In this document: piece after piece, positions 1 through 64,000 of the stretch | Layout of the letters: every line of letters begins with the position of its first letter | Numbering within the stretch: the first letter of the stretch is position 1 | NCBI GenBank assembly: GCA_013306675.1 | Contig: JABLUY010000078.1 | Span: 62,001 to 126,000 of the forward strand | Direction: 5' to 3' | DNA length: 64,000 nt | Source of the DNA: Thraustochytrium sp. TN22 | Lineage: Eukaryota > Sar > Bigyra > Thraustochytrida > Thraustochytriidae | Translations under genes and position numbers: made by a program | Notes under the pieces: model-generated | Databases searched by the model: none | Told to the model about the DNA's origin: nothing | The model's input: only the letters and a program-made list of their open reading frames with translations

Positions 1-488
1 CGCGCCACGCACAGGCTGCATCGAGAATCAAATCGCTGGGTCTTGAGCGCAGAAGCAGGACCAAGGGCCGGCCGCGAAGACGAGGGCGGCTCGACGGCCT
101 CACGCTGCCTGCCGCTGCCTGCCGCTGCCTAACCGCCTCAACGTTCTAGTTCTCGCCGATCGCCTGCCAGTGTCATTGGCCGCTGGGCACACGCTGCCGT
201 TGCCATGATTGCTGTCGCAGCCTGCTGCTTACTAAGAAGCCTGCCGAAGCCTTCACGCCTTGTCTCAGGCTGCGTTTACCAGTCAAGGACACCGGTCAAG
301 CGTCCCGGTCAACGGATCGGTTCACGTGCGCGACCGCTACGCGGCGCGGCGCGCGAGCGAGCAAGTCTGCAACTACGATCGGCCGACCGTTCGACCGGCC
401 GGCCATTCGACTGACCGACCAATCGATCCATCGATCCATCCATCAATCGATCGGCACGCGCGCGCGACGGTGACTGCGTGCGAGAGCA
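1..488. other. 5' flank of the first gene, no gene seen
   Basis: No coding region is supported here. It holds a 10-bp unit (gccgctgcct, first copy with one change) repeated three times at 101-130 and an ATCGATCCATC-type short repeat near 420-455. It is presumably promoter and 5' leader of the gene starting at 489; no TATA box was recognised. Confidence 0.5.
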
Positions 489-2640
489 ATGCGCCGAGCG
501 CTCACGGCGCTGGCCGTGGCCAGTGCCGCAGCCGTGGGACGCGGCGAGACAGGTGCTCAAGTCGTGGACTGGGAGAAGGACCGCATTTTCGGCCTCGAGT
601 ACGTGAGGTTGTGACGTGATGAAGGCGCAGAGGACCGCACACTAACCTTTCCCCCCGCGATCGCGCAGCGTCAAGGTGCTCAACTGCACTGGGCTGACCC
701 TGGACAAGTCCCTTTACGATGAGACTGTCTTCGAGGATTCAGCCAGCACGGGACTTTACTTGTACGCTTACATTTACCTGCGTGATGTGGCCAATCACGA
801 GGCGTACACGCTGTTGGACCGGTCCCGCACGGCCAAGTCGGGCGAAGCAGTGGAGGGCTCCTTCAACGTGAACCTCGTTCAGACCGGGTCCGACGACGAA
901 GAAAGCTTTGCATACCTGTCGGCGACGAGCAAGTACGTGAAGCTCGGCAATTACGAGCTTTACATGACGCTGCAGGATGCCAACACAGCAGCGGATCAGA
1001 AGGAAAGCAAGAGCACCATCCACGTGAACATCTCCTCCATCTCGCTCCCGCTGCCTACACAGTACAGCGCGAGTGACTGGGGCAGCAAGTTTGGCTATGA
1101 GACTGGACCTGCGCCCGTGCTCACGGTGGACGCGATCTCCTTTGCGGACGGCGAATCCATCGCCGGCTCGTGCTCCATGACGGTGCGGCTCTACGCGAAG
1201 CACTGCCTGGCCGGCGAGTACATCAACTACGGCGAAACTGTCGGCCCGTGCACAACGTGCAGCGCCGGCTCGTACTGTCCCATGGGCTTCTCGGCGCAGA
1301 CCTGTGAGCGTGGCACGTACTCAAACGCAGGCGCGGCGGAGTGCGAAAGCTGCCCGGACGGAACGGTGTCGTACTCGTTGGGCGCTTCGACCTGCGAGAC
1401 GTGCCCGGCCGGCACGTATCGCAACGCCTCCGTGACGTACGATTGCCAGGCATGTGACGCAGGCTTTTACGGCGCCGGCGGGAGCGACTCCCCGGAGTGC
1501 GACGGCGAGTGCGCCGCCGGCTTTTACTGCCCGGAGCGCTCGTCCTCGGCGCAGGAGAAGGCCTGCCCGCCGGGCTCCTGGAGCGCTGCGGGCGAATTCG
1601 AGTGCGAGCTCTGCGACGCGGGCTACTTTGGTGTGGGTAAGAGCACGAGCGCATCGTGCTCCGGCACGTGTAAGGCGGGCTACGTGTGCCCGAAGGGCTC
1701 GTCGAGTGCCACGCAGGAGCCCTGCTCGACAGCCAACCCGGCGTACTACTGTGAGGAAGGCTCGAGCGAGCCTAAGGTTGTGAGTGATGGTTACTACACT
1801 CTGGGCGCCGACAAGAGCCACCGCGAGAGCGCGCGCATCTGCCCGGCCGGTCACCGCTGCAGCGACGGCGTTTTGGAGGCGTGCCCGGAGGGCACGTACC
1901 AGGACGCCGAGGGCCAGGCCCAATGCCGCACGTGCGCCACCTGCGCGGCGGGCAACTACATGGATGGCTGCGGGGGCACCGAGGCTGGCTCGTGCTCCAC
2001 CTGCCTCATCACGGAGGACACCTTTGACGACTACTGCGCCTCGGACAGCGTCTTTTTGCAGTGCGACGGCACGGACGACTACGACACCTCGGCGTGCTTC
2101 GACTGTGGCAACAGCACGGACAGCATCAACGCCATCATCGCCGACAGCGTCCTCACGAACGCCACGGCGCTGCGCGAGTCGTACCGCATGAATTGCGAGG
2201 AGCGCTCCACCACGACGATTTTCAACGTTCAAAACGGGCTTCCGGCGTGGGCCATTGGCGCCTCGGTGGCAGGCGTGACGGTTGTCTTCGCCGGCATTCT
2301 GGCGCTCATCGCGCGCAAGCGGCGCCAGATGCGCCAGCGCCTCGACATGCTGTCCAAGGAGAACGCCAGCTTTGCCAACGAGCAGGACCTTGCTGTCTCC
2401 ATGCAGGCCAACGTGAACCCGTTTTTTGGCCGCCGAGGTGACGACAACCTCGACGCAGACAACGCGGCCGCACTCTATGAGGAGGAGCTCAATGAGCTCA
2501 AGTCGCACAAGCAGGCGCTCCAATCCGAGGTGCGCCGACTCAAGAAGGAGCAGCAGGAGAGCGCCGCTGCGCGCACGGAGCCGGTGCGCCTCACCATGCA
2601 CGCGGCCGGCAAGAAGCAGTTCGGCGAGGAGCAGCTCTGA
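489..2640 (+). CDS. Secreted/type I membrane protein with ephrin-receptor-like Cys repeats
   Basis: A short first exon at 489-598 starts MRRALTALAVASAAAVG, a typical signal peptide. A ~70 bp intron follows, with donor GTACGT at 599 and acceptor CAG ending at 668; this keeps the frame and gives about 693 residues. A junction 603/675 would also keep frame, so the exact splice is uncertain. The ectodomain has an N-terminal part without a recognised fold (to about residue 215). A cysteine-rich stretch follows, with repeated CPAGTY, CPPGSW and C-x-AGFYC units, the pattern of the ephrin-receptor-like (GCC2/GCC3) domain. One membrane span lies near residues 562-584 (nt 2245-2313), followed by RKRR and a charged, probably coiled-coil tail of about 110 residues. 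Topology suggests a cell-surface receptor or adhesion protein with a cytoplasmic tail. The ligand is unknown and no kinase domain is present. Confidence 0.8.
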
Positions 2641-3160
2641 TTGCTCGCGCCCTTGCCCGCGCGCCCCGACACTCATTTTGTACACTGCAACTTGCGCAAG
2701 CTAAAACAGCACAGCAAACCATCAGAGAGACTCCCCAAAACAAAGAACAGAGCTTGTCCGATAAACGACGAACAATACTTGCGCGCCAGCCATTTCAACC
2801 AACCAAGAACGAGACCTGTCTGCCTGCGATTTCAACAAATGAAAAAGAAGATTGTCTGCCTGTGCAAAGTATCCGCAAAGATCATGTACAAACAATGGAA
2901 AGGTTGAAGCACGAATGAGCGCTTCCACGGCATCGCGAGTTCCGCTTTCCATGAAGAGAATGACATGATCTGCAAAACACCCACTTTTTCGTGAAAAGAA
3001 AACTTCATCATCATCGTCGTCGTCATCAAATGAACGAACAAGCAGGCCAACAATAAAGGTCCACTTCCACAGCACCGCGAGCTCCGCCTTCCATGTATAA
3101 GAATCTGTCTGGCCAGTGAGAGCGCTCGATCAGAGGTGTACGACGTCAAGCGGCACCCGC
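2641..3160. other. Convergent 3' flank between membrane protein and LEO1
   Basis: This gap separates two convergent stop codons and is visibly richer in A/T than its surroundings. It has an AATAAA at 3052-3057 on the + strand and a CATCATCGTCGTCGTC run near 3007. It probably consists of two 3' UTRs; no gene is seen. Confidence 0.45.
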
Positions 3161-4834
3161 TTAAAAGTCATCATCGTCGTCGTCGTCAAAGACCTTGGAC
3201 TTCTTCTCGTGCGGCTGCGAGCTGCCGGCCTCGCCAGCCGCGGCTTGGCTGCTGCTGCTGCTGCTACTCGCCGCGGCGCCCGCCTTGCCGTCCGCTTCAT
3301 TCGCATCCGCGTCCGCGTCCGCGTCCTCGCTGCGCTTGCGCTTGTCGCCGGCGCCCTCGCCGCTGGTCCGCGACCTGGCGGCCGGCGCCTCATCGCCGTC
3401 GGACCCAGATGCGTCCGAGTCCTCCGACTCGGAGGCCAGCGCGCGCTTGCTGGCGCCCTTGGAGCGCACCGGGCGGTCGTCCTCCTCCGAATCCTCCGAG
3501 TCGGAGCTGCCCAGCTCTTCCTCCTCGCTCTCGCTGGCGCTCCCGAAAATCGCCTTCGGGTCGCCGCCGGCCTCCAAGAAGCGACGCGTCATGGGCACGG
3601 TGCGCGGCTTGCGCTTGGCGCGCTGCTTCTTGCGTGTGGCCAACTCTGCCTCGCGCGCCTTGAGCCGCGCGTCCTGCTCGTTCTCCGGCGCCAGGCGGAG
3701 CTCCATCGGCATGACGCGCGCCGCCTTGACGCTGTCCGACTTGAACCGCAGCTCCAGGTCCTCCATGGCCGGCGCTGCCTTCGTAGGCCGCATTGACACG
3801 GTCGTATCAATCATGGCCAACGCCTCCAAGCAGTTGAACGGGTCGCCGTCGTCGCGCACATCCTGGCCAATCGCGTACAGGAAGTGGTTGTGCGGCTTGT
3901 CCATGTTCACGTCGAAGACGTCGTTGCCGATGAGGAGCTGCACGGACCCGTCCGACCACTCCACGAAGCGCGCGTTGCTCTCGATCACAGGCTTGCCGTT
4001 CTCCTTCACCACCTCGCGCTTCTCGTCCAGCTTGTACCGCCACCGGATCACGCTGTCCTGCGCCAGCGCCTTGCCCAGCCGCCGCAGCCGCACCGCCTCC
4101 TTCTCCTCGTCAAAGAGAAAGCCGTCGTACGCGCTCGGCTCGACGTGCAGGCTGTTGGGCAGCCGCGCGAGCCCGGTCTCCGTACCCTCCTCGGGCCGGT
4201 CCACGGGCGGCACGCGGACCACGCTCGGCAGTTCGATCGGCACGCCGGCCTGTTGCGCCGCCGAAGCGTCCCGCATCGGGTCGTCCCCGTCCTCATCCGC
4301 GCGGTCGCGGGCCCCGTCCTCCGCGTCGCTGTCCTCCTTGCGCTTCTTCCCGCCCTTCTTCAGCTTCTTGCCGCCGCCGCCGCCGCCGCCGCCCTCGCTG
4401 TCGCTGTCCTCGTCCGAGCTCAGCATCATGTTCAGGCCGCGCTTCGCCTCCTCGTCGCCATCCTCCTCGTCCTTCTTCTTGCTCTCCTTGGCCTTTCCGT
4501 CGTCATCCTCATCGTCATCATCTTCCGCGTCGAAGAGATCGTCGTCGCTGTCGTCCTCTTCCTCCTTCTTCTCTTCCTCCTCCCCCTCCTCCTTCTCCTC
4601 CTTCTCCTCGCCCGCCTCCGCGTCCGCGCCCGCGGCGGTTGGCTCTGCCTCGGCCACCGCCGTCGCGGTGTCCTCCTTCTCCTCCTGCGCGGGCTTCGCC
4701 TCGGCCTTGCCCGCGTCCTGCTCGCCCGCGACCGTCTCGCCCGCGGCCTTCTCGCCCGCGGCCTCGCGCTCGCCCGTCGTCGCCGCGGCCGTCGCCGCCG
4801 CGGCGGCCTGGCCGGCCTCGCCGGCCTCGCTCAT
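3161..4834 (-). CDS. LEO1: LEO1-like subunit of the Paf1 transcription-elongation complex
   Basis: This encodes 557 residues from the ATG at 4834; the frame stays open upstream to 4966, but that part is only Arg/Ala/Gly-rich. The N-terminal half is Glu/Asp/Ala-rich and disordered. The central domain carries the LEO1 signature: ESNARFVEWSDGSVQLLIG followed by NDVFDV, about residues 300-330. An Arg/Lys-rich stretch with AKRKPRTVP follows, and the Ser/Asp/Glu-rich tail ends in KVFDDDDDDDF. LEO1 works with PAF1, CTR9, CDC73 and RTF1 on elongating RNA polymerase II and supports H2B ubiquitination and H3K4 methylation. Acidic ends around a basic core are usual for the family. It shares a 5' intergenic region with the UBA-like gene on the + strand. 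Confidence 0.88.
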   Translation of the reverse strand: MSEAGEAGQAAAAATAAATTGEREAAGEKAAGETVAGEQDAGKAEAKPAQEEKEDTATAVAEAEPTAAGADAEAGEEKEEKEEGEEEEKKEEEDDSDDDLFDAEDDDDEDDDGKAKESKKKDEEDGDEEAKRGLNMMLSSDEDSDSEGGGGGGGGKKLKKGGKKRKEDSDAEDGARDRADEDGDDPMRDASAAQQAGVPIELPSVVRVPPVDRPEEGTETGLARLPNSLHVEPSAYDGFLFDEEKEAVRLRRLGKALAQDSVIRWRYKLDEKREVVKENGKPVIESNARFVEWSDGSVQLLIGNDVFDVNMDKPHNHFLYAIGQDVRDDGDPFNCLEALAMIDTTVSMRPTKAAPAMEDLELRFKSDSVKAARVMPMELRLAPENEQDARLKAREAELATRKKQRAKRKPRTVPMTRRFLEAGGDPKAIFGSASESEEEELGSSDSEDSEEDDRPVRSKGASKRALASESEDSDASGSDGDEAPAARSRTSGEGAGDKRKRSEDADADADANEADGKAGAAASSSSSSSQAAAGEAGSSQPHEKKSKVFDDDDDDDF

Positions 4835-4895
4835 GGCGACGCCGCTGCCGCCGCCGTTGCTGCCGCCGCCGCCACGCAGGCGCCGAGCCGCCGCT

Positions 4896-4920
4896 CGCCG
4901 CGCCGCGCCGCGCCGCGCCG
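4896..4920. repeat. (CGCCG)5 pentanucleotide array, LEO1 5' leader
   Basis: Five perfect CGCCG units. On the LEO1 sense strand this reads as CGGCG, a rotation of the GGCGC unit found before the XPO1 and Sec14-like start codons. Confidence 0.9.
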
Positions 4921-5010
4921 CCGCGCCGCCGCCTCGCCCGCCGCGCTGCGCCGCGCCGCGCCGCAAGGCTTTGCCGCCGTTCGGGCTGCGCGAGCGGCTC
5001 GCGCTGCGTC

Positions 5011-5046
5011 GTCTTCGTCTTCGTCTTCGTCTTCGTCTTCGTCTTC
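5011..5046. repeat. (GTCTTC)6 hexanucleotide array
   Basis: Six perfect GTCTTC units followed by imperfect copies to about 5090. It lies upstream of LEO1 on its minus-strand template. Confidence 0.9.
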
Positions 5047-5815
5047 GTCTGCGTCTTCGCCTACTTCGTCTTCTTCGTCTTCTTCGGCGCCTTCAAGTTG
5101 GTCGCCTCGGCGCGATGCTTCCAGTGGGCCACGGCGCTCGACGAGCTCGCGCTTGCGCTTGTTGTTGCTTCTGCTGCCCGGTCCGCCCGCTCATCGAGGT
5201 CGTCGTGGAGGTCATGGACGTCGTGGACGTCGAGCTCTGGCTGGACTCCTAAGAAAATGGGATGCAGGCAGCTCAAGATGATGCGGGCAGCTCAAGATGC
5301 TCGAGGCCGCGCCCCACGTCGCTCGGGCGAGCTGTTACTGCAGAGTTGCATGTGGAGAATCGCGCGAGTTTGACATTCCCTGCCCTCTCGTTCATGCATG
5401 TGGAAACACGGACACGTCAAGGACGATCACTCCAGCGCCGATGCTTTTGCCATTGGCCTTGGTCTGACTGTTAGAGCCGGGCCGCCCGAGTCGCCACCAT
5501 GCCCTCGTCGCCGCAAGAAGCTCAGCTCGACGACTGCATGTCTTTGACATGGCGCGTGGGCTCGACTTGCCCAAACTCGCCAAGGTCGTCGCGCTGCGGC
5601 GGCGGCGACAGGCGGCGACAGGCGGCGGCGGGTGCGACGAGGACGTGACGACAACGGCGGCGGCGCGGCGGCGAGGGCCACCCGCCCCCCCTGGCCAGCC
5701 GGGAACCAGCCCCGGTTCGCAGCGGTCGCGGCAGCGGCGACGACGTAGATCGGATCGGGTCGCGGAGCGCGCCACGGAGGGCGGCAGCAAGTTCTTGCTC
5801 AAGTTCTGCGCCAAA

Positions 5816-8356
5816 ATGGCGGCAGGATCGCGGCTCGAGGAGGCGGCGAGCGTGCTGGCGACGACATGGGCGGGTGCGCTGACGCAGGCGGAGCTGATGC
5901 GACTGCTGGTGGTGAGCAAGGCGCTGCGCGAGGTCATTTTGCGCGTGTGCTTCGCCAAGGACGCGCCCGTGAGGGACTGGATGGACCGCGACGGCGCGAT
6001 CTGGCCGGGCCCGCGCCAGGTGGCGCACCCAGTCCTCGCACCGCTCGTGCTTCACGGCCACGTGTCCGCGGAGAAGGCCGCCGTCGAGGCTGCTGCGGAG
6101 GGCGGGCCCGTGGAGGCAGCACCGCCATGGGGCGACCGTGTCGGCATGCACGATCTGGCGCGGCGCGCGCGCGCGCTCTGCATCGCGGCGAATGTGTCGG
6201 GCCCACTCCGGGCGCGCCTCGAGGATCTCGTCAAAATGCGCGCCATCCCGGTGCTCAAGGTGGTGTGCTCGAGCGGCGCCATATGGGCTTGTGCGCTAGG
6301 CTTCCTGCGCGCCAAGTCGCTGCTCAAGCGCATGGACGAGGTGCCGCGCGCTCTCTGCATCCTGGTCGGGCTCGACGACAGGCAGGTCAACCCACCCAGC
6401 GAGGCGGACGCGTCGCGCGGCGCCATTGCCGCTTTTTTGGGGCAGCGCACCAACGCCTGCAAGCTCCAGCTGGACGAGCACTGGCTCGTGTGCCGCTGGC
6501 TCTGGCGCGAGACCAAGGTGGCGCGCAATCATAACGTGCGCCGCGTCATGAAGCTCGTCACGGACCCAAAGCGTCGCACGCTTACCCTGAGTGCGCAGTG
6601 CGTCTTCGTGGGGGCGCTCGTGGCTCAGGACAAGGTGCGCGAGGCGCTCAGCGACGGTACACTCGACTTTAACGACTTTGCGCACACCGTCGGCCGCAGC
6701 AACAACCGCATCATGGCCGAGATTCTTTGCAATCGCGGTATGGAAGCGCTGCGCTCCGGCAAGGTCACGCTCAAGGAGGCTGCCACCGTGCATCCGGCCC
6801 TTTTGCACAAGGTGCTGCTACACACCGACTTGCTCCGCCTGCAGGACGTCACCGGCATGCACCCCTCGAGCGTCGACCAGGTCGCCATGGTGGACGAGGT
6901 GCTGCGCCGCCGAGAAGCGTGGCAAGGCCGCGCGTCCATCAGCGAGCTGCTTCGCCTCCCAGACCTCGACACGCTTCGATTTTTTCTGAGCGCGGAGTGC
7001 CAGTCGTGGCTTGCGCGTGGCGCGCAAGATACCGACGCGCTGGCCGACATACCCGCCGGCGCGCCGCAGCCGAGCGAGCAGTCGGCCCGATTCCTGCGGC
7101 AGTGGCTCTCCTTGCGCCAAGGCCGCGGCCTCTTGCACGAGGGCGTCGTGTCGCTGCAGGAAGTTCTCGCCCTCGTCCCGTTCGAGACCTGTCTGGAGAC
7201 GCTGCTCGGCCCGGCCGGCGTGGGCGCGCTCCGCTCGGGCCAGACGCAAATGGCGGATCTCGCGCGCTCCTTGTCCAGTGCCGAACTCAGGGCGCTTCTC
7301 GAGGAGCCTTCGAGGCGCGCAAGCGGGACCCTCAAGAAGGAAACCCTCAAGGCGTCGCCGGACACCTTGCAGGCGATGGTGCCACCGGCCTTCAAAGATT
7401 GCCATGGGACGTGCGCTCCGTCGCTGCGACAGCAGGGCGCCGCGGCGGACGTGGGCGAGGGCCAGGATGTCCTGGAACCTCGCGTCGACCTTCTTGTTCG
7501 CTTCTGCGCGGAAGCGCCGGTCACAGAGGACGAGGCGCGCCTGCACCTCACGCGCAGCGGCTGGAATTTGGAAATGGCCCTGCGCGACTACCGCGCTGTG
7601 GAGGCGGAGCGAGCCAGGAGCGTCGAGTGCGTTCGCGACGCGGCCGGCGGTCGGCTGTCTGCGGAGCAAGCGCGCGCATATCTCTTCCAGCACGACTGGG
7701 ACCTGAGCGCGGCGCTGGACAACATTCACGACGAGGTCGCGACGCGGTCCACGGCCGTGGCGCACTGGGACGGCGCCGCGGCGGAGGCGCTGCCTGGTCA
7801 AGCGAGCAAGCGCAAGTTTGCCGATCTGGTGCGCTCCTCGCAGCGACCGCGGCAGTCCGCGCTGACCGCGGCCGTCCAGAGCAGCCGCGGCGTTGCGGCC
7901 GCCGGCAGTGGCAGCAGCAGCAGTAGCGATACGGATGACTATGCCGCGGAGCTGCGCGACGAGGACGCCGGGAGGCGGTGCGGGGGCTGCGGAGGTGGCG
8001 ACGACCGCTTTGACCGTGGGCAGTGTTTGCTGGGGTTTGACGAGCACGCCGAGGAGAGCGCGGACTTTTCCGGCCGCAAGGACGACGCAGACGACGGTCC
8101 CGAGACGCCGACCCGCTTACAGTCAGACATAGCTACGTCGAGCCCGAAAGCGGACAAGGCGCAGGCCGGCAGCGAGGCGGGCATGGATTTTGAGGGCGTC
8201 CTCAACGGCGGTGAGCCCACGCGGAAACAACTGGACACGCTGCTGCGCTTCATGGACGTCTCGGGTGCCAAAACGGAGGACTACGCGGTCTCCGTGCTGC
8301 GTATGTGCAATTGGAACCTGGAGACGGCGGTGCAGACGCACTTTGCGAGCCAGTGA
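5816..8356 (+). CDS. Helical-repeat protein with three UBA-like domains
   Basis: About 846 residues from ATG 5816 (context CCAAAATGGC). The open frame reaches back to 5549, but that part is Arg/Gly-rich and unlikely to be coding. The N-terminus (ELMRLLVVSKALREVILRVC) recalls an F-box helix but is too weak to call. The middle is alpha-helical and contains a recurring ALRSG or ALSDG motif near residues 275, 308 and 468. The C-terminal third has three UBA/TAP-C-like helices: SGWNLEMALRDY (about 580-592), HDWDLSAALDNI (about 626-637) and CNWNLETAVQTHF (about 832-844). Each follows the family pattern of W-[ND]-L-x-x-A-[LV]. UBA-like domains bind ubiquitin or related surfaces, so a ubiquitin-linked adaptor role is plausible. 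The precise family is not recognised. Confidence 0.75.
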   Translation: MAAGSRLEEAASVLATTWAGALTQAELMRLLVVSKALREVILRVCFAKDAPVRDWMDRDGAIWPGPRQVAHPVLAPLVLHGHVSAEKAAVEAAAEGGPVEAAPPWGDRVGMHDLARRARALCIAANVSGPLRARLEDLVKMRAIPVLKVVCSSGAIWACALGFLRAKSLLKRMDEVPRALCILVGLDDRQVNPPSEADASRGAIAAFLGQRTNACKLQLDEHWLVCRWLWRETKVARNHNVRRVMKLVTDPKRRTLTLSAQCVFVGALVAQDKVREALSDGTLDFNDFAHTVGRSNNRIMAEILCNRGMEALRSGKVTLKEAATVHPALLHKVLLHTDLLRLQDVTGMHPSSVDQVAMVDEVLRRREAWQGRASISELLRLPDLDTLRFFLSAECQSWLARGAQDTDALADIPAGAPQPSEQSARFLRQWLSLRQGRGLLHEGVVSLQEVLALVPFETCLETLLGPAGVGALRSGQTQMADLARSLSSAELRALLEEPSRRASGTLKKETLKASPDTLQAMVPPAFKDCHGTCAPSLRQQGAAADVGEGQDVLEPRVDLLVRFCAEAPVTEDEARLHLTRSGWNLEMALRDYRAVEAERARSVECVRDAAGGRLSAEQARAYLFQHDWDLSAALDNIHDEVATRSTAVAHWDGAAAEALPGQASKRKFADLVRSSQRPRQSALTAAVQSSRGVAAAGSGSSSSSDTDDYAAELRDEDAGRRCGGCGGGDDRFDRGQCLLGFDEHAEESADFSGRKDDADDGPETPTRLQSDIATSSPKADKAQAGSEAGMDFEGVLNGGEPTRKQLDTLLRFMDVSGAKTEDYAVSVLRMCNWNLETAVQTHFASQ

Positions 8357-8530
8357 GCTGCACCGACGTGACTCGGCCGGCAGGCCAGCAGGCACGGGGC
8401 CATGTATGGATTTCTCCTTCCATCCACACGGGTGTACAATATAGCTATCTGTTTGTCTGTTTTCAGGTGCCGTGCGTTGGCGTTGAGTGGCCGCGACGCC
8501 GGTTGGGACAACAACAACCGGCGAAGTGCT

Positions 8531-8570
8531 TGCTCGCTGCCTTCGCTCCTTGCTCGCTGCCTTCGCTCCT
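8531..8570. repeat. 20-bp perfect tandem duplication abutting the SDR stop codon
   Basis: A 20-bp unit beginning TGCTCGCTGCC occurs twice without a mismatch and ends directly at the SDR stop codon (8571-8573). It lies between two convergent genes, so it is in the 3' UTR of one or both. Confidence 0.9.
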
Positions 8571-9740
8571 TCAAAGCCCGACCTCGCTGGAGGCGAAGCC
8601 CGTGAGCTTCTCCGCAAGCGCCCAAAAGCGCGCGCCGGCGGCCGGGTCGAGCGCGGCTTCCGGCTGTGGCGCAATGGCGCAATGCTCGAACCACTTGCCG
8701 GAGATGCCTGCGACCTCGGCGCTGGTGGCCACGTGCAGCGTGGTATTGGAACCCGTTACGGTGGTCTTGTTGAAGGTGTAGTTGAAGACGATGCGCTGCG
8801 CGATCTGCAGCACGTAGGGGATGTTACGCACAATGCCGGACGGGATGGTGCCGGGCATGAGCGAGTTGATCTGCACGGCGTCGCCGTTGGCGCGCAAGCG
8901 GCGGTCCATCTCAGTGCGGAAGAGCTCAAGGCCGAGCTTGCTCTGGCCGTACTGCGGCAGCATGCTGAGCGACTTGCTCTTGCACATGGGGTCCTGGAAG
9001 TCGAAGCCGCCGTTGAGGGCCGCAAGGATGTGCATGGTGGAGGACACGAGCGTGACGCGCGCGCCGCCCGGCAGCGTCGACTTGCGCAGCGCCGGCAACA
9101 GCATGAGCACCAGCAGGTAGGGCGCGAAGCAGTTCACCTGCATCGACATCTCCAGGCCGTCCGAGGACTCCTTGCGCGTGGGCCACATCCCACCGGCGTT
9201 GTTCACGAGGATGTCCACCGTGTCATACTTGGCGAGGAGGGCGGCCACGAAGGCGCGCACCGACTTGAAGCTGCCCAGGTCGAGCGCCATCACCTCCACC
9301 TTGTCGTTGCCCGTGGTCTTGCGGATGTCGGCGCAGACCGCGTCTGCGGTCTCCTTGGTGCGGCACGCCATGATGACGCGCGCGCCCATCCTAGCAATGC
9401 CGCGGGCCGTCTCCACGCCGATGCCCGAGTTGCTCCCGGTCACAATCACCGTGCGGCCGGTGAGGTCCATGGGCCTGCCTGGCATGGGCCCGCGGATCTG
9501 CCGCCGCCACACCTCGCGGAAGCTCAGCGCCAGCGCCGGCATGAGCGCGGCGCATGCCAGCTCGCTCTGCATCACCGGTGCCCGGCACGAGCTCAGGCTG
9601 TGCATGGCGGCCACCCAGGCCACCAGCCCGAGCGCCTCCTTGCGCTCCACGTGCTCCAGCGTGCCAAACCTGAACGCGAAGCACGCCACGCAGTACGCCA
9701 CCAGGGCCCTGCCCGTCCACAGGCACACCGCATCCATCAT
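8571..9740 (-). CDS. Short-chain dehydrogenase/reductase, retinol dehydrogenase-like, membrane-anchored
   Basis: This encodes 389 residues. Two hydrophobic N-terminal stretches (CLWTGRALVAYCVACFAF and a second near residue 40) suggest a membrane anchor, probably at the ER. The Rossmann domain has the cofactor motif TGSNSGIG (about 99-106), the structural NNAG (about 178-181), the catalytic Ser in LVSS, and YGQSK as the YxxxK catalytic pair (about 262-266). This is the classical SDR arrangement of the RDH11-14/WWOX-like group, which uses NAD(P)(H) on lipid-like alcohols or ketones. The substrate here cannot be told. The ATG at 9740 lies just after CTCC/CTG-rich leader sequence and is divergent from the unknown gene at 10377. 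Confidence 0.88.
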   Translation of the reverse strand: MMDAVCLWTGRALVAYCVACFAFRFGTLEHVERKEALGLVAWVAAMHSLSSCRAPVMQSELACAALMPALALSFREVWRRQIRGPMPGRPMDLTGRTVIVTGSNSGIGVETARGIARMGARVIMACRTKETADAVCADIRKTTGNDKVEVMALDLGSFKSVRAFVAALLAKYDTVDILVNNAGGMWPTRKESSDGLEMSMQVNCFAPYLLVLMLLPALRKSTLPGGARVTLVSSTMHILAALNGGFDFQDPMCKSKSLSMLPQYGQSKLGLELFRTEMDRRLRANGDAVQINSLMPGTIPSGIVRNIPYVLQIAQRIVFNYTFNKTTVTGSNTTLHVATSAEVAGISGKWFEHCAIAPQPEAALDPAAGARFWALAEKLTGFASSEVGL

Positions 9741-10376
9741 GCTGGATCTCCTGCGCGCCGTGCGCCGCCCTCTCCTCCTCCTCCTCCTCCTCCTCCTCCT
9801 GCTGCTGCTGCTTTTGCTGCTGCTCGCCCTCGCTTTCGCTCGTTCTCGCTCTCGCTCGCGCTCACGACCTCAGGCGTCGAGTGCTTCTGCGTGCTGCCCC
9901 TCGTCGCGTCGCGTCGCGTCTCCTCGCGTTGCGTCGCCTCGCGTTGCGTCGCCTCGCCTCACGCCGCGTCCGTCGCGGGCCGCACGACACCGAGGCGGCG
10001 AGCGGGATTGGCACTGCGAATGCGAATGCGAATGCGAATGCGATGACGACGATGATGCGCAAATTGCTTGCGCGCTCCCTGATTGCGGGCTGGCGCCGCT
10101 GTTGACGCATGCCGCGCGCCGTGCCCCCCGCGCGCCGCGCCGCTGCCCGCGCGCGGGGGGCACCCTGCGCGTCCGCGTGCTCGGCGCGCCGCCGTCCCAA
10201 ACGGATAACGGACGTCCGCGACGCCGTCCCGCGAGCGCCGCCGCCTTCGACTCCAGGTTCGAACTCCGACGCCCGCGGCCGCCACGGCGCGCGCGCGCGC
10301 GGCGCGGATGGACTGCGCGGCGCCCGCGGCGCACGGCCGCCGCCGCCGCGCGCGGGCTCGAGCGCCGGACGCGGGC
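9741..10376. other. Divergent 5' region rich in short repeats
   Basis: It contains a CTC/CTG run at about 9772-9828, degenerate GCGTC/GCCTC pentamers at about 9905-9965 and GCGAAT hexamers at about 10015-10042. A GGTTCGAACTCC near 10256 resembles a tRNA B box, but there is no matching tRNA fold. No gene is seen. Confidence 0.5.
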
Positions 10377-11697
10377 ATGGGGAGGACGACGGCGGCGCCG
10401 CGCCTGGCCGCGCCGCGGGACGGGGACGCGCTGCGCGGCGCGGCCGCCGGCTACGCGCGCGCGGGGCGGCAGCAGCACGACGACGACGACGGCGACAAGG
10501 AGGAGGAGGAGGAGGAGGAGGCGCTGCGCGAAAGACAGCCGCCTCAGGTTCCGAGGTACTTGCAGGTGAGTGCGGCGCGAGTGGGCGGGGCTCGGGGGCG
10601 AGGCGATAACTGACGCTGGCTGCACGCAAATTTCGAAGTCTACAACCTCGTCGCGCATCAAGAGCGCGCGGGAGCCGGAGCCCGCAGCGCCGGATGAGCC
10701 GCCCAGGCTCAGCATTGACCTGGGCGGCAGCGGCGGCAAGGAAAACGCATCGAGCCACCTGCACGCGGCGGGCACCCAGCCCGGCGCCCGCCGCAAGAAG
10801 GGCAGTCTGCGCCGGGTCCTCGCAGGCATCGACTCGGAGATTGTACAAGCGCAGCGCGAGCTAGACGCCCTGCATGTGCCCCCCAAGACGGCCAGCAGCG
10901 CAGGCTCGATCCCGCCGCGGCCGCCGCTTCGGCCGCTGAGCGCCAGCCAGGGCTTGCAGCACTCCAGGAGGGGAGCGGGGCCGCGGCGCGCCAAGGCTGT
11001 CGCGCGGCGCAAGGTGCCCATTGTGGTCATTCCCGAGCTCGACACCGAGACCGCTTCGGCCGCGGCGCAGGCCGTGCTGCCGCCCGAGGAGTTGCGATGC
11101 GAGCCGGAGGTGTCGCCTGCGTCGCGCCCTGCGTCGCGCCCTGCGTCGCGGCCTGCGTCGCAGCCTGCGTCGCGGGCGTCCCGTCGGTCTCAGGAGGCCG
11201 TCGCCCTCGACGTCGACGTGCTCGTGGAGGACAACAGGCGGTTCATCGAGACCCAACGCAGCCGTCTCGAGTCCGTGGCGTCCGCGGCCGGCAGTGTTCG
11301 GTGGGACGCCACCTCGTGCGCATCCTCAGGAGTATCTGGCTGGCAGTGGGCTGCTCGCGGCCGGAGCGCGCCGGCGTCTGTGGCGTCATCTGCCGCATCC
11401 ACTGTGGAGGACAAGGGCATCCAGGTGGATCTCGAGTCTGAAGCCGAGGCGCCGGCGCCTGCGGCGCATGCTGGACCGCGTCGCGCACGGCTCCGGCTAG
11501 ACCTCTCGTCTATGCCGCACCCAGACTTGGCGCCGGACTTCGCAGCGTCCGAGGTGCGTACCGCGAACCCCGGGAGTCCGTCGAGCGTTGTCTCGTTCTC
11601 GTCCGTGCGCTTTCGGTGCCGGCGGCGAGTCGTGAGTCTCGCGTCTGCGGCGCCGAGCGACGAGACGGGCTCGCCCTCGGCTGCTGCTGCTGTTTGA
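10377..11697 (+). CDS. Unknown protein, two exons, disordered, with ASRP repeats
   Basis: Exon 1 runs 10377-10565 (MGRTTAAPRLAAPRDGD...). A 73-bp intron follows (10566-10638) with donor CAG|GTGAGT, a TAACTGAC branch-like site and acceptor AAG. It joins phase 0 to phase 0 (RYLQ to STTSS). Exon 2 runs to the TGA at 11697, giving about 415 residues. The N-terminus has an acidic DDDDGDKEEEEEEE run. The rest is Ser/Ala/Arg/Pro-rich and probably disordered, with a 12-bp tandem repeat giving PASRPASRPASRPASQ (about nt 11119-11175). Two short segments look structured: RRVLAGIDSEIVQAQRELDAL and EDNRRFIETQRSRLESV, possible short coiled coils. No family is recognised. An in-frame ATG at 10308 is an alternative start. 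Confidence 0.65.
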
Positions 11698-12232
11698 TAG
11701 GCGCGCGCGCGCGCAAAGCACTGAACAAGAGTGTTTTCTGTTTCATCACATACCAAAGTCAGAGGAGCATCTTCGCAAAGCCCGGGAAGGGAAGCCGCTA
11801 GCCCTGTCGCAACTGATACTGACGGCTGCGTATGCACATCTCCCTGCGGGTGGCGGATTGCAAAAGAAATAGCGAACGGGAGAGAGGTTTGCGAGAAGTG
11901 CTTGCCGCGTATGCGGGCGAAGACCCGAGGTCCAGCCTCGGATCCGCCTCGAAAGGGAGGGGTTTTGCGAGATCTCGGCTGAGTCGGCTCGCAGAGGGCT
12001 CGCTGCTCCGTTCCCGCGTGGTGCTCTTACGGACCGGCGAGGCGCTCGTCGTACAGACAGGACAGGTCACAGAGAAGAGAAAGAGAAGAAAGGAACACAC
12101 GCACCCGCAAACAGTCTCACGCACGCACAGGTGGGGTTGGCGAGAGGACGGCGCAGCAGGGCGCGGCGTGGCGCGGCGTGGCGCGCTGCAGCGCGGCGCG
12201 CATGCCCCGTCCCCCGTTCCCCCTCCCTTTCC
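11698..12232. other. Convergent 3' flank
   Basis: This separates two convergent stop codons. It opens with an alternating (GC)n run just past the stop and holds imperfect GCGTG/GCGCG pentamers near 12165-12185, close to the phosphatase stop. No gene is seen. Confidence 0.5.
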
Positions 12233-13279
12233 TTAGCGAGAGGTGATGACCTTTTGCTGCACGCCCTGCTCGCTGGTGAGCGACGTGTAGGTGAGGCCGG
12301 CCCTCTCGCGCGCGAGCACGAGCGCAGCGAGGTCGCGGTCGTTGTGGCCGCCGCACATGTCCACAATGATGCGGCGGCCGGCAATGCGCATGAAGCCGTG
12401 GTGGCCCGAGATGAGGTAAAATGGAGGCCGGTTCTTGGCCTGATGGCGGTCCGGAAAGACGGTCCGCAGCGGCGCGGGCATGCGCTCGACGTTGCCGCGG
12501 CCGCAGAGGGGCTCCACGAAGGGCTGCGAGAGCACGACGTCGTTGCGCTCGCGCAGCCACTGCACGATAAGCCCGAGCTCGGGCGGCGCACAGTCCTCGA
12601 GACCGGCGTGCACCGCAATGATGTCGCCGACGCCGCTGCGCAGCTCGGCGACCCAGTCGAGCCCGCGGAGGAAGTCCTTGTGCGAGTCCGGCATGGCCGC
12701 GAGCAGCGCGTCGCGGTCGCCGTACGGGACGCCGTAAGACGCGAAGGTGGAGTGCGACTCGAAGACCGACTTGGGCTGCGCTGCGTAGCGCGCGCCCTGC
12801 AGGTGCATCTCGTCCCACCCTGGCCCGTTGTAGAGCGTCTCGCCCGCAGGCACAAGCGACGCGTACTCTTCCCGCGCCGGCGCATACCACCCGGGCTGCT
12901 TGTGGCTCTCGCCGGTCAGGTCCAGGACGCCCAAGAAGGCGCTCAACGCGAAGTCGTGGTTGCCGCACAACCAGACGTGCGTCTGCTCCGGGTGCCGCTC
13001 GGCCAGCTGCGTGGCCCACTCCAGGACGCCGGCCGGGTCCGGCCCCTTGTCCACGTAGTCACCCAAAAAGGTCACGGTCATGGTCTCAAAGGCGCGCTCG
13101 CCGCCCACCGCCGCTGGCAGCTTCCTCCACAAGTTCTGCAGCTTGTCCAGGTGCCCGTGCACATCGCCCACGAAGCACAGCGGGCCCGCCACGGGCCTCG
13201 GCTTCAGGTAGTCCTCCAGCCGCCGCCCGGTCTGCCGCGCCGACGCCGCCACCAGCGGCAGCCCGCGCGAGCGCAACAT
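12233..13279 (-). CDS. RLPH2-type PPP-family protein phosphatase
   Basis: 348 residues from ATG 13279. Metal-binding motifs of the PPP fold are GDVHG (about residue 36), GDYVDKG (about 72), GNHDFA (about 106), a late HAGLE and SGHHG. Four features are characteristic of the plant Rhizobiales-like phosphatase RLPH2: DEMHLQGARYAAQPK, FASYGVPYGDRDALL, GNHDF-[AS]-x-S-x-FLG, and the lack of the usual PPP SAPNY motif. RLPH2 is known to prefer phosphotyrosine despite its Ser/Thr-phosphatase fold. DKG replaces the usual DRG in the second motif. The frame is open to 13564 and would add a poly-Ala tract, but that region encodes mostly simple sequence, so I prefer the internal start. Its 5' side is divergent from the IQ-repeat gene. 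Confidence 0.85.
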   Translation of the reverse strand: MLRSRGLPLVAASARQTGRRLEDYLKPRPVAGPLCFVGDVHGHLDKLQNLWRKLPAAVGGERAFETMTVTFLGDYVDKGPDPAGVLEWATQLAERHPEQTHVWLCGNHDFALSAFLGVLDLTGESHKQPGWYAPAREEYASLVPAGETLYNGPGWDEMHLQGARYAAQPKSVFESHSTFASYGVPYGDRDALLAAMPDSHKDFLRGLDWVAELRSGVGDIIAVHAGLEDCAPPELGLIVQWLRERNDVVLSQPFVEPLCGRGNVERMPAPLRTVFPDRHQAKNRPPFYLISGHHGFMRIAGRRIIVDMCGGHNDRDLAALVLARERAGLTYTSLTSEQGVQQKVITSR

Positions 13280-13332
13280 GTTTACACGCGCGCGAGACAG
13301 GCGCCTGCCCGCCACGTCGCGCCCAACGCTCC

Positions 13333-13378
<46 letters not shown>

Positions 13379-13902
13379 AAGGGGCAGAGAGGGGAGCGTC
13401 CCGCGGGGGGGCGGGGTTGCCGCGTCGCCGGCCACCCGCCGCGCTCCGCCCGCCGCCGCCGCTTGCCGCGCCGCTTTTGCGAGGATGCCGTCGATGCGCG
13501 TCTCCTTCCTCGTGAAGTCGAAGTCCACGGGCGTGCGCTCCTCGCCGCGGCGTGCGCAACGCACGCGTCCGTTCGCTTCCGTTCACGTGCGAGTCCCTGC
13601 CGCTCGCTCGCTCGCTCGCTTGCCAAGTGCTCTCTCTCCCCCCTCTCTCGCGCGCGGGGGCGGGGTGCGGGCGCGCGGCTGGACGGCAGTAACCCCCTGC
13701 CTCACCTCGCTGCGCCCGCGTCCGCGCCGCGCCGCAGCGCGCTCCGTGGGACGTGGACCACGTGGAGGTGCATTGCACGGCTCGTTCAAAGTCACTTGAA
13801 GTTGAAGCTAGCTTAGTTGCCCTCGGCCGCGGCAGTGCCGAGACGCGGCCGCGACGCGCAAGGGCGCGGCGCGGGCTGGCGCGCGCGCGGAGCAGCGGCA
13901 CA
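13280..13902. other. Divergent 5' region between phosphatase and EF-hand/IQ gene
   Basis: It contains (GCC)14 at 13335-13376 and a (CGCT)n-type run near 13605-13622. An ACTTGAAGTTGAAG motif at 13794-13807 lies about 100 bp before the + strand start codon. No extra gene is seen. Confidence 0.55.
13335..13376. repeat. (GCC)14 trinucleotide array
   Basis: Fourteen perfect GCC units. If the phosphatase used its upstream start at 13564 this would encode poly-Ala; otherwise it is 5' leader. Confidence 0.9.
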
Positions 13903-16900
13903 ATGGCGCAGGGCAGGGGCCGACGCGGCGCCTCGCTGCGGCCTGGCCTCCTCGACCTGCGCGTTGGGCTGGCCGCGCTCGACGGGGACGACGAGGCACG
14001 CACGCCGCGCTGTGTGCGCGTGGAAGGCCGGCTGCGAGCGGGGCGCCAGGGCGCGGCACGCGAGCCGGACGCGCGCGATGCGGCGCGGTCCTCGCCCGCT
14101 GTCGTCCTGCTGCCGGCCACCACAAGCGGCGCAAAGGTGCGCGACCTGGGCTCGCTGCAGGTCCCGATCTGTGCGGACGCCGCGGGCGGCGCTGGCGTCT
14201 ATTCGGTGCTGGAGCTGCTCGTGCTGCAGCGGAACCTGGTCTCCGGGGAGGACCAGGAGCTGGGCCGCGCCTTCCTTGAGGTGGACAGCTTGGATGAGGA
14301 CAGGGATGCGTGCCGCGTCACGCTGCACAACAGGCACGGCCGCGGCGCACACGGCATCTTACAGATCTCTACACATTTCGAGGCGTTGCCCGCAAAGGAG
14401 ATGGACGACGGCGCACCTGTTCGCGTGCGCCTCTTCGTGGCCCAGATTCGATGCAGCGCGGCCGCAACGAGCGGAGGAGGTGGGATCCAGTTGGTCGCCT
14501 CCACCGCCCCGGGGCGCGAGGCGTGTACGGCTGTGCTCAGCGAGGCGGAGCAACAGAGCCTGCAGCAGCCCCAGCGACGCGGGTCGACTTCGTGGTGGGG
14601 CGGCTCGCTCGTCGTGGAGGGCACCCCGGCGGCCACGGTCCGGCTCGCCGTGCGGCGTGAGGACGGTGAGGCACTAGGCTCTACGGACCTCGCGCTTGGC
14701 GAGCTGATGGCGCTCCGCGGGCGCTGGATTAACGTGGGCCCCGGCCTGAGCGTCCTGCTGACGACGGCGGCGAGTGAGACGCCGCGCCATACCCAGGCGC
14801 CCGACGCCGGGGGTCTCGACCTGCTCGGCGTGCGGCTCTCGTGGGTCTCACAGACTGCGGAGAGCAGCGCCAAACTATTCGCCGTGGCGCACTTGTTCCC
14901 GGCGGGCCGGCCGCGTGGCCGAGCCAAGTTCCGCGACGTGGTGCGCTCGGCCACGCACCGCACGGCAGCCTGGGAGGAGGATGTGGTGCTGCCTTGCGAG
15001 GCACTTGAAGACGACGTGGCGCTGGAGAACGCTGCACTGCTGCTCGCCATCGTAGAGGAGACGCCAATGGGCATGGAGGTGCGGGCCCACGCGCTGGCGC
15101 CGCTGCACGCCGTCATGACGCGCGCGCTGACGGAGGAGATGCATGAGGTGGACTTGCGCGCCTGTGAGCTCCCCAGCGCCAGCCTCCGCGTCGGTGCCAT
15201 CTTCGCAGCGCTCCCTCGGAGCAAGAGCCCGGCGCCGTCGAGGCAGGAGCGCCCATCCACGAACCAGGAGGGCGCGGAGGAGCCTGTAGAGGCTGCCTTG
15301 GCGCTGCACACCGAGGTGTTGAGTGACACGCGTCTCCCGGTAACCAAGGCCACCTCTGCCCCGGGAGCCCTCTACGTGCAGGTGTTGGAGCCGGGTTCGC
15401 CGGCCGACGGCGGCGATGCGTCTGAATTTGTGGAGCTCGTCTGCGAGACGTGGCGGTCAAGCGCCACGGGCCAGCTCCGTGTGCCGCTGCAGTGGTCGGA
15501 GCGCCAGCGCGTGGTACCTGCACTCCACGTGCAAACGCCAGGGTCGTCGGCGCAGCGGCTCGGGACCTTGGACGTCGCCACGCTGTGCGCCTGGCCGCAT
15601 GAGGCCGTGCAGGCCCGTTTCGCGGATCCCAAAAAAGGCAGCGGTCGCGAGGTCTTGGTACGCGCGAGCTTCGGCAAGCCAGGCCGGCGGGCGTGGGACG
15701 CCCACTTTCCCGGCGGCAAGATTCACGTGCACGTGCGGGACGTGAAGCTGCAAGGCGTGTTGGACCTGGGGTCGCCCCCAGCTTGGACGCTGCGCGCCAC
15801 CGTGCGCGTGGCCTCCCAGGCCGAGGGAGCCATCTTTCGCGCGGTAGACGCGCACAGGGTATGGCTCGTAGGGCCCTCGGCGGACTCGCCCATTGTGGAC
15901 GTGGAGTTGAGCGATGCGAGCGGCGTGCTCGTGGGACTCGCGAGCCTACCGCTGCCGCCCAGCGTCTGCATGGACGGCCACGTGCTCAACGCGGAGGTGC
16001 CACTGCGGTCGCCAGCGTCCGACGTCAAGGCAGCCCGACTCTCGCTCCGCGTGCAAGTGTTTCCGGCCGGGCCGCCAACGAGCGCAGCAGGCACCTTGCA
16101 GGTGCGCGCAATGGCTGCGGCGCCGGGGCTTTGCCTCCATGGGTATCGATGGGCGGGCCGCATAGCACTCGCAGCGCGTCTCGTGAACGTGACGACCGGC
16201 GTGGCATACTCCTCATCGACCGTGGACCACGCGGACCGTAGCTCTCCGGTGTGGCGGCTGCCCGCTGCCCTTCTCCCCGGCCGCTACGCGCTGACGCTGT
16301 GCAACGAGAACGCGCAGGCGGACGGTGTCTCGTACGAGGTTGCGCGGTCCAGCGGAGATCTTACCCTTGGCGATAGTGGCGGCGCACGCGACAATGATGG
16401 AGACGAGAAACTCGGCGTTGGTGTCGTCACCGTGTCTTTGGACCCTCCCGGTACGGGCGCACTCATACTGGAGGTGGAGCACGAGAGAGACGTGCCCGAG
16501 GTGGAGGTGCGCTGGGTCACGGTGCGCATACTAGATGTGGACGGGCCCATGTACCGTGGCGAGGAGGACGACTTCTTCCGCATAGGCGGCGAGGACGTCC
16601 CATCGCAGGTGACTCCGAGCGGGGCGCTGAGCGCCCCGCTCCGCGTGGACCTGGGACGGTCGACCTCGGAAACGCTGACGTTGACGCTATGTCGCGACGA
16701 CGCCTCTCTCGTGGAGAATGAGCTCGGCGTCGCGGAGCTACCGCTTGTCTCGAACGGGTCGTTCGAGGTGGCCCTGGTGCACTGCGTAACGCGCGCCGAG
16801 GTCGGGATCCGTGTGTCGGGCGAGGTGGCTGTCGCGGCCTGCTCAGACACCCGCCAGCCCGTGGCAACGCAGGACGAGACCTCAGCCGAGGCTGCGATGG

Positions 16901-18831
16901 AGGTCGTGGAGCGGTGTCAGCTGGCGTCGCGGCTCAAGGCGATCTTTTACAAGGTGGACACGGACCGCAGCGGGTCCATCTCGCGGCAGGAGTTCGAGCG
17001 CGGCCTGCGCAAAGACGGCGCGCTCCTCCAGGTGCTGGGCCTCTCGGCGCAGCGACCCGAGGCATTCTTCGCCAAGCTAGACCGCGACGGCGACGGCGAG
17101 CTGTCTTGGGACGAGTTTCGCGCGCTTGTGGACGTGGACGCCCTGGGGGCTGCATTTTCTACTCCCAGGACCACGACCACCGGGGATGCGGAGGGGTCGT
17201 TTGGGGCGCCGGCGGACGAGCGCAAGGCGCCGGAAGACGAGCGCAAGGCGCCGGGGGGCGAGCGCAAGCCGTCCGTTTCGGCCGCGAGCACCGCGAGCAC
17301 GAGCCGGCGCAAGTCGCGCGCGTCGAAGCGTGCGACGCGCAAGGCGAGCGCGCGCCGCAAGAAGCGCGCAGAGCAGCGGGCGCACCAGGAGGTGGAGGCC
17401 AAGGAGGACGCGCACGAGGAGGCGGAGTGCAAAGCGGCAATCACAGCGAAAGCGCTGGCGGTGGCGGTGGCGGTGGGTGACGAGGCGTTGCCCGAGTCGC
17501 AGGAGCCACAGGAGCCCCTCGAGGAGAGCGAGCTGGCGGTGCGCGTCCGGGAGCTGCAGCGGCAGCTGGAGGTGCAGCGCGAGCTGCACGCGCGCGAGCT
17601 GCATGCGGTGGAGCAGGACAAGGAGCGGCTGGCGCAGGAGCTGGAGGATACGCTGGAGGCGGCGGAGGCGCGGGATGGCGAGAGCGAGCGACGGAGCAAG
17701 GCGCTGGAGTTGGAGAAGCAGCGCAGCCGCGAGCTACAGCGTCACATGGGCGAGCTGACCGCGGAGCTGGTCGCCTTTCGCAAGCTGGGCGAGGAGGGCA
17801 TGGACGAGGGCCAGTGGGAGGTGCTGCGGCTCAAGGCGCAGACAAAGGAGCAGGAGCGGCGGCTCGAGGCGGCGCGTGGGGAGCGGGAGCTGCAGGCGCG
17901 GGCGGCCGCCAAGGTGCAGGCCCTGGTGCGTGCCGTGAGGTCCCGCGAGGCGACGCGGCGGGAGCGGCAGGAGCGCACAGCCGCAGCAGTGGCGCTGCAG
18001 GCAGCGGCGCGGTCGCGCGTGGCGCAGCGCCGCTTTGCAGAGCGCCGCGACACGGTGCAGGCCGGGTGCGTCCGGGTCCAGGCGCTCTGGCGCGGTCGTG
18101 AGGCGCGCGAGGTCCTGCGTGCACAGCTAGCGGCCGCCACGCGAATTCAGGCGCTGCAGCGCGGCCGCAGGGACCGCGCCGAGGCGGCCTTGCGGGCGTC
18201 CCGCGTGGCCGGGGCGCGGCGAATTCAGGCCCAGGTGCGGCGGCGGCAGTCGATGCGCGAGTTCGCCTCCCTGCAGCACGAGCAAGCCGTCCGTGTCCGC
18301 GCCGCGGTGGCCATTCAGACTCGCGTACGGGGTCTGCACGCGCGCGAGGCTTTCGCCCTTCGCCTTGACGAGGAGCGCCAGCGGCACGTGGAGCACGCCG
18401 CTGCGTCCCGCATCCAGGCAATTGCGCGGCGCCGTGCCGCGGTGCGTCGGAGCACCGGCGTGAGGCAGCGCCGTGCGCGTGTCGAGCTCGCGGCCGTCGT
18501 TCTGCAGCGGTTTGCCAAGGCCCAGCGGCGCGTGCGTGCCGAGGCGCTCCGGGCGGCCCTGGACACCAAGGTGGCGTATGCGTCGGACCCGGCCGCAGGC
18601 GCGCCGGAGTCGCCGCGTGGCTCCAAGGAGGGCGCGGCGGCCTTTCTGGCGAGCTTTATGGCCGCCCGCGGGCGCGCGGGCCAGACTGTTCAAGCCGCTC
18701 AAGACGTCTTGGCGCGACGACTCTTCGCCGCGGGCGCGGACGAGACCAGTGAGCTGCCGCGGTCGCTGCGCGCCATCGAGGCGCTAGCCGCGGCCCGTAC
18801 GACCACCTCGTCGTTGCCGTCTTCAGCATAA
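13903..18831 (+). CDS. Large EF-hand, coiled-coil and IQ-repeat protein
   Basis: 1642 residues from ATG 13903 (context CACAATGGCG). The first ~1000 residues look like a string of beta-rich, C2-like or immunoglobulin-like modules, which I cannot assign firmly. Two canonical EF-hands follow: DTDRSGSISRQEF (about 1018) and DRDGDGELSWDEF (about 1060), so direct Ca2+ binding is likely. A charged linker with three near-identical ERKAP units precedes a coiled coil at about 1208-1325. A C-terminal array of roughly eight IQ-like motifs follows (about 1336-1555), for example AAATRIQALQRGRRDR, AVAIQTRVRGLHAR and AASRIQAIARRRAA. IQ motifs bind calmodulin-like proteins. The architecture suggests a Ca2+-responsive scaffold, perhaps cytoskeletal or ciliary; no orthologue is recognised. 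Its stop lies only 86 bp from the convergent RPL39 stop. Confidence 0.8.
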   Translation: MAQGRGRRGASLRPGLLDLRVGLAALDGDDEARTPRCVRVEGRLRAGRQGAAREPDARDAARSSPAVVLLPATTSGAKVRDLGSLQVPICADAAGGAGVYSVLELLVLQRNLVSGEDQELGRAFLEVDSLDEDRDACRVTLHNRHGRGAHGILQISTHFEALPAKEMDDGAPVRVRLFVAQIRCSAAATSGGGGIQLVASTAPGREACTAVLSEAEQQSLQQPQRRGSTSWWGGSLVVEGTPAATVRLAVRREDGEALGSTDLALGELMALRGRWINVGPGLSVLLTTAASETPRHTQAPDAGGLDLLGVRLSWVSQTAESSAKLFAVAHLFPAGRPRGRAKFRDVVRSATHRTAAWEEDVVLPCEALEDDVALENAALLLAIVEETPMGMEVRAHALAPLHAVMTRALTEEMHEVDLRACELPSASLRVGAIFAALPRSKSPAPSRQERPSTNQEGAEEPVEAALALHTEVLSDTRLPVTKATSAPGALYVQVLEPGSPADGGDASEFVELVCETWRSSATGQLRVPLQWSERQRVVPALHVQTPGSSAQRLGTLDVATLCAWPHEAVQARFADPKKGSGREVLVRASFGKPGRRAWDAHFPGGKIHVHVRDVKLQGVLDLGSPPAWTLRATVRVASQAEGAIFRAVDAHRVWLVGPSADSPIVDVELSDASGVLVGLASLPLPPSVCMDGHVLNAEVPLRSPASDVKAARLSLRVQVFPAGPPTSAAGTLQVRAMAAAPGLCLHGYRWAGRIALAARLVNVTTGVAYSSSTVDHADRSSPVWRLPAALLPGRYALTLCNENAQADGVSYEVARSSGDLTLGDSGGARDNDGDEKLGVGVVTVSLDPPGTGALILEVEHERDVPEVEVRWVTVRILDVDGPMYRGEEDDFFRIGGEDVPSQVTPSGALSAPLRVDLGRSTSETLTLTLCRDDASLVENELGVAELPLVSNGSFEVALVHCVTRAEVGIRVSGEVAVAACSDTRQPVATQDETSAEAAMEVVERCQLASRLKAIFYKVDTDRSGSISRQEFERGLRKDGALLQVLGLSAQRPEAFFAKLDRDGDGELSWDEFRALVDVDALGAAFSTPRTTTTGDAEGSFGAPADERKAPEDERKAPGGERKPSVSAASTASTSRRKSRASKRATRKASARRKKRAEQRAHQEVEAKEDAHEEAECKAAITAKALAVAVAVGDEALPESQEPQEPLEESELAVRVRELQRQLEVQRELHARELHAVEQDKERLAQELEDTLEAAEARDGESERRSKALELEKQRSRELQRHMGELTAELVAFRKLGEEGMDEGQWEVLRLKAQTKEQERRLEAARGERELQARAAAKVQALVRAVRSREATRRERQERTAAAVALQAAARSRVAQRRFAERRDTVQAGCVRVQALWRGREAREVLRAQLAAATRIQALQRGRRDRAEAALRASRVAGARRIQAQVRRRQSMREFASLQHEQAVRVRAAVAIQTRVRGLHAREAFALRLDEERQRHVEHAAASRIQAIARRRAAVRRSTGVRQRRARVELAAVVLQRFAKAQRRVRAEALRAALDTKVAYASDPAAGAPESPRGSKEGAAAFLASFMAARGRAGQTVQAAQDVLARRLFAAGADETSELPRSLRAIEALAAARTTTSSLPSSA

Positions 18832-18917
18832 AGGCAACAACCAACACCATCATCGACCGGGGGAGGGCGAGGGAAAGCGGAAATGGGTAATAGGAGCCAA
18901 GCCACAGATTGATACGT

Positions 18918-19401
18918 TTAGAGGCCAATCTTGGTGCGGCGCCAGTTCCTGCGCTTCATGTTGTAGCGGATCTTGTTGTCCGTGCGGTAGCGGATCCAGT
19001 TGGGGATCGGCCGGTTCTGCTTGGCCTTCTTGGCCAGCACCTTCTTGGTGCGGAGGGACTTGAAGGCAGGCTGTGCGCGTGCGCGTTCAAAACGATCATT
19101 CGTCCATCCGTCCGTCCGTCAGTCAGCCGCTCGCCGTCTTCCCGCGCCTCTCGCGTCCCGCATACCTCCCTCCTCCTCCTCCTCGTCGCTCTCGTCGCTC
19201 TCGTCCCCCTCGTCGTCCTTGTCCTCGTCCCCCTCGTCGTCCTCGTCGTCGTCCTCCCTCCCTCTCTCCTCCCGCGCCGCGCCGCGCCGCGCCCAGCCCT
19301 CGCGCCAGCGCCAGCGCACGCGCGCGCGCCTCGCCGGCGCGCCGCCCCGCGCCGCGCCGCGCCGCGCGCCGCCCGCCCGCCCGCCCGCCCGCACGTACCA
19401 T
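18918..19401 (-). CDS. RPL39: Large-subunit ribosomal protein eL39
   Basis: A complete 51-residue eL39 in two exons. Exon 1 contributes only the ATG (19399-19401), directly followed by donor GTACGT. The intron is 19071-19398 (328 bp, acceptor GCACAG). Exon 2 is 19070 down to the TAA at 18918-18920. The product begins [20 protein letters not shown], contains the hallmark [18 protein letters not shown] and ends [12 protein letters not shown]. Length and sequence match eL39 across eukaryotes, where it lines the ribosomal exit tunnel. The intron is GC-rich with CGCCG pentamers. The gene is divergent from ubiquitin-RPS27A, with 296 bp between the two start codons. It is too short, and its first exon too small, to appear in a plain ORF scan. 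Confidence 0.95.
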
Positions 19402-19697
19402 GGCGGCGAGTCTCGTCTCCTGTCGAGCTGCTCTGCTCCGCCGCGGCCTGCTGCGCCTGCCACCGGCGCGCCCCGCCCGGCGTTCCCCGCCCTAACCCTG
19501 GTTCGCCGTCGCGCGGGTGGCTGGCGGCGCGGCAAAGCCACGCATTAGGCGCTAGCAGGCAAAGGCAGCGGCGCGCCTGCTAGGGTAGCAGGGCAGCCCG
19601 GTTAGTGGCGGCAGAGGGCGCTGCTGGCGGCAGGCAGCGCGCGGCGCCGGCGGCAGACGGGAAAGGGAGCGCGGGCGCGGCGGAGCGCTGCGGCACC
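19402..19697. promoter_or_regulatory. Shared divergent promoter of RPL39 and ubiquitin-RPS27A
   Basis: These 296 bp separate the start codons of two ribosomal-protein genes and must hold both promoters and leaders. An inverted repeat, CTAGCAGGC at 19552-19560 and GCCTGCTAG at 19575-19583, lies close to the midpoint. No TATA box was recognised. Confidence 0.75.
19552..19583. repeat. 9-bp inverted repeat in the ribosomal-protein divergent promoter
   Basis: Perfect 9-bp arms (CTAGCAGGC and GCCTGCTAG) with a 14-bp spacer. The element is symmetric and near-equidistant from both start codons, as expected of an orientation-free factor site. A related CTGCTAGCAGGCAGG occurs near 29109 in another 5' region. 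Confidence 0.7.
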
Positions 19698-20520
<823 letters not shown>

Positions 20521-21328
20521 GCGCTGCGTCTATCTGCTCCCAAGCCCTGTCTGCTTGCGGGCCCCGGTTCCCGCGGGCTGGGCCTGCGTCCCTCTTTATC
20601 ACCATCCTCTCCCCCAACCAACCATTGCGTATTGACCGCCGGTCCTCGCGATCGCCATTTACAACAACGACTCTGCCTTATCCTCTTTCTTTTCGCGTTT
20701 CGCTTTTCCTTTTGCTTGGCATGGGCCTCGAGGAACCTCGAGGGGGAAGAGTGCGGGAGAGCGCGGCCCACTTGTGGTACAGGCACTTACTTTCAAGTTG
20801 TCCATGAACACGGGGGCGGTGGATCTGAATGAAGATCTTGAAAGCTTCCATTTGACTGTGGATAACCATGAGCAGATCAAGGTTGCCCGGACGCCCTTCC
20901 GAAGGACAAGAATCGAGAGCTCCAACATCTTGCCGATGGTTGAGCATTCGATATTGTTCAAAGGAAGAGCAACGAATGACATTCGACAAGCTTGAATAGG
21001 TACCACTTCGCTCTGCCAGCTGCTCTGCTCTGCACTGCACCATACTGCTCTGCTCTGTTCTGCTCTGCTCTGCACCATCCTGCCGCGCCGCCTTGGCTGG
21101 CTCAGCCGGCGTAGGCTGGCTGGCTGGCTGCCAGGCAACGGCGCAACGGGCGCAAGTGGGTTAAACGGTTGGCGCCAAAGTGCCGCTCGTGCCCACGCAA
21201 GAGGGCCCGGGCCCACGGAAAGGGCCCGCGGCGCGGGAAAAAGGGCGTCGCCACGGAGAGCGCCGCCGCCTCGTCGCGAAGCAGGCAAACCGCGAGACGG
21301 ACTCCTCGCTGGCGGAGGCAGCGGCAGT

Positions 21329-21359
<31 letters not shown>

Positions 21360-22079
21360 GCAGCGGCAGCGGCTGCAGCCTCGCAGCGCCGACCAGCGCG
21401 GCTCCCCCTCGCGGCGCGCGCACGGCGGCGACGGATCGATCGGAGCTTCGAATTCGAATCGATCGAATCGAATCCCTCGCCTTCAAATCCTCGTTACGCC
21501 CGCCTGGCCCGCCCAGCTGCGCGCGGCGGCGGCGAGCGCGGCGGTGAGCGGCGGCGGCGGCGGCGGCGCGGCGGCGCGGCGGCGGCGGCGGCGGCGGCGG
21601 CTCCGCGAGCCGGGCGCACCCGCGCAGCGGCGGCGGCGCGGAGAGCGCCCGCCCGCCTGCCTGCCTGCCTGGCCTGCCTTTCTCTGCCAGCGTAGCGAGC
21701 TAGTAGGGCGAAGCAGGCGCTGACGCTACTGGCCGAGCGCGGCGGCGGCGTATAGTATCCTATCTGGGTGGGGCGGCGCGCGCGCGCGCTCGCGGCGGCG
21801 CGGCGGCGCGCAGGGCGGTAGCGCGGGGCGCAGCGCGTCCAGCGGCGCGAGCGCAAGCGGCGCGAGCGCAAGCAGCGCGTGCGAGCGGATCGGGGTCGCG
21901 TCGCGTCGCGTCGCTGCACGGCTTCTCCCTTCGGGGGCTCGTCGTGCTTGCTGCGCGAGTCTCTCGCTCCTTCCCGGTTTCCCTTTCGCTCTCTCTCTCT
22001 CTCTGTCTATCTGCGCTCAGGTCGCGGCGCGGCGCGGCGCGGCGCGGCGCGGCGCGGCGCGCGGCAGGCGGCAGGCAAG
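20521..22079. other. Intergenic region before exportin-1
   Basis: It contains a lower-GC island at about 20770-21000 of unknown origin and a TTCAAGTT motif at 20792-20799. Other contents are CTCTG/CTGCT pentamers near 21010-21075, TTGGCGCCAA at 21169-21178, GCGGGAAA at 21233-21240, GGC-trinucleotide runs and the (GGCGC)7 array at 22026. Short open frames on both strands in the low-GC island show no recognisable family. Confidence 0.5.
22026..22060. repeat. (GGCGC)7 pentanucleotide array in the XPO1 leader
   Basis: Seven perfect units ending 19 nt before the XPO1 start codon at 22080. The same unit occupies the same distance from the start codon of the Sec14-like gene. Confidence 0.92.
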
Positions 22080-25000
22080 ATGGAGCGGCTGCTGGACTTC
22101 TCGCAGCAGGTGGACGTCCAGCTGCTGGAGCAGGTGGTGCAGGCGTTGAACACGTCGCCGGATGCGCAGGTGCGCGCGCAGGCGAATCAGACGCTGACGG
22201 CGTTCAAGGAGAACCCGAATGCGTGGCAGACGACGGCCACGGTCCTGGAGGCGAGCAAGGACCCGATGACGAAGTTCTTCGCGCTGCAGGTGCTGGAGGC
22301 GACCATCCAGTACCGGTGGCTGGCGCTGCCTGCCGAGCAGCGCGAGGGCATCCGCAACTACGTGGTGAAGATGATTATCGACCTGACGTCCACGGACGGG
22401 TACTCGACGGACAAGAGCCTGAAGCTGTTCGTGAGCAAGCTGAACCTGATTCTGGTGCACATTTTGAAGCAGGAGTGGCCGCAGAACTGGCCGAACTTCA
22501 TCCCGGAGATCGTCGGGTCGAGCCGCACGAGCGAGGTGCTGTGTGAGAACAACATGAACATCCTGAAGCTCCTGAGCGAGGAGGTCTTCGACTTCAGCAA
22601 GGAGGAGATGACGACGGACAAGGTCAAGACGATGAAGAACCAGCTTAACTCGGAGTTTCGGCAGATCTTCGAGCTGTGCCAGCTGGTGCTGACGGAGTCG
22701 ACGCGGCCGTCACTGGTGATCGTGACGCTGCAGACGCTGCTGCGCTTCCTGGCGTGGATTCCGCTGGGCTACATCTTCGAGACGCCGCTTGTGGAGCAGC
22801 TCATGACCAAGTTCCTGCCCAACACGCAGTTCCGCAACGACACGCTGGCGTGTCTGACGGAGATCGCCAGCGTCCGCGACTCCAAGTACGACCCGGTCTT
22901 CAACAACATGTTCGTCGGCGTGATGCAGATGCTGCAGAGGCAACTGCCGGCCAACACGGACATCCCGCGCGAGTATGAGACGGCCGGGGAGCGCGAGTGC
23001 CTCTTCATCCGAGGGCTGAGTCTCTTCTTCTCGAGCTTCTTCCTCAACCACCTGGACATTTGCGAGCGTCCGGACAACCACCAGCACACCATCACGGCCA
23101 TGTTTTACCTGGTGAGCATCTCCATGGTGGAGGAGAAGGAGATCTTCAAGATCTGCCTCGAGGTGTGGAACAAGTTCGCCAAGGATCTCTACGACTCAGA
23201 GCGCGCCTCGAACGGGGGCGGCTTTGGCAGCGTGTCATCCACCTCGCGTAAGTCGCTCTACGATACGGTGTTGACGCGCGTGCGCCTGGTTATGATCTCG
23301 CGCATGGCCAAGCCGGAGGAGGTGCTCATCGTGGAGGGCGACGACGGCACCATCGAGCGCGAGACGACCAAGGACACGGACGCCATCGCGCAGTACAAGA
23401 CGATGCGAGACACGCTCGTCTACCTCACGCACCTCGACTACGAGGACACGGAGAACATCATGCTGAGCAAGCTGGGCCAGCAGTGCAACGAGACGCTCAA
23501 CGAGTTCAGCTGGAAGAATCTCAACACGCTGTGCTGGGCCATTGGCTCCATCTCGGGCGCCATGAACGAGGAGGACGAGAAGCGCTTCCTCGTCATCGTC
23601 ATCAAGGACCTCCTCATGCTCTGCGAGATGAAGCGCGGCAAGGACAACAAGGCCGTCGTCGCGAGCAACATTATGTATGTAGTGGGTCAGTACCCGCGGT
23701 TTCTGCAGGCGCATTGGAAGTTCCTCAAGACCGTGGTCCGCAAGCTCTTCGAGTTTATGCACGAGCTGCACCCGGGCGTGCAGGACATGGCCTGCGACAC
23801 CTTCCTCAAGATCTCGCAAAAGTGCCGCGACCAGTTCGTCGTGCTCCAGAACACCGAGAAGCGCCCCTTCATTGACGAGCTGCTTGACGAGATGCAGTCC
23901 ACCACCCGCGACCTCGAGCGCCACCAGCGCCAGACCTTTTACGAGGCCGTCGGCTACGTCGTGCGCGAGCAGTCCAACGAGCAAGTCCGCAACGGGCTCC
24001 TGGATCGCCTTATGCAGCCCTCGACCGCCCAGTGGAAGAAGATCATGCAGCTTGGCTCCCAGAACAACCAGGCCCTCACCAACGTCGAGACCATCCGCGA
24101 GCTCGCCGACATCCTCCGCACCAACGTGCGCGTCTGCTCCGCTATGGGCTACGCCTTCCGTCCCCACCTCATGGGCCTCTACCTCGACATGCTGCACGTC
24201 TACAAGTTCTACAGCGGCAAGATCTCCGAGTCCGTCGTCTCCGCCGGCGAGATCGCCATCCAGCATCAAAACGTCAAGGTCATGCGCGTCGTCAAGATCG
24301 AGACGCTGCGCCTCATCGAGACCTTTGTTGCCAAGGCCGAGAACAACGCCGATATCGCCAACAACTTCGTCCCACCGCTCATCGAGCCGGTCCTCGGCGA
24401 TTACTCTCAGAGCGTGCCGCAGGCCCGCAACCACGAGGTGCTCCAGCTCTTCGTCGTCATCGTCACCAAGCTCAAGGGCGACGCCAACGCCGCCATGAAC
24501 GGCAAGATGGTCGAGCACGTCCTTGGCCCCGTCTTCATCCCCACCCTTGAGATGATTACCAAGAACTACATGGACTACCCCGAGCATCGCATCGCCTTTT
24601 ACAAGCTCCTCAAGGTCCTCAACGCCTTTTGCTTCCAGCGCCTCTTCGATGTCCCCAACGACACGCAGAAGAACATCGTCGACGCCGTCGTCTGGGCCTT
24701 CAAGCACACGGAGCGCAACATCTCCGAGACGGGCCTCGAGATCTGCGAGCGCATGCTCGAGAACGTTGCCAATGCCCCTGACCAGTTCGCTCAGGGCTTT
24801 TACCAGAGCTACTTCCTCAACCTCCTCCAGGACGTCCTCGTGGTCCTCACCGACCGCCTCCACGTCTCCGGCTTCACCATGCAGTGCAACATCCTCAAGC
24901 ACATGTTCGCCGTCGTCCAGGCCGGCCGCGTTCGCGTGCCCCTCGGCCAGGGCGCCTCTGACAACCAGTCCTTCCTCAAGCAGCACGTCTGCCAGATGAT

Positions 25001-25274
25001 CGCGAGCGCCTTCCCCAACGTCGCTGCCAAGCACGTCGAGGAGTTCGTGGTCGGTCTCTTCGACCCCAACAAGGACCTCGCCACGTTCAAGACTCATGTG
25101 CGCGACTTCCTCATCCGCCTCAAGGAGTTCTCCGCCGATGACGTCGTCGACCAGCTCTATCGCCAGGAGAAGGAGGAGGAGAATCGCCGCAAGGTCGAAG
25201 AGCAGCTGCGCCAGCGCGCTGCCATTCCCGGCATGCTCACCCAGCAGGAGAAGGACGAGATGGCTGATCTCTGA
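22080..25274 (+). CDS. XPO1: Exportin-1 (CRM1)
   Basis: 1064 residues from ATG 22080 (MERLLDFSQQVDVQLLEQV), close to human XPO1 (1071). This start is chosen because the upstream open frame is leader repeat. The family is unmistakable: an importin-beta N-terminal region, then LCWAIGSISGAMNEEDEKRF, RGKDNKAVVASNIMYVVGQY and GVQDMACDTFLKI. The CRM1 C-terminal domain includes NFVPPLIEPVLGDY and a conserved AFKHTERNISETGL block. XPO1 with RanGTP carries leucine-rich NES cargo out of the nucleus. The groove cysteine in LLMLCEMKRGK (about residue 515) corresponds to human Cys528, the leptomycin-B target, so the protein is predicted to be sensitive. Codons are mostly G-ending in the first half and mostly C-ending in the second. 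No intron is seen. Confidence 0.98.
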   Translation: MERLLDFSQQVDVQLLEQVVQALNTSPDAQVRAQANQTLTAFKENPNAWQTTATVLEASKDPMTKFFALQVLEATIQYRWLALPAEQREGIRNYVVKMIIDLTSTDGYSTDKSLKLFVSKLNLILVHILKQEWPQNWPNFIPEIVGSSRTSEVLCENNMNILKLLSEEVFDFSKEEMTTDKVKTMKNQLNSEFRQIFELCQLVLTESTRPSLVIVTLQTLLRFLAWIPLGYIFETPLVEQLMTKFLPNTQFRNDTLACLTEIASVRDSKYDPVFNNMFVGVMQMLQRQLPANTDIPREYETAGERECLFIRGLSLFFSSFFLNHLDICERPDNHQHTITAMFYLVSISMVEEKEIFKICLEVWNKFAKDLYDSERASNGGGFGSVSSTSRKSLYDTVLTRVRLVMISRMAKPEEVLIVEGDDGTIERETTKDTDAIAQYKTMRDTLVYLTHLDYEDTENIMLSKLGQQCNETLNEFSWKNLNTLCWAIGSISGAMNEEDEKRFLVIVIKDLLMLCEMKRGKDNKAVVASNIMYVVGQYPRFLQAHWKFLKTVVRKLFEFMHELHPGVQDMACDTFLKISQKCRDQFVVLQNTEKRPFIDELLDEMQSTTRDLERHQRQTFYEAVGYVVREQSNEQVRNGLLDRLMQPSTAQWKKIMQLGSQNNQALTNVETIRELADILRTNVRVCSAMGYAFRPHLMGLYLDMLHVYKFYSGKISESVVSAGEIAIQHQNVKVMRVVKIETLRLIETFVAKAENNADIANNFVPPLIEPVLGDYSQSVPQARNHEVLQLFVVIVTKLKGDANAAMNGKMVEHVLGPVFIPTLEMITKNYMDYPEHRIAFYKLLKVLNAFCFQRLFDVPNDTQKNIVDAVVWAFKHTERNISETGLEICERMLENVANAPDQFAQGFYQSYFLNLLQDVLVVLTDRLHVSGFTMQCNILKHMFAVVQAGRVRVPLGQGASDNQSFLKQHVCQMIASAFPNVAAKHVEEFVVGLFDPNKDLATFKTHVRDFLIRLKEFSADDVVDQLYRQEKEEENRRKVEEQLRQRAAIPGMLTQQEKDEMADL

Positions 25275-25706
25275 TCTGCTGGCCAGCTTTTAGCCAGCTA
25301 GCTAGCTAGCTAGCTAGCTAGCTGGCTAGCTAGCTACTCGTGAGTGCAGCGCAGCACCGGGAGCGCAGCACACGAGTCGCCGGTCGCCATTCCACGCGAC
25401 TCGCCAAGCGCCAGTCGCCGCACCACCTTTCACAACGGTTGCTCTCCTTTTGACGCACAGTGCGCGCAGGTCCACGAGAGCAATGACCCTTTCACGTTCC
25501 CGTCCCCAGCAGTCGTCCTCAACAACCAGCCAACCAACCAACCAACCAACGACGAAAAACAAATGCGCGCCACAACTTTAACCAACCAATCGAACAATCT
25601 TTACCACGTACAGGCAGGCCAGGCAGGCATCGACCCATCTTCACCACGTGCCCACCACGTGCAGGCACTCATCGTGTTTCCAAGGCAGGCTGGGCTGCTC
25701 GTGTGC
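25275..25706. other. Convergent 3' flank of XPO1
   Basis: It starts with a (GCTA)n array, then holds an AACC repeat at about 25522-25550. No gene is seen; both neighbours end here. Confidence 0.5.
25296..25335. repeat. (GCTA)n tetranucleotide array
   Basis: About ten GCTA units with one GCTG interruption, starting 21 bp past the XPO1 stop codon. Confidence 0.85.
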
Positions 25707-26462
25707 TCACTTGATGAGCGCGAGGGCATCCATGCGCTGCGTCTCGCGACGAATGCTGGTCAAAAGCTTGCGCACCTTACGATCCGCCTCGCGAGGTGCC
25801 GCGTGCGGGATGACAGAGCCACCGTCCTGGCGAGGGGGGCCGCGGAGGCCCTCGAGCGTGGCTGCGCCCACAACGTCCTTGGAGATCTTGCAATAGATGG
25901 CCTCGCGCTCGCGGCTGAGGAAGTCGTCGCACTTGGTCTGCAGGCGCCTCAGGTCGTCCGGGCGGGCCAGCAGCGCCTGCACGGGCGCGCCACCGGGTGA
26001 GACCGGCCCAAGCGTGCCCACGGGGCCAGGCTGCGCGCGGCGCAGCGCCTTGCGCACCTCAGCACGGAAATTTTTCTTCTTGCGTCCATTCGCGTAAAAG
26101 AGCGGCTCGTCGTCTGGGAGTCCCGCCGCGCCCCGGCCGCCGCGCCGCGCAGCCTCGTCGATCTCCAGCGACGTGCGGATGCCGGTGTGCTCTAATGGTG
26201 GCACCGAGACGGGCTCCACGAGAAGCTTGGAGAAGTCGGACGCATCGAAGCTTCGCCCGTTGCGCTCCTTGATTGTGCAGATATTGAAGACGTCCAAAAA
26301 CGGCGCGGTGGCATCCACATCCTGCGCCACGGCCGGGCCCAGCAGGTGCGCCACGGCGCTCGCGTCCAGGCCGTCCACGGGCGAGGAGACCTCGTTGAAG
26401 TCGGCATCGCCCGGCCGCCCTCCCTCTTCGTGCTCTTCTGGCTGCGACGCCATCGCTGACAA
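25707..26462 (-). CDS. Unknown protein, 251 residues
   Basis: An open frame from ATG 26462 (MSAMASQPEEHEEGG; a second Met at residue 4 could serve). The N-terminus is acidic. The middle has ordered-looking sequence (PFLDVFNICTIKERNGRSFD, then LLVEPVSVPPLEHTG). A basic GRKKKNFRAEVRKALRR precedes a C-terminal helical, possibly coiled-coil part (LRRLQTKCDDFLSREREAI and RKVRKLLTSIRRETQRM). No family is recognised. Composition is less Arg/Ala-biased than antisense shadows, and the frame is uninterrupted, which supports a real gene. It lies 268 bp downstream of the PH-START gene on the same strand. Confidence 0.65.
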   Translation of the reverse strand: MSAMASQPEEHEEGGRPGDADFNEVSSPVDGLDASAVAHLLGPAVAQDVDATAPFLDVFNICTIKERNGRSFDASDFSKLLVEPVSVPPLEHTGIRTSLEIDEAARRGGRGAAGLPDDEPLFYANGRKKKNFRAEVRKALRRAQPGPVGTLGPVSPGGAPVQALLARPDDLRRLQTKCDDFLSREREAIYCKISKDVVGAATLEGLRGPPRQDGGSVIPHAAPREADRKVRKLLTSIRRETQRMDALALIK

Positions 26463-26730
26463 GCGAGCCGGCGCGATGCACGTCGCGCGCGGCGTGCGCG
26501 CGTGCGCTACTGCGTCGTGTCACGGCGCGTGAGCCGGCCCGCCGGAGACGCGCTCGTGAGCCTAGCCTGCAAGTGGAGAGCTCGAGCGACAGACAGTCAT
26601 GATCAGCGACCCCGCGCCGCGCTTGCGGACCTGGTGTGCGAAGCGGGCGCCGGAGTGACAAACTGCAGTGACGCGTCAGAACGGCTTCGCACAGGCAGTC
26701 AAAACGCGGGGTTGCGAGCGCGCTGCAGCC

Positions 26731-28698
26731 TCAGACCAGAGCGGAAGCGTCGCGGAGGCCGGCGAGGCTGGCGAGCAGCGTGGCCTGCGCGCGGCGATTG
26801 AAAAAGGTGCCCAGAAAGGGCGCACGCACGTCGACCTCGCAGTGCATGGCGAACAGCGTCTCGAACTTGCCACTGGGGCGCAGTGCAAAGGCGCAGCGCA
26901 TGTCACCCGCGGCGTAGGAGCCGCCCGACGGCGGGCAGGACGGGTGGCGGCTGGGCGTAAAGGTGCCGACGTAGGTGCCGTCTTCGAGGCGCACCCAGAA
27001 GCGCGCGACGCAAAAGGAGCGCGCCGACAGCGGGCCGTAAAGCGACGTCTGCACGTGCACCACGTCGGCACCGCGCGCCGCCTCCAAATAGCGCACGCGG
27101 CGTAGCGTGGGGTCCCACTCGTGCTGCGAGCGCGCGTCGAGCAGGCGCTCCAGCACGGCGCCTGGGTTGGCCGGGACCACGACAATGCCGAGCGAGCCGG
27201 CGCCGTGCGCGAAGATGCGTACGCCATTCTCGGAGCTGGCTGGCGCCCAGGTCGGTGCTGCCCAGTACGGCACCTGGCGGTCCAGCGCCGCGCACAGGTG
27301 GTCGAGCTGCTCGAGGACGAGCCCCTCCTGTGCTTTGCGGTCGTCGATGAACTGCGACGAGTACGCCAGCTGCGACGCAACCAGCTCGCGGTTGAGTGTC
27401 CACGGGAGGCCCTTGAAGAAGAGGCCGCCGGCCCGCATCGAGCGCACCGGCCGGCGACGGCCCGCCGCCGCGCTCTGCGAGGCTGCAGCCGAAGACTGCG
27501 AGCCTGGGCCGGTCTTGTTCGCAGGCGCGCCGGCCGGCGCCGCGGTCTTGCCCTTGGCCGCCGAGGTGCTGGCGCCCGGCTTGGCGCCGCCCTTGCTCGC
27601 AGCAGCAGCCGCAGCGCCTCCTCCGTTCGCCGCGTTGCGCACATTGGCGCTGCTGCCGTTGCCGTTCGAAGAGGCGGCAGACCTGGTGTCGTGGTCCGCG
27701 TTGAAGTGCGCCGCGGAGCTGGCGCTGGGCGGCGTGGCCGGCGTGCGTGGCGCCGGCTTCTTGGCGGCGGCCGCCTCCTTGGCGGCGGCCGCCTCCTTGG
27801 TGAGCGCCTCGAGGATGTCGCCCGGCCCGAGCGAGGCACCGACGTCTTCGCCGAGGTCCAGCATGCGGTCCTGCGTCACGTTGAAAAGTGCCGTGAGCTC
27901 GGGCGGCGACGCCGAGGTGTTGTGGTTGTGACCGTGGCGTACGAAGGCGCGCAAAGCCTCGCTCAGCAACCAGGCGTTCGTGGACAGATCCGTGCACTGG
28001 ATGCGGAAGGTCTCGCCGCACACGAGCACGGGCTGCTTCCAGTGGCGCATCTTTGCCGGGGACAGCGGCGAGTACGCGGTGGGAGCGCCAACCGAGCTGG
28101 CCGACGATGGCTCAACGCGCGGCGTCGCGGTACGGCCGTTCGCCGACTGGTGCTGCTGCTGCGAGCCCGAGGGCGCCTCGGAGGAACCGCCGTCCTCATC
28201 TGTCGCCTCCGGGCTCTCGTTCAGGGTGGCGCGGAAGGTGGACGCCGGGCCAGTGCCGACGACGGGCCTCAACGCGTTGAGCCAGGCCTCAGCGTTCTCC
28301 ACGGACGAGGCGCCCAGCGTGAGGATCTTGGGTCGGTGGTCGTCGTCGGCCTTGAGGTAGAGCTTCCAGCAATACAGTTGGCCCGCGCTCGAGCGGTACT
28401 TGATGAGCTCCTCCTCGAGGCGCGCTGCGTGCAGCGGGATGACGGACCTCGGCTCGAGCCCCAGCACGTGGCTGTCACGGAACTCGAAGAGCACGTGCCT
28501 CTTCTTGTCCAGTACGTAGTACAGCAGCTGGTACTTGTGCAGCATCGTGAAGTTCCTGAACACGAAACCGCACGGCGAGCCAGCCTCCACCGCAGGATAC
28601 CCGCTCATTACGACGGCCTCCTCGCAGGCCTCCTGGGTCGACTTGAGGTCCGCGTCTCGCGTCGCGGCCGCTGCCGCTTCTCCCTTTGACCGCGGCAT
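26731..28698 (-). CDS. PH-START domain lipid-transfer-like protein
   Basis: 655 residues. The N-terminal PH-like domain (about 40-155) has FRNFTMLHKYQLLYYVLDKK, YCWKLYLKADDDHRPKI and the terminal helix ENAEAWLNALRPV with its conserved Trp. A long Ala/Ser-rich linker follows (about 170-410). The START domain (about 420-655) includes GVRIFAHGAGSLGIV, LLDARSQHEWDPTLRRVRYL and SLYGPLSARSFCVARFWVR. PH-START is the front half of plant EDR2 and of related proteins that bind phosphoinositide membranes and carry a lipid. The EDR2_C (DUF1336) domain that follows START in EDR2 is missing here, but one is encoded by the divergent neighbour at 31460. The 5' leader is CTG-rich. Confidence 0.82.
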   Translation of the reverse strand: MPRSKGEAAAAATRDADLKSTQEACEEAVVMSGYPAVEAGSPCGFVFRNFTMLHKYQLLYYVLDKKRHVLFEFRDSHVLGLEPRSVIPLHAARLEEELIKYRSSAGQLYCWKLYLKADDDHRPKILTLGASSVENAEAWLNALRPVVGTGPASTFRATLNESPEATDEDGGSSEAPSGSQQQHQSANGRTATPRVEPSSASSVGAPTAYSPLSPAKMRHWKQPVLVCGETFRIQCTDLSTNAWLLSEALRAFVRHGHNHNTSASPPELTALFNVTQDRMLDLGEDVGASLGPGDILEALTKEAAAAKEAAAAKKPAPRTPATPPSASSAAHFNADHDTRSAASSNGNGSSANVRNAANGGGAAAAAASKGGAKPGASTSAAKGKTAAPAGAPANKTGPGSQSSAAASQSAAAGRRRPVRSMRAGGLFFKGLPWTLNRELVASQLAYSSQFIDDRKAQEGLVLEQLDHLCAALDRQVPYWAAPTWAPASSENGVRIFAHGAGSLGIVVVPANPGAVLERLLDARSQHEWDPTLRRVRYLEAARGADVVHVQTSLYGPLSARSFCVARFWVRLEDGTYVGTFTPSRHPSCPPSGGSYAAGDMRCAFALRPSGKFETLFAMHCEVDVRAPFLGTFFNRRAQATLLASLAGLRDASALV

Positions 28699-28941
28699 GC
28701 TGCTGCCGCTGCTGTTGTCGTTGCTGTTGCTGTTGTTGTTGTTGATGTTGTTGCTGCTGCTGCTGCTGCTGCTGCTGTTGCTGTTGGTGCTGATGCTAGT
28801 GCGAGTGCTGCTTGAGCAGCTGGTGCTGCTCGCGCGCTCGCTTCGCGCGCAGACCTAGCTGCCCGCCCGTGACCAGCTCAGCCAAGCGAGCGAGCTTGCC
28901 GCGTCGTCGCTGAGACGATCCCTGTCGGTGGCCGCCGCCTG

Positions 28942-28942
<1 letters not shown>

Positions 28943-28978
<36 letters not shown>
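28943..28978. repeat. (CTG)12 trinucleotide array
   Basis: Twelve perfect CTG units about 250 bp upstream of the PH-START start codon, with a looser CTG/TTG tract (28699-28793) in between. On the gene's sense strand this is CAG. Confidence 0.9.
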
Positions 28979-28980
<2 letters not shown>

Positions 28981-29358
28981 GCGGCCGCGGCCGCTGCCGC
29001 TGCCGCCCGCGCTGTCGCCGCCGCCGCCGTTGCGCGCCCGCCGCCGCCGCGCCGCCCGCCGCTGCGCGCCGCCGCCGAGCCTGGCCAGCTAGTAGTGGTC
29101 TGCCTCTCTGCTAGCAGGCAGGCAGGTTTTCATCGCTGGGGTCAGCGAGCGAGCCTGAGGCGCTGGCATGGTGCAGCTCAGCCACGGCCGCCTCGGGAGC
29201 GCCTTCGCGCAGCCGCGGTGCTCTGGTCCACGTTGGCGCTCTCGTCGGCGCGCCGCATGGCTCGCCGCGAGTGTCACGTCATCCTCAATGCCCTGGACGC
29301 TGGGCGTGCGTCCCGTATCGACCGAGGGCGCTCAAATCTCCTCTGCAAACTTCAATCC

Positions 29359-29719
29359 AACTTGAAGGCGCGCGCGGCTGGCTGGAGCCCAGGCTGCCAG
29401 AGGCGGCTCAAGCAAGCTCGCGCAGCCGAGGTCGGAGCGCGCACGATCCCAGGCTAGACAGAGACTTTTGAGCGCACAGGCCTGGCTCACGAATGGCGTC
29501 GGCCAGCAGGCGGCTTCGCAGGCGACGATGGGTAGGATGAGCGACAAATCTTGCAAAATGCTCGCGCATCATCCATCATGCCGGCCGGCTGGCCGCTGGC
29601 TAGCCGCTAGCTAGCTAGCTAGGCCTGGACCGAGCGCAGCAGTGTCGCACGGACGACGACACCGGAGCGTCCAGCTGCGACGGGCAGGCTGCACCGACTG
29701 ACAATTACTTGAACTTGAA
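29359..29719. promoter_or_regulatory. Cluster of AACTTGAA motifs
   Basis: CCAACTTGAAGG lies at 29357-29368, and ACTTGAACTTGAAC, two overlapping copies, at 29707-29720. A third copy lies outside this span at 30738-30745, directly after TATAAG. The motif is enriched in 5' flanks across the window; its function is unknown. Confidence 0.4.
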
Positions 29720-30215
29720 CGATCATGATGGCGCCGCGCTGGCTGACGTGACTGATGACTGTGAGTTGGATGCTCGGCTCCGACCCACCACAACTGGCCT
29801 AGCTAGGCCCTAGGCCTACAACAACAACGCCTGGATCATGATTCATGATGACATGGTCACTCGTCACAGGCAGCGCGATTGGAATTTGAATTCAGAGCGG
29901 CGCGCGCAGCGCCGCCAAGCTGTGCAGCTCCCGTGGCGCGAGCTGCAGCTCGCTCGCCGCGTCGCACGACTACCGCTCGCTCACGCACACGCACGCACGC
30001 CCAACTGGCTCGCGCGGGGCCGGGCAAGCGCCGCCGCCGCGGGCGAGCGCGGCGCCAGCGACGGCCGAGCGAGCCCTCTCACCAAGCGCTCATCTCGCGT
30101 GCCAGTGCTCTCCAAACTCCAAATAGTTAACTCAGCCCGAGCCGCCGAGCGCGCTTTCTTCCGCGGCCCGCGCCGGCGGCCGGCGCTGGCCAACGTCCCG
30201 CGGCGCGCCGCTGTC

Positions 30216-30260
30216 GCAGCGCAGCGCAGCGCAGCGCAGCGCAGCGCAGCGCAGCGCAGC
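30216..30260. repeat. (GCAGC)9 pentanucleotide array
   Basis: Nine perfect GCAGC units within the divergent 5' region. Confidence 0.92.
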
Positions 30261-30615
30261 GGTCTCGACACGTCCCCGGCGCAGGCTGGCCAGGCCGGCA
30301 TCTTCGGTTCGGCTGACGTCGTGGGAGTGCCACGGTTGGCCATCCCTTCTCCTGCGACCGCCCCTCGACTCACTCCTCTCGCAACGCAACGCCGCGCGGA
30401 CCTCGCGTGGTCCAGCGCGCCGCATACCCGCATACCCGCAGCGCGCGCAGCGGACGCAGCGGGCGAGCGACTCGGAGCTGAGCCAGCGTCCGAGTTGGTC
30501 GTGGCGTCGAAGTTCCCTCTCAGCTGCCGCTGTCTTGCTCGCCAGCTGCCTGGCCAGGCTTCGGCGCCGCCCCTTTCGTGTGCGCGCAGCCAGCGCCGCT
30601 GGCCGGTAGCCTGCG

Positions 30616-30655
30616 CGGCACGGCACGGCACGGCACGGCACGGCACGGCACGGCA
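30616..30655. repeat. (CGGCA)8 pentanucleotide array
   Basis: Eight perfect CGGCA units, about 80 bp before a TATAAGAACTTGAAG segment. Confidence 0.92.
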
Positions 30656-31400
30656 AGGTACAGCTTTGAGCTCGTCTCGGCCTGGCTCGGCACGGCCCGC
30701 GGGGGTGGGCGAACGAAGCACGCTCGCAAGGTATAAGAACTTGAAGTTACCAGCCATACAGCGGCGCGTACACGCGCCTCGACCCGACCGGCGCGGGCGG
30801 CAGACCACCCAGCGGCGCGTCGCCACGCCCGCCCTCGCTCGTTCGCAATCTCGCAGCCCGGCGCCGCGGGCGTCGCCTATCTCCCTCTGCATCTTTTCCC
30901 GCGACCACCCTTCCTCCAGCCCGGACCAGCCGGCTCGCAGTCAGCTGAGCAGGTGCTCCTCGGCACCCTCCTCCAGCTCCCGGCCGGCGTCCACCGCCGC
31001 GACGAGCAACGCTAAGCTCTCTCAGGCCTCGACGCCGGGCTCGCTCGTGGTCGCTCGCTGGCCTGCAGTCAGTGCCGGGAGCCTTCGCCGCTCCCTCCCG
31101 CGTTCGCTCGGCCAAACTCACGCCAGTCGGTCTGGGATCGAGGTCCTCCGCCCGGCCGCCCCCGCTCCCGGCCGCTGTCGCGCCCGAGCGCAGCGCAGGG
31201 CGCGCGCGGGGCCAGGCCTGGCCGCCCTCGCCCGGGCCTTCGCCCTCTCCGCCCTCGTCCTGGCCCTCGACGGTCGCGACCCGCTCGCCGCGCCCGTAGC
31301 AGCCTAGTAGCGAGGCAGACGCGACTCCCGTCCGGCCGACTCCGCGGCTGGCTGCGCGGCGGGCGCGGCGCGGCGGCGGCGGCGGGCGCGCAGTGCAACA

Positions 31401-31440
31401 GCGCGGCGCGGCGCGGCGCGGCGCGGCGTGGCGCGGCGCA
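31401..31440. repeat. (GCGCG)8 array in the Sec14-EDR2_C leader
   Basis: Eight 5-bp units, six perfect and two with one change. The unit is a rotation of GGCGC. The array ends 19 nt before the start codon at 31460, matching the XPO1 arrangement. Confidence 0.9.
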
Positions 31441-31459
31441 GCGGCTCGAGCGCGGCGGG

Positions 31460-34400
31460 ATGGCGGCCGAGGAGCACGTTGACGTCTCGGAGGCGCTGGC
31501 CCGCGCGGCGGCGGCGGCGGCGGCGGACGAGGACGCGGCGGGCGGCGGCGCGGTGCGGCGAGCGGACACGGATGACAAGGACGGTGGCGACCCGGGGGCG
31601 GCGCCGCGCGGCGCCATGCCTGCGGAGGTGCTCGCGGAACGCGTCGCCGCGCTCAGGAAGCGCCTGAGCGAGAGCGGCGAGGTGGAGCAGCTGGCGGGGG
31701 ACAAGGATCTGGAGGATGCGAGCCTGGGAAGGTTTGTGCGCGCGCGCGACGGTGACGTGGACGCGGCCCTGGCGCAAATGATCAACGTGCTGCGGTGGCG
31801 CCGCGAGCACAAGGTGGACCTCATTCTGAAGCGCGACTACGAGTTCGTGGCGCAGGACCGATGGGGCATGGCGTACTGGCACGGCCACGACAAGGTGGGG
31901 CGGCCCGTCTTGGTCATTCGTGGCGTGCGCCATGACCCGTCGCTATTCAGCACCGAGACCACGGTGCGGTACCTCATTTGGAAGCTGGAGACCAAGCTGC
32001 GCGAGCCGGACGTGGACGACGTCGTGGTGATCTTCGATTTCCTCACCGTGGCGCGGCACAACGTGGACATGAGGCTTGTGCGCATCATGATCCCCCTGCT
32101 GCTCAACTTTTACCCGGAGCGCCTCGGCGTCTGCTTGGTCTACCCGGCGCAGCCCATCATGTGGATTTTGTGGAAGATGGTGTCCAAGGCCTTTGACGAG
32201 AAGACCGAGAAGAAGTTCATCTTCGTGCGCGAGCAGAAGCGGGACAACAAGTTCCTGCGCCTCATCCCTGCCGAGGAGCTCCAGGTCCGCTTCGGCGGCA
32301 CCAGCACGGCCGAGTACGGAATGGACCTGCTCGGACTTATCCCGCCTGGCTCGCTCGAGGAGGACCTCGCGGCGCCGCGCAGCAGCATGGGACGTGCCGA
32401 TGCTGCGGGCGGGCCTGAGGCGGCGGCCGCCGCGGCAGCGGCCGCAGCGGCCGCAACGGCCGACGCCGGCACCATGGGCGGCTTTCTCGGGGCGCCTGCC
32501 TGGACCACAGCCCATGTGCCAGCGCAGCAGCAGCAGCAGCAGCAGCGGCAGCCGCCAAAACGCATCCTGCAACATAGCCCCCTGTCGGAGGACTGCGTCG
32601 GCCCCCGCGCTTTCGCGGCGCTCTCCCTCGATTCATCGAACGGCGACTTCGACACGGACCAGGCAGTCCGCGCCCACGGTGGGGGCATCTTCGAGAACAC
32701 GGATGCGTTTGAGGCCTTCATGGAGTCTCGCGAGCACGATGTGGACCGCTTTCAGAGCCGTCTGCGGTACCAGGTGTCTCATCTGCGCATGGACCCGCAG
32801 GACGGTGGGTCGGACGACGCCTCCTCCACGATCAGTCCCGCGAGCGACAGCCACGCGCTCAACAACTCGCACGACGTGCGTACTCTGCTGAGCGACGCCG
32901 GCACGACCAACACGAGCAAAACGACGACGGGCCGGCGCGCGCGCCTCAAGCGGTTCCTGCAACGCAAGATCCTGCGCAAGCGCAGTGAGGTGGCTCTCGC
33001 CAAGCACTCGCGCAGCGAGAATGAGGTGCTCATGCACAAGTCGATGGACACCGTGCTGCAGGCTGGCAAGAGGCCGTCAGAATCGATCCCAACGGTGATG
33101 AAGCACCATTCCGAGGCAGCGGAGATGGCCGCAGAGTTGGCCGAGGCCGCCGAGGCCGCCGCGGTGCTACAGGCCGCGCGCGCGCAGGCTGAGGAGGACG
33201 CTCGGCTCCCGGACGACTTGCATGACCTGGGCGACGGCACGGAGGACAGCGGCCGGCTGACCTCGTCTGGCGTGCAGCCCATGTCGTCGCCGTCGTGGGC
33301 GGGTGCGAGCAGCCAGAATGCGCGCGCGACATCCTTACGGCGGCGGCGTCGATCGCGCGGATCGCGCGAGGAGAAGGCGCTGCTGCCGGCGTTCACGCCG
33401 GACAAGATCAAGTTCGTGATGGAGGCGGGCGCCTCCATGAAGCGCGTTGCGTACGACGACCCGGGCCGCGAATGCAACACGTGGTCGCCTTGCTCCGCTG
33501 CGCGCTTCCGCACGCGCGTCGGCCCGGACTACAAGCGCAACAAGTTCAAGGAGCCGTCCGCCTCGGCGCTTTACGAGTGCGTCTGCATGGACGTCTGGTC
33601 TCTGCAGAGCAAGCGACCCAACATCGGCAGCTACATGCAGCTGCCGGCAATGCAGGCGCGGCCTGCAACGGGCGACGGCCAGGTGGCGCCGCCCATCCCG
33701 GAGCTCCTCATCATCAACATCATGATGCCGGGCTATCCGCCGAGCGGTCCCTTTGCCAAGAAGCGCACGGACGGCCCCGGCTACAGCATCGTGCTCTTCT
33801 CCAAGCTCAGCAGCTGGGCCAAAGAGACGCCCGAGGACCCGTCCGTGCAGCTGTGGAGCCGCTTTGTGCACGTGTACGAGGGCGACAAGTTCCGGGAGCG
33901 CCTCAAGATGATCACGCGCCTGGAGAACTCGGACGAGGTTAGCCTGGGCCGCATCGAGCGCGCGCTCCTGCAAAAGTACAACGGCACGCCCTGGCTCGTG
34001 CGGCCCGAGTACGAATTCCACAGGGGTGAGGGCTACTTTGAGATCTGCATCGACTTTCACCGCTTCCCGTACTTTGCGCTCAGCAACGCCATGCCTGTGT
34101 TGGACCGCGTCACCAACGCCATCATCGACTGCGCGCTCATTGTGCAGGCCGAAAAGGACCAGGAGATGCCCGAGCGTGTGCTCGTCAGCGCCACCATTCG
34201 CTGCCTGAACCTCAAGGAGGCGCCCGAGATCGACCTCGTTGCCCTTTCTGACGAGTCCAAGCGCAAGTCCTCGCACCTGGGCGCGTACGGAGCCTCCTTC
34301 ATCGACCGCGATGGCCGTGTGCATAGCCTCGCGAAGCTGCAGCGCCACGCCACAAGCGAGAACGCGGAGGCTGCGGGCCCGCGCCCTGACACCTCGCGCA

Positions 34401-34723
34401 CCGCCGCTGCCGCGGCCCTCCCCGCGGCGCCTGCCGCGCGCCCTGGCGGCGGCGCCGAACACCCTACCGCAGTATCTTCTTCTGCAGCATCCGAGACGAG
34501 TGCCCGGGCCAGTGGACCGGGCAAGCCTGTTTGGAAGCTTATTGCCTGTGCGGCGCTCATCCTCTGCGCGGTGCTCCTCGTTATGTTGTCGTTCCAGGCC
34601 GACGGATCTTCTTCAGAGGCCGACGGGGCGCAGGAGGCCGTCGAGGTTTCCTTTGACTCGAGTCAAACTCAGGAGCCCTCAGCTGCCAATCTCGCAGCAA
34701 TCTCGTCTCATGCAGAGCTCTGA
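31460..34723 (+). CDS. Sec14 (CRAL-TRIO) - EDR2_C fusion with C-terminal membrane anchor
   Basis: 1087 residues. After an acidic/Ala-rich N-terminus come a CRAL-TRIO N-terminal helix region (FVRARDGDVDAALAQMINVLRWRREH, about 93-118) and the Sec14 lipid-binding domain (about 125-290). The latter has GRPVLVIRGVRHD, DVVVIFDFLTVARHN and ERLGVCLVYPAQPIMWILWKMV. A long linker has poly-Ala, poly-Gln (CAG-encoded) and Ser-rich parts. An EDR2_C/DUF1336 domain spans about 647-920 (PELLIINIMMPGYPP, IERALLQKYNGTPWLVRPEY, CIDFHRFPYFALSNA). Near the end KLIACAALILCAVLLVMLSF forms one membrane span (about 1026-1045). Sec14 domains exchange phospholipids, so this looks like a tail-anchored lipid-transfer protein for contact sites. 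The fusion is not an architecture I know from EDR2 itself. Confidence 0.88.
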   Translation: MAAEEHVDVSEALARAAAAAAADEDAAGGGAVRRADTDDKDGGDPGAAPRGAMPAEVLAERVAALRKRLSESGEVEQLAGDKDLEDASLGRFVRARDGDVDAALAQMINVLRWRREHKVDLILKRDYEFVAQDRWGMAYWHGHDKVGRPVLVIRGVRHDPSLFSTETTVRYLIWKLETKLREPDVDDVVVIFDFLTVARHNVDMRLVRIMIPLLLNFYPERLGVCLVYPAQPIMWILWKMVSKAFDEKTEKKFIFVREQKRDNKFLRLIPAEELQVRFGGTSTAEYGMDLLGLIPPGSLEEDLAAPRSSMGRADAAGGPEAAAAAAAAAAAATADAGTMGGFLGAPAWTTAHVPAQQQQQQQRQPPKRILQHSPLSEDCVGPRAFAALSLDSSNGDFDTDQAVRAHGGGIFENTDAFEAFMESREHDVDRFQSRLRYQVSHLRMDPQDGGSDDASSTISPASDSHALNNSHDVRTLLSDAGTTNTSKTTTGRRARLKRFLQRKILRKRSEVALAKHSRSENEVLMHKSMDTVLQAGKRPSESIPTVMKHHSEAAEMAAELAEAAEAAAVLQAARAQAEEDARLPDDLHDLGDGTEDSGRLTSSGVQPMSSPSWAGASSQNARATSLRRRRRSRGSREEKALLPAFTPDKIKFVMEAGASMKRVAYDDPGRECNTWSPCSAARFRTRVGPDYKRNKFKEPSASALYECVCMDVWSLQSKRPNIGSYMQLPAMQARPATGDGQVAPPIPELLIINIMMPGYPPSGPFAKKRTDGPGYSIVLFSKLSSWAKETPEDPSVQLWSRFVHVYEGDKFRERLKMITRLENSDEVSLGRIERALLQKYNGTPWLVRPEYEFHRGEGYFEICIDFHRFPYFALSNAMPVLDRVTNAIIDCALIVQAEKDQEMPERVLVSATIRCLNLKEAPEIDLVALSDESKRKSSHLGAYGASFIDRDGRVHSLAKLQRHATSENAEAAGPRPDTSRTAAAAALPAAPAARPGGGAEHPTAVSSSAASETSARASGPGKPVWKLIACAALILCAVLLVMLSFQADGSSSEADGAQEAVEVSFDSSQTQEPSAANLAAISSHAEL

Positions 34724-34918
34724 TGAGTGAGCGCTGATGCTGATCTCGCCGAGAGACGCTCCTCGCTCTTGTTGAGAGTGGGCGCATTTGCGACTCTGGC
34801 TGCGGGCGGTGCACTCTGCCTCCGTTTTCTTTCTTTCCTCTCTTGCGCTTTTGAACACCAACGGCACCTGAAGCGCTGCCGTCCCGTCCCAGCGGCCATG
34901 CCAGCTTTCGTTTTCTTT

Positions 34919-34945
34919 GGCCTGGCCTGGCCTGGCCTGGCCTGC
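34919..34945. repeat. (CCTGG)n short pentanucleotide array
   Basis: About five units just downstream of the Sec14-EDR2_C gene and 25 bp before the transposon's left end. Confidence 0.8.
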
Positions 34946-35425
34946 CCTCTGCCCATTTATTGTGAAATATCCCAATCACACCTCTATGCTTACTCGTATC
35001 CGCCTACCACGCGGGGGTCCCTCGGTGACGCCCGGCACAGGGGGCACTAAAGCGTATTAAGAGGGTACTTTACTCCCGATTTGCTCCAAAAAAGTGGCCT
35101 AGAGTCTGGCGAAGTTAGTTCCGCATTCGATCAAAAACGCAGCGATGGGGCCGAGCTTGAAGAGGCCCACTCGAAGCGACCCAAGGCTCCTGCCCCCTAT
35201 TCATTTTGGCCGAAGGCGTGGTGGTTAGGATGAGATGAGCTCGGCAGTTCGCCCAGAGCGGCTTTGGGGGGAGCTCGCGCGCGACTTCGTCGCGGAGCGC
35301 GCTGGAGCCGCAGGCGCTGCGGCGCGCGGCTGCAGGCGGCCCTGGCGGGTGCCTTGTGCCTGCTCTCAGCTCGCACGCCCCTGCCGCAGCGCTTGGACGT
35401 GGAGTCGGGCCCGCACTGCGACATC

Positions 35426-35628
35426 ATGGCATCGGCGAGGCCTAACCACCGCGTGGAGGACGACAGCGACAGCGACAGCGACAGCGAGTTCGTGCCCCTG
35501 GACAAGCGGGACACAGGGGACGAAGACGAAGAAGGAGAGGAGCTTGGCGACGAGGATGCTCGTGCTGAGGCCGCTGCGCAGCAAGACTTCGAAGACATAC
35601 TTGCGTTGGTCGACGAACCGACGCGTGG
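35426..35628 (+). pseudogene. Acidic N-terminal piece of the transposon protein, copy 1
   Basis: The frame from ATG 35426 gives MASARPNHRVEDDSDSDSDS and a further acidic run through EEGEELGDEDARAE to LALVDEPTRG. This resembles the acidic N-terminus usual in piggyBac transposases. The later coding pieces are in other frames. The same piece recurs in copy 2 at 37722-37924. Confidence 0.45.
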
Positions 35629-35637
35629 TGCGAGTGC

Positions 35638-36055
35638 ATGTTCGAGGTCGGCCTCATTCAGCACAAGACCGTTCCGGGGCTCGCAGTCTCGCCGGATGGA
35701 GTCGCTCGCGTCCGGCTTCCAGGCGCGGAGTGCGACGCATCGTCAGTACTATGCAGCGTCGAGATCAAGACGCGCGTCGCGCCTGGAGGCGCGGTAGACG
35801 CACGTATCGTGAGCACCCAGATGAACACGTGGGGGACGAGACTTGGTGGAAGGCCATACCTGCCGAGCACCGCGCGCAAGTCTTGCACCAAGCTGTGGTC
35901 CTCCAAATCGATCACGTGCTCTACGTTGCTGCCAGCACGAGTTCGTGTTTGTACGCCTGCCTCGTTGAAGTGCCTCCGGACGCCCGGCTCGCCATGGAGC
36001 GCGCTCTGAAACCGTGGGCGGACAAGCTCACGACATGGGCGCACCAGAGCATCGA
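35638..36055 (+). pseudogene. YqaJ-like nuclease remnant, copy 1
   Basis: One frame reads HKTVPGLAVSPDGVARV, then VLCSVEIKTRVAP. The SPDG...EIK pattern is that of the YqaJ/lambda-exonuclease branch of PD-(D/E)xK nucleases. A second frame nearby reads HRAQVLHQAVVLQIDHVLYV, matching the following QV-x-HQ helix of the family. The pieces lie in different frames, so the domain is not intact as a single reading frame. The copy 2 equivalent is 37934-38351. The assignment rests on motif spacing only. Confidence 0.5.
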
Positions 36056-36060
36056 CAGCG

Positions 36061-37101
36061 GGTGCGCCGCCCAAGCCACCTGCCATCTTCGGCGAGGAGG
36101 AGGGGGCGGTGCTGAGCTCGCACTTCCGGCTGTGGCGCGCCATGCGCAAGCTTGTCGCTCTGAAGGGGCCCATGCGGCCCGTGCATGTCATCAAGTGCTT
36201 ACCGCAGGAGCTATACAACGTCGCAAAGGGCGGCGTCGACGGAAGCACACAGTACGTGGAGCAGATCACCAACACGCAGTGCATGAATCTGAGCTGCGAC
36301 CAGAACATCGCGTTGCGCACGTACAAGCAGCTCGTTGTCAACGCCATCGTGGTCTACCGCTACTTACAGGCTGCGAGGAAGAGCAACCTCGAAGACAGCG
36401 ACGGGCTAAAGGCCCTCCGCGACAAGGTGAACCGCTCTGAAGCGCTCAGCACTGTCTCGTTCCGCCTCACTGTCGACATGGTCCGTCACGTCTACAGGAG
36501 CAGGCAGCTCGATACGGCGCAGGTGGAGTTCAACATGCAGCCAAGCATGCCCAAGCCCACTGGGCTCACCAGGGAAGCGGCGAGGGACCTCGTGACCGCC
36601 GGTAAGCGCAAGCGAACCCCCGAGTTGCAGAAGTTCTTCAACCACGGCCAAGCCCGCGACATCCGCCTCGATGCCGCACTGCAACATGACTCAGAGGCAG
36701 CGGGAAAGGCATCCTTCAACGCCAACAACAAGAGGATTCCCGCCAAGCGGCTCTGCGTCATCTGCGGCAAGCAAACGCACCGTCGTTGCACCATCTGCGG
36801 TGTGCCTCTGCACGTGTTCATGAGAAAGAATGAACGCACAACCTGCTTTTCCAAGTGGCACACGCGCGTGCGCGTCGAGCCTCACGAAGGCTTCAAGAAG
36901 CGCAAGACAAACGTCAACGGAACACCTTCGCCCATTTGCCTCGATCATGTCGATTCGAGCAGCGCCAGTGCCTCGTCCGGTACCCCTACAGCGCAGAGCA
37001 GGAACGACCACGTAGCCCAAGCCAGCTACACCGACACCCCATCAAGCCATAGTTCAAGATCCTCTCGCAGCAGCCTCAGCACGAGTCCATCGTGCCCTTG
37101 A
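36061..37101 (+). pseudogene. piggyBac-like transposase C-terminal piece, copy 1
   Basis: An open stretch of about 347 codons without a recognised start codon. It contains ELYNVAKGGVDGSTQY; the Asp of KGGVD corresponds to the third catalytic Asp of piggyBac (D447). A helical region QNIALRTYKQLVVNAIVVYRY follows, then a C-terminal Cys/His cluster CVICGK...RRCTICGVPLH...CFSKWH, like the piggyBac zinc-binding tail. Segments matching the first two catalytic Asp residues were not found upstream; the YqaJ-like remnant sits there instead. The tail is Ser-rich and ends at TGA 37101. Confidence 0.6.
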
Positions 37102-37266
37102 TGCAGCCCAAGTTGGCCTCAGCATCCGCACAGGCCAGTCGGAAGTGACCAACACTTTACGCTTCCATACAAACCCAGTAGTTGAAAGTTCCAAAAATGA
37201 TTAGAATCATGATAGCAACAGGTCAGTCGAGCGCAAGCAGGAGAGCCGATTTACTAGGGATAATAT

Positions 37267-39562
37267 CCCAATCACACCTCTATGCTTACTCGTATCCGCC
37301 TACCACGCGGGGGTCCCTCGGTGACGCCCGGCACAGGGGGCACTAAAGCGTATTAAGAGGGTACTTTACTCCCGATTTGCTCCAAAAAAGTGGCCTAGAG
37401 TCTGGCGAAGTTAGTTCCGCATTCGATCAAAAACGCAGCGATGGGGCCGAGCTTGAAGAGGCCCACTCGAAGCGACCCAAGGCTCCTGCCCCCTATTCAT
37501 TTTGGCCGAAGGCGTGGTGGTTAGGATGAGATGAGCTCGGCAGTTCGCCCAGAGCGGCTTTGGGGGGAGCTCGCGCGCGACTTCGTCGCGGAGCGCGCTG
37601 GAGCCGCAGGCGCTGCGGCGCGCGGCTGCAGGCGGCCCTGGCGGGTGCCTTGTGCCTGCTCTCAGCTCGCACGCCCCTGCCGCAGCGCTTGGACGTGGAG
37701 TCGGGCCCGCACTGCGACATCATGGCATCGGCGAGGCCTAACCACCGCGTGGAGGACGACAGCGACAGCGACAGCGACAGCGAGTTCGTGCCCCTGGACA
37801 AGCGGGACACAGGGGACGAAGACGAAGAAGGAGAGGAGCTTGGCGACGAGGATGCTCGTGCTGAGGCCGCTGCGCAGCAAGACTTCGAAGACATACTTGC
37901 GTTGGTCGACGAACCGACGCGTGGTGCGAGTGCATGTTCGAGGTCGGCCTCATTCAGCACAAGACCGTTCCGGGGCTCGCAGTCTCGCCGGATGGAGTCG
38001 CTCGCGTCCGGCTTCCAGGCGCGGAGTGCGACGCATCGTCAGTACTATGCAGCGTCGAGATCAAGACGCGCGTCGCGCCTGGAGGCGCGGTAGACGCACG
38101 TATCGTGAGCACCCAGATGAACACGTGGGGGACGAGACTTGGTGGAAGGCCATACCTGCCGAGCACCGCGCGCAAGTCTTGCACCAAGCTGTGGTCCTCC
38201 AAATCGATCACGTGCTCTACGTTGCTGCCAGCACGAGTTCGTGTTTGTACGCCTGCCTCGTTGAAGTGCCTCCGGACGCCCGGCTCGCCATGGAGCGCGC
38301 TCTGAAACCGTGGGCGGACAAGCTCACGACATGGGCGCACCAGAGCATCGACAGCGGGTGCGCCGCCCAAGCCACCTGCCATCTTCGGCGAGGAGGAGGG
38401 GGCGGTGCTGAGCTCGCACTTCCGGCTGTGGCGCGCCATGCGCAAGCTTGTCGCTCTGAAGGGGCCCATGCGGCCCGTGCATGTCATCAAGTGCTTACCG
38501 CAGGAGCTATACAACGTCGCAAAGGGCGGCGTCGACGGAAGCACACAGTACGTGGAGCAGATCACCAACACGCAGTGCATGAATCTGAGCTGCGACCAGA
38601 ACATCGCGTTGCGCACGTACAAGCAGCTCGTTGTCAACGCCATCGTGGTCTACCGCTACTTACAGGCTGCGAGGAAGAGCAACCTCGAAGACAGCGACGG
38701 GCTAAAGGCCCTCCGCGACAAGGTGAACCGCTCTGAAGCGCTCAGCACTGTCTCGTTCCGCCTCACTGTCGACATGGTCCGTCACGTCTACAGGAGCAGG
38801 CAGCTCGATACGGCGCAGGTGGAGTTCAACATGCAGCCAAGCATGCCCAAGCCCACTGGGCTCACCAGGGAAGCGGCGAGGGACCTCGTGACCGCCGGTA
38901 AGCGCAAGCGAACCCCCGAGTTGCAGAAGTTCTTCAACCACGGCCAAGCCCGCGACATCCGCCTCGATGCCGCACTGCAACATGACTCAGAGGCAGCGGG
39001 AAAGGCATCCTTCAACGCCAACAACAAGAGGATTCCCGCCAAGCGGCTCTGCGTCATCTGCGGCAAGCAAACGCACCGTCGTTGCACCATCTGCGGTGTG
39101 CCTCTGCACGTGTTCATGAGAAAGAATGAACGCACAACCTGCTTTTCCAAGTGGCACACGCGCGTGCGCGTCGAGCCTCACGAAGGCTTCAAGAAGCGCA
39201 AGACAAACGTCAACGGAACACCTTCGCCCATTTGCCTCGATCATGTCGATTCGAGCAGCGCCAGTGCCTCGTCCGGTACCCCTACAGCGCAGAGCAGGAA
39301 CGACCACGTAGCCCAAGCCAGCTACACCGACACCCCATCAAGCCATAGTTCAAGATCCTCTCGCAGCAGCCTCAGCACGAGTCCATCGTGCCCTTGATGC
39401 AGCCCAAGTTGGCCTCAGCATCCGCACAGGCCAGTCGGAAGTGACCAACACTTTACGCTTCCATACAAACCCAGTAGTTGAAAGTTCCAAAAATGATTAG
39501 AATCATGATAGCAACAGGTCAGTCGAGCGCAAGCAGGAGAGCCGATTTACTAGGGATAATAT
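37267..39562 (+). repeat. Transposon tandem copy 2 (2296 bp)
   Basis: Direct copy of 34971-37266. All open stretches match at an offset of exactly 2296 bp, and I saw no difference between copies. It abuts copy 1 and is followed by the two 45-bp right-end repeats. Confidence 0.93.
38357..39397 (+). pseudogene. piggyBac-like transposase C-terminal piece, copy 2
   Basis: Equivalent of the copy 1 piece, with the same KGGVD and Cys/His cluster. Together with identical upstream pieces this shows the whole coding block was duplicated after it had already fragmented. Confidence 0.6.
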
Positions 39563-39650
39563 GGCTATCCTGATTAAACTCCGTCTAGGGCGATGGGATT
39601 GGGATATGGCTATCCTGATTAAACTCCGTCTAGGGCGATGGGATTGGGAT
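39561..39650. repeat. Two 45-bp direct repeats at the transposon right end
   Basis: Units at 39561-39605 and 39606-39650 are identical. Each begins ATGGCTATCCTG and ends with the terminal GATTGGGAT, so the right terminus is present twice. This sequence does not occur at the end of copy 1. Confidence 0.92.
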
Positions 39651-39652
39651 AT

Positions 39653-39946
39653 GTGCTCAAGGCGAAGATGCCACCATGTGATTTGGTTTTTTTTTGACAT
39701 TGGAGCGCGCCCGGAGCGCGCGCTCGGAGCTTGTACTTGAAGCTCGTGTCCTTGGGGCGTGAGCTTTGACGAGACCTTGCTTGCTCTTGGCGGCCAGCCA
39801 GTCACGGTCTCTCATCGATCTATCAAGCAGCAAGCAAGGAATGACGTGACGTGACGTGACGTGACGTGACGTGACGGGACGTGCCGTGACGTGACGTCTG
39901 AGCGTGACTGTAAACAGCTCGTAAAAGGAGATTGATGACACCGTCT
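39653..39946. other. Gap between the transposon and NUG1-like stop
   Basis: It holds a poly-T run at about 39687-39695, ACTTGAA at 39735-39741 and the GTGAC array. No gene is seen. Confidence 0.5.
39841..39895. repeat. (GTGAC)11 pentanucleotide array
   Basis: Eleven 5-bp units, eight of them perfect GTGAC. It also spells repeated TGACGT, the CRE-like hexamer. It ends about 50 bp beyond the stop codon of the minus-strand GTPase gene. Confidence 0.9.
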
Positions 39947-41524
39947 TCAGAACGTAAGGGCAGAGAAGGCGAGGGCGGCAGGGTCGGCGGAGGGGAGGCG
40001 CTCGACGAGCTCGGACTGCTCCTTGGCAAGAAGGGCGTCGATGTCGAACTCCTTGGCCCACTCGGAGGTGACCTTGAGGCTCTCGCGCGCGATCATGCGT
40101 TCCTCGGCGGACTTCTTGTGCTTGGGCGGCGCGACGTAAAAGGGAATCTTGCCAGCATTGAGGTCCTGCAGAATGATGCGGGAGGCGGCCTTTTGGTCCG
40201 GAACGCCGCCCTTGGTGAGCTTGCCGCGCTTGGACGCGACGGAGACGATGAACTCAGTGGCGGTGCTGAAACGCGGCACGCGGTAGAGCAGCATGAGCGT
40301 CTCCTTGTTGCAGCGGTCGATGAGCTGAGTAACGGGCTCGACGGCGTCGTCAACGTCGGCAGGGCTGAGACAGTTGCGCAGTACCAGGCGCGCGGAGTCG
40401 CCGGCCTGGTTGCTGTCCTGAAAGAGGACGCCGGGCGAGTCGATGAGCTTGACCTTCTTGTCAAGCTGGACGATCTGGAGCGCCTTGGTGAAGCCGGGCG
40501 TGGGCGAGACGCCGACGGCGCGCGTGCGCTTGAGCGAGTTGATGACGGAGCTCTTGCCAACGTTGGGATAGCCGACGACGCCGACAGTGATGGAGGTCTT
40601 GATGTCCTTGTTGCGCGAGTAGTTCTTGAGGAGCTGCAGGAGGGTGTCGGCGCCGACGCAGATGCCGTCGCCGACGGAGGCCTTGGCGTCGTCGGCCGTG
40701 GAGGAGGTCCCGAGCGCGATGGAGTCCTTGGCGGCGCGGCCGAGGTTGGAGCGCTGCTCCTGCGTCGAAGCGCGGAAGGCCACCGTGGGGTACTCCTTGC
40801 GCAGCTCGGTGAGCCAGCGCTCGGCGATCTGCTTGGGTACGAGGTCGATCTTGTTCATGACGACGATGAGGCGCTTGTTGCGCGCGTTCTCCAGCACCAT
40901 CTGCTCGGCCTGGGGCGCGCGGCAGCCCATGGGGTCGCGCGCATCCACGACCAGCAGGATGACGTCGGCCGCGTCCACGACATTGCGGAGCTCCTTCATG
41001 TAGGCGCGCTTCTTGCCCTTGTTGGCGGCGTCGCCGGCCACGACGCCGTCCTCCTCCTCCTCGTCCGCGGCCGCCTCGGCGCGCGCCTCGAAGGCGGCGC
41101 CACGCGCCGCGGCGTCCGCGAGGTCCTCGGCAGAGGGCCCGCTGGCGCGCTTGCGCTTGCGGCCCGACAGCTCACCGCCGGCCGCCGCGGCCGCCGCCGC
41201 GCCGTCCTCGTAGTCCTCCTCCTCGTCGTCCTGCATGGCGTCGCCGGTGCTGCGCTGCGCGCGCAGCTCGTTGATGCGCCGCTGCCGCGCGCGGTCGTGC
41301 TCCTTCTCGCGCTCGCGGTCCTCCATGGCCTTGCGCAGAAACTGCTCCTTGTACGGCATCAGGTTGGGCAGGCCCGGGTCCTTCTTGGCCTTGGGCGCGC
41401 GGCCCTCGCGCACCGCCTTGCGAGCATCGCGCCGCTGCTGCCGGTGGTGCTCGCGCACCTTCTTCTGCGCCTTGTACTTGTCCTTGAGCGTCGTGCGCTT
41501 CGACTCGCGCTTCTTGCGCACCAT
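39947..41524 (-). CDS. Nucleolar circularly permuted GTPase, nucleostemin/NUG1 family
   Basis: 525 residues from ATG 41524 (MVRKKRESKRTTLKDKYKAQ), the basic Grn1-type N-terminus that fixes the start. KKDPGLPNLMPYKE matches the KKDPG-IP motif of yeast Nug1. The GTPase motifs are in permuted order: DARDPMG, NKIDLV (G4, about residue 222), GYPNVGKSS (G1, about 318) and DSPG (G3, about 361). The C-terminal region has RGKLTKGGVPD and SEWAKEFDIDALL, as in Nug1/GNL3. These proteins act in nucleolar 60S assembly and export. Codon endings shift from G-rich to C-rich along the gene. It is divergent from the MYB gene. Confidence 0.94.
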   Translation of the reverse strand: MVRKKRESKRTTLKDKYKAQKKVREHHRQQRRDARKAVREGRAPKAKKDPGLPNLMPYKEQFLRKAMEDREREKEHDRARQRRINELRAQRSTGDAMQDDEEEDYEDGAAAAAAAGGELSGRKRKRASGPSAEDLADAAARGAAFEARAEAAADEEEEDGVVAGDAANKGKKRAYMKELRNVVDAADVILLVVDARDPMGCRAPQAEQMVLENARNKRLIVVMNKIDLVPKQIAERWLTELRKEYPTVAFRASTQEQRSNLGRAAKDSIALGTSSTADDAKASVGDGICVGADTLLQLLKNYSRNKDIKTSITVGVVGYPNVGKSSVINSLKRTRAVGVSPTPGFTKALQIVQLDKKVKLIDSPGVLFQDSNQAGDSARLVLRNCLSPADVDDAVEPVTQLIDRCNKETLMLLYRVPRFSTATEFIVSVASKRGKLTKGGVPDQKAASRIILQDLNAGKIPFYVAPPKHKKSAEERMIARESLKVTSEWAKEFDIDALLAKEQSELVERLPSADPAALAFSALTF

Positions 41525-44466
41525 CCTGCCGCGCCTCGGCCCGCTCCCGCTCCGCCGCGCGCGCCCTCGCCGGCCCTCCCGCGCGCCGCCTCCGCCGCCA
41601 CCACCACCGGTCTGCCGCCTGCCAGTCCTGCCGTTCTCCTCCGCCCGGTTCCGCACCCAGAACGACCAGAACGTGCCGAGCCAACGGAACGCCACCGAAC
41701 GGAACGCTACGCTCATCCCGCCCGGCCCGGCCACCCGCGCAGGTCACTCCCGGCCCCTGCCGTGCCCGCTCCGCGAACGCGAACGCGAGCCTCGGCGCGG
41801 ACCCCCATTCGCCGAGCCCCCCGGCGAGCCGCCGGCCGCCCACTGGCAGCCCGCGGCGCCGCGCGCTCCGTCGCCGCGGCCCCCGCCGACGCACGCTGCG
41901 CGGTCTTCGCACGTCGCCGCCGGGCGCGCGCTGCGCCGCGTCCCACGTGCCGAGCGAGCCGGCCTGCCTGCCTGCCTGCCTGCCTCCCAGCCGCCGGGCG
42001 CCGCCCTCGGTCCCGCCGTCCCGCCGCGTCCCGCCCGCGCCCGCCCCGCCTCGCCTCGCCTCGCCTCGCCTCGCCTCGCCTCGCCGCGCCGCGCAGCCTG
42101 CCCGCCTGTGGCCGTCGTCAAGCCTGTGCCGACTTGGAGACAGCCGCTCCCTCCCTCCCTCCGCGCCCGCCGCCGCTGGCTGCAGGCTGCTGCTGCTGTC
42201 GGGCCCGCCTCCGAGCTCGCTCGTGGCCAGCCAGCAAGTCGCGGCAGCCTGCCTGCCTGCTTGGCAGGCAGCTGCGGCCTCAGCTCTCACCTGTGAAGTC
42301 GAGCCTGCGCCGCGCTGCCGCTGACTCCGCCGTCCAGCTAGCTGGCGAGCTTCGCCCGTGCCTGGCGGCGACTCGGGGCGCGCACGAGCCCGTGGCCGGC
42401 CGGCCGGCGCGGCGGCACGAGCCCCCGCCGCTCTGGGGCCAGCGGCCAGACGCACTGCGCCAGCAGCCACAGCACTCGCAGCCATGGCCAGCGACCACGA
42501 CTGAGAGCGGCGCAGGCTGGGCGAGAGAGCGCCCGGGCCTGAGGATGACAGTGGATGACAGCGTTGACAGCGCCAGTGCTCGTGCTGCTTCAAGTGCAAC
42601 TAACTTGGCTGGCGCGGCGCGGGCTCAGGCCGGCGCCCCGGCGCGCTGGGGGGCTCTGCGGGCGGGCCCCGGCGCGTGCCGTCCGCGCGCTGCGGGCGCG
42701 AGCTTTCGCCGAGGGGCGCCCGCGGAGCCGGGAGCAAGGGGCGCTGCGGGCGGCTTTGGGGAATTGCGGGAAGATGTGGGGCCGTCGGCGAACCTGGTCC
42801 CGGCAGCGCCACTGGGGTTCCTCCGAGGGTACCGCTTTGCCGTGGTAGGGCTGTGCGCGGCAGAGGGATGTGAGGTGGTTCCGCTCATTTAGACGGCAGC
42901 TGTGGGGAGATTTCTCACGGAGAATCCTTTCCAGGACGGTCGTGCAGGGGGGAGGCGCTGCCAGTGGGAGCCTAGAAGCGGTCGCCGGTTTGCCGCGCAG
43001 TGAGGAATACCCCGCCTCTGTGTGAAGTGCGAACCCGCGTTCGCGGCTGGCCCGGCCGACCTCGCTTGTCCTTTCGCGCCGGTTCCCCTCGCCCCACTGC
43101 GCGCATTTAGCCTCTTCCCTCCCGTAGCAGCCTCAGTGCACGCCCTCCCTTTCTCCACTGATCTATCGCCTCCGTCTACCCGTCCGCCTTCGACCCCACC
43201 TCCACGCCCCTCGGCCTGGCAGAGCCCCTCTCTCCGCTCTGTCCTCCCAAAAAACTCTTCCCCCCCAAGGCATAGCAGACGCCAGGGGCAGTGACAGAAG
43301 GGAAAGGGGCTATCACTGCGGGCGCACAGAAGCGGGGTGCGAGGGGAGGCCAGCACTGGCGGTTCCGCGCCCCCAGACGCGCCAGAGGTGGCCGGGCGCA
43401 GAGGCGCGGCGCCGCGCCCCGCGCCGCGACAGAGTCTCTCCTCGCCTCAGTCGCTCCCCGGCGCGCCGCTCGTGGCCGTCGCCTCGGGTCGCGCAGCGCA
43501 GCCGCAGCCGCCGGGCGCCGCCGCGCAGGCGCCGCCGCCCGCCGCGCGCCGCGCGCCGCCGCGCCGCCGCCTTCGCGCTCGTGTGCGCCGCGCTGCGCAG
43601 TCGGAATTCGAATTCCATTCATTTTCATTTCTTCACAGCAGAGCGCCTCGTCGCCGCCGCGCCGCGCCGCGCGAGCAGCAGGACTGGAAGGGACGCGCTC
43701 GGAGCGCCGCGCTCGCGAGCAGCGCAGCGCAGACCGGACCAGCAGCGCCGCTCCGCCCGTGCGCGCCGCGCCGCGCAGCTTCGCGCCGCCAAGCGCAGCT
43801 CCGCGCCGCCCAGCGCCGCGCCGCCAAGCGCAGCGCGTGCGCCGAGGCTGTCCTGTTCGGGCATCGGGCATTCCGCATTCGCATCACCGTCCATTCTGCA
43901 CAAGCGCAGCGCAGCGCAGCGCAGCGCCTCGCCGCGCCGCGCCTCGCGCTGCTCTCGGCGGCAGCGCAGACAGCGCTCGCAGCGGCGCGCAGCGCAGCCG
44001 CGCAGCAGCGGCGGCAGCAGCGCGGCCAGAGGCAAGCAAGGCCGTCGCCCCCCCCGGCGGGCGGTGACGGAAAACCAGTAACCCGCGGAAGGCGTCGGAG
44101 CAGGCAGCTCGCGCGCTCACTCGCGCGGCGTGCGTGCCCGGAGCGCACGCGCACGCGTCCCTGGCCCCTGGCGCGCAGGTCTGCGCTGCGCTTTCTTGCG
44201 CTGCGCTGCGCTGCACTGCGGCGGCAGGCGGTTTCTCGCTCGTGGCTCGACGCAGGCGTCGCTTCGAGGCGCTGGCTGTGCTCTGAGCTCGCCGCGCTCG
44301 CTGCTGCGTGCTCACTGAGTTGTGAGCGGACAGTGGCTGGGGTGGCTGCGGCAGCAGCGGGAGCACTCGGAACGAGTGCCCGCTGCCCTCCCCCCTCGCG
44401 TGGTCGCGCGCGGAGAAGAAGGCCAGGCCTGGCAGGCAGAGGACCGGGCGCGGCGAAGAAGAGAGG
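41525..44466. other. 2.9-kb divergent intergenic region
   Basis: It lies between the GTPase and MYB start codons. Contents are TGCC repeats near 41963-41986, (TCGCC)7, TTCAAGTG at 42589 and a GGAATTCGAATTCC palindrome near 43611. GCAGC pentamers lie near 43904-43926. Long open frames on both strands are Arg/Ala/Pro-rich and are not believed. No gene is seen. Confidence 0.5.
42051..42085. repeat. (TCGCC)7 pentanucleotide array
   Basis: Seven perfect TCGCC units, then GCGCC-type copies. Confidence 0.9.
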
Positions 44467-45468
44467 ATGGTGAACGTGGCGCAGATTGAGGCGGACATGA
44501 CGCCGTACAAGGGCGGCAAGTTCGCGTCGCTGCACCTGCTGGCGTCGAGCCTGCTCGCGAGTGAAGACCACAAGTTCCCGAACCGGCCACTGACACCCGT
44601 GGCGGCGGGCGGGCGCAAGGCGAGCATGACCATGTCGCCGTCCATGCAGCAGCGCGCGCAGCTCTTCAAACGCGAGGCCGGGGCGCAGTCGGACTCGGAC
44701 TCGTCCACCGTCACGGCGCGCTCCTTCGCCGAGGCCGAGGCAGCCGCGCGCGGCGCCGGCAAGCGTGCGCGCGCCGGCGCCGAGGACCGCTGGGCGGCGC
44801 GCCGCCGGCCCTCGGCGCTCGCGCACGGCGCGCACGACGACGTCTTTGCGCCGCGCTCGCCCACCGCCGCGCTCTGCGAGGCCGTGCGCGTCGTCTCGCG
44901 CATCTCCGACTTTGGCAGCGCGCGCTCCAGCTCCAGCTCCAGCGACCTCAGCGACAGCGGCGACGCCAACAGCAGCGACGAAGACGACCTCCCGCACGAC
45001 GGCCCGGCCAAGCGCGCGCGCAAGATCAAGGCGCACGGCGCCGCCGGCGCCGGCGCCGGCGCTACCGCCTCTTCGCCGCACTCGCCCCTGGCCGGCGGCT
45101 CCGTGCAGGAGCGCAACAAGCGCGCCACCATCAAGGGAACCTGGACGCCCGAGGAGGACAAGCAACTCTGCCAGCTCGTCGAGCGGTTCGGCCCCAAGAA
45201 GTGGAAGATCATCGCCGCTGAGCTTCCTGGCCGCATCGCCAAGCAGTGCCGCGAGCGCTGGTGCCACCACCTGTGCCCGGGCATTCGCAAGGGCCCGTGG
45301 ACGCCGGAGGAGGACAAGACCATCATCGACGCCCACCAGCGCCTTGGCAACCGCTGGGCCGAGATGGCCAAGCTCCTCCCCGGCCGCACCGACAACTCCA
45401 TCAAGAACCGCTGGAACTCCTCGCTCAAGCGCATCGTGCGCAAGGAGGCCATGCTCGCCGGCAACTAA
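44467..45468 (+). CDS. R2R3-type MYB transcription factor
   Basis: 333 residues. The N-terminal 215 residues are Ala/Ser/acid-rich and probably disordered, with a [20 protein letters not shown]-type acidic Ser run and a nearby basic AKRARKIK. The C-terminal DNA-binding part has two MYB repeats. R2 reads [20 protein letters not shown], then [13 protein letters not shown] and [11 protein letters not shown]3 reads [20 protein letters not shown], then [13 protein letters not shown] and [13 protein letters not shown]. All three Trp of each repeat are present. R3 ends 13 residues before the stop, so the activation or repression region must be N-terminal. This type resembles animal c-MYB R2R3 and generic protist MYBs; the targets are unknown. 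Confidence 0.92.
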
Positions 45469-46015
45469 AGCAGTGAGACTCGGATCTGGTGGAAGGCGCC
45501 AGCCCAGCTCACACACTGCACGCTCATGTCCACAGAGCACAGGTCGCCCGAGGAGCTGCTACCATCTCCAACCCCACGCAAACAGGAGGCGCGCGCAAGC
45601 TCATCTCCTCCCCCCTCGCGAACAGACACAGACAGACACGTTATAAAAGATAAGATACGAATGCAAGTCTCAGGCTCTCTCTGTCTCTGTCCCTGTCTCT
45701 CTTCTTCTTCTTCAGGCGCTTGTCGCTCGCACCTTGCTGCCATTGGCTTCGGCGTGCACAAAGTCCGCACGCCACCGTGCTCATCTCAGGCGCTTTGTCG
45801 CCCTCGCCTTTAGCGTCCTGTAACACGCTTCGACTCCACGGCGTCCAGCACCGTGCTCAGCTCCGCTCAGGCGCTTGTCTCAAGATCTCACGCATCGCAC
45901 CTTGCCTCGTGCATCGCCTCACGCATCAAGATGAGTCATGAACAAGATAAATGAAAGTTACGTCCCCGCACCTTGTGCACCGGGCCTCTTACGCTTCGCG
46001 TCTCCTACGCACTTA
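45469..46015. other. Convergent 3' flank between MYB and K+ channel
   Basis: It has a long pyrimidine tract ending TTCTTCTTCTTCAG at about 45714. A degenerate repeat with CAGGCGCTTGTC (or CAGGCGCTTTGTC) begins at 45713, 45787 and 45868. No gene is seen. Confidence 0.5.
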
Positions 46016-49012
46016 TTACTTGTGATCAATTTGATTGCTGTTTGCTTCCATGGTGTCCGCCGCTGTGTCCACCTCGGTGGCATTCTGCATGATCTCACGT
46101 ATTGCCTCTTGCGTCACCTCGCACATCGCCTCGTGGGCCACCTCGCACATGATCGCCTGTTGCGTCGCTTCGCGCATCGTCGCTTGCGCCACTCGCGAAC
46201 CGACTTGCGGTGCTGTGGAAAAGGCCTCGGTGAGGAGCTGGCGCATGTCCTCGAGCATGGTGGCACGAAAACTGGCAAGCCTGTGAGCAATGAGGTCATC
46301 TATTGCCGCGTGCTTGGCGGAGGCCCTCGTGCTTGTGCTGCTCCAAATATCGCCGCCGCGATCACTCTCGCGCAGGCCGTCATTCTCCGCGAGGGAGAGC
46401 GTGATGAGGTTGTTGCGATTGCCCACCTGAGATGCCGTCGTGCTGCGAGCGGAGAAGGACGGCTCCAGGCGATTGTCCGTGACCCCGGCCCTCGCGTTAG
46501 CGCGCGACACGTTGCTACGACAGATGCTGCTAGGCGAGGCGCCGACAAATCCAAGGCCGCTCTCGTCGTCGATATCGCACCCAGACGCAGGGCGCGTCAT
46601 GGAGGCCTTGCCTCGCTGGTAGAAGGAGCGCTTTCGCTGGACGACGACAACACCGGTGTTCCGGCTGCGCAGGCCGCCGCTCTCTGCATCGGCAAGGTTG
46701 CTGCGATCGTCTTGTGCATCCTCCTCGTCGTCATGTTCCAGAAGCCAACGGCGCTGGCTATGCATGGACGACACTCTCGCGTTGGAGGAATACACCCTGG
46801 ACTGGGTCGAGCTGAGCCTGGGGCTCAATTCGTCCTCGCGCGAGTCCTCCCTGAGCGTGCCGGACGCGAAACCGTGGCTGGCGCTGCCGAGCCGCTCGCG
46901 GTCCTGCTGCGCCTTGAGCGCTGACATGCGGCGTCGATCCACGAAGGCCTTGTGCTCGTGGCGCTTCTCGACATTCTCGTCCTTGGCGCGGGCCGCCTCG
47001 TCGGCGAAGTCGCGCATAAAGTAGTTGATGAACTCGTGATAGTCGACAGCGCCGTCGCCGTTCTTGTCAAAGCGCACCAGGATGCCCTCAAGCAGCGAGG
47101 CGGGTCCGCAGAAACCGAGCTCGCGCACCGCGGCGAGGAACTCGACCCTGCTGAGCTCGTCGCGGCCGCGCATGTCGTGGCGCTTGAAGACTAGCGAGAC
47201 ATCGACGCCGAGGTGGTCCGCGTCCGTGGCGATCTGGTGCATGATCTTGCGGCCGATGCGAAGGCGCGTGGCGTACTTGATGAAGCTCTTGCGCAGCGCG
47301 ATCCAAATGGCTGATGCTCGGATGCGCGCGCGCTCCTGTGGGTACGCTTCGAGCAGCTCCTCGAGGACGTCGTGCTGCAAGCAGAGCACCTGGGCGAAGG
47401 TGAGCGCACGAGACGGCTTGCGATCGCGCAGCGCGTCGGATGCCACGATCATGTCAATACCCCACACGCTACCGCGTGTGAAGATTCGCGAGTTGCGCGC
47501 CACAACGCCGCGCGTGAGCACGCGCAGCTGCGGCCCAACAATGAGCTCCTGCGGTGCGTACAACTCGTGGTCCAGCGCGATGGCCACGGACGCGATAAAG
47601 TTGAGCGAGCCCTGGTTCAGCCACGGCACACGCTCCAACCACTCGCGACTCACGGCGTGCGCCACCTCGCCGCGCAGGGTCGGAGACATCTTCTCGAGCA
47701 AGCTCGAGTACGCATCGTCCTGCTCCATCTGGCGCCGCGCCATAAAATAGCTGCGCAGGCGGTGCCGCAGCTCCGACGGCATGTGCTTGGCCTGCATGTA
47801 CGCATTGAGCCGGTCCATCTGCTCCGAGAACTCGATCTCCTCGAGGTTGAAGGACGAGACGATTGAGGTGATGCCGCCGATGATGCGCGCCCACACGAGC
47901 GCACCCAGCAGCATCGTGAGCACCGCCACAAAACGCTCCGCCTCGGTGCCCGGGTTGGCCACGTCGCCATAGCCGATCGTGGTGATGGTGGTGCTTGCCC
48001 AATAGATGCACACGACGTACTGCTCCATGGCGCTCGCGTCCAAGAGGTCCTCGCTCACAATCCACGCATCCTCGAACGACGGCGTCATGCTCTCGAGCTT
48101 GGTGATGAGCCGCCATACGCAGGCCATCCAGTGCACGAGCGAGAGGATCGTAATTAAGAACTTGACCAGACTGAGCCGGTTGTACGTCCAGCGGTCGCCG
48201 CGCAGCAGTCCGAGAAACTCCAGTGTGCGCGAGAGCGCGCCGCCCAGCCGCGGCACGGCCAAAATGCGCAGGAGACGGCCCATCTCCAGTAGCTCGGACC
48301 GTGGTAAAATACTGTCGGGATGCGTGCGCGAGTGAAGTGCGAGCGTGTCCAGTGCGAGGCAGCCAAAAGACGCCATCGCGTCTGGCACAAGCCGCGTGCG
48401 CAAATAATTCCTGAAGATCAAGCGCAGATCGCGGATCCACTGGCCCGAAATAGGGTCCTGATAGCACATGATGAAGTGGATGCCAAAGTCCACCACGAAG
48501 AGCGCGTCGATGAGGCGGTTCATGATGAAGAGCCCGTTGGCATCGAGCTGCAGGAAAGCCACCTCGAAGGGCGTCCACGTCACTGTGCATAAAATAGCCA
48601 GGCACAGGAGGGCCTCCCAATAGCGCATCGCGCGCGTCGTCGGATTGATTCTAAAATCCACGTTCCGGTAGATCTCGTCGACTCTTCGCCGCGTCGCATC
48701 CAGCTCACGCTCGATCTCACGCCGCTTCGCCGTCGCCACGCGCGTTGGCACCTCGTTCGCCCACGCCTGCGTGGTCATATCCTCGACGGGCTGTGAGGTG
48801 CCCATATTCGCCAGGGAGGACACGCCCTCGGCCGCGACGCCATCTCGACTCTCGTCCTGCTGTGGCTCCGGCTCCACCACCTGCAGCGGGTGCACGACCG
48901 CCTTGCCGCTGCGTAGCTTACTGGATGCCGCCGCCCCGGACGACGATATGCTCGGCCTGCGCCCGCGCGGCGTCTTGAGCGAGTCATTCTTGTGGTTGCG
49001 TGCGATCCTCAT
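46016..49012 (-). CDS. Voltage/cyclic-nucleotide-type K+ channel with EF-hands
   Basis: 998 residues from ATG 49012 (MRIARNHKNDSLKTPRG); the open frame upstream is Arg-rich leader. Six membrane spans run from about residue 138 (YWEALLCLAILCTVTWTPFEVAFL). The pore has STTITTIGYGDVANPG, a K+-selective filter. The S4-like segment EMGRLLRILAVPRLG has fewer basic residues than classical voltage sensors. A C-linker and a cNMP-binding-like fold follow, without an obvious phosphate-binding cassette. An imperfect EF-hand (KRHDMRGRDELSRVEF) and a canonical one (DKNGDGAVDYHEF, about 645) come next. The last 35 residues contain a degenerate 8-residue helical repeat (CEVAHEAM, CEVTQEAI, REIMQNAT). This is an EAG/AKT-like protist channel, plausibly gated by voltage and Ca2+. 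Confidence 0.9.
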   Translation of the reverse strand: MRIARNHKNDSLKTPRGRRPSISSSGAAASSKLRSGKAVVHPLQVVEPEPQQDESRDGVAAEGVSSLANMGTSQPVEDMTTQAWANEVPTRVATAKRREIERELDATRRRVDEIYRNVDFRINPTTRAMRYWEALLCLAILCTVTWTPFEVAFLQLDANGLFIMNRLIDALFVVDFGIHFIMCYQDPISGQWIRDLRLIFRNYLRTRLVPDAMASFGCLALDTLALHSRTHPDSILPRSELLEMGRLLRILAVPRLGGALSRTLEFLGLLRGDRWTYNRLSLVKFLITILSLVHWMACVWRLITKLESMTPSFEDAWIVSEDLLDASAMEQYVVCIYWASTTITTIGYGDVANPGTEAERFVAVLTMLLGALVWARIIGGITSIVSSFNLEEIEFSEQMDRLNAYMQAKHMPSELRHRLRSYFMARRQMEQDDAYSSLLEKMSPTLRGEVAHAVSREWLERVPWLNQGSLNFIASVAIALDHELYAPQELIVGPQLRVLTRGVVARNSRIFTRGSVWGIDMIVASDALRDRKPSRALTFAQVLCLQHDVLEELLEAYPQERARIRASAIWIALRKSFIKYATRLRIGRKIMHQIATDADHLGVDVSLVFKRHDMRGRDELSRVEFLAAVRELGFCGPASLLEGILVRFDKNGDGAVDYHEFINYFMRDFADEAARAKDENVEKRHEHKAFVDRRRMSALKAQQDRERLGSASHGFASGTLREDSREDELSPRLSSTQSRVYSSNARVSSMHSQRRWLLEHDDEEDAQDDRSNLADAESGGLRSRNTGVVVVQRKRSFYQRGKASMTRPASGCDIDDESGLGFVGASPSSICRSNVSRANARAGVTDNRLEPSFSARSTTASQVGNRNNLITLSLAENDGLRESDRGGDIWSSTSTRASAKHAAIDDLIAHRLASFRATMLEDMRQLLTEAFSTAPQVGSRVAQATMREATQQAIMCEVAHEAMCEVTQEAIREIMQNATEVDTAADTMEANSNQIDHK

Positions 49013-50636
49013 TGTGCTACGCTCCGCGAGCCTCGGCTCGAGTGAGCCTGCGCGCCTGCGCGCTTGCGCGCCTGCGCGCCTGCGCTTGCGCGCCGCGCCC
49101 CCCCGCGCGCGCGCGCTGCGCTCTGCCCAGACTGGAGCACGGTAGACAGGCACAGAGCTAAAGCGGCGTCAATGAGCGGGGTCATCCATCAGCTGGCTCG
49201 CCTGTCATTGCAGCGTCTGGTTGATCCGTTTGCGGTGTGCACTGTATCAAGGCTCTCCAGGAATCCGAGCCGGGACGCCTACTATGGGTCCCGTTCTTGC
49301 GTTGCAAGCGCAGCAGCCTGCATGAGAACGAACACCGGAGCGTTCATTCTGCGCTTCATGCGGATCATCGTCGAGGTTCTTTCTCACCGGATCGCCTTTC
49401 CGAGGGTCGCCCCGTGTGCAGAGGTTGGACGAGGACCGTCACCGCTGCGTGGCCGACCCTGACGTTGAACCGCGAGGCTTTCGCCGATTTTCAGAGACTT
49501 GGCCCAGTTGGCGAGCAGCTGCAGCACCGTGACCGTGACGGCGGCGAGCCGGCCGGCTGACCGAGGCTCTCGACACAACTTGAACGCGGCGCGGCCGCCG
49601 ACCACAGCACGCTGGCAGGGCAGGAGGGGCCGGGGTCCTGCACTGGCACCAGTAGTAACACTGTACGGTGCGGAGCTCAACGTGGTCAGCACCAACTTTT
49701 AAAGGTTGGCGCGCCTCACGAATCGGCGGTTGGCTGGCCTGGCAGTGTCTGACTCAAACTGGCAAGCAAGGAGACAGCACAGGGCTCCGAGCACGTCTTG
49801 TAAGGGCAAGAGCGTCCTCCTTGGCAGCCGCGGCTCTTGCATCTCTTGCATGGGGGGCTCCTTCCATGCTCGCCACGCTTGCTCCCTTCGACGAGCGCGT
49901 CGTTCGTTCGTAGTCAAAGTCAAAGCGCCAGGCTGCCACTCCGGCGGCCACGGGAAATCACCTGGCTGCCCGCGCCGCGCAGCGATAATGGGAAGCACGC
50001 TCGCCATCGCCAGCCACGGGCAGCCAGGAAGGCGGTCTCTTGGCGGTCTGGCTGCCACGGCTGTCGCAGCTCTCGTGAGCCCGTGCAGAACCGCCCCCGC
50101 CAAGCAAGCCGAGCTCGGCCCAGGCGCCGATTAGCTCTTGGGGAAGGCAACGCCGCGTCTGCGTTCGTTCCGCGACGCAGGCCCGTGGCCGCACATCTTT
50201 GGCCGCTCCGCCGCAGCGCTGGCCAAGCGGCCGCCGGCCGCCGCAGAGCTTCTCGTGGCCGCTGCCAGGCGCTTTGCAGCACGAACGGCGGGACTGGACG
50301 CGGTCGTCCCTGCGCCGAAGGAGCCGTGGACTCGGCGTGGAGCAAGCTCGTCAGCAAGGGAGCCCGCGACCTCCTTCTTGGCAGCTTCTTCGGGCTCGGC
50401 GGCTCGGCGGGCTCGGCCGTGGCCGCTCGGCGGGCCGGGAGGTTCTTGGCCGGGTCGCCCTGCTCGGCAAGTAGTGGTCAGCGTGCGGCTCGGTGCGCCG
50501 AAAGAGTGACCGCGTCGCGGCGCGGCGCGCCGCGCCGCAGCGCGCCACGAAGACGGTCGAGGCAAACACGAATAGGACGATCGACCCGGCTCGCACAGCG
50601 TAGTGTAGGTCACGTTGTGCTTGGAAACAGAGAAGG
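49013..50636. other. Divergent 5' region before the 12-Cys repeat gene
   Basis: It contains TGCGCGCC-type repeats near 49050-49095 in the channel leader and CAACTTGAACG at 49576-49586. Short frames in all directions show no family. No gene is seen. Confidence 0.5.
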
Positions 50637-51908
50637 ATGCCGGGGGCACGCAGCATGCAGCGGATTGCAGTGCTGGCGCTCTGCGTGGCGGCGGCGCGCG
50701 CGTCGGTGACGGCCGCGCGCGCCGCGGAGGAGACCGAGTACTACGGCAGCCTCAGCAGCTACGAGAGTCTGGATAGTTACTACGACGAGGTCAACGCTGT
50801 CAACTCGAGCTGTATCGAGGAGACCGCCACGCAGTATTGCTCGGCGTGCGCTAATGGCACCGTTGCGGACTGTCTCGGCTGCCTGGACGAGTACTCGGAT
50901 GTCGTCTTCGGCTGCATCAACACCGAGGTGGTGACGCCGGACTGCTTCATTGACGTCACGGATTGTGCCTTCTCGGACTGCCTGACTTCGACCTGGGCCA
51001 ACGTGTCGGCTTGTGTTGACTCGTGCGTGGCCAACACGACCTCGTGCATGGAGGATGACAGCAGCGACACGCGAACAAACTCGACCACTGTTGGCAACAG
51101 TACGCTACTTGATGAGGACGATCTCGAGGAGGGAACGTCGCGCACGGAGACCGTCTCCTCGACCAACGAGACGGACCTCGACACCATCGGGATCTGGAAC
51201 GAGACCTGCCTCGTCGACATGCTCCAGGACAGCTGCATGATCTGCGTCGAGACGGACGCCAGCGTGTCCGAGTGCCTTTACTGCCTCGACAATCAGAGCG
51301 CTGCGCTCTACACCTGCATGGACTCGGACCTCATCTCTGCGGACTGCTACGAGTCGGCCAGCGACTGCGCGCTGGACAGTTGCGCCGAAAGCAGCTGGAG
51401 CGACCTTGCAGACTGCGCGAACGCCTGCATCGCCAACGTCACTTCGTGTCCGGCCATCGCCTTTGAGGATGGCGATGTGGCTACGAACGCGACCAAGACC
51501 GAGGACCTGGAGACTGGGTCCACGAACTCGACTGCCTCGTACAACTCCACCACCAACGTCACCACCCTCTCCTCGAGCAGCGTCAGCGCTGCGGAGGTTC
51601 TTAACACCACCTGTATTGAGTCCGCACTCGAGCAGGATTGTCCCTCGTGCCTGGGGACCAACTACACGGGCATTCTTTCGGTTAACTGCAGCAGCTGCCT
51701 CGACGACAACCTCGACGCCATGCTTGCCACCTGCGCGGAGGATGACACCATCGACGGGTCCTGTCTTGAGGACTACGTCTCCTGCACCACGGCGCTTTGC
51801 TACGGCGAGTCATGGTCCTCGGGCTGCGCTGACGACTGTGAGAACGTCATGTGTTCGACCTTTTCGGACTCGAACTCTTCCTCGCGCCTCTTGCGCAACC
51901 TGTACTAA
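50637..51908 (+). CDS. Secreted glycoprotein with three 12-cysteine modules
   Basis: 423 residues with signal peptide MPGARSMQRIAVLALCVAAARA; Met 7 could be the true start. The mature chain consists of three modules of about 80 residues, beginning near residues 58, 190 and 325. They are joined by Thr/Ser/Asn-rich linkers. Modules 1 and 2 share cysteine spacing C-8-C-2-C-(7/9)-C-2-C-10-C-9-C-6-C-4-C-10-C-3-C-6-C. Module 3 differs only slightly (12, 11, 8 and 4 in four gaps). Many N-x-S/T sites (NSS, NGT, NVS, NTT, NET, NVT, NYT) indicate heavy N-glycosylation outside the cell. There is no membrane span. The same module occurs twice in the next + strand gene. No named domain was recognised. It could be a wall, matrix or adhesion component. 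Confidence 0.85.
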   Translation: MPGARSMQRIAVLALCVAAARASVTAARAAEETEYYGSLSSYESLDSYYDEVNAVNSSCIEETATQYCSACANGTVADCLGCLDEYSDVVFGCINTEVVTPDCFIDVTDCAFSDCLTSTWANVSACVDSCVANTTSCMEDDSSDTRTNSTTVGNSTLLDEDDLEEGTSRTETVSSTNETDLDTIGIWNETCLVDMLQDSCMICVETDASVSECLYCLDNQSAALYTCMDSDLISADCYESASDCALDSCAESSWSDLADCANACIANVTSCPAIAFEDGDVATNATKTEDLETGSTNSTASYNSTTNVTTLSSSSVSAAEVLNTTCIESALEQDCPSCLGTNYTGILSVNCSSCLDDNLDAMLATCAEDDTIDGSCLEDYVSCTTALCYGESWSSGCADDCENVMCSTFSDSNSSSRLLRNLY

Positions 51909-53672
51909 AAATCTAGAGAGTAAGAACGTAGTAGGAAATTGCTAGTTGCACTCCGCTGCCTGCTTGCATCTTTTGGGCGTGTGCACCGTGTCAGCGCTGG
52001 CATTGGTCGTGGCAAACGCAAGCTTGTGTGCGCGAACCGCCGGCCACGGCTGAAGGAGCGACCTGACTTGGAGCGCTGTCGCCCGCACCTTGACCGCTCA
52101 AGCGGTGCCGGGCCGGCCAATGCTTCACAACACAACGCGGACAAGGGAAAGCTTGCCAAATTTGGGGTGCACGGCATCTTGCTCGGCCAACTCTCCGCGA
52201 CGGCTCGCGACGCCCCGCGCGCGGCGCATTCGGCGCAGAGCACGTTTTCGTCCAAGTTGCCAATTGCCCAGAGAACCGGCCAACCCAGGAGCGCCGCCGA
52301 GTCGCTAACCGGCTGGCTGGCTCGCTAGCTGACGGCCGCTCTTCCTTGGTGCACGCGAATCCGACCTGTCTGGTCCGCGTCTGGCCAGGTACAACTCGTC
52401 CGTGTGGCTTCGGCGCGGTTAAATGACTTGCGACTTTGGAGAAGAAGCCTGCGCTCCGCGCCGCCGAGGCGCCTGCACTTGCCCGCGCTGCGCGGATCTC
52501 ATTTCGCTGCGCAGCCTGCGCTGCGTCAGTGGTGTTTTTCAAGTTCCCTCGGCCCCACAGTCAGCGGCCACAGACGCGGACGCCTGGCCATTGTCCCGCC
52601 GCGTCCGATTCCGTCACCGCTGCTCTCTCTCTCCTCGCTGCGGCTCTTCGAGCGCGCGCGGAGCAGGCCTAACAGCAGGTCGTGCGCCGCGCCGCGCGCC
52701 TGGCTCCTGCCTGCACCGTCGCGCCGGCGCCGGCGCAGCGCGTTGTCCCGAGAGCGACTCGGCACTTGTCACTGACCCAGGTGGGAGTGGTCGGTGAGAG
52801 AGGAACAGCCAGACGCCATCTATCAACAGGCGCCAATGGCCGCTCGCTCTTCCTTCATGGCATCTCGATCTTGATCTCGCGGCGCGCGCGCGCGCTCTCT
52901 CTTTCTCTGTCGCTTGCGAACTCTCTTTCTCTCTGTCTTGTCGACTCCGTCTCTCCGCGCGAGGCCGTCCCTTGCCGTGTCTCAAGCCACGCCGACCTTG
53001 CTGGTCCTCGAGTCGCACGCCATTCAGCTGCTGCCGGATGAAAACTCCGCGCCGGGGCTGCGACGATACACATACACATGAGTCATCATGACTGACATGG
53101 CTACCTACATGGCATCCAGCGAAGAATGAAAGAATGGGACGTTGGACCTCAGCAAGGGCTGCCAGGTCGCGCAGTCTCGAGGCGTTACAACAGCAACCCA
53201 ACAGAGGAGGCCGGCCGCGGCCGCGGCGAGTCCCGAGTCCCTCGCGCTTCACGCGCGCGCCGCCGCGCGTGCCGGGGCGGTCGACCGCCTTCGGTCTCGC
53301 CCCGACCCGACTCGACTCCTGCGCCGCCGCATTGGACCCCCCCGGTAGGTGGAGGCCCGCTCGGGGTCGGCCGGCCGCCTGGCCTCGGCGCGGAAGGGAG
53401 CCGGGTCGGCGCGGCGTAGGCTCGGCGCTGGCGTGGCGTGGCGCAGGCAGGCAGGCAGGCAGTTTGAGAGAGCAGGAGGGAACAGCTTGAACGAATTCGC
53501 CGGCCAGCCGGAGGCCGGGTTAGCTCTCCGCTGTTGTCTGGCTGTCTTTCTTTCAGAGTCCGCAGGCATCGCAGCGACTCTGTGTGTCTCATTCCCGTCC
53601 ACACCGACCTTGCTCGGGCCCGAGGCACGCGGCAGGCGGGCAGGCAGCGCGGAGAGCAAAACCGAATCAGCA

Positions 53673-53723
<51 letters not shown>

Positions 53724-53753
53724 CAAGGCAGCGAGCACAAGCCAATCGACGTC
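51909..53753. other. Intergenic region between the two 12-Cys genes
   Basis: It holds TTCAAGTT at 52538-52545, a pyrimidine-rich CTCTCTTTCTC stretch at about 52892-52932 and the CAAG array just before the next start codon. No third module copy or remnant was found. Confidence 0.5.
53675..53722. repeat. (CAAG)12 tetranucleotide array
   Basis: Twelve CAAG units ending 31 bp before the start codon of the second 12-Cys gene, so almost surely in its 5' leader. Confidence 0.92.
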
Positions 53754-54563
53754 ATGCAGCAGATCAAGGCCCTGTGGATGATGGCGGCCCTCGTGGCTGG
53801 CCTGGCCGGCGCCGTCGAGGCTCGCGGCGGTAACGTGGGCGGCCCCGGCCTGGGCGGCCACGGCCTGGGCGGCCACCACAACGTGTCGGCGTGCGCGTCG
53901 AGCATGGAGGAGCTCTGCGGTGTGTGCGTGGACAGCAAGCACATGAACATGTCAGAGGCCACGGACTGCCTGAGCTGCCTGCAGGACAACGCAGCGGAGC
54001 TGGAGGACTGCTCTGGCGCGCTGGAGTCCCGCCTTGAATGCAAGGTCGAGGTTGTCTCGTGCGTGTCGGATGAGTGCGCGGACGCGGAAGGCACCGAGGC
54101 CATCGAGTGCTACATGGGCTGCCGCGCCAATGCCACCAGCTGCGCCAACATGACGGGCCCGCACGGCGGCTCCTCGCACGGCGGCTCCTCGCACGGCGGC
54201 CCCTCGTACGGCGGCCGCGGCCGCGGGCTCAAGGGCGGCAAGGGCCACGGCGGGCTGCGCCGGAATGGCACCGAGACGGATGGCGACGACTGCGGCAGCG
54301 CTCTGCGCGAGACGTGCCCCACGTGCAGCTTCCGCGGCAACCTCTTCGACTCTGCCTCCATGGAAACCTGCCTGGACTGCCTTGAGGACAACGAAGATGA
54401 CATCGGCGACTGCGCCAGCTCTCTCATTGATGCCCTCGAGTGCGACGTGGAGCTTCAAGACTGCATCGACGAGTCCTGCGCCGAGGTCACCGGCAAGGCT
54501 GACCTCCGCTCCTGCGTCAAGGAGTGCCGCGAGTCCACCTCTGCCTGCACCTCAGACGAGTAA
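53754..54563 (+). CDS. Secreted glycoprotein with two 12-cysteine modules
   Basis: 269 residues from ATG 53754; the signal peptide is MQQIKALWMMAALVAGLAGAVEA. A Gly/His-rich stretch precedes module A (about 45-130) and a Gly/Ser/His linker (GGSSHGGSSHGG, a 15-bp DNA repeat) precedes module B (about 180-265). Both follow C-7-C-2-C-(13/14)-C-2-C-10-C-9-C-6-C-4-C-(10/11)-C-3-C-6-C, the same framework as the neighbour at 50637. Conserved non-Cys features include CL-x-CL-[QED]-D-N and an acidic residue before the sixth Cys. There is no membrane anchor. It is a tandem paralogue of the upstream gene, with a much less glycosylated linker. Confidence 0.85.
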   Translation: MQQIKALWMMAALVAGLAGAVEARGGNVGGPGLGGHGLGGHHNVSACASSMEELCGVCVDSKHMNMSEATDCLSCLQDNAAELEDCSGALESRLECKVEVVSCVSDECADAEGTEAIECYMGCRANATSCANMTGPHGGSSHGGSSHGGPSYGGRGRGLKGGKGHGGLRRNGTETDGDDCGSALRETCPTCSFRGNLFDSASMETCLDCLEDNEDDIGDCASSLIDALECDVELQDCIDESCAEVTGKADLRSCVKECRESTSACTSDE

Positions 54564-54797
54564 ATATGCACGCACGCGTTTGAACCGCGCCTGATGACAA
54601 TGATCCATCCGTGAGGGCACCGTTTCTAACCCTCTGAGCCAAAGCAAGCACCAGACTCGTAAAAGGAGTCATTGACTGCCTGCCTGACGACTGATCTCCA
54701 CCGCAACCCTTGAAGTAGCGAACAAGTCATATCCTTTCTATCCTTCCAACTCAAGGCATGTGCCACGTGATCAGCCATCACCAGCAGATCACGCTGG

Positions 54798-55640
54798 TCA
54801 AGATCTTGATGATGACGGCGGCTCGCCTGGCAGAAAGCCGCCCTCGAAGATGCGCACAGACTTCTTGATGTGCTCTGGCTGGAGCGCCAGGCCTGCAGCC
54901 CGATCCAGCTCGCTGAGCGCGAGCCCAGCCTCCTGCGCCTGGCGCAAGAAGCTCGCCACGACCGGCGCGGCGTATGGGTCGTCCGGATCCTGAATCGTCA
55001 CGTCGAAGCGGAAGTCGATGGCCACGTAGACGCGGCCAGTCGCGCCAGCGAGCGCGCGCAGCGACTGGAGAAGCGCCGGGTTGGCCTCCTCGTGATAAAT
55101 ACAGCCGCTGGCCAGCACGAGGTCGAAGGGCGTCAGCGCCTCGAGGTCCGCGCCGAGCGGCTCGCCCCACGAGTGCGCGATAAAGCGGCTCGAGCCGCGG
55201 TCCCGATTGCGCGCGACATTGCGCTCGATCAGCGCTCGCATCACGTCGCGATCGGTGATGGCCACCTCCGCCCCGCATTGGCGCGCCACCGCCAGCCCCA
55301 GGAACCCGGTCCCTGCGCCCAGGTCCACCACGCGCTTGCCGCTCAGCCCGCCCCCCGCGTACCGCTCTGCCAGGTGCCTGGCAAGCATGACCGCATCATC
55401 CCACACCACGGCTCCCGTCTGGTCATTCTCCTTGGTATGACAGAACACGCCCTGCTCCACCTCCACGTCCAGCAGCTCGAACCTCTCCGCGCCGTGGTCC
55501 GTGAACGTCTGCGGGTCCAGCCAGTCCTGAAACACGAAGTCGAGCCCAAACCCTCCCTCCTCCTCCTCCTCCTCCTCCTCCTCCTCCGCCGCCGCCGCCT
55601 CCGCCTGCTCGCTCGCGCGGGCCTCCTCCGCTGCCGCCAT
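54798..55640 (-). CDS. METTL21-like (Methyltransf_16) protein lysine methyltransferase
   Basis: 280 residues from ATG 55640. The N-terminus is Ala/Glu-rich, with a run of ten Glu residues from a GAG repeat. A seven-beta-strand SAM-dependent fold follows. Motif I is VVDLGAGTGFLGL (about 103-115), preceded by GAVVWDDAVMLARHLAERY, the typical VW-D/PG-x-x-L-A-x-F/Y-L entry of this family. AITDRD is the acidic motif II. DLVLASGCIYHEE (about 170-182) stands where the family has D-L/V-I-L-A/G-x-D. Family members methylate Lys on HSP70, VCP or eEF1A; the substrate here is not known. It is divergent from the WASP-like gene. Confidence 0.85.
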   Translation of the reverse strand: MAAAEEARASEQAEAAAAEEEEEEEEEEGGFGLDFVFQDWLDPQTFTDHGAERFELLDVEVEQGVFCHTKENDQTGAVVWDDAVMLARHLAERYAGGGLSGKRVVDLGAGTGFLGLAVARQCGAEVAITDRDVMRALIERNVARNRDRGSSRFIAHSWGEPLGADLEALTPFDLVLASGCIYHEEANPALLQSLRALAGATGRVYVAIDFRFDVTIQDPDDPYAAPVVASFLRQAQEAGLALSELDRAAGLALQPEHIKKSVRIFEGGFLPGEPPSSSRS

Positions 55641-56017
55641 GCCGGGCCCGCGGCGGCCTCGCCAATGCCTCTTTGCGGTTTGACTGCGCCGTGCCACTGG
55701 AGCGCGCTCTCGCACTCGCGGTCCGCGCGGACCCCCGGGGACGCCCGGGGACCCACTCGAGTGGTGTGCTCGGCGCGCACACCCCCTCTGGCCCTGGACC
55801 GTGCACAGCCGAGCGAGTCTGGCCGAGTCTGGAACCAGGTTTCCAAGCGCGCGCGCGCGCGGCGCTCGGCGCAGAGTCCGAGCCGAGCCTCGCGCGCGGG
55901 CAGCGGGCGAGCGAGCGCGCGAGCGCGCGAGCGAGGGAGCGAGCGCGCGCGCGCGCGGCGGCGCGGGCGGCCGGCGGGCAGGCGGGCGGGCGGGCAGGCG
56001 CGGGCGGAGGGCGCGCG
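55641..56017. promoter_or_regulatory. Divergent promoter of methyltransferase and WASP genes
   Basis: 377 bp between start codons. It contains alternating (GC)n runs at about 55845-55860 and 55940-55955 and GGCGGGC repeats just before the WASP start. Long alternating purine-pyrimidine runs could adopt Z-DNA. Confidence 0.5.
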
Positions 56018-57730
56018 ATGGCGCTCTCGGCGCGCGAGGCGGCGCTGGTGGCGCGCGCCGCGGGCGGGCAGCGCAGCGTGGTGACGGGCGCGATCGGGCA
56101 GCTCTTCGTGGGCAGCCCGTCGCCGCGCGTGGTGGCGGGCGAGTCGCCGCAGAGCGCGGCGCAGTTCTCGGAGGCGCTGCGCGCCGCGAACGGGCAGTGG
56201 GTCTCCACGCGCGTGCAGGGCGCCGTGGTCTTTGTGGTGGACCATCAGCTGGAGACTTGCCTGCTGCAAATCTACGACCTGCGCAACATGGCGCTGCGTT
56301 TCCAGTTTGAGGCGTACGAAGAGATGGAGTACATGGAGCTGGAGGCTAACTTTCACGCCTTTGAGATGGACGACTGCGTGGCGGGCATCAACTTCTCGGA
56401 CAGGGCCGCCGCCGAGCAGCTCTTCGCCAAGGTGCAGAGCCTGCTGCCGTCGCCAGCGCGCCGGCGGAGCGAGCGCGGCGCGCGCGGCGGCCTGGTGGCG
56501 GCGCTGCGCACGCCCTTTAGCAAGCCGCGCAACGTCAAGCGCCCGGGCGACGAGGAGGACGCCGAGGAGGACGACGCGGCCAGTGACGCTGCCAGTGTGG
56601 CGTCCGGACGGCCTGGCTTTGGCGGGCCGGGCTTTGGCGGGCCGGGCTTTGGCAGGCAGGGCCCCTTGGGAGCGGCGCCCTCGCCGCGCGCGGCGGCGCC
56701 CTCGCCGCGCGCGGCGGCGCCCTCGCCGCGCGCGGCGGCGCCCATCATCCCATCGAGGAGCAATAAGCCTCGGCCACCGCCGCCGCGCGGGGGCCACGTG
56801 AGCGTGAACCCGGACGGCTCGCTGGATTTCCTGCAAGTCGGCTCCGACTGGAAGCACCTCTTCCGTGAGGCCGGCCTGCGTCGCAGCGACCTGCGCGATC
56901 CGCGCATTAACGCGCAGCTGCGCGAGGCCATGGCGAGCGCAGGCCTGCAGACTCGCTCGCATACCGTCACGGAGCGGCCTGCGGCGGCGCACGAGCCAGC
57001 CGCCGCCTTGCGCCCGCGCAGCCGGACGGCCATGCAGCGCGGCGGCCCAGGCACCGAGGCACTCGCGGCCGCGGCAGCTCGCGCGCCCGTGCCCGCGGGC
57101 CAGGACTTGTCGTCGCGCCGCCGGTCCCGCCAGGACCGTCGCGGCATCACCGAGATGGAGGTCAAGGCGGACGAGGGCCGCGGCAGCGGCGCGGCTCGCG
57201 GCCCCATCCGGAAGGCGCCGCCGCCGCCGCCGCCCGCCGTGCCGGCGGCGTCCACGTTGAAGCGCTTCTCCTGGTCGCGCCGCCGCAAGAGTGCGAGTGG
57301 CGACCAGCTCAAGAACCAGCAGCGCCGGTCTTCACGCGGCTTCGTCGGCGTCGACATGGACATCCCTCCCCCGCCGCCGCCGCTGCCAGAGGACATGGAC
57401 TACGGGCGCCCGCCGCCGCCCGGTTTTCTGAGCACCATTAGCGAAGGCGTGGAGCCCGAGCTACGCAAGGCGCGGCGCAGTTCGCGCGCCCCGCGGGGCG
57501 GCCGGGGTGGCGTTCCGCCGCCGCCCTCTTTTCTGCAGGACATTGCCCACGGAAACGCTCGTCTGCGGCCCATCAGCCAGGTGGAGGAGCTCCCAGAGCT
57601 GACGCAGCCCGTGCAGGACTCGCTTCTGAGCACGCTGCGTGCCTGCGTTACGGAGCGGCGCGACCGCATCAAGGACGAGGACGAGGATGACGACTGGTCG
57701 GATAACGGCGACGACGAGGACTGGCTCTGA
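56018..57730 (+). CDS. WASP/N-WASP-like actin nucleation-promoting factor
   Basis: 570 residues from ATG 56018 (MALSAREAALVARAAGG). The WH1/EVH1 domain (about 40-150) has WVSTRVQGAVVFVVDHQLET and LQIYDLRNMALRFQFEAYEE. A linker has tandem GFGGP and AAPSPRA repeats. The Cdc42-binding/autoinhibitory GBD follows (about 265-310): GGHVSVNPDGSLDFLQVGSD, then WKHLFREAGLRRSDLRD. Next come poly-Pro segments and a WH2 (PPSFLQDIAHGNARLRPIS, about 500-520). A second WH2-like segment (PPGFLSTISEGVEPELRKA) precedes it. The C-terminus has the connector helix LLSTLRACVTERRDRIKDED and the acidic tail ending DDEDWL, with the Arp2/3-binding Trp. This is a complete WH1-GBD-PolyPro-WH2-CA protein. Confidence 0.93.
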   Translation: MALSAREAALVARAAGGQRSVVTGAIGQLFVGSPSPRVVAGESPQSAAQFSEALRAANGQWVSTRVQGAVVFVVDHQLETCLLQIYDLRNMALRFQFEAYEEMEYMELEANFHAFEMDDCVAGINFSDRAAAEQLFAKVQSLLPSPARRRSERGARGGLVAALRTPFSKPRNVKRPGDEEDAEEDDAASDAASVASGRPGFGGPGFGGPGFGRQGPLGAAPSPRAAAPSPRAAAPSPRAAAPIIPSRSNKPRPPPPRGGHVSVNPDGSLDFLQVGSDWKHLFREAGLRRSDLRDPRINAQLREAMASAGLQTRSHTVTERPAAAHEPAAALRPRSRTAMQRGGPGTEALAAAAARAPVPAGQDLSSRRRSRQDRRGITEMEVKADEGRGSGAARGPIRKAPPPPPPAVPAASTLKRFSWSRRRKSASGDQLKNQQRRSSRGFVGVDMDIPPPPPPLPEDMDYGRPPPPGFLSTISEGVEPELRKARRSSRAPRGGRGGVPPPPSFLQDIAHGNARLRPISQVEELPELTQPVQDSLLSTLRACVTERRDRIKDEDEDDDWSDNGDDEDWL

Positions 57731-58033
57731 TGAAGGACGAGGCCGAGGCTCGCCCCTGTCGCATCCGAGCTACGCTGGGGTGTTTGTGTGTTGATGTGTT
57801 TGTGTGTATGTCTGTGTGTCTGTGTGTGTGTCGAGGCCAACCCGGCGCCTCGCTGTGTACCACCTGTGAACAATTTAATTTGTCTGTTGAAATTGGAATC
57901 TTCGTTGCAGTGTCTTTTATATATTCTTACGTGGTAGCTTGGTTCGTTGCCGTGCCGCGCCGTGCCATTCCAGATCTCTCATGCTAGCTGGCTCTAGCGA
58001 GCTAGCTCGCAAAGGGTTATGCGATGCGAAAAC
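57731..58033. other. Convergent 3' flank between WASP and legumain
   Basis: 303 bp with a (TG)n-rich run at about 57780-57832 and a lower-GC segment near 57870-57930. No gene is seen. Confidence 0.5.
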
Positions 58034-59398
58034 TCAGACCGCAGTGGTGGACCAGATGTGGGCACCGGTGTCGCAAGCGCGGGGAATGGCGTCGAGCACG
58101 AGGATCTCGCGCTCACCGAGGAAGTGCTCGCAGAGGGACTGGAGTGTGGCCGAGTACTTGATGGAGTAGTCGGTCCACGCGTTGTCCGCGGTGCATGCCT
58201 GCTTGAAGATACGGTTGGCCGCGAGATGGCAGTCGTCGGTACGCGGGTCGAGGCTGCCGGTAGAGGCGAGCACGACCTGGGCCTTGGCCTCATCCTCGAT
58301 GAGCCCCGATACCAGGCGCTGCATGATCTCGTCGACCTGCTGGCGGTGCGCGAGCTCGGCCTGAAGGGCGGCGGCATGCTCGGGCGTGGGATCGCGCTGG
58401 TACATGTAGAACTTGGAGACAAGCGCGACGTCACGGGAGTCGACCTGCGAGTTGAGCACCTCGGGCGCCAGGCGCGGCAGCGCGTGCACGCCGCCAGCCG
58501 CCGGGGCGCCGAGGAACTCGTCGATTTCGTCCTTGGACATGGCAACGATATCGCCGAACTCGAGGACGTGGCTCTTGAGCGTGGCGTTGTGGACGCGCGC
58601 GAACTGCTGGCTGAGGGTCTCGTGCTGGTCCGGGCGCTCCGAGTCCGTGTCCTCCATCCAGCGCACGGAGAACTCGTCGCCGAGGCAGGTGTGCAGGTGC
58701 TCGCCGTTGACCAGGTCGCCGAATGGCGGGCAGTAGGTGGCGTACGAAGACTCATGCGCGTTGGCGGCCGTGACGGCCCACACATTGAGGTGCGTCGGCA
58801 GCCGCCGGAACATGCTGCCGGACTCGCAGGCCTCCATGTAAAAGACCAGGTTGCGGAACATGCGCTTCTCGTGCATGTTCTCGATGGCGCTCATGAGCTG
58901 CTTCGCGTGCAGCTCGCCGCGCGGGAAGGCCACCAGGTTCGGCGCGCCGTGGTCCACAAAGTTGATGAAGACGTCGTCGTCCTCCGTTGACGCCAGCACC
59001 GGGAGGCCGTTCGTCTTGTCTGCGTCGCCCTGCAGCACGCTCAGAAAGTTGCTCGGCGTCACTTGCCAGCCCGTGTAGTCCTTCTTGCAGTCCTTGTAGA
59101 CGTCCACTGGCTCCACGCCGTCCTGGGTGCTGGGCTGGTTGAACAGTTGGCCCGGGAACGGGTTCATGCGGCTGTCCGCCACATCGTCATACATCATGGT
59201 GATGATGTTCTCGTCCGGGATCCCGCGCGCACGCAGGCTGTGGTACGCGTGGCACACGTCCGCATGGTGCCTGTAATTAAAGTACCCGCGCGACCCGCAC
59301 ACCAGCACGGCCCACCGCGCGGCCTCGGCCTCCTGCGCGCCCAGCAGCAGCAGCAGCGCCAGCACCGCCGCCACAACGGTCGTCGTTGCCGTGCGCAT
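58034..59398 (-). CDS. Legumain / vacuolar processing enzyme (C13 asparaginyl endopeptidase)
   Basis: 454 residues from ATG 59398; MRTATTTVVAAVLALLLLLG is a clear signal peptide. The catalytic domain starts RWAVLVCGSRGYFNYRHHADVCHAY. The catalytic His is in FINFVDHGAPN (about 149) and the catalytic Cys in FYMEACESGSMF (about 190). Other legumain hallmarks are ELHAKQL, SSYATYCPPFGD, CLGDEFSVRWMEDTD and the Asn-rich MNPFPGQLFNQP. The C-terminal prodomain-like region has paired cysteines. Legumains mature by acid autocleavage in lysosome/vacuole-type compartments and cut after Asn or Asp. GPI8 is a relative, but the prodomain and CLGD..S.WMED motifs favour legumain, and there is no C-terminal membrane span. 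Confidence 0.94.
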   Translation of the reverse strand: MRTATTTVVAAVLALLLLLGAQEAEAARWAVLVCGSRGYFNYRHHADVCHAYHSLRARGIPDENIITMMYDDVADSRMNPFPGQLFNQPSTQDGVEPVDVYKDCKKDYTGWQVTPSNFLSVLQGDADKTNGLPVLASTEDDDVFINFVDHGAPNLVAFPRGELHAKQLMSAIENMHEKRMFRNLVFYMEACESGSMFRRLPTHLNVWAVTAANAHESSYATYCPPFGDLVNGEHLHTCLGDEFSVRWMEDTDSERPDQHETLSQQFARVHNATLKSHVLEFGDIVAMSKDEIDEFLGAPAAGGVHALPRLAPEVLNSQVDSRDVALVSKFYMYQRDPTPEHAAALQAELAHRQQVDEIMQRLVSGLIEDEAKAQVVLASTGSLDPRTDDCHLAANRIFKQACTADNAWTDYSIKYSATLQSLCEHFLGEREILVLDAIPRACDTGAHIWSTTAV

Positions 59399-62300
59399 CG
59401 TGCTGCCGGGTCGGTTCTTTCGCGAGAGCGAGCGCTCGAGCGCCGACGGTCTCTGCCTCCGCCGCCGCTGCGACTCGGCCTGCTCGCTCTGCCGCGCGCG
59501 CGTCGCCGTCGCCGTCACGCCCGCGATCGACCAGCACTCGCCGCGAAGCCCGGCAGCCTGCTGCCCCCCGCGCCGACGACTCTTATTTAGATCTGTCCGG
59601 GTCCGAGTCTTCGCTCAAGTCGGAGTCGGGCCCGAAACTTCTCCGGCGCGAGATCGCGCCGCACTGGCCATGCGTAGCAGGCGGGCAGGACGGCGCTTGC
59701 CAACTTGAACTGGACGGGGGCTCGCCGACGTAGAAGGGCCCGACGCAGGGGAGCCGGGGTCGGGCAATGATCCGAGACTGCCGCGCGACGAAGACTGTTT
59801 GTGGCTGCTAAAGCAGGCGCTCCGCCGAGACGAACTTGAACTTTGAGATGTATGGCGGCAGGCACGATTGAACTTGAAGCGAAGCGATCGAGCGAGGCGA
59901 GCGGAGGAGCCTGAGTGGGCCGGCAGCGAGCCCAGGAAAGCACGAGGAGGTTACGAGCCTGACGAAGGAGCACAGAACTCTGCAGGAGGCAGGCAGGCAG
60001 CTTGGGGGAAACAGTGGCACAGAAATGGTGTGAGGAAAGGCGAGCTTCAAGATGTGCATGGCTGCAGTGCTACGCATCCTTGCATGCTCTCGTGTGATTT
60101 GCTTATAACGTATGTTCGACCCGGATGCGCGTCAGACATTCATGCACTGCAACGCGATGACGCTGGTCACGGCGATTGCCCAAAGGAGGCGGCGACGGCG
60201 ACGGCGGCAGCGGCGGTGGCGGCGGCGGCGGCGGCGGCGGATGAGGAGGAGGAGGAGGAAGAGGAGGAGGACCACCCAAACAACAAAGGGGGTGTACTGG
60301 TATGAACGCTCCGCATTGATCGAAACCACACGTCATCGAGAGCCGACGCAAGGCGATGCATCCGTAAGGCAAAGCCCACGCAAGGTAAAGTCCCCGAGTG
60401 AGACAAAAACTGCTCCCACCGCGCGACAACGTGAATGCGAAGCGTCTCACACCTAACTATCCACACCGGCCGACCGTGTTGAGGTCGCACGTGCTCAGCA
60501 GATGAGTCCGGATACGGCTGCACGCACTCAAAAGAATCATGCTTGGCTGCACCCACCCAAAACGGTGGTACGCACATGCATCGGGCTTGGCTGCACGCTC
60601 TCAAAGGGAACCCACACACGTTACGCTTGGCTACACGCACTCAGACTAAATGCACATGCATCACGAACGCGCGTGAGGCGAAATTAACTGCAAGCGCAAC
60701 GTCCACAACGCACGGTCCATGCCTCGTCAATCATCGCTATCTTTGTAGGCAATCTGAAAATGCGCCAGGCTTGGTTCTGCAGATTGTGGACGAATCCATG
60801 ATACGGCGCATCTCACCGGCGGCTCGCAAGGCAAGTCCGAAGCTGAGGCCAGTGTTTGAAAAGCGCAGACAGCGAGGCCGCCGTCATGGCGTGGCGGTCA
60901 AGATGCACACTAAGATAGCACAAGCTGGCCTAGGCCAAGAGCTCGAGTTGGCTTTGTAAAGCAACCGCACCTGTCCAGCGCAGCCCAGCGCAGCCCAGCG
61001 ACAAGATTTTCCTCGAGTCAGCCCCAGCCCAGCAGAAGTTTTCATGGGCATCCCCAGTCAAGCATGCCTGGAGAACCTTGGTACCAGTACCGTGAGTTTC
61101 TGCAGCGTCGTGTAGCGCTCAGGTTCGGTGCGATGCTGCACGGCCTGCACGGCACTGACCGTGAGCACTCCTACCTTGTTGCAGCGCTCTACGGCGCCGT
61201 GGGTGCCCGTGACGCGCGACGTACTGTTGGTCCATGAGCGTTTTAGGCGCCTCAACGCGTCGTGTTGCTCGGCTGCGTACGACAGCCCGCCCCGGTGCTC
61301 AAGCGGCGATAGCTCACCTTCAAAAGCGAGCGAACTCTGGCTCATTTGGGCCACGTCGCACTCACCCGGCCGCTCCCTCGGCCAGATCGCGCGGTCGGGT
61401 CGAGTCCTCACAGTCAAGGGCCACAATAACTTACGATCCACGATGGCGATCCAAGTAAGCGACTTCCCGCCTCGCCTCGCTTGTTAGGGCCTGATCTCAG
61501 CTTCAACTGGCAGCTGAGAAGATCGACGCGATCGTGGGTTGCATCATTCCCCCGTAGGATTGGTTCGCTCGAGGCGCTCGCTTCGGCGAGAAGGTCGCTC
61601 GCTCTCGCTGGCGGACTCGGGTCGCCTCGCTTCGTCTCGCCACGCGCGCGCCGCGATCTTGGCCGTGGCTGCAAGACGGCGATCTGCGTGCGAGGAGCTG
61701 ATCTGGCCGTGTCGCGCAAAAAAGTTAGTGGCGGTCGCTACGTTAGCCTATGTACGACGACTCAGCGCGCGCATCGGTCCCACGTGGTCCCGGACTCTCA
61801 GCCTGCCAGGGCCGAGCTCAGGCTCTGTTCGGCATAAGTTAGCGGCGAGGCGTGGAGTGGCGGCGTGGCAGTGCAGCAAATAGGTGCGTGGTTCCCTAGC
61901 ACAGGCAGCGACAGGATTGCAGTGTTCGAGTCGATTCGAAGGAGAAACACACAATAACCCCAAGGATTCGATCGGCTCGCGGCCACGGCCACGACTTACG
62001 AGTAGCGAAATTGGTAGTCGCAGTGTCGAGCCGCAGCACCCGCCATCCGCCATTGAACCGGCCGCCGCTCGCGACGCGCGCTCACGGCACAAGCTTGATG
62101 GGTGAGAGCCACCAAGCACTGCCAACGCTGTGCTGAGCGCCGTGCGCGGCCAGCCTGCCGCCCTCCCAGGCACGCGCAGGACGTTGGCAACGTTTACGTT
62201 TTCACTTGAGCGGCTAGTGGCTGACCCCCCTTGCGGCCATTCAGCCAGCCAGCCAGCTAGCCAGCCCAGCCAGCCCGGCCAGCCAGGCCAGCCCAGCAGC

Positions 62301-64000
62301 CGGGCTGCTCGCTGCACGAGCGTCTCGCCGTGCCGAGCGCCAAACTTCAAGACTCGGTTCACTCCGCCTCCGCCAGAGCGCCTTTGCCGCTCTTGCCTCT
62401 GAGTCTGTATGCTCGTACCCCCGGGTTGCCCAGCGGCCACCGCCTGGCTGCCTGCCAGACTGTGCCAATGCCTACTAGTACCAGTGCCTGCCTGCGCGGC
62501 TGAAAGAAAGACGACAACACCGCAACTGCTGCCACTGCCTGCCAGCGCGAGCCGATCACTCCCGCTGCAAGGCTCCCTTTTGGTGATTGCTAGCCGACTG
62601 CTGGCAGTAAGTCGAACATAGGCAGCCTCACTGGCACTGCAGCGCACTGACAGGGCGCAGCAACCAAAAGAATTGGTGGCCCGCGCCACAAGCAAGCAAC
62701 GAACGAACCCTATGATTCGGCCAAGACTTCACATTTCGCGTGAAGAAAAAGGCGACTTGAAGCGCGTGGCTGCACGCGCCAGCCGTGGAGCTGGTGCGGC
62801 GGCCTCAAACTGCCACCGGGGTCCGGCCGCGAGCGGCGCTCCGCCGCTCCGCGCTGCCCGGCCCGGTCGGCCGTCGAGCCTGGCATCCTATAGCCCTTCC
62901 TGGCGCTCGTCACGTCACCGCCCCCGGCCTGGCGCCCGGCGGCCTCGGCCTCAAGCCCTGCCTGGTTATTCCCTTCCCCTTTCTTTTGTCCCCTTCTCAA
63001 GCAGGTGGTTACCCTAGCCACTGGCCGCTCTTGTGGCCACCAAACACCGCTGTCGGCGATGGAGCCGGGCTGTGTGCCCCCGTTGCGGCGCTGGAGCCGG
63101 GCCGCGCCTGCGGTCGCTTTGCGGCTTGGCGCGACGGCGCCGCAGTCACGCCCCGCGCGCGCGCGCGAGGCGCGCGCCGGCGGGCGGGCTCGCGACGGCA
63201 GTGGCAAGGCGCTTCGTGGCTTCTGGGCTAGCTGGTTTGATCTCACTCAGCAGCGCAGCGCCGGGCTTGAGCCTTGCGATGACGAGCTAGTCGCTCAGCT
63301 CGCTGTATAGCGCCGTGCGCGGGTGCCCGAGGCGACGGCAGGCAAGATGGCGGTCCGCGAAGGATGCCTGTTTTGTTTTGCTTCTTTCCAGACAGTTCAT
63401 GTCCACTGCCAGGCCTTCGGCTTCGCGCACTTGCTCCGGAGCCGCCCCGCAGCTCGTTCTGTGGTGTGGTGCCCACAAGGCAGGCGCTCCGCGCGAGTCC
63501 GCGGGACCACCCGGTCGCTCAAGCTAGCCTAGGACTACTGCCTGCAAGCGGCGTAAGCCTCCAACGCCTTCTGACAAGTTGCGACTTTTGCGGCTGTCCG
63601 GCCGGGACGCAAGGCGAGTAGGCGCACACGCCCAGCCCAGGGATGACGCACGCCTCGCTTCAAGTTGGCCTTGCGACAGCTGGGCCGGCGCGCAACCTCG
63701 TGCGAAGCGTCCGCGTCCGCGCGTGTGGCGGCTGTGGCCGCTGCCGCGGACCCAAGCTGCGGCCAAGGTTGCTCTCTCGGCGGCCAGCCGGGCGGCGGCT
63801 AGCTTGCTTGGTTGACTGCTGTGAAAGCGAACCAGCCCTCTTTTTCCCACGTGCGAAGCAACGTGCGACCGACGCCACTTCTCCACCCACCATCTCCGCG
63901 ACAAGGCAGCCAGGCAACCAACTCGTCCGAGTCGTCAGCAGCTCGTGCCGTGCGAGTCGGACGCGGCTTGGGCTCGCCGCTTGCAAGCTCTCTCTCTCGC
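59399..64000. other. 4.6-kb region without a supported gene
   Basis: AACTTGAA motifs occur at 59702, 59833, 59871 and 63659, with ACTTGAA at 62755. The legumain promoter lies at the left. A CGG/GAG microsatellite spans about 60189-60280. A degenerate GCTTGGCTGCACGC repeat spans 60514-60650, and AGCC-rich repeats lie at about 62237-62300. Open frames are short; the best (61058-61441, minus, 127 codons) matches no family I know. A long promoter, an unrecognised non-coding RNA or decayed repeats are all possible. Confidence 0.5.
60514..60650. repeat. Degenerate GCTTGGCTGCACGC repeat
   Basis: Four imperfect copies begin near 60514, 60541, 60585 and 60625. They are followed by CTCAAA-like sequence and interleaved with two CACATGCATC elements. 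Spacing is uneven (27-44 bp). Confidence 0.55.

Follow-up and report, generated by a model that had tools for sequence, protein, structure and literature searches.

Twelve-cysteine modules with a predicted helical fold in two neighbouring secreted-type genes: a candidate undescribed domain family

Introduction

Secreted disulfide-rich proteins without a named domain are common in protists, so that one more of them is in itself unsurprising. The protein parts of the ectoplasmic net are mostly candidates so far. Among described cysteine-rich systems, the CHCH domain carries two C-x9-C motifs, one on each helix of a hairpin, and the best-known CHCH proteins are mitochondrial. The GLG1 repeats (Cys-rich FGFR), the GDNF/GAS1 domains and the elicitin domains are helical, disulfide-rich and extracellular, and snakins are about 60 residues long with adjacent cysteines. 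The enclosed disulfides of p8MTCP1 (Cys-9-Cys-10-Cys-9-Cys) are described as stapling a helical hairpin, a precedent for such an arrangement (PMC4596865), and CHCHD4 is described as mitochondrial (PMC12114033). Plant snakin/GASA peptides, short secreted domains with twelve cysteines, are presented as host defence peptides (PMC7711543). In the sections covered of a proteomics paper on candidate proteins of the ectoplasmic network in Aurantiochytrium limacinum, cysteine is mentioned twice, both times in the methods (PMC12221091).

Results

Two neighbouring genes on the forward strand of the window (the whole 64-kb stretch of DNA analysed) encoded twelve-cysteine modules, three in gene 1 (50637..51908) and two in gene 2 (53754..54563), all with one common spacing. 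This framework had been reported in the first-pass annotation, and the same spacing was recovered at the same coordinates. Gaps between successive cysteines were 8-2-7-2-10-9-6-4-10-3-6 in the first module of gene 1 (g1m1, 50811..51047, + strand), 8-2-9-2-10-9-6-4-10-3-6 in g1m2 (51207..51449, +), 8-2-12-2-11-9-6-4-8-3-4 in g1m3 (51612..51854, +), 7-2-13-2-10-9-6-4-10-3-6 in the first module of gene 2 (g2m1, 53892..54143, +) and 7-2-14-2-10-9-6-4-11-3-6 in g2m2 (54291..54548, +). All five modules were delimited from C1 to C12 by gap analysis and a six-frame scan. Modules spanned 79-86 residues between these cysteines. Six of the eleven gaps were invariant in all five modules, two differed by at most one residue and three varied more. 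Cysteine number per module was even and constant, and both CxxC pairs (C2-C3 and C4-C5) were present throughout. A six-frame regular-expression scan of the window with tight, looser and core patterns retrieved none beyond these five. Module g1m3 was the odd one out, with x11 after C5 and shorter last gaps.

Gene 1 is a single open frame of 423 aa on the + strand, secreted-type, acidic and sequon-rich (ORF, composition, sequons, codon statistics), and gene 2 a secreted-type frame of 269 aa on the same strand (ORF, composition, codon statistics). In both genes, codon statistics preferred the annotated frame to any of the five alternatives, with a training set of eight frames of the window (seven with Pfam hits, plus frame 22080-25274, recognised by eye and which we take to be exportin-like). 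The open frame of gene 2 runs from a GTG at 53349, and its first in-frame ATG, at 53754, opens a signal-like start. Hydropathy (Kyte-Doolittle, 15 residues) peaked at the N-terminus at 2.18 in gene 1 and 2.06 in gene 2, with maxima past residue 30 of 1.32 and 1.03, respectively. Earlier claims of signal peptides and of no membrane anchor agree with these profiles: judged by hydropathy alone, both N-termini are signal-like (about 30 aa at 50637..50726 and about 24 aa at 53754..53825, both +, cleavage sites estimated by eye), and no comparable hydrophobic segment follows in either protein. The assignment of both gene products as secreted-type proteins is supported by these signal-like N-termini.

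Modules are separated by linkers of contrasting composition. In gene 1, the first linker (53 aa, 51048..51206, +) is rich in Ser, Thr, Asp, Glu and Asn, and the second (54 aa, 51450..51611, +) in Ser, Thr and Asn, both with sequons. The Gly/His-rich linker noted earlier in gene 2 is present (49 aa, 54144..54290, +), is also rich in Ser, and includes basic residues with an Arg-Arg pair. The mature gene 1 chain held 18 sequons where shuffled chains gave 6.3 (none of 10000 reached 18), and that of gene 2 held 5 where they gave 1.4 (69 of 10000 reached 5). The dense N-glycosylation proposed for gene 1 is in line with this excess, and both proteins are probably N-glycosylated. In the alignment, inspected by eye, a sequon ended at C1 or one residue earlier in four of five modules, and another lay immediately ahead of C12 in three. 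Net charge was about -68 for gene 1 and -29 for gene 2, with a pI of at most 4.05 for gene 1 (4.05 being the floor of the program) and about 4.35 for the mature gene 2 protein. The mature gene 1 chain contained five Lys plus Arg, no His and no dibasic site.

Between genes, 8 to 10 of the 11 gaps agreed within one residue in each module pair, an agreement reached by 0 of 20000 random placements of the same cysteines in five of the six pairs and by 4 of 20000 in the sixth. When cysteines were kept fixed and other residues shuffled, summed between-gene similarity stood at z = 3.8, and none of 1000 shuffles reached it. Only three of the six between-gene pairs were convincing on their own, with 0, 4 and 19 of 1000 shuffles scoring as high; for the remaining three the counts were 63, 115 and 485. 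Matches of modules across genes were reciprocal (E 0.005 and 0.013). Judged from gaps and residues, a shared ancestry of the five modules was shown, their kinship lying beyond chance. The similarity of g1m3 to modules of gene 2 did not go beyond chance in the shuffle test, and g1m3 as sole query of its own genome retrieved no other module.

The two genes had been suggested to stem from a tandem duplication, with module number changing afterwards. Such an order of events predicts kinship between the first modules and between the second modules of the two genes. These pairs scored z 2.2 and 1.6, however, lower than either cross pair (g1m1-g2m2, z 3.7; g1m2-g2m1, z 3.0), and the strongest pairs of all were found within genes (g1m1-g1m2, z 6.9; g2m1-g2m2, z 5.4), which weakens this suggestion. 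Sequence-search E values followed the same order (3.3e-11 and about 1e-7 within genes, 0.005 at best between them). Pairs of g1m3 with g1m1 and g1m2 (z 3.3 each) were not above the best between-gene pair. The five-module tree split gene 1 modules from gene 2 modules (93/93), in a topology where no branch was starred and branches were saturated, with up to 8 changes per column on end branches. A better fit to these similarities, short of proof, would be that modules multiplied separately in the two genes once these had split, or that they changed in concert. With blastn, the gene 1 and gene 2 regions gave 10 matches at E <= 1, each of at most 26 bases; a gene duplication, if real, would be old.

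One module of each gene was modelled with AlphaFold2, and both models run through four helical stretches in a similar order, with a mean pLDDT of 87.1 for g1m2 and 82.7 for g2m1; they were built from the same five aligned sequences and are hence not fully independent. Structure prediction, which the first-pass annotation had proposed as a check, gave a compact predicted fold of fair confidence for one module of each gene. Three cysteines lie in or beside each of the four predicted stretches. The gap pattern has near mirror symmetry within each half-module: C2-x2-C3 is mirrored by C4-x2-C5, and C7-x6-C8-x4-C9 read forward is nearly the same as C12-x6-C11-x3-C10 read backward in four of five modules (x4 replaces x6 in g1m3). 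From this symmetry we infer a nested pairing, C1-C6, C2-C5 and C3-C4 followed by C7-C12, C8-C11 and C9-C10, with three rungs per hairpin. In a coarse distance-geometry test (8 starts for each of 106 sampled pairings of g1m2 and 76 of g2m1), the nested pairing was strain-free. At least half of the g1m2 pairings and between 5% and 25% of the g2m1 pairings did equally well, however, and because so many tie, this result is not evidence for it.

Neither full protein reached a curated cut-off in Pfam-A (best RCDG1, 12.6 bits vs 27), nor did any of the five modules singly (best RCDG1, E 0.043). NCBIfam gave no match for the proteins, a profile search of PDB sequences nothing significant (RING/CHY zinc-finger at E 0.18 and 1.1, CHCHD5 at E 1.1), and Foldseek with the module models no significant match among PDB folds or viral folds. 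The claim of an undescribed module is supported as far as these libraries reach. The framework was not found named in the literature covered, which lies outside subscription journals and preprints.

No third gene was found across the whole 37.9-Mb genome at the limited sensitivity of the search; with module identities of just 12-22% (cysteines excluded), single-sequence searches are weak. Of the own-genome matches outside the two genes, that in C133 (E 0.037) contained seven stops, and neither loose nor core framework was present in the loci (L004, L019 and L020) of this match and those in C166 (E 0.37) and C36 (E 3.05). A core-pattern match in a further locus (L013) was a simple repeat. No confirmed relative was obtained among viral contigs (queries g1m2 and gene 2) or prokaryotic genome contigs (queries gene 2 and gene 1), as expected for a eukaryotic gene, and these results say nothing on absence in eukaryotes. 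The modules appear to form a real protein family, if a small one, known here from two genes of one genome. A PUFA-synthase gene that scored above its cut-off suggests that this genome probably belongs to a thraustochytrid.

Discussion

Our main reading, at a probability of about 0.4, is that both genes encode secreted beads-on-a-string glycoproteins, built of undescribed helical modules with nested disulfides and having a structural or adhesive function at the surface, wall or net. Each bead would be an all-helical module of two hairpins, with three nested disulfides per hairpin that would render the module rigid and protease-resistant. Flexible linkers of 49-54 residues, acidic and sequon-rich in gene 1 and Gly/His-rich in gene 2, would keep beads at a regular distance, and the proteins would work at the cell surface, wall or ectoplasmic net of a thraustochytrid-like protist. 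The most likely role is that of a putative disulfide-hardened surface or matrix glycoprotein. None of the 10 frames scanned in the window had an obviously related function. More tentatively, and with the odds somewhat against it, the modules may represent a domain family, and perhaps a disulfide-rich fold, not described before, in which two hairpins with three-rung ladders serve as rigid beads in the extracellular coat or net of a thraustochytrid lineage and linker chemistry was swapped between paralogues. The module matters in that it is repeated and compact and that five sequences sufficed for a prediction of fair confidence, so that both the pairing of its cysteines and the site where it acts are open to direct test. 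If it belongs to the ectoplasmic net, it would offer a molecular entry point to that structure.

Other readings share part of this evidence. Rather unlikely is a divergent member of a named helical cysteine-rich family, too distant for its profile or named in other collections. The low identity that weakens single-sequence searches would allow it, as would a profile resting on five sequences and libraries that left out eukaryotic protein collections, but the best Pfam E value among the five modules was 0.043 and neither PDB folds nor viral models matched the module models significantly. Multi-headed, cysteine-rich secreted layouts with linkers are common in inhibitors and antimicrobial peptides, and the modules might similarly be defence or interaction domains (protease inhibitor, antimicrobial or signal-like) carried on precursors whose linkers may be cut. 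Basic residues in the gene 2 linker, with their Arg-Arg pair, would suit such cutting, and twelve-cysteine plant snakins are described as host defence peptides (PMC7711543). Pfam and NCBIfam matched no inhibitor or defence-peptide family, however, and the mature gene 1 chain lacks a dibasic site among its few basic residues. The modules are moreover acidic whereas antimicrobial peptides are mostly cationic, which leaves this reading unlikely.

Quite improbable is that the cysteines, together with the gene 2 linker, act as metal ligands rather than, or in addition to, pairing in disulfides, for extracellular metal capture. The CxxC pairs, the Gly/His-rich linker, the zinc-finger profile matches and a RING family match of one module (E 3.4) point that way, but the zinc-finger matches lack significance, the mature gene 1 chain has no His, and an even, constant cysteine count is in keeping with disulfides, into which cysteines of secretory-pathway proteins are normally oxidised.

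Compared with described systems, the beads of the preferred structural or adhesive reading would resemble CHCH or twin CX9C proteins (p8MTCP1, CHCHD5) in having helices joined by nested disulfides, here from the putative pairing, but differ in their two hairpins of three presumed rungs each, other spacings and secretory route. CHCH itself was rejected: the sole x9 common to all five modules, C6-C7, links two helical stretches in both models, and PF06747 matched one of five modules below threshold (E 0.2) and full gene 2 at 9.3 bits vs a cut-off of 27.2. Module g1m2 has an additional x9, C3-C4, likewise in a loop. With snakin/GASA peptides the modules share twelve cysteines in a short secreted domain, but none has a zero-length gap (adjacent Cys-Cys) and there was no Pfam match. 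The modules are, like the Cys-rich FGFR/GLG1, GDNF/GAS1 and elicitin domains, predicted helical, disulfide-rich and extracellular; these domains were absent from the three families found at E <= 10 in the five-module Pfam scan, in which few matches with E above about 0.1 survive HMMER's filters. The CLxCLxDN...C stretch is reminiscent of the GLG1 repeat.

A twelve-cysteine module in two neighbouring genes

Gene 1 (50637-51908, + strand) and gene 2 (53754-54563, + strand) encoded three (g1m1 to g1m3) and two (g2m1, g2m2) modules of twelve cysteines (C1 to C12), respectively. The five copies reported by the first-pass annotation were recovered at these positions from gap lists and cysteine-to-cysteine coordinates, and cysteine-spacing patterns in all six frames of the window yielded no further copy. 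The module is genuine, the observation being sound, and apparently undescribed. Invariant columns (12 of the 98 in the five-module alignment) corresponded to eleven cysteines and a leucine that follows C5; C1 was not among them only because eight residues separate it from C2 in gene 1 and seven in gene 2. Pairwise identity, leaving out cysteine-cysteine columns, was 12 to 22%. The spread and disulfides of the module would have to be known for it to be of more than modest interest.

Gene 1 and gene 2 are real genes. Each formed one uninterrupted open frame, with third-position GC (0.83 and 0.89, respectively) resembling that of Pfam-identified neighbours. Codon scores were 0.35 (gene 1) and 0.45 (gene 2) in their own frames, against at most 0.09 and -0.13 in the other five; when only synonymous codons were counted, the own-frame scores were 0.11 and 0.32, and the other frames did not exceed -0.08 and -0.02, respectively. 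Hydropathy of both proteins agreed with the earlier proposal of signal peptides without an anchor, with signal-like N-termini and no anchor segment. N-glycosylation sequons were about three times as frequent as in shuffled sequences. Shortly 5' of the gene 2 start, an in-frame KQAS repeat run (about 53655-53715, + strand) was located in an ORF from GTG 53349, the opposite strand reading repeated LLAC; it is probably an untranslated simple repeat.

Kinship and duplication history

Spacing agreement between the genes was attained by none of 20000 random placements for five of the six module pairs, and by 4 of 20000 for the sixth. After shuffling of non-cysteine residues, the summed between-gene excess of similarity (z, cysteines held fixed) was 3.8 (0/1000 shuffles). 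Three pairs were convincing (g1m1-g2m2, 0/1000 shuffles attaining the score; g1m2-g2m1, 4/1000; g1m1-g2m1, 19/1000) and three were not (g1m2-g2m2, 63/1000; g1m3-g2m2, 115/1000; g1m3-g2m1, 485/1000). In genome searches with single modules, hits from one gene to the other had E-values of 0.005 and 0.013.

The two strongest pairs were both within genes, namely g1m1-g1m2 (z 6.9, E 3.3e-11) and g2m1-g2m2 (z 5.4, E 1.7e-7 and 1.1e-7), and the module tree agreed weakly with this kinship. The third module of gene 1 was about as distant from its own gene's modules (z 3.3 and 3.3) as the best between-gene pair. Tandem duplication followed by a change in module number, the order proposed initially, was not favoured, equal-position pairs (m1-m1 z 2.2, m2-m2 z 1.6) being weaker than cross pairs (z 3.7 and 3.0). 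Since within-gene pairs were closest and equal-position pairs weak, the likeliest history is module multiplication inside each gene, later than the split between the two genes, or homogenisation of the modules.

The 37,891,866-base genome was searched with all five modules and with the two full-length proteins (once at E ≤ 0.001, otherwise at E ≤ 10). Among the best candidates, the only ones scored, these single-sequence queries revealed the framework in no third gene. As g1m3 alone retrieved none of its four sister modules at E ≤ 10, an equally divergent third gene could escape the search, as could exon-interrupted copies.

Cysteine pairing and likely role

The gap lists formed two near-palindromes, C1 to C6 and C7 to C12, each of which could fold as an antiparallel hairpin with three nested disulfide rungs. 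Such pairing would be compatible with the gap lists, g1m3 fitting less well with its shorter last gaps; a coarse geometric test of pairings did not discriminate. Stapling of a helical hairpin by two enclosed disulfides (PMC4596865) offers a precedent.

Judging from sequence features, a coat, matrix or net glycoprotein would in our judgement fit both proteins best, because of their acidity, sequons, regular linkers, lack of an anchor and predicted cysteine-rich helical beads. Candidate ectoplasmic-network proteins in a proteomic list include adhesin-like secreted proteins, and nothing like the module is named in the passages of that study examined (PMC12221091).

Genomic neighbourhood

Ten neighbour frames scanned with Pfam (an ion channel with EF-hand matches, a lysine methyltransferase, a WH1 protein, a legumain, an EDR2-type protein and others) provided no functional clue. 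Neighbours uninformative on function are expected in a eukaryote. The ion-channel frame (46016-49012, - strand) matched Ion_trans (E 4e-13), with EF-hand matches toward its C-terminal part (EF-hand_7, E 4.5e-6, 27.4 bits, just below the cut-off of 30). A single open frame at 31460-34723 (+ strand) combined CRAL-TRIO with an EDR2 C-terminal domain, to our knowledge not a common pairing. At 34966-39562, a 2296-bp unit was repeated head to tail with zero mismatches (34966-37266 being identical to the stretch 2296 bases downstream). Both copies held identical 319-aa and 401-aa open frames, the former without a Pfam match; recent duplication, a mobile unit and an assembly artefact are the alternatives.

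The genome also contains a 3044-residue open frame that, with its neighbours in frame, matched PfaA-type PUFA synthase at 2539.7 bits (cut-off 1010.1) and adjoined a 2083-residue frame in divergent orientation. Some PfaA-type match was given by 11 of 14 control genomes, and none attained the cut-off. Taken together with the eukaryotic neighbours (among them the WH1, legumain and EDR2-type proteins), this frame makes a thraustochytrid the probable source, although PUFA synthases are also present in bacteria. Genome size pointed in no clear direction. According to PMC6050695, genomes of three DHA-producing strains span 58.10 to 65.69 Mb and are at least 48.72% larger than those of two non-producing strains; on these figures the 37.9 Mb genome was closer to the non-producing strains, despite the presence of a PUFA synthase.
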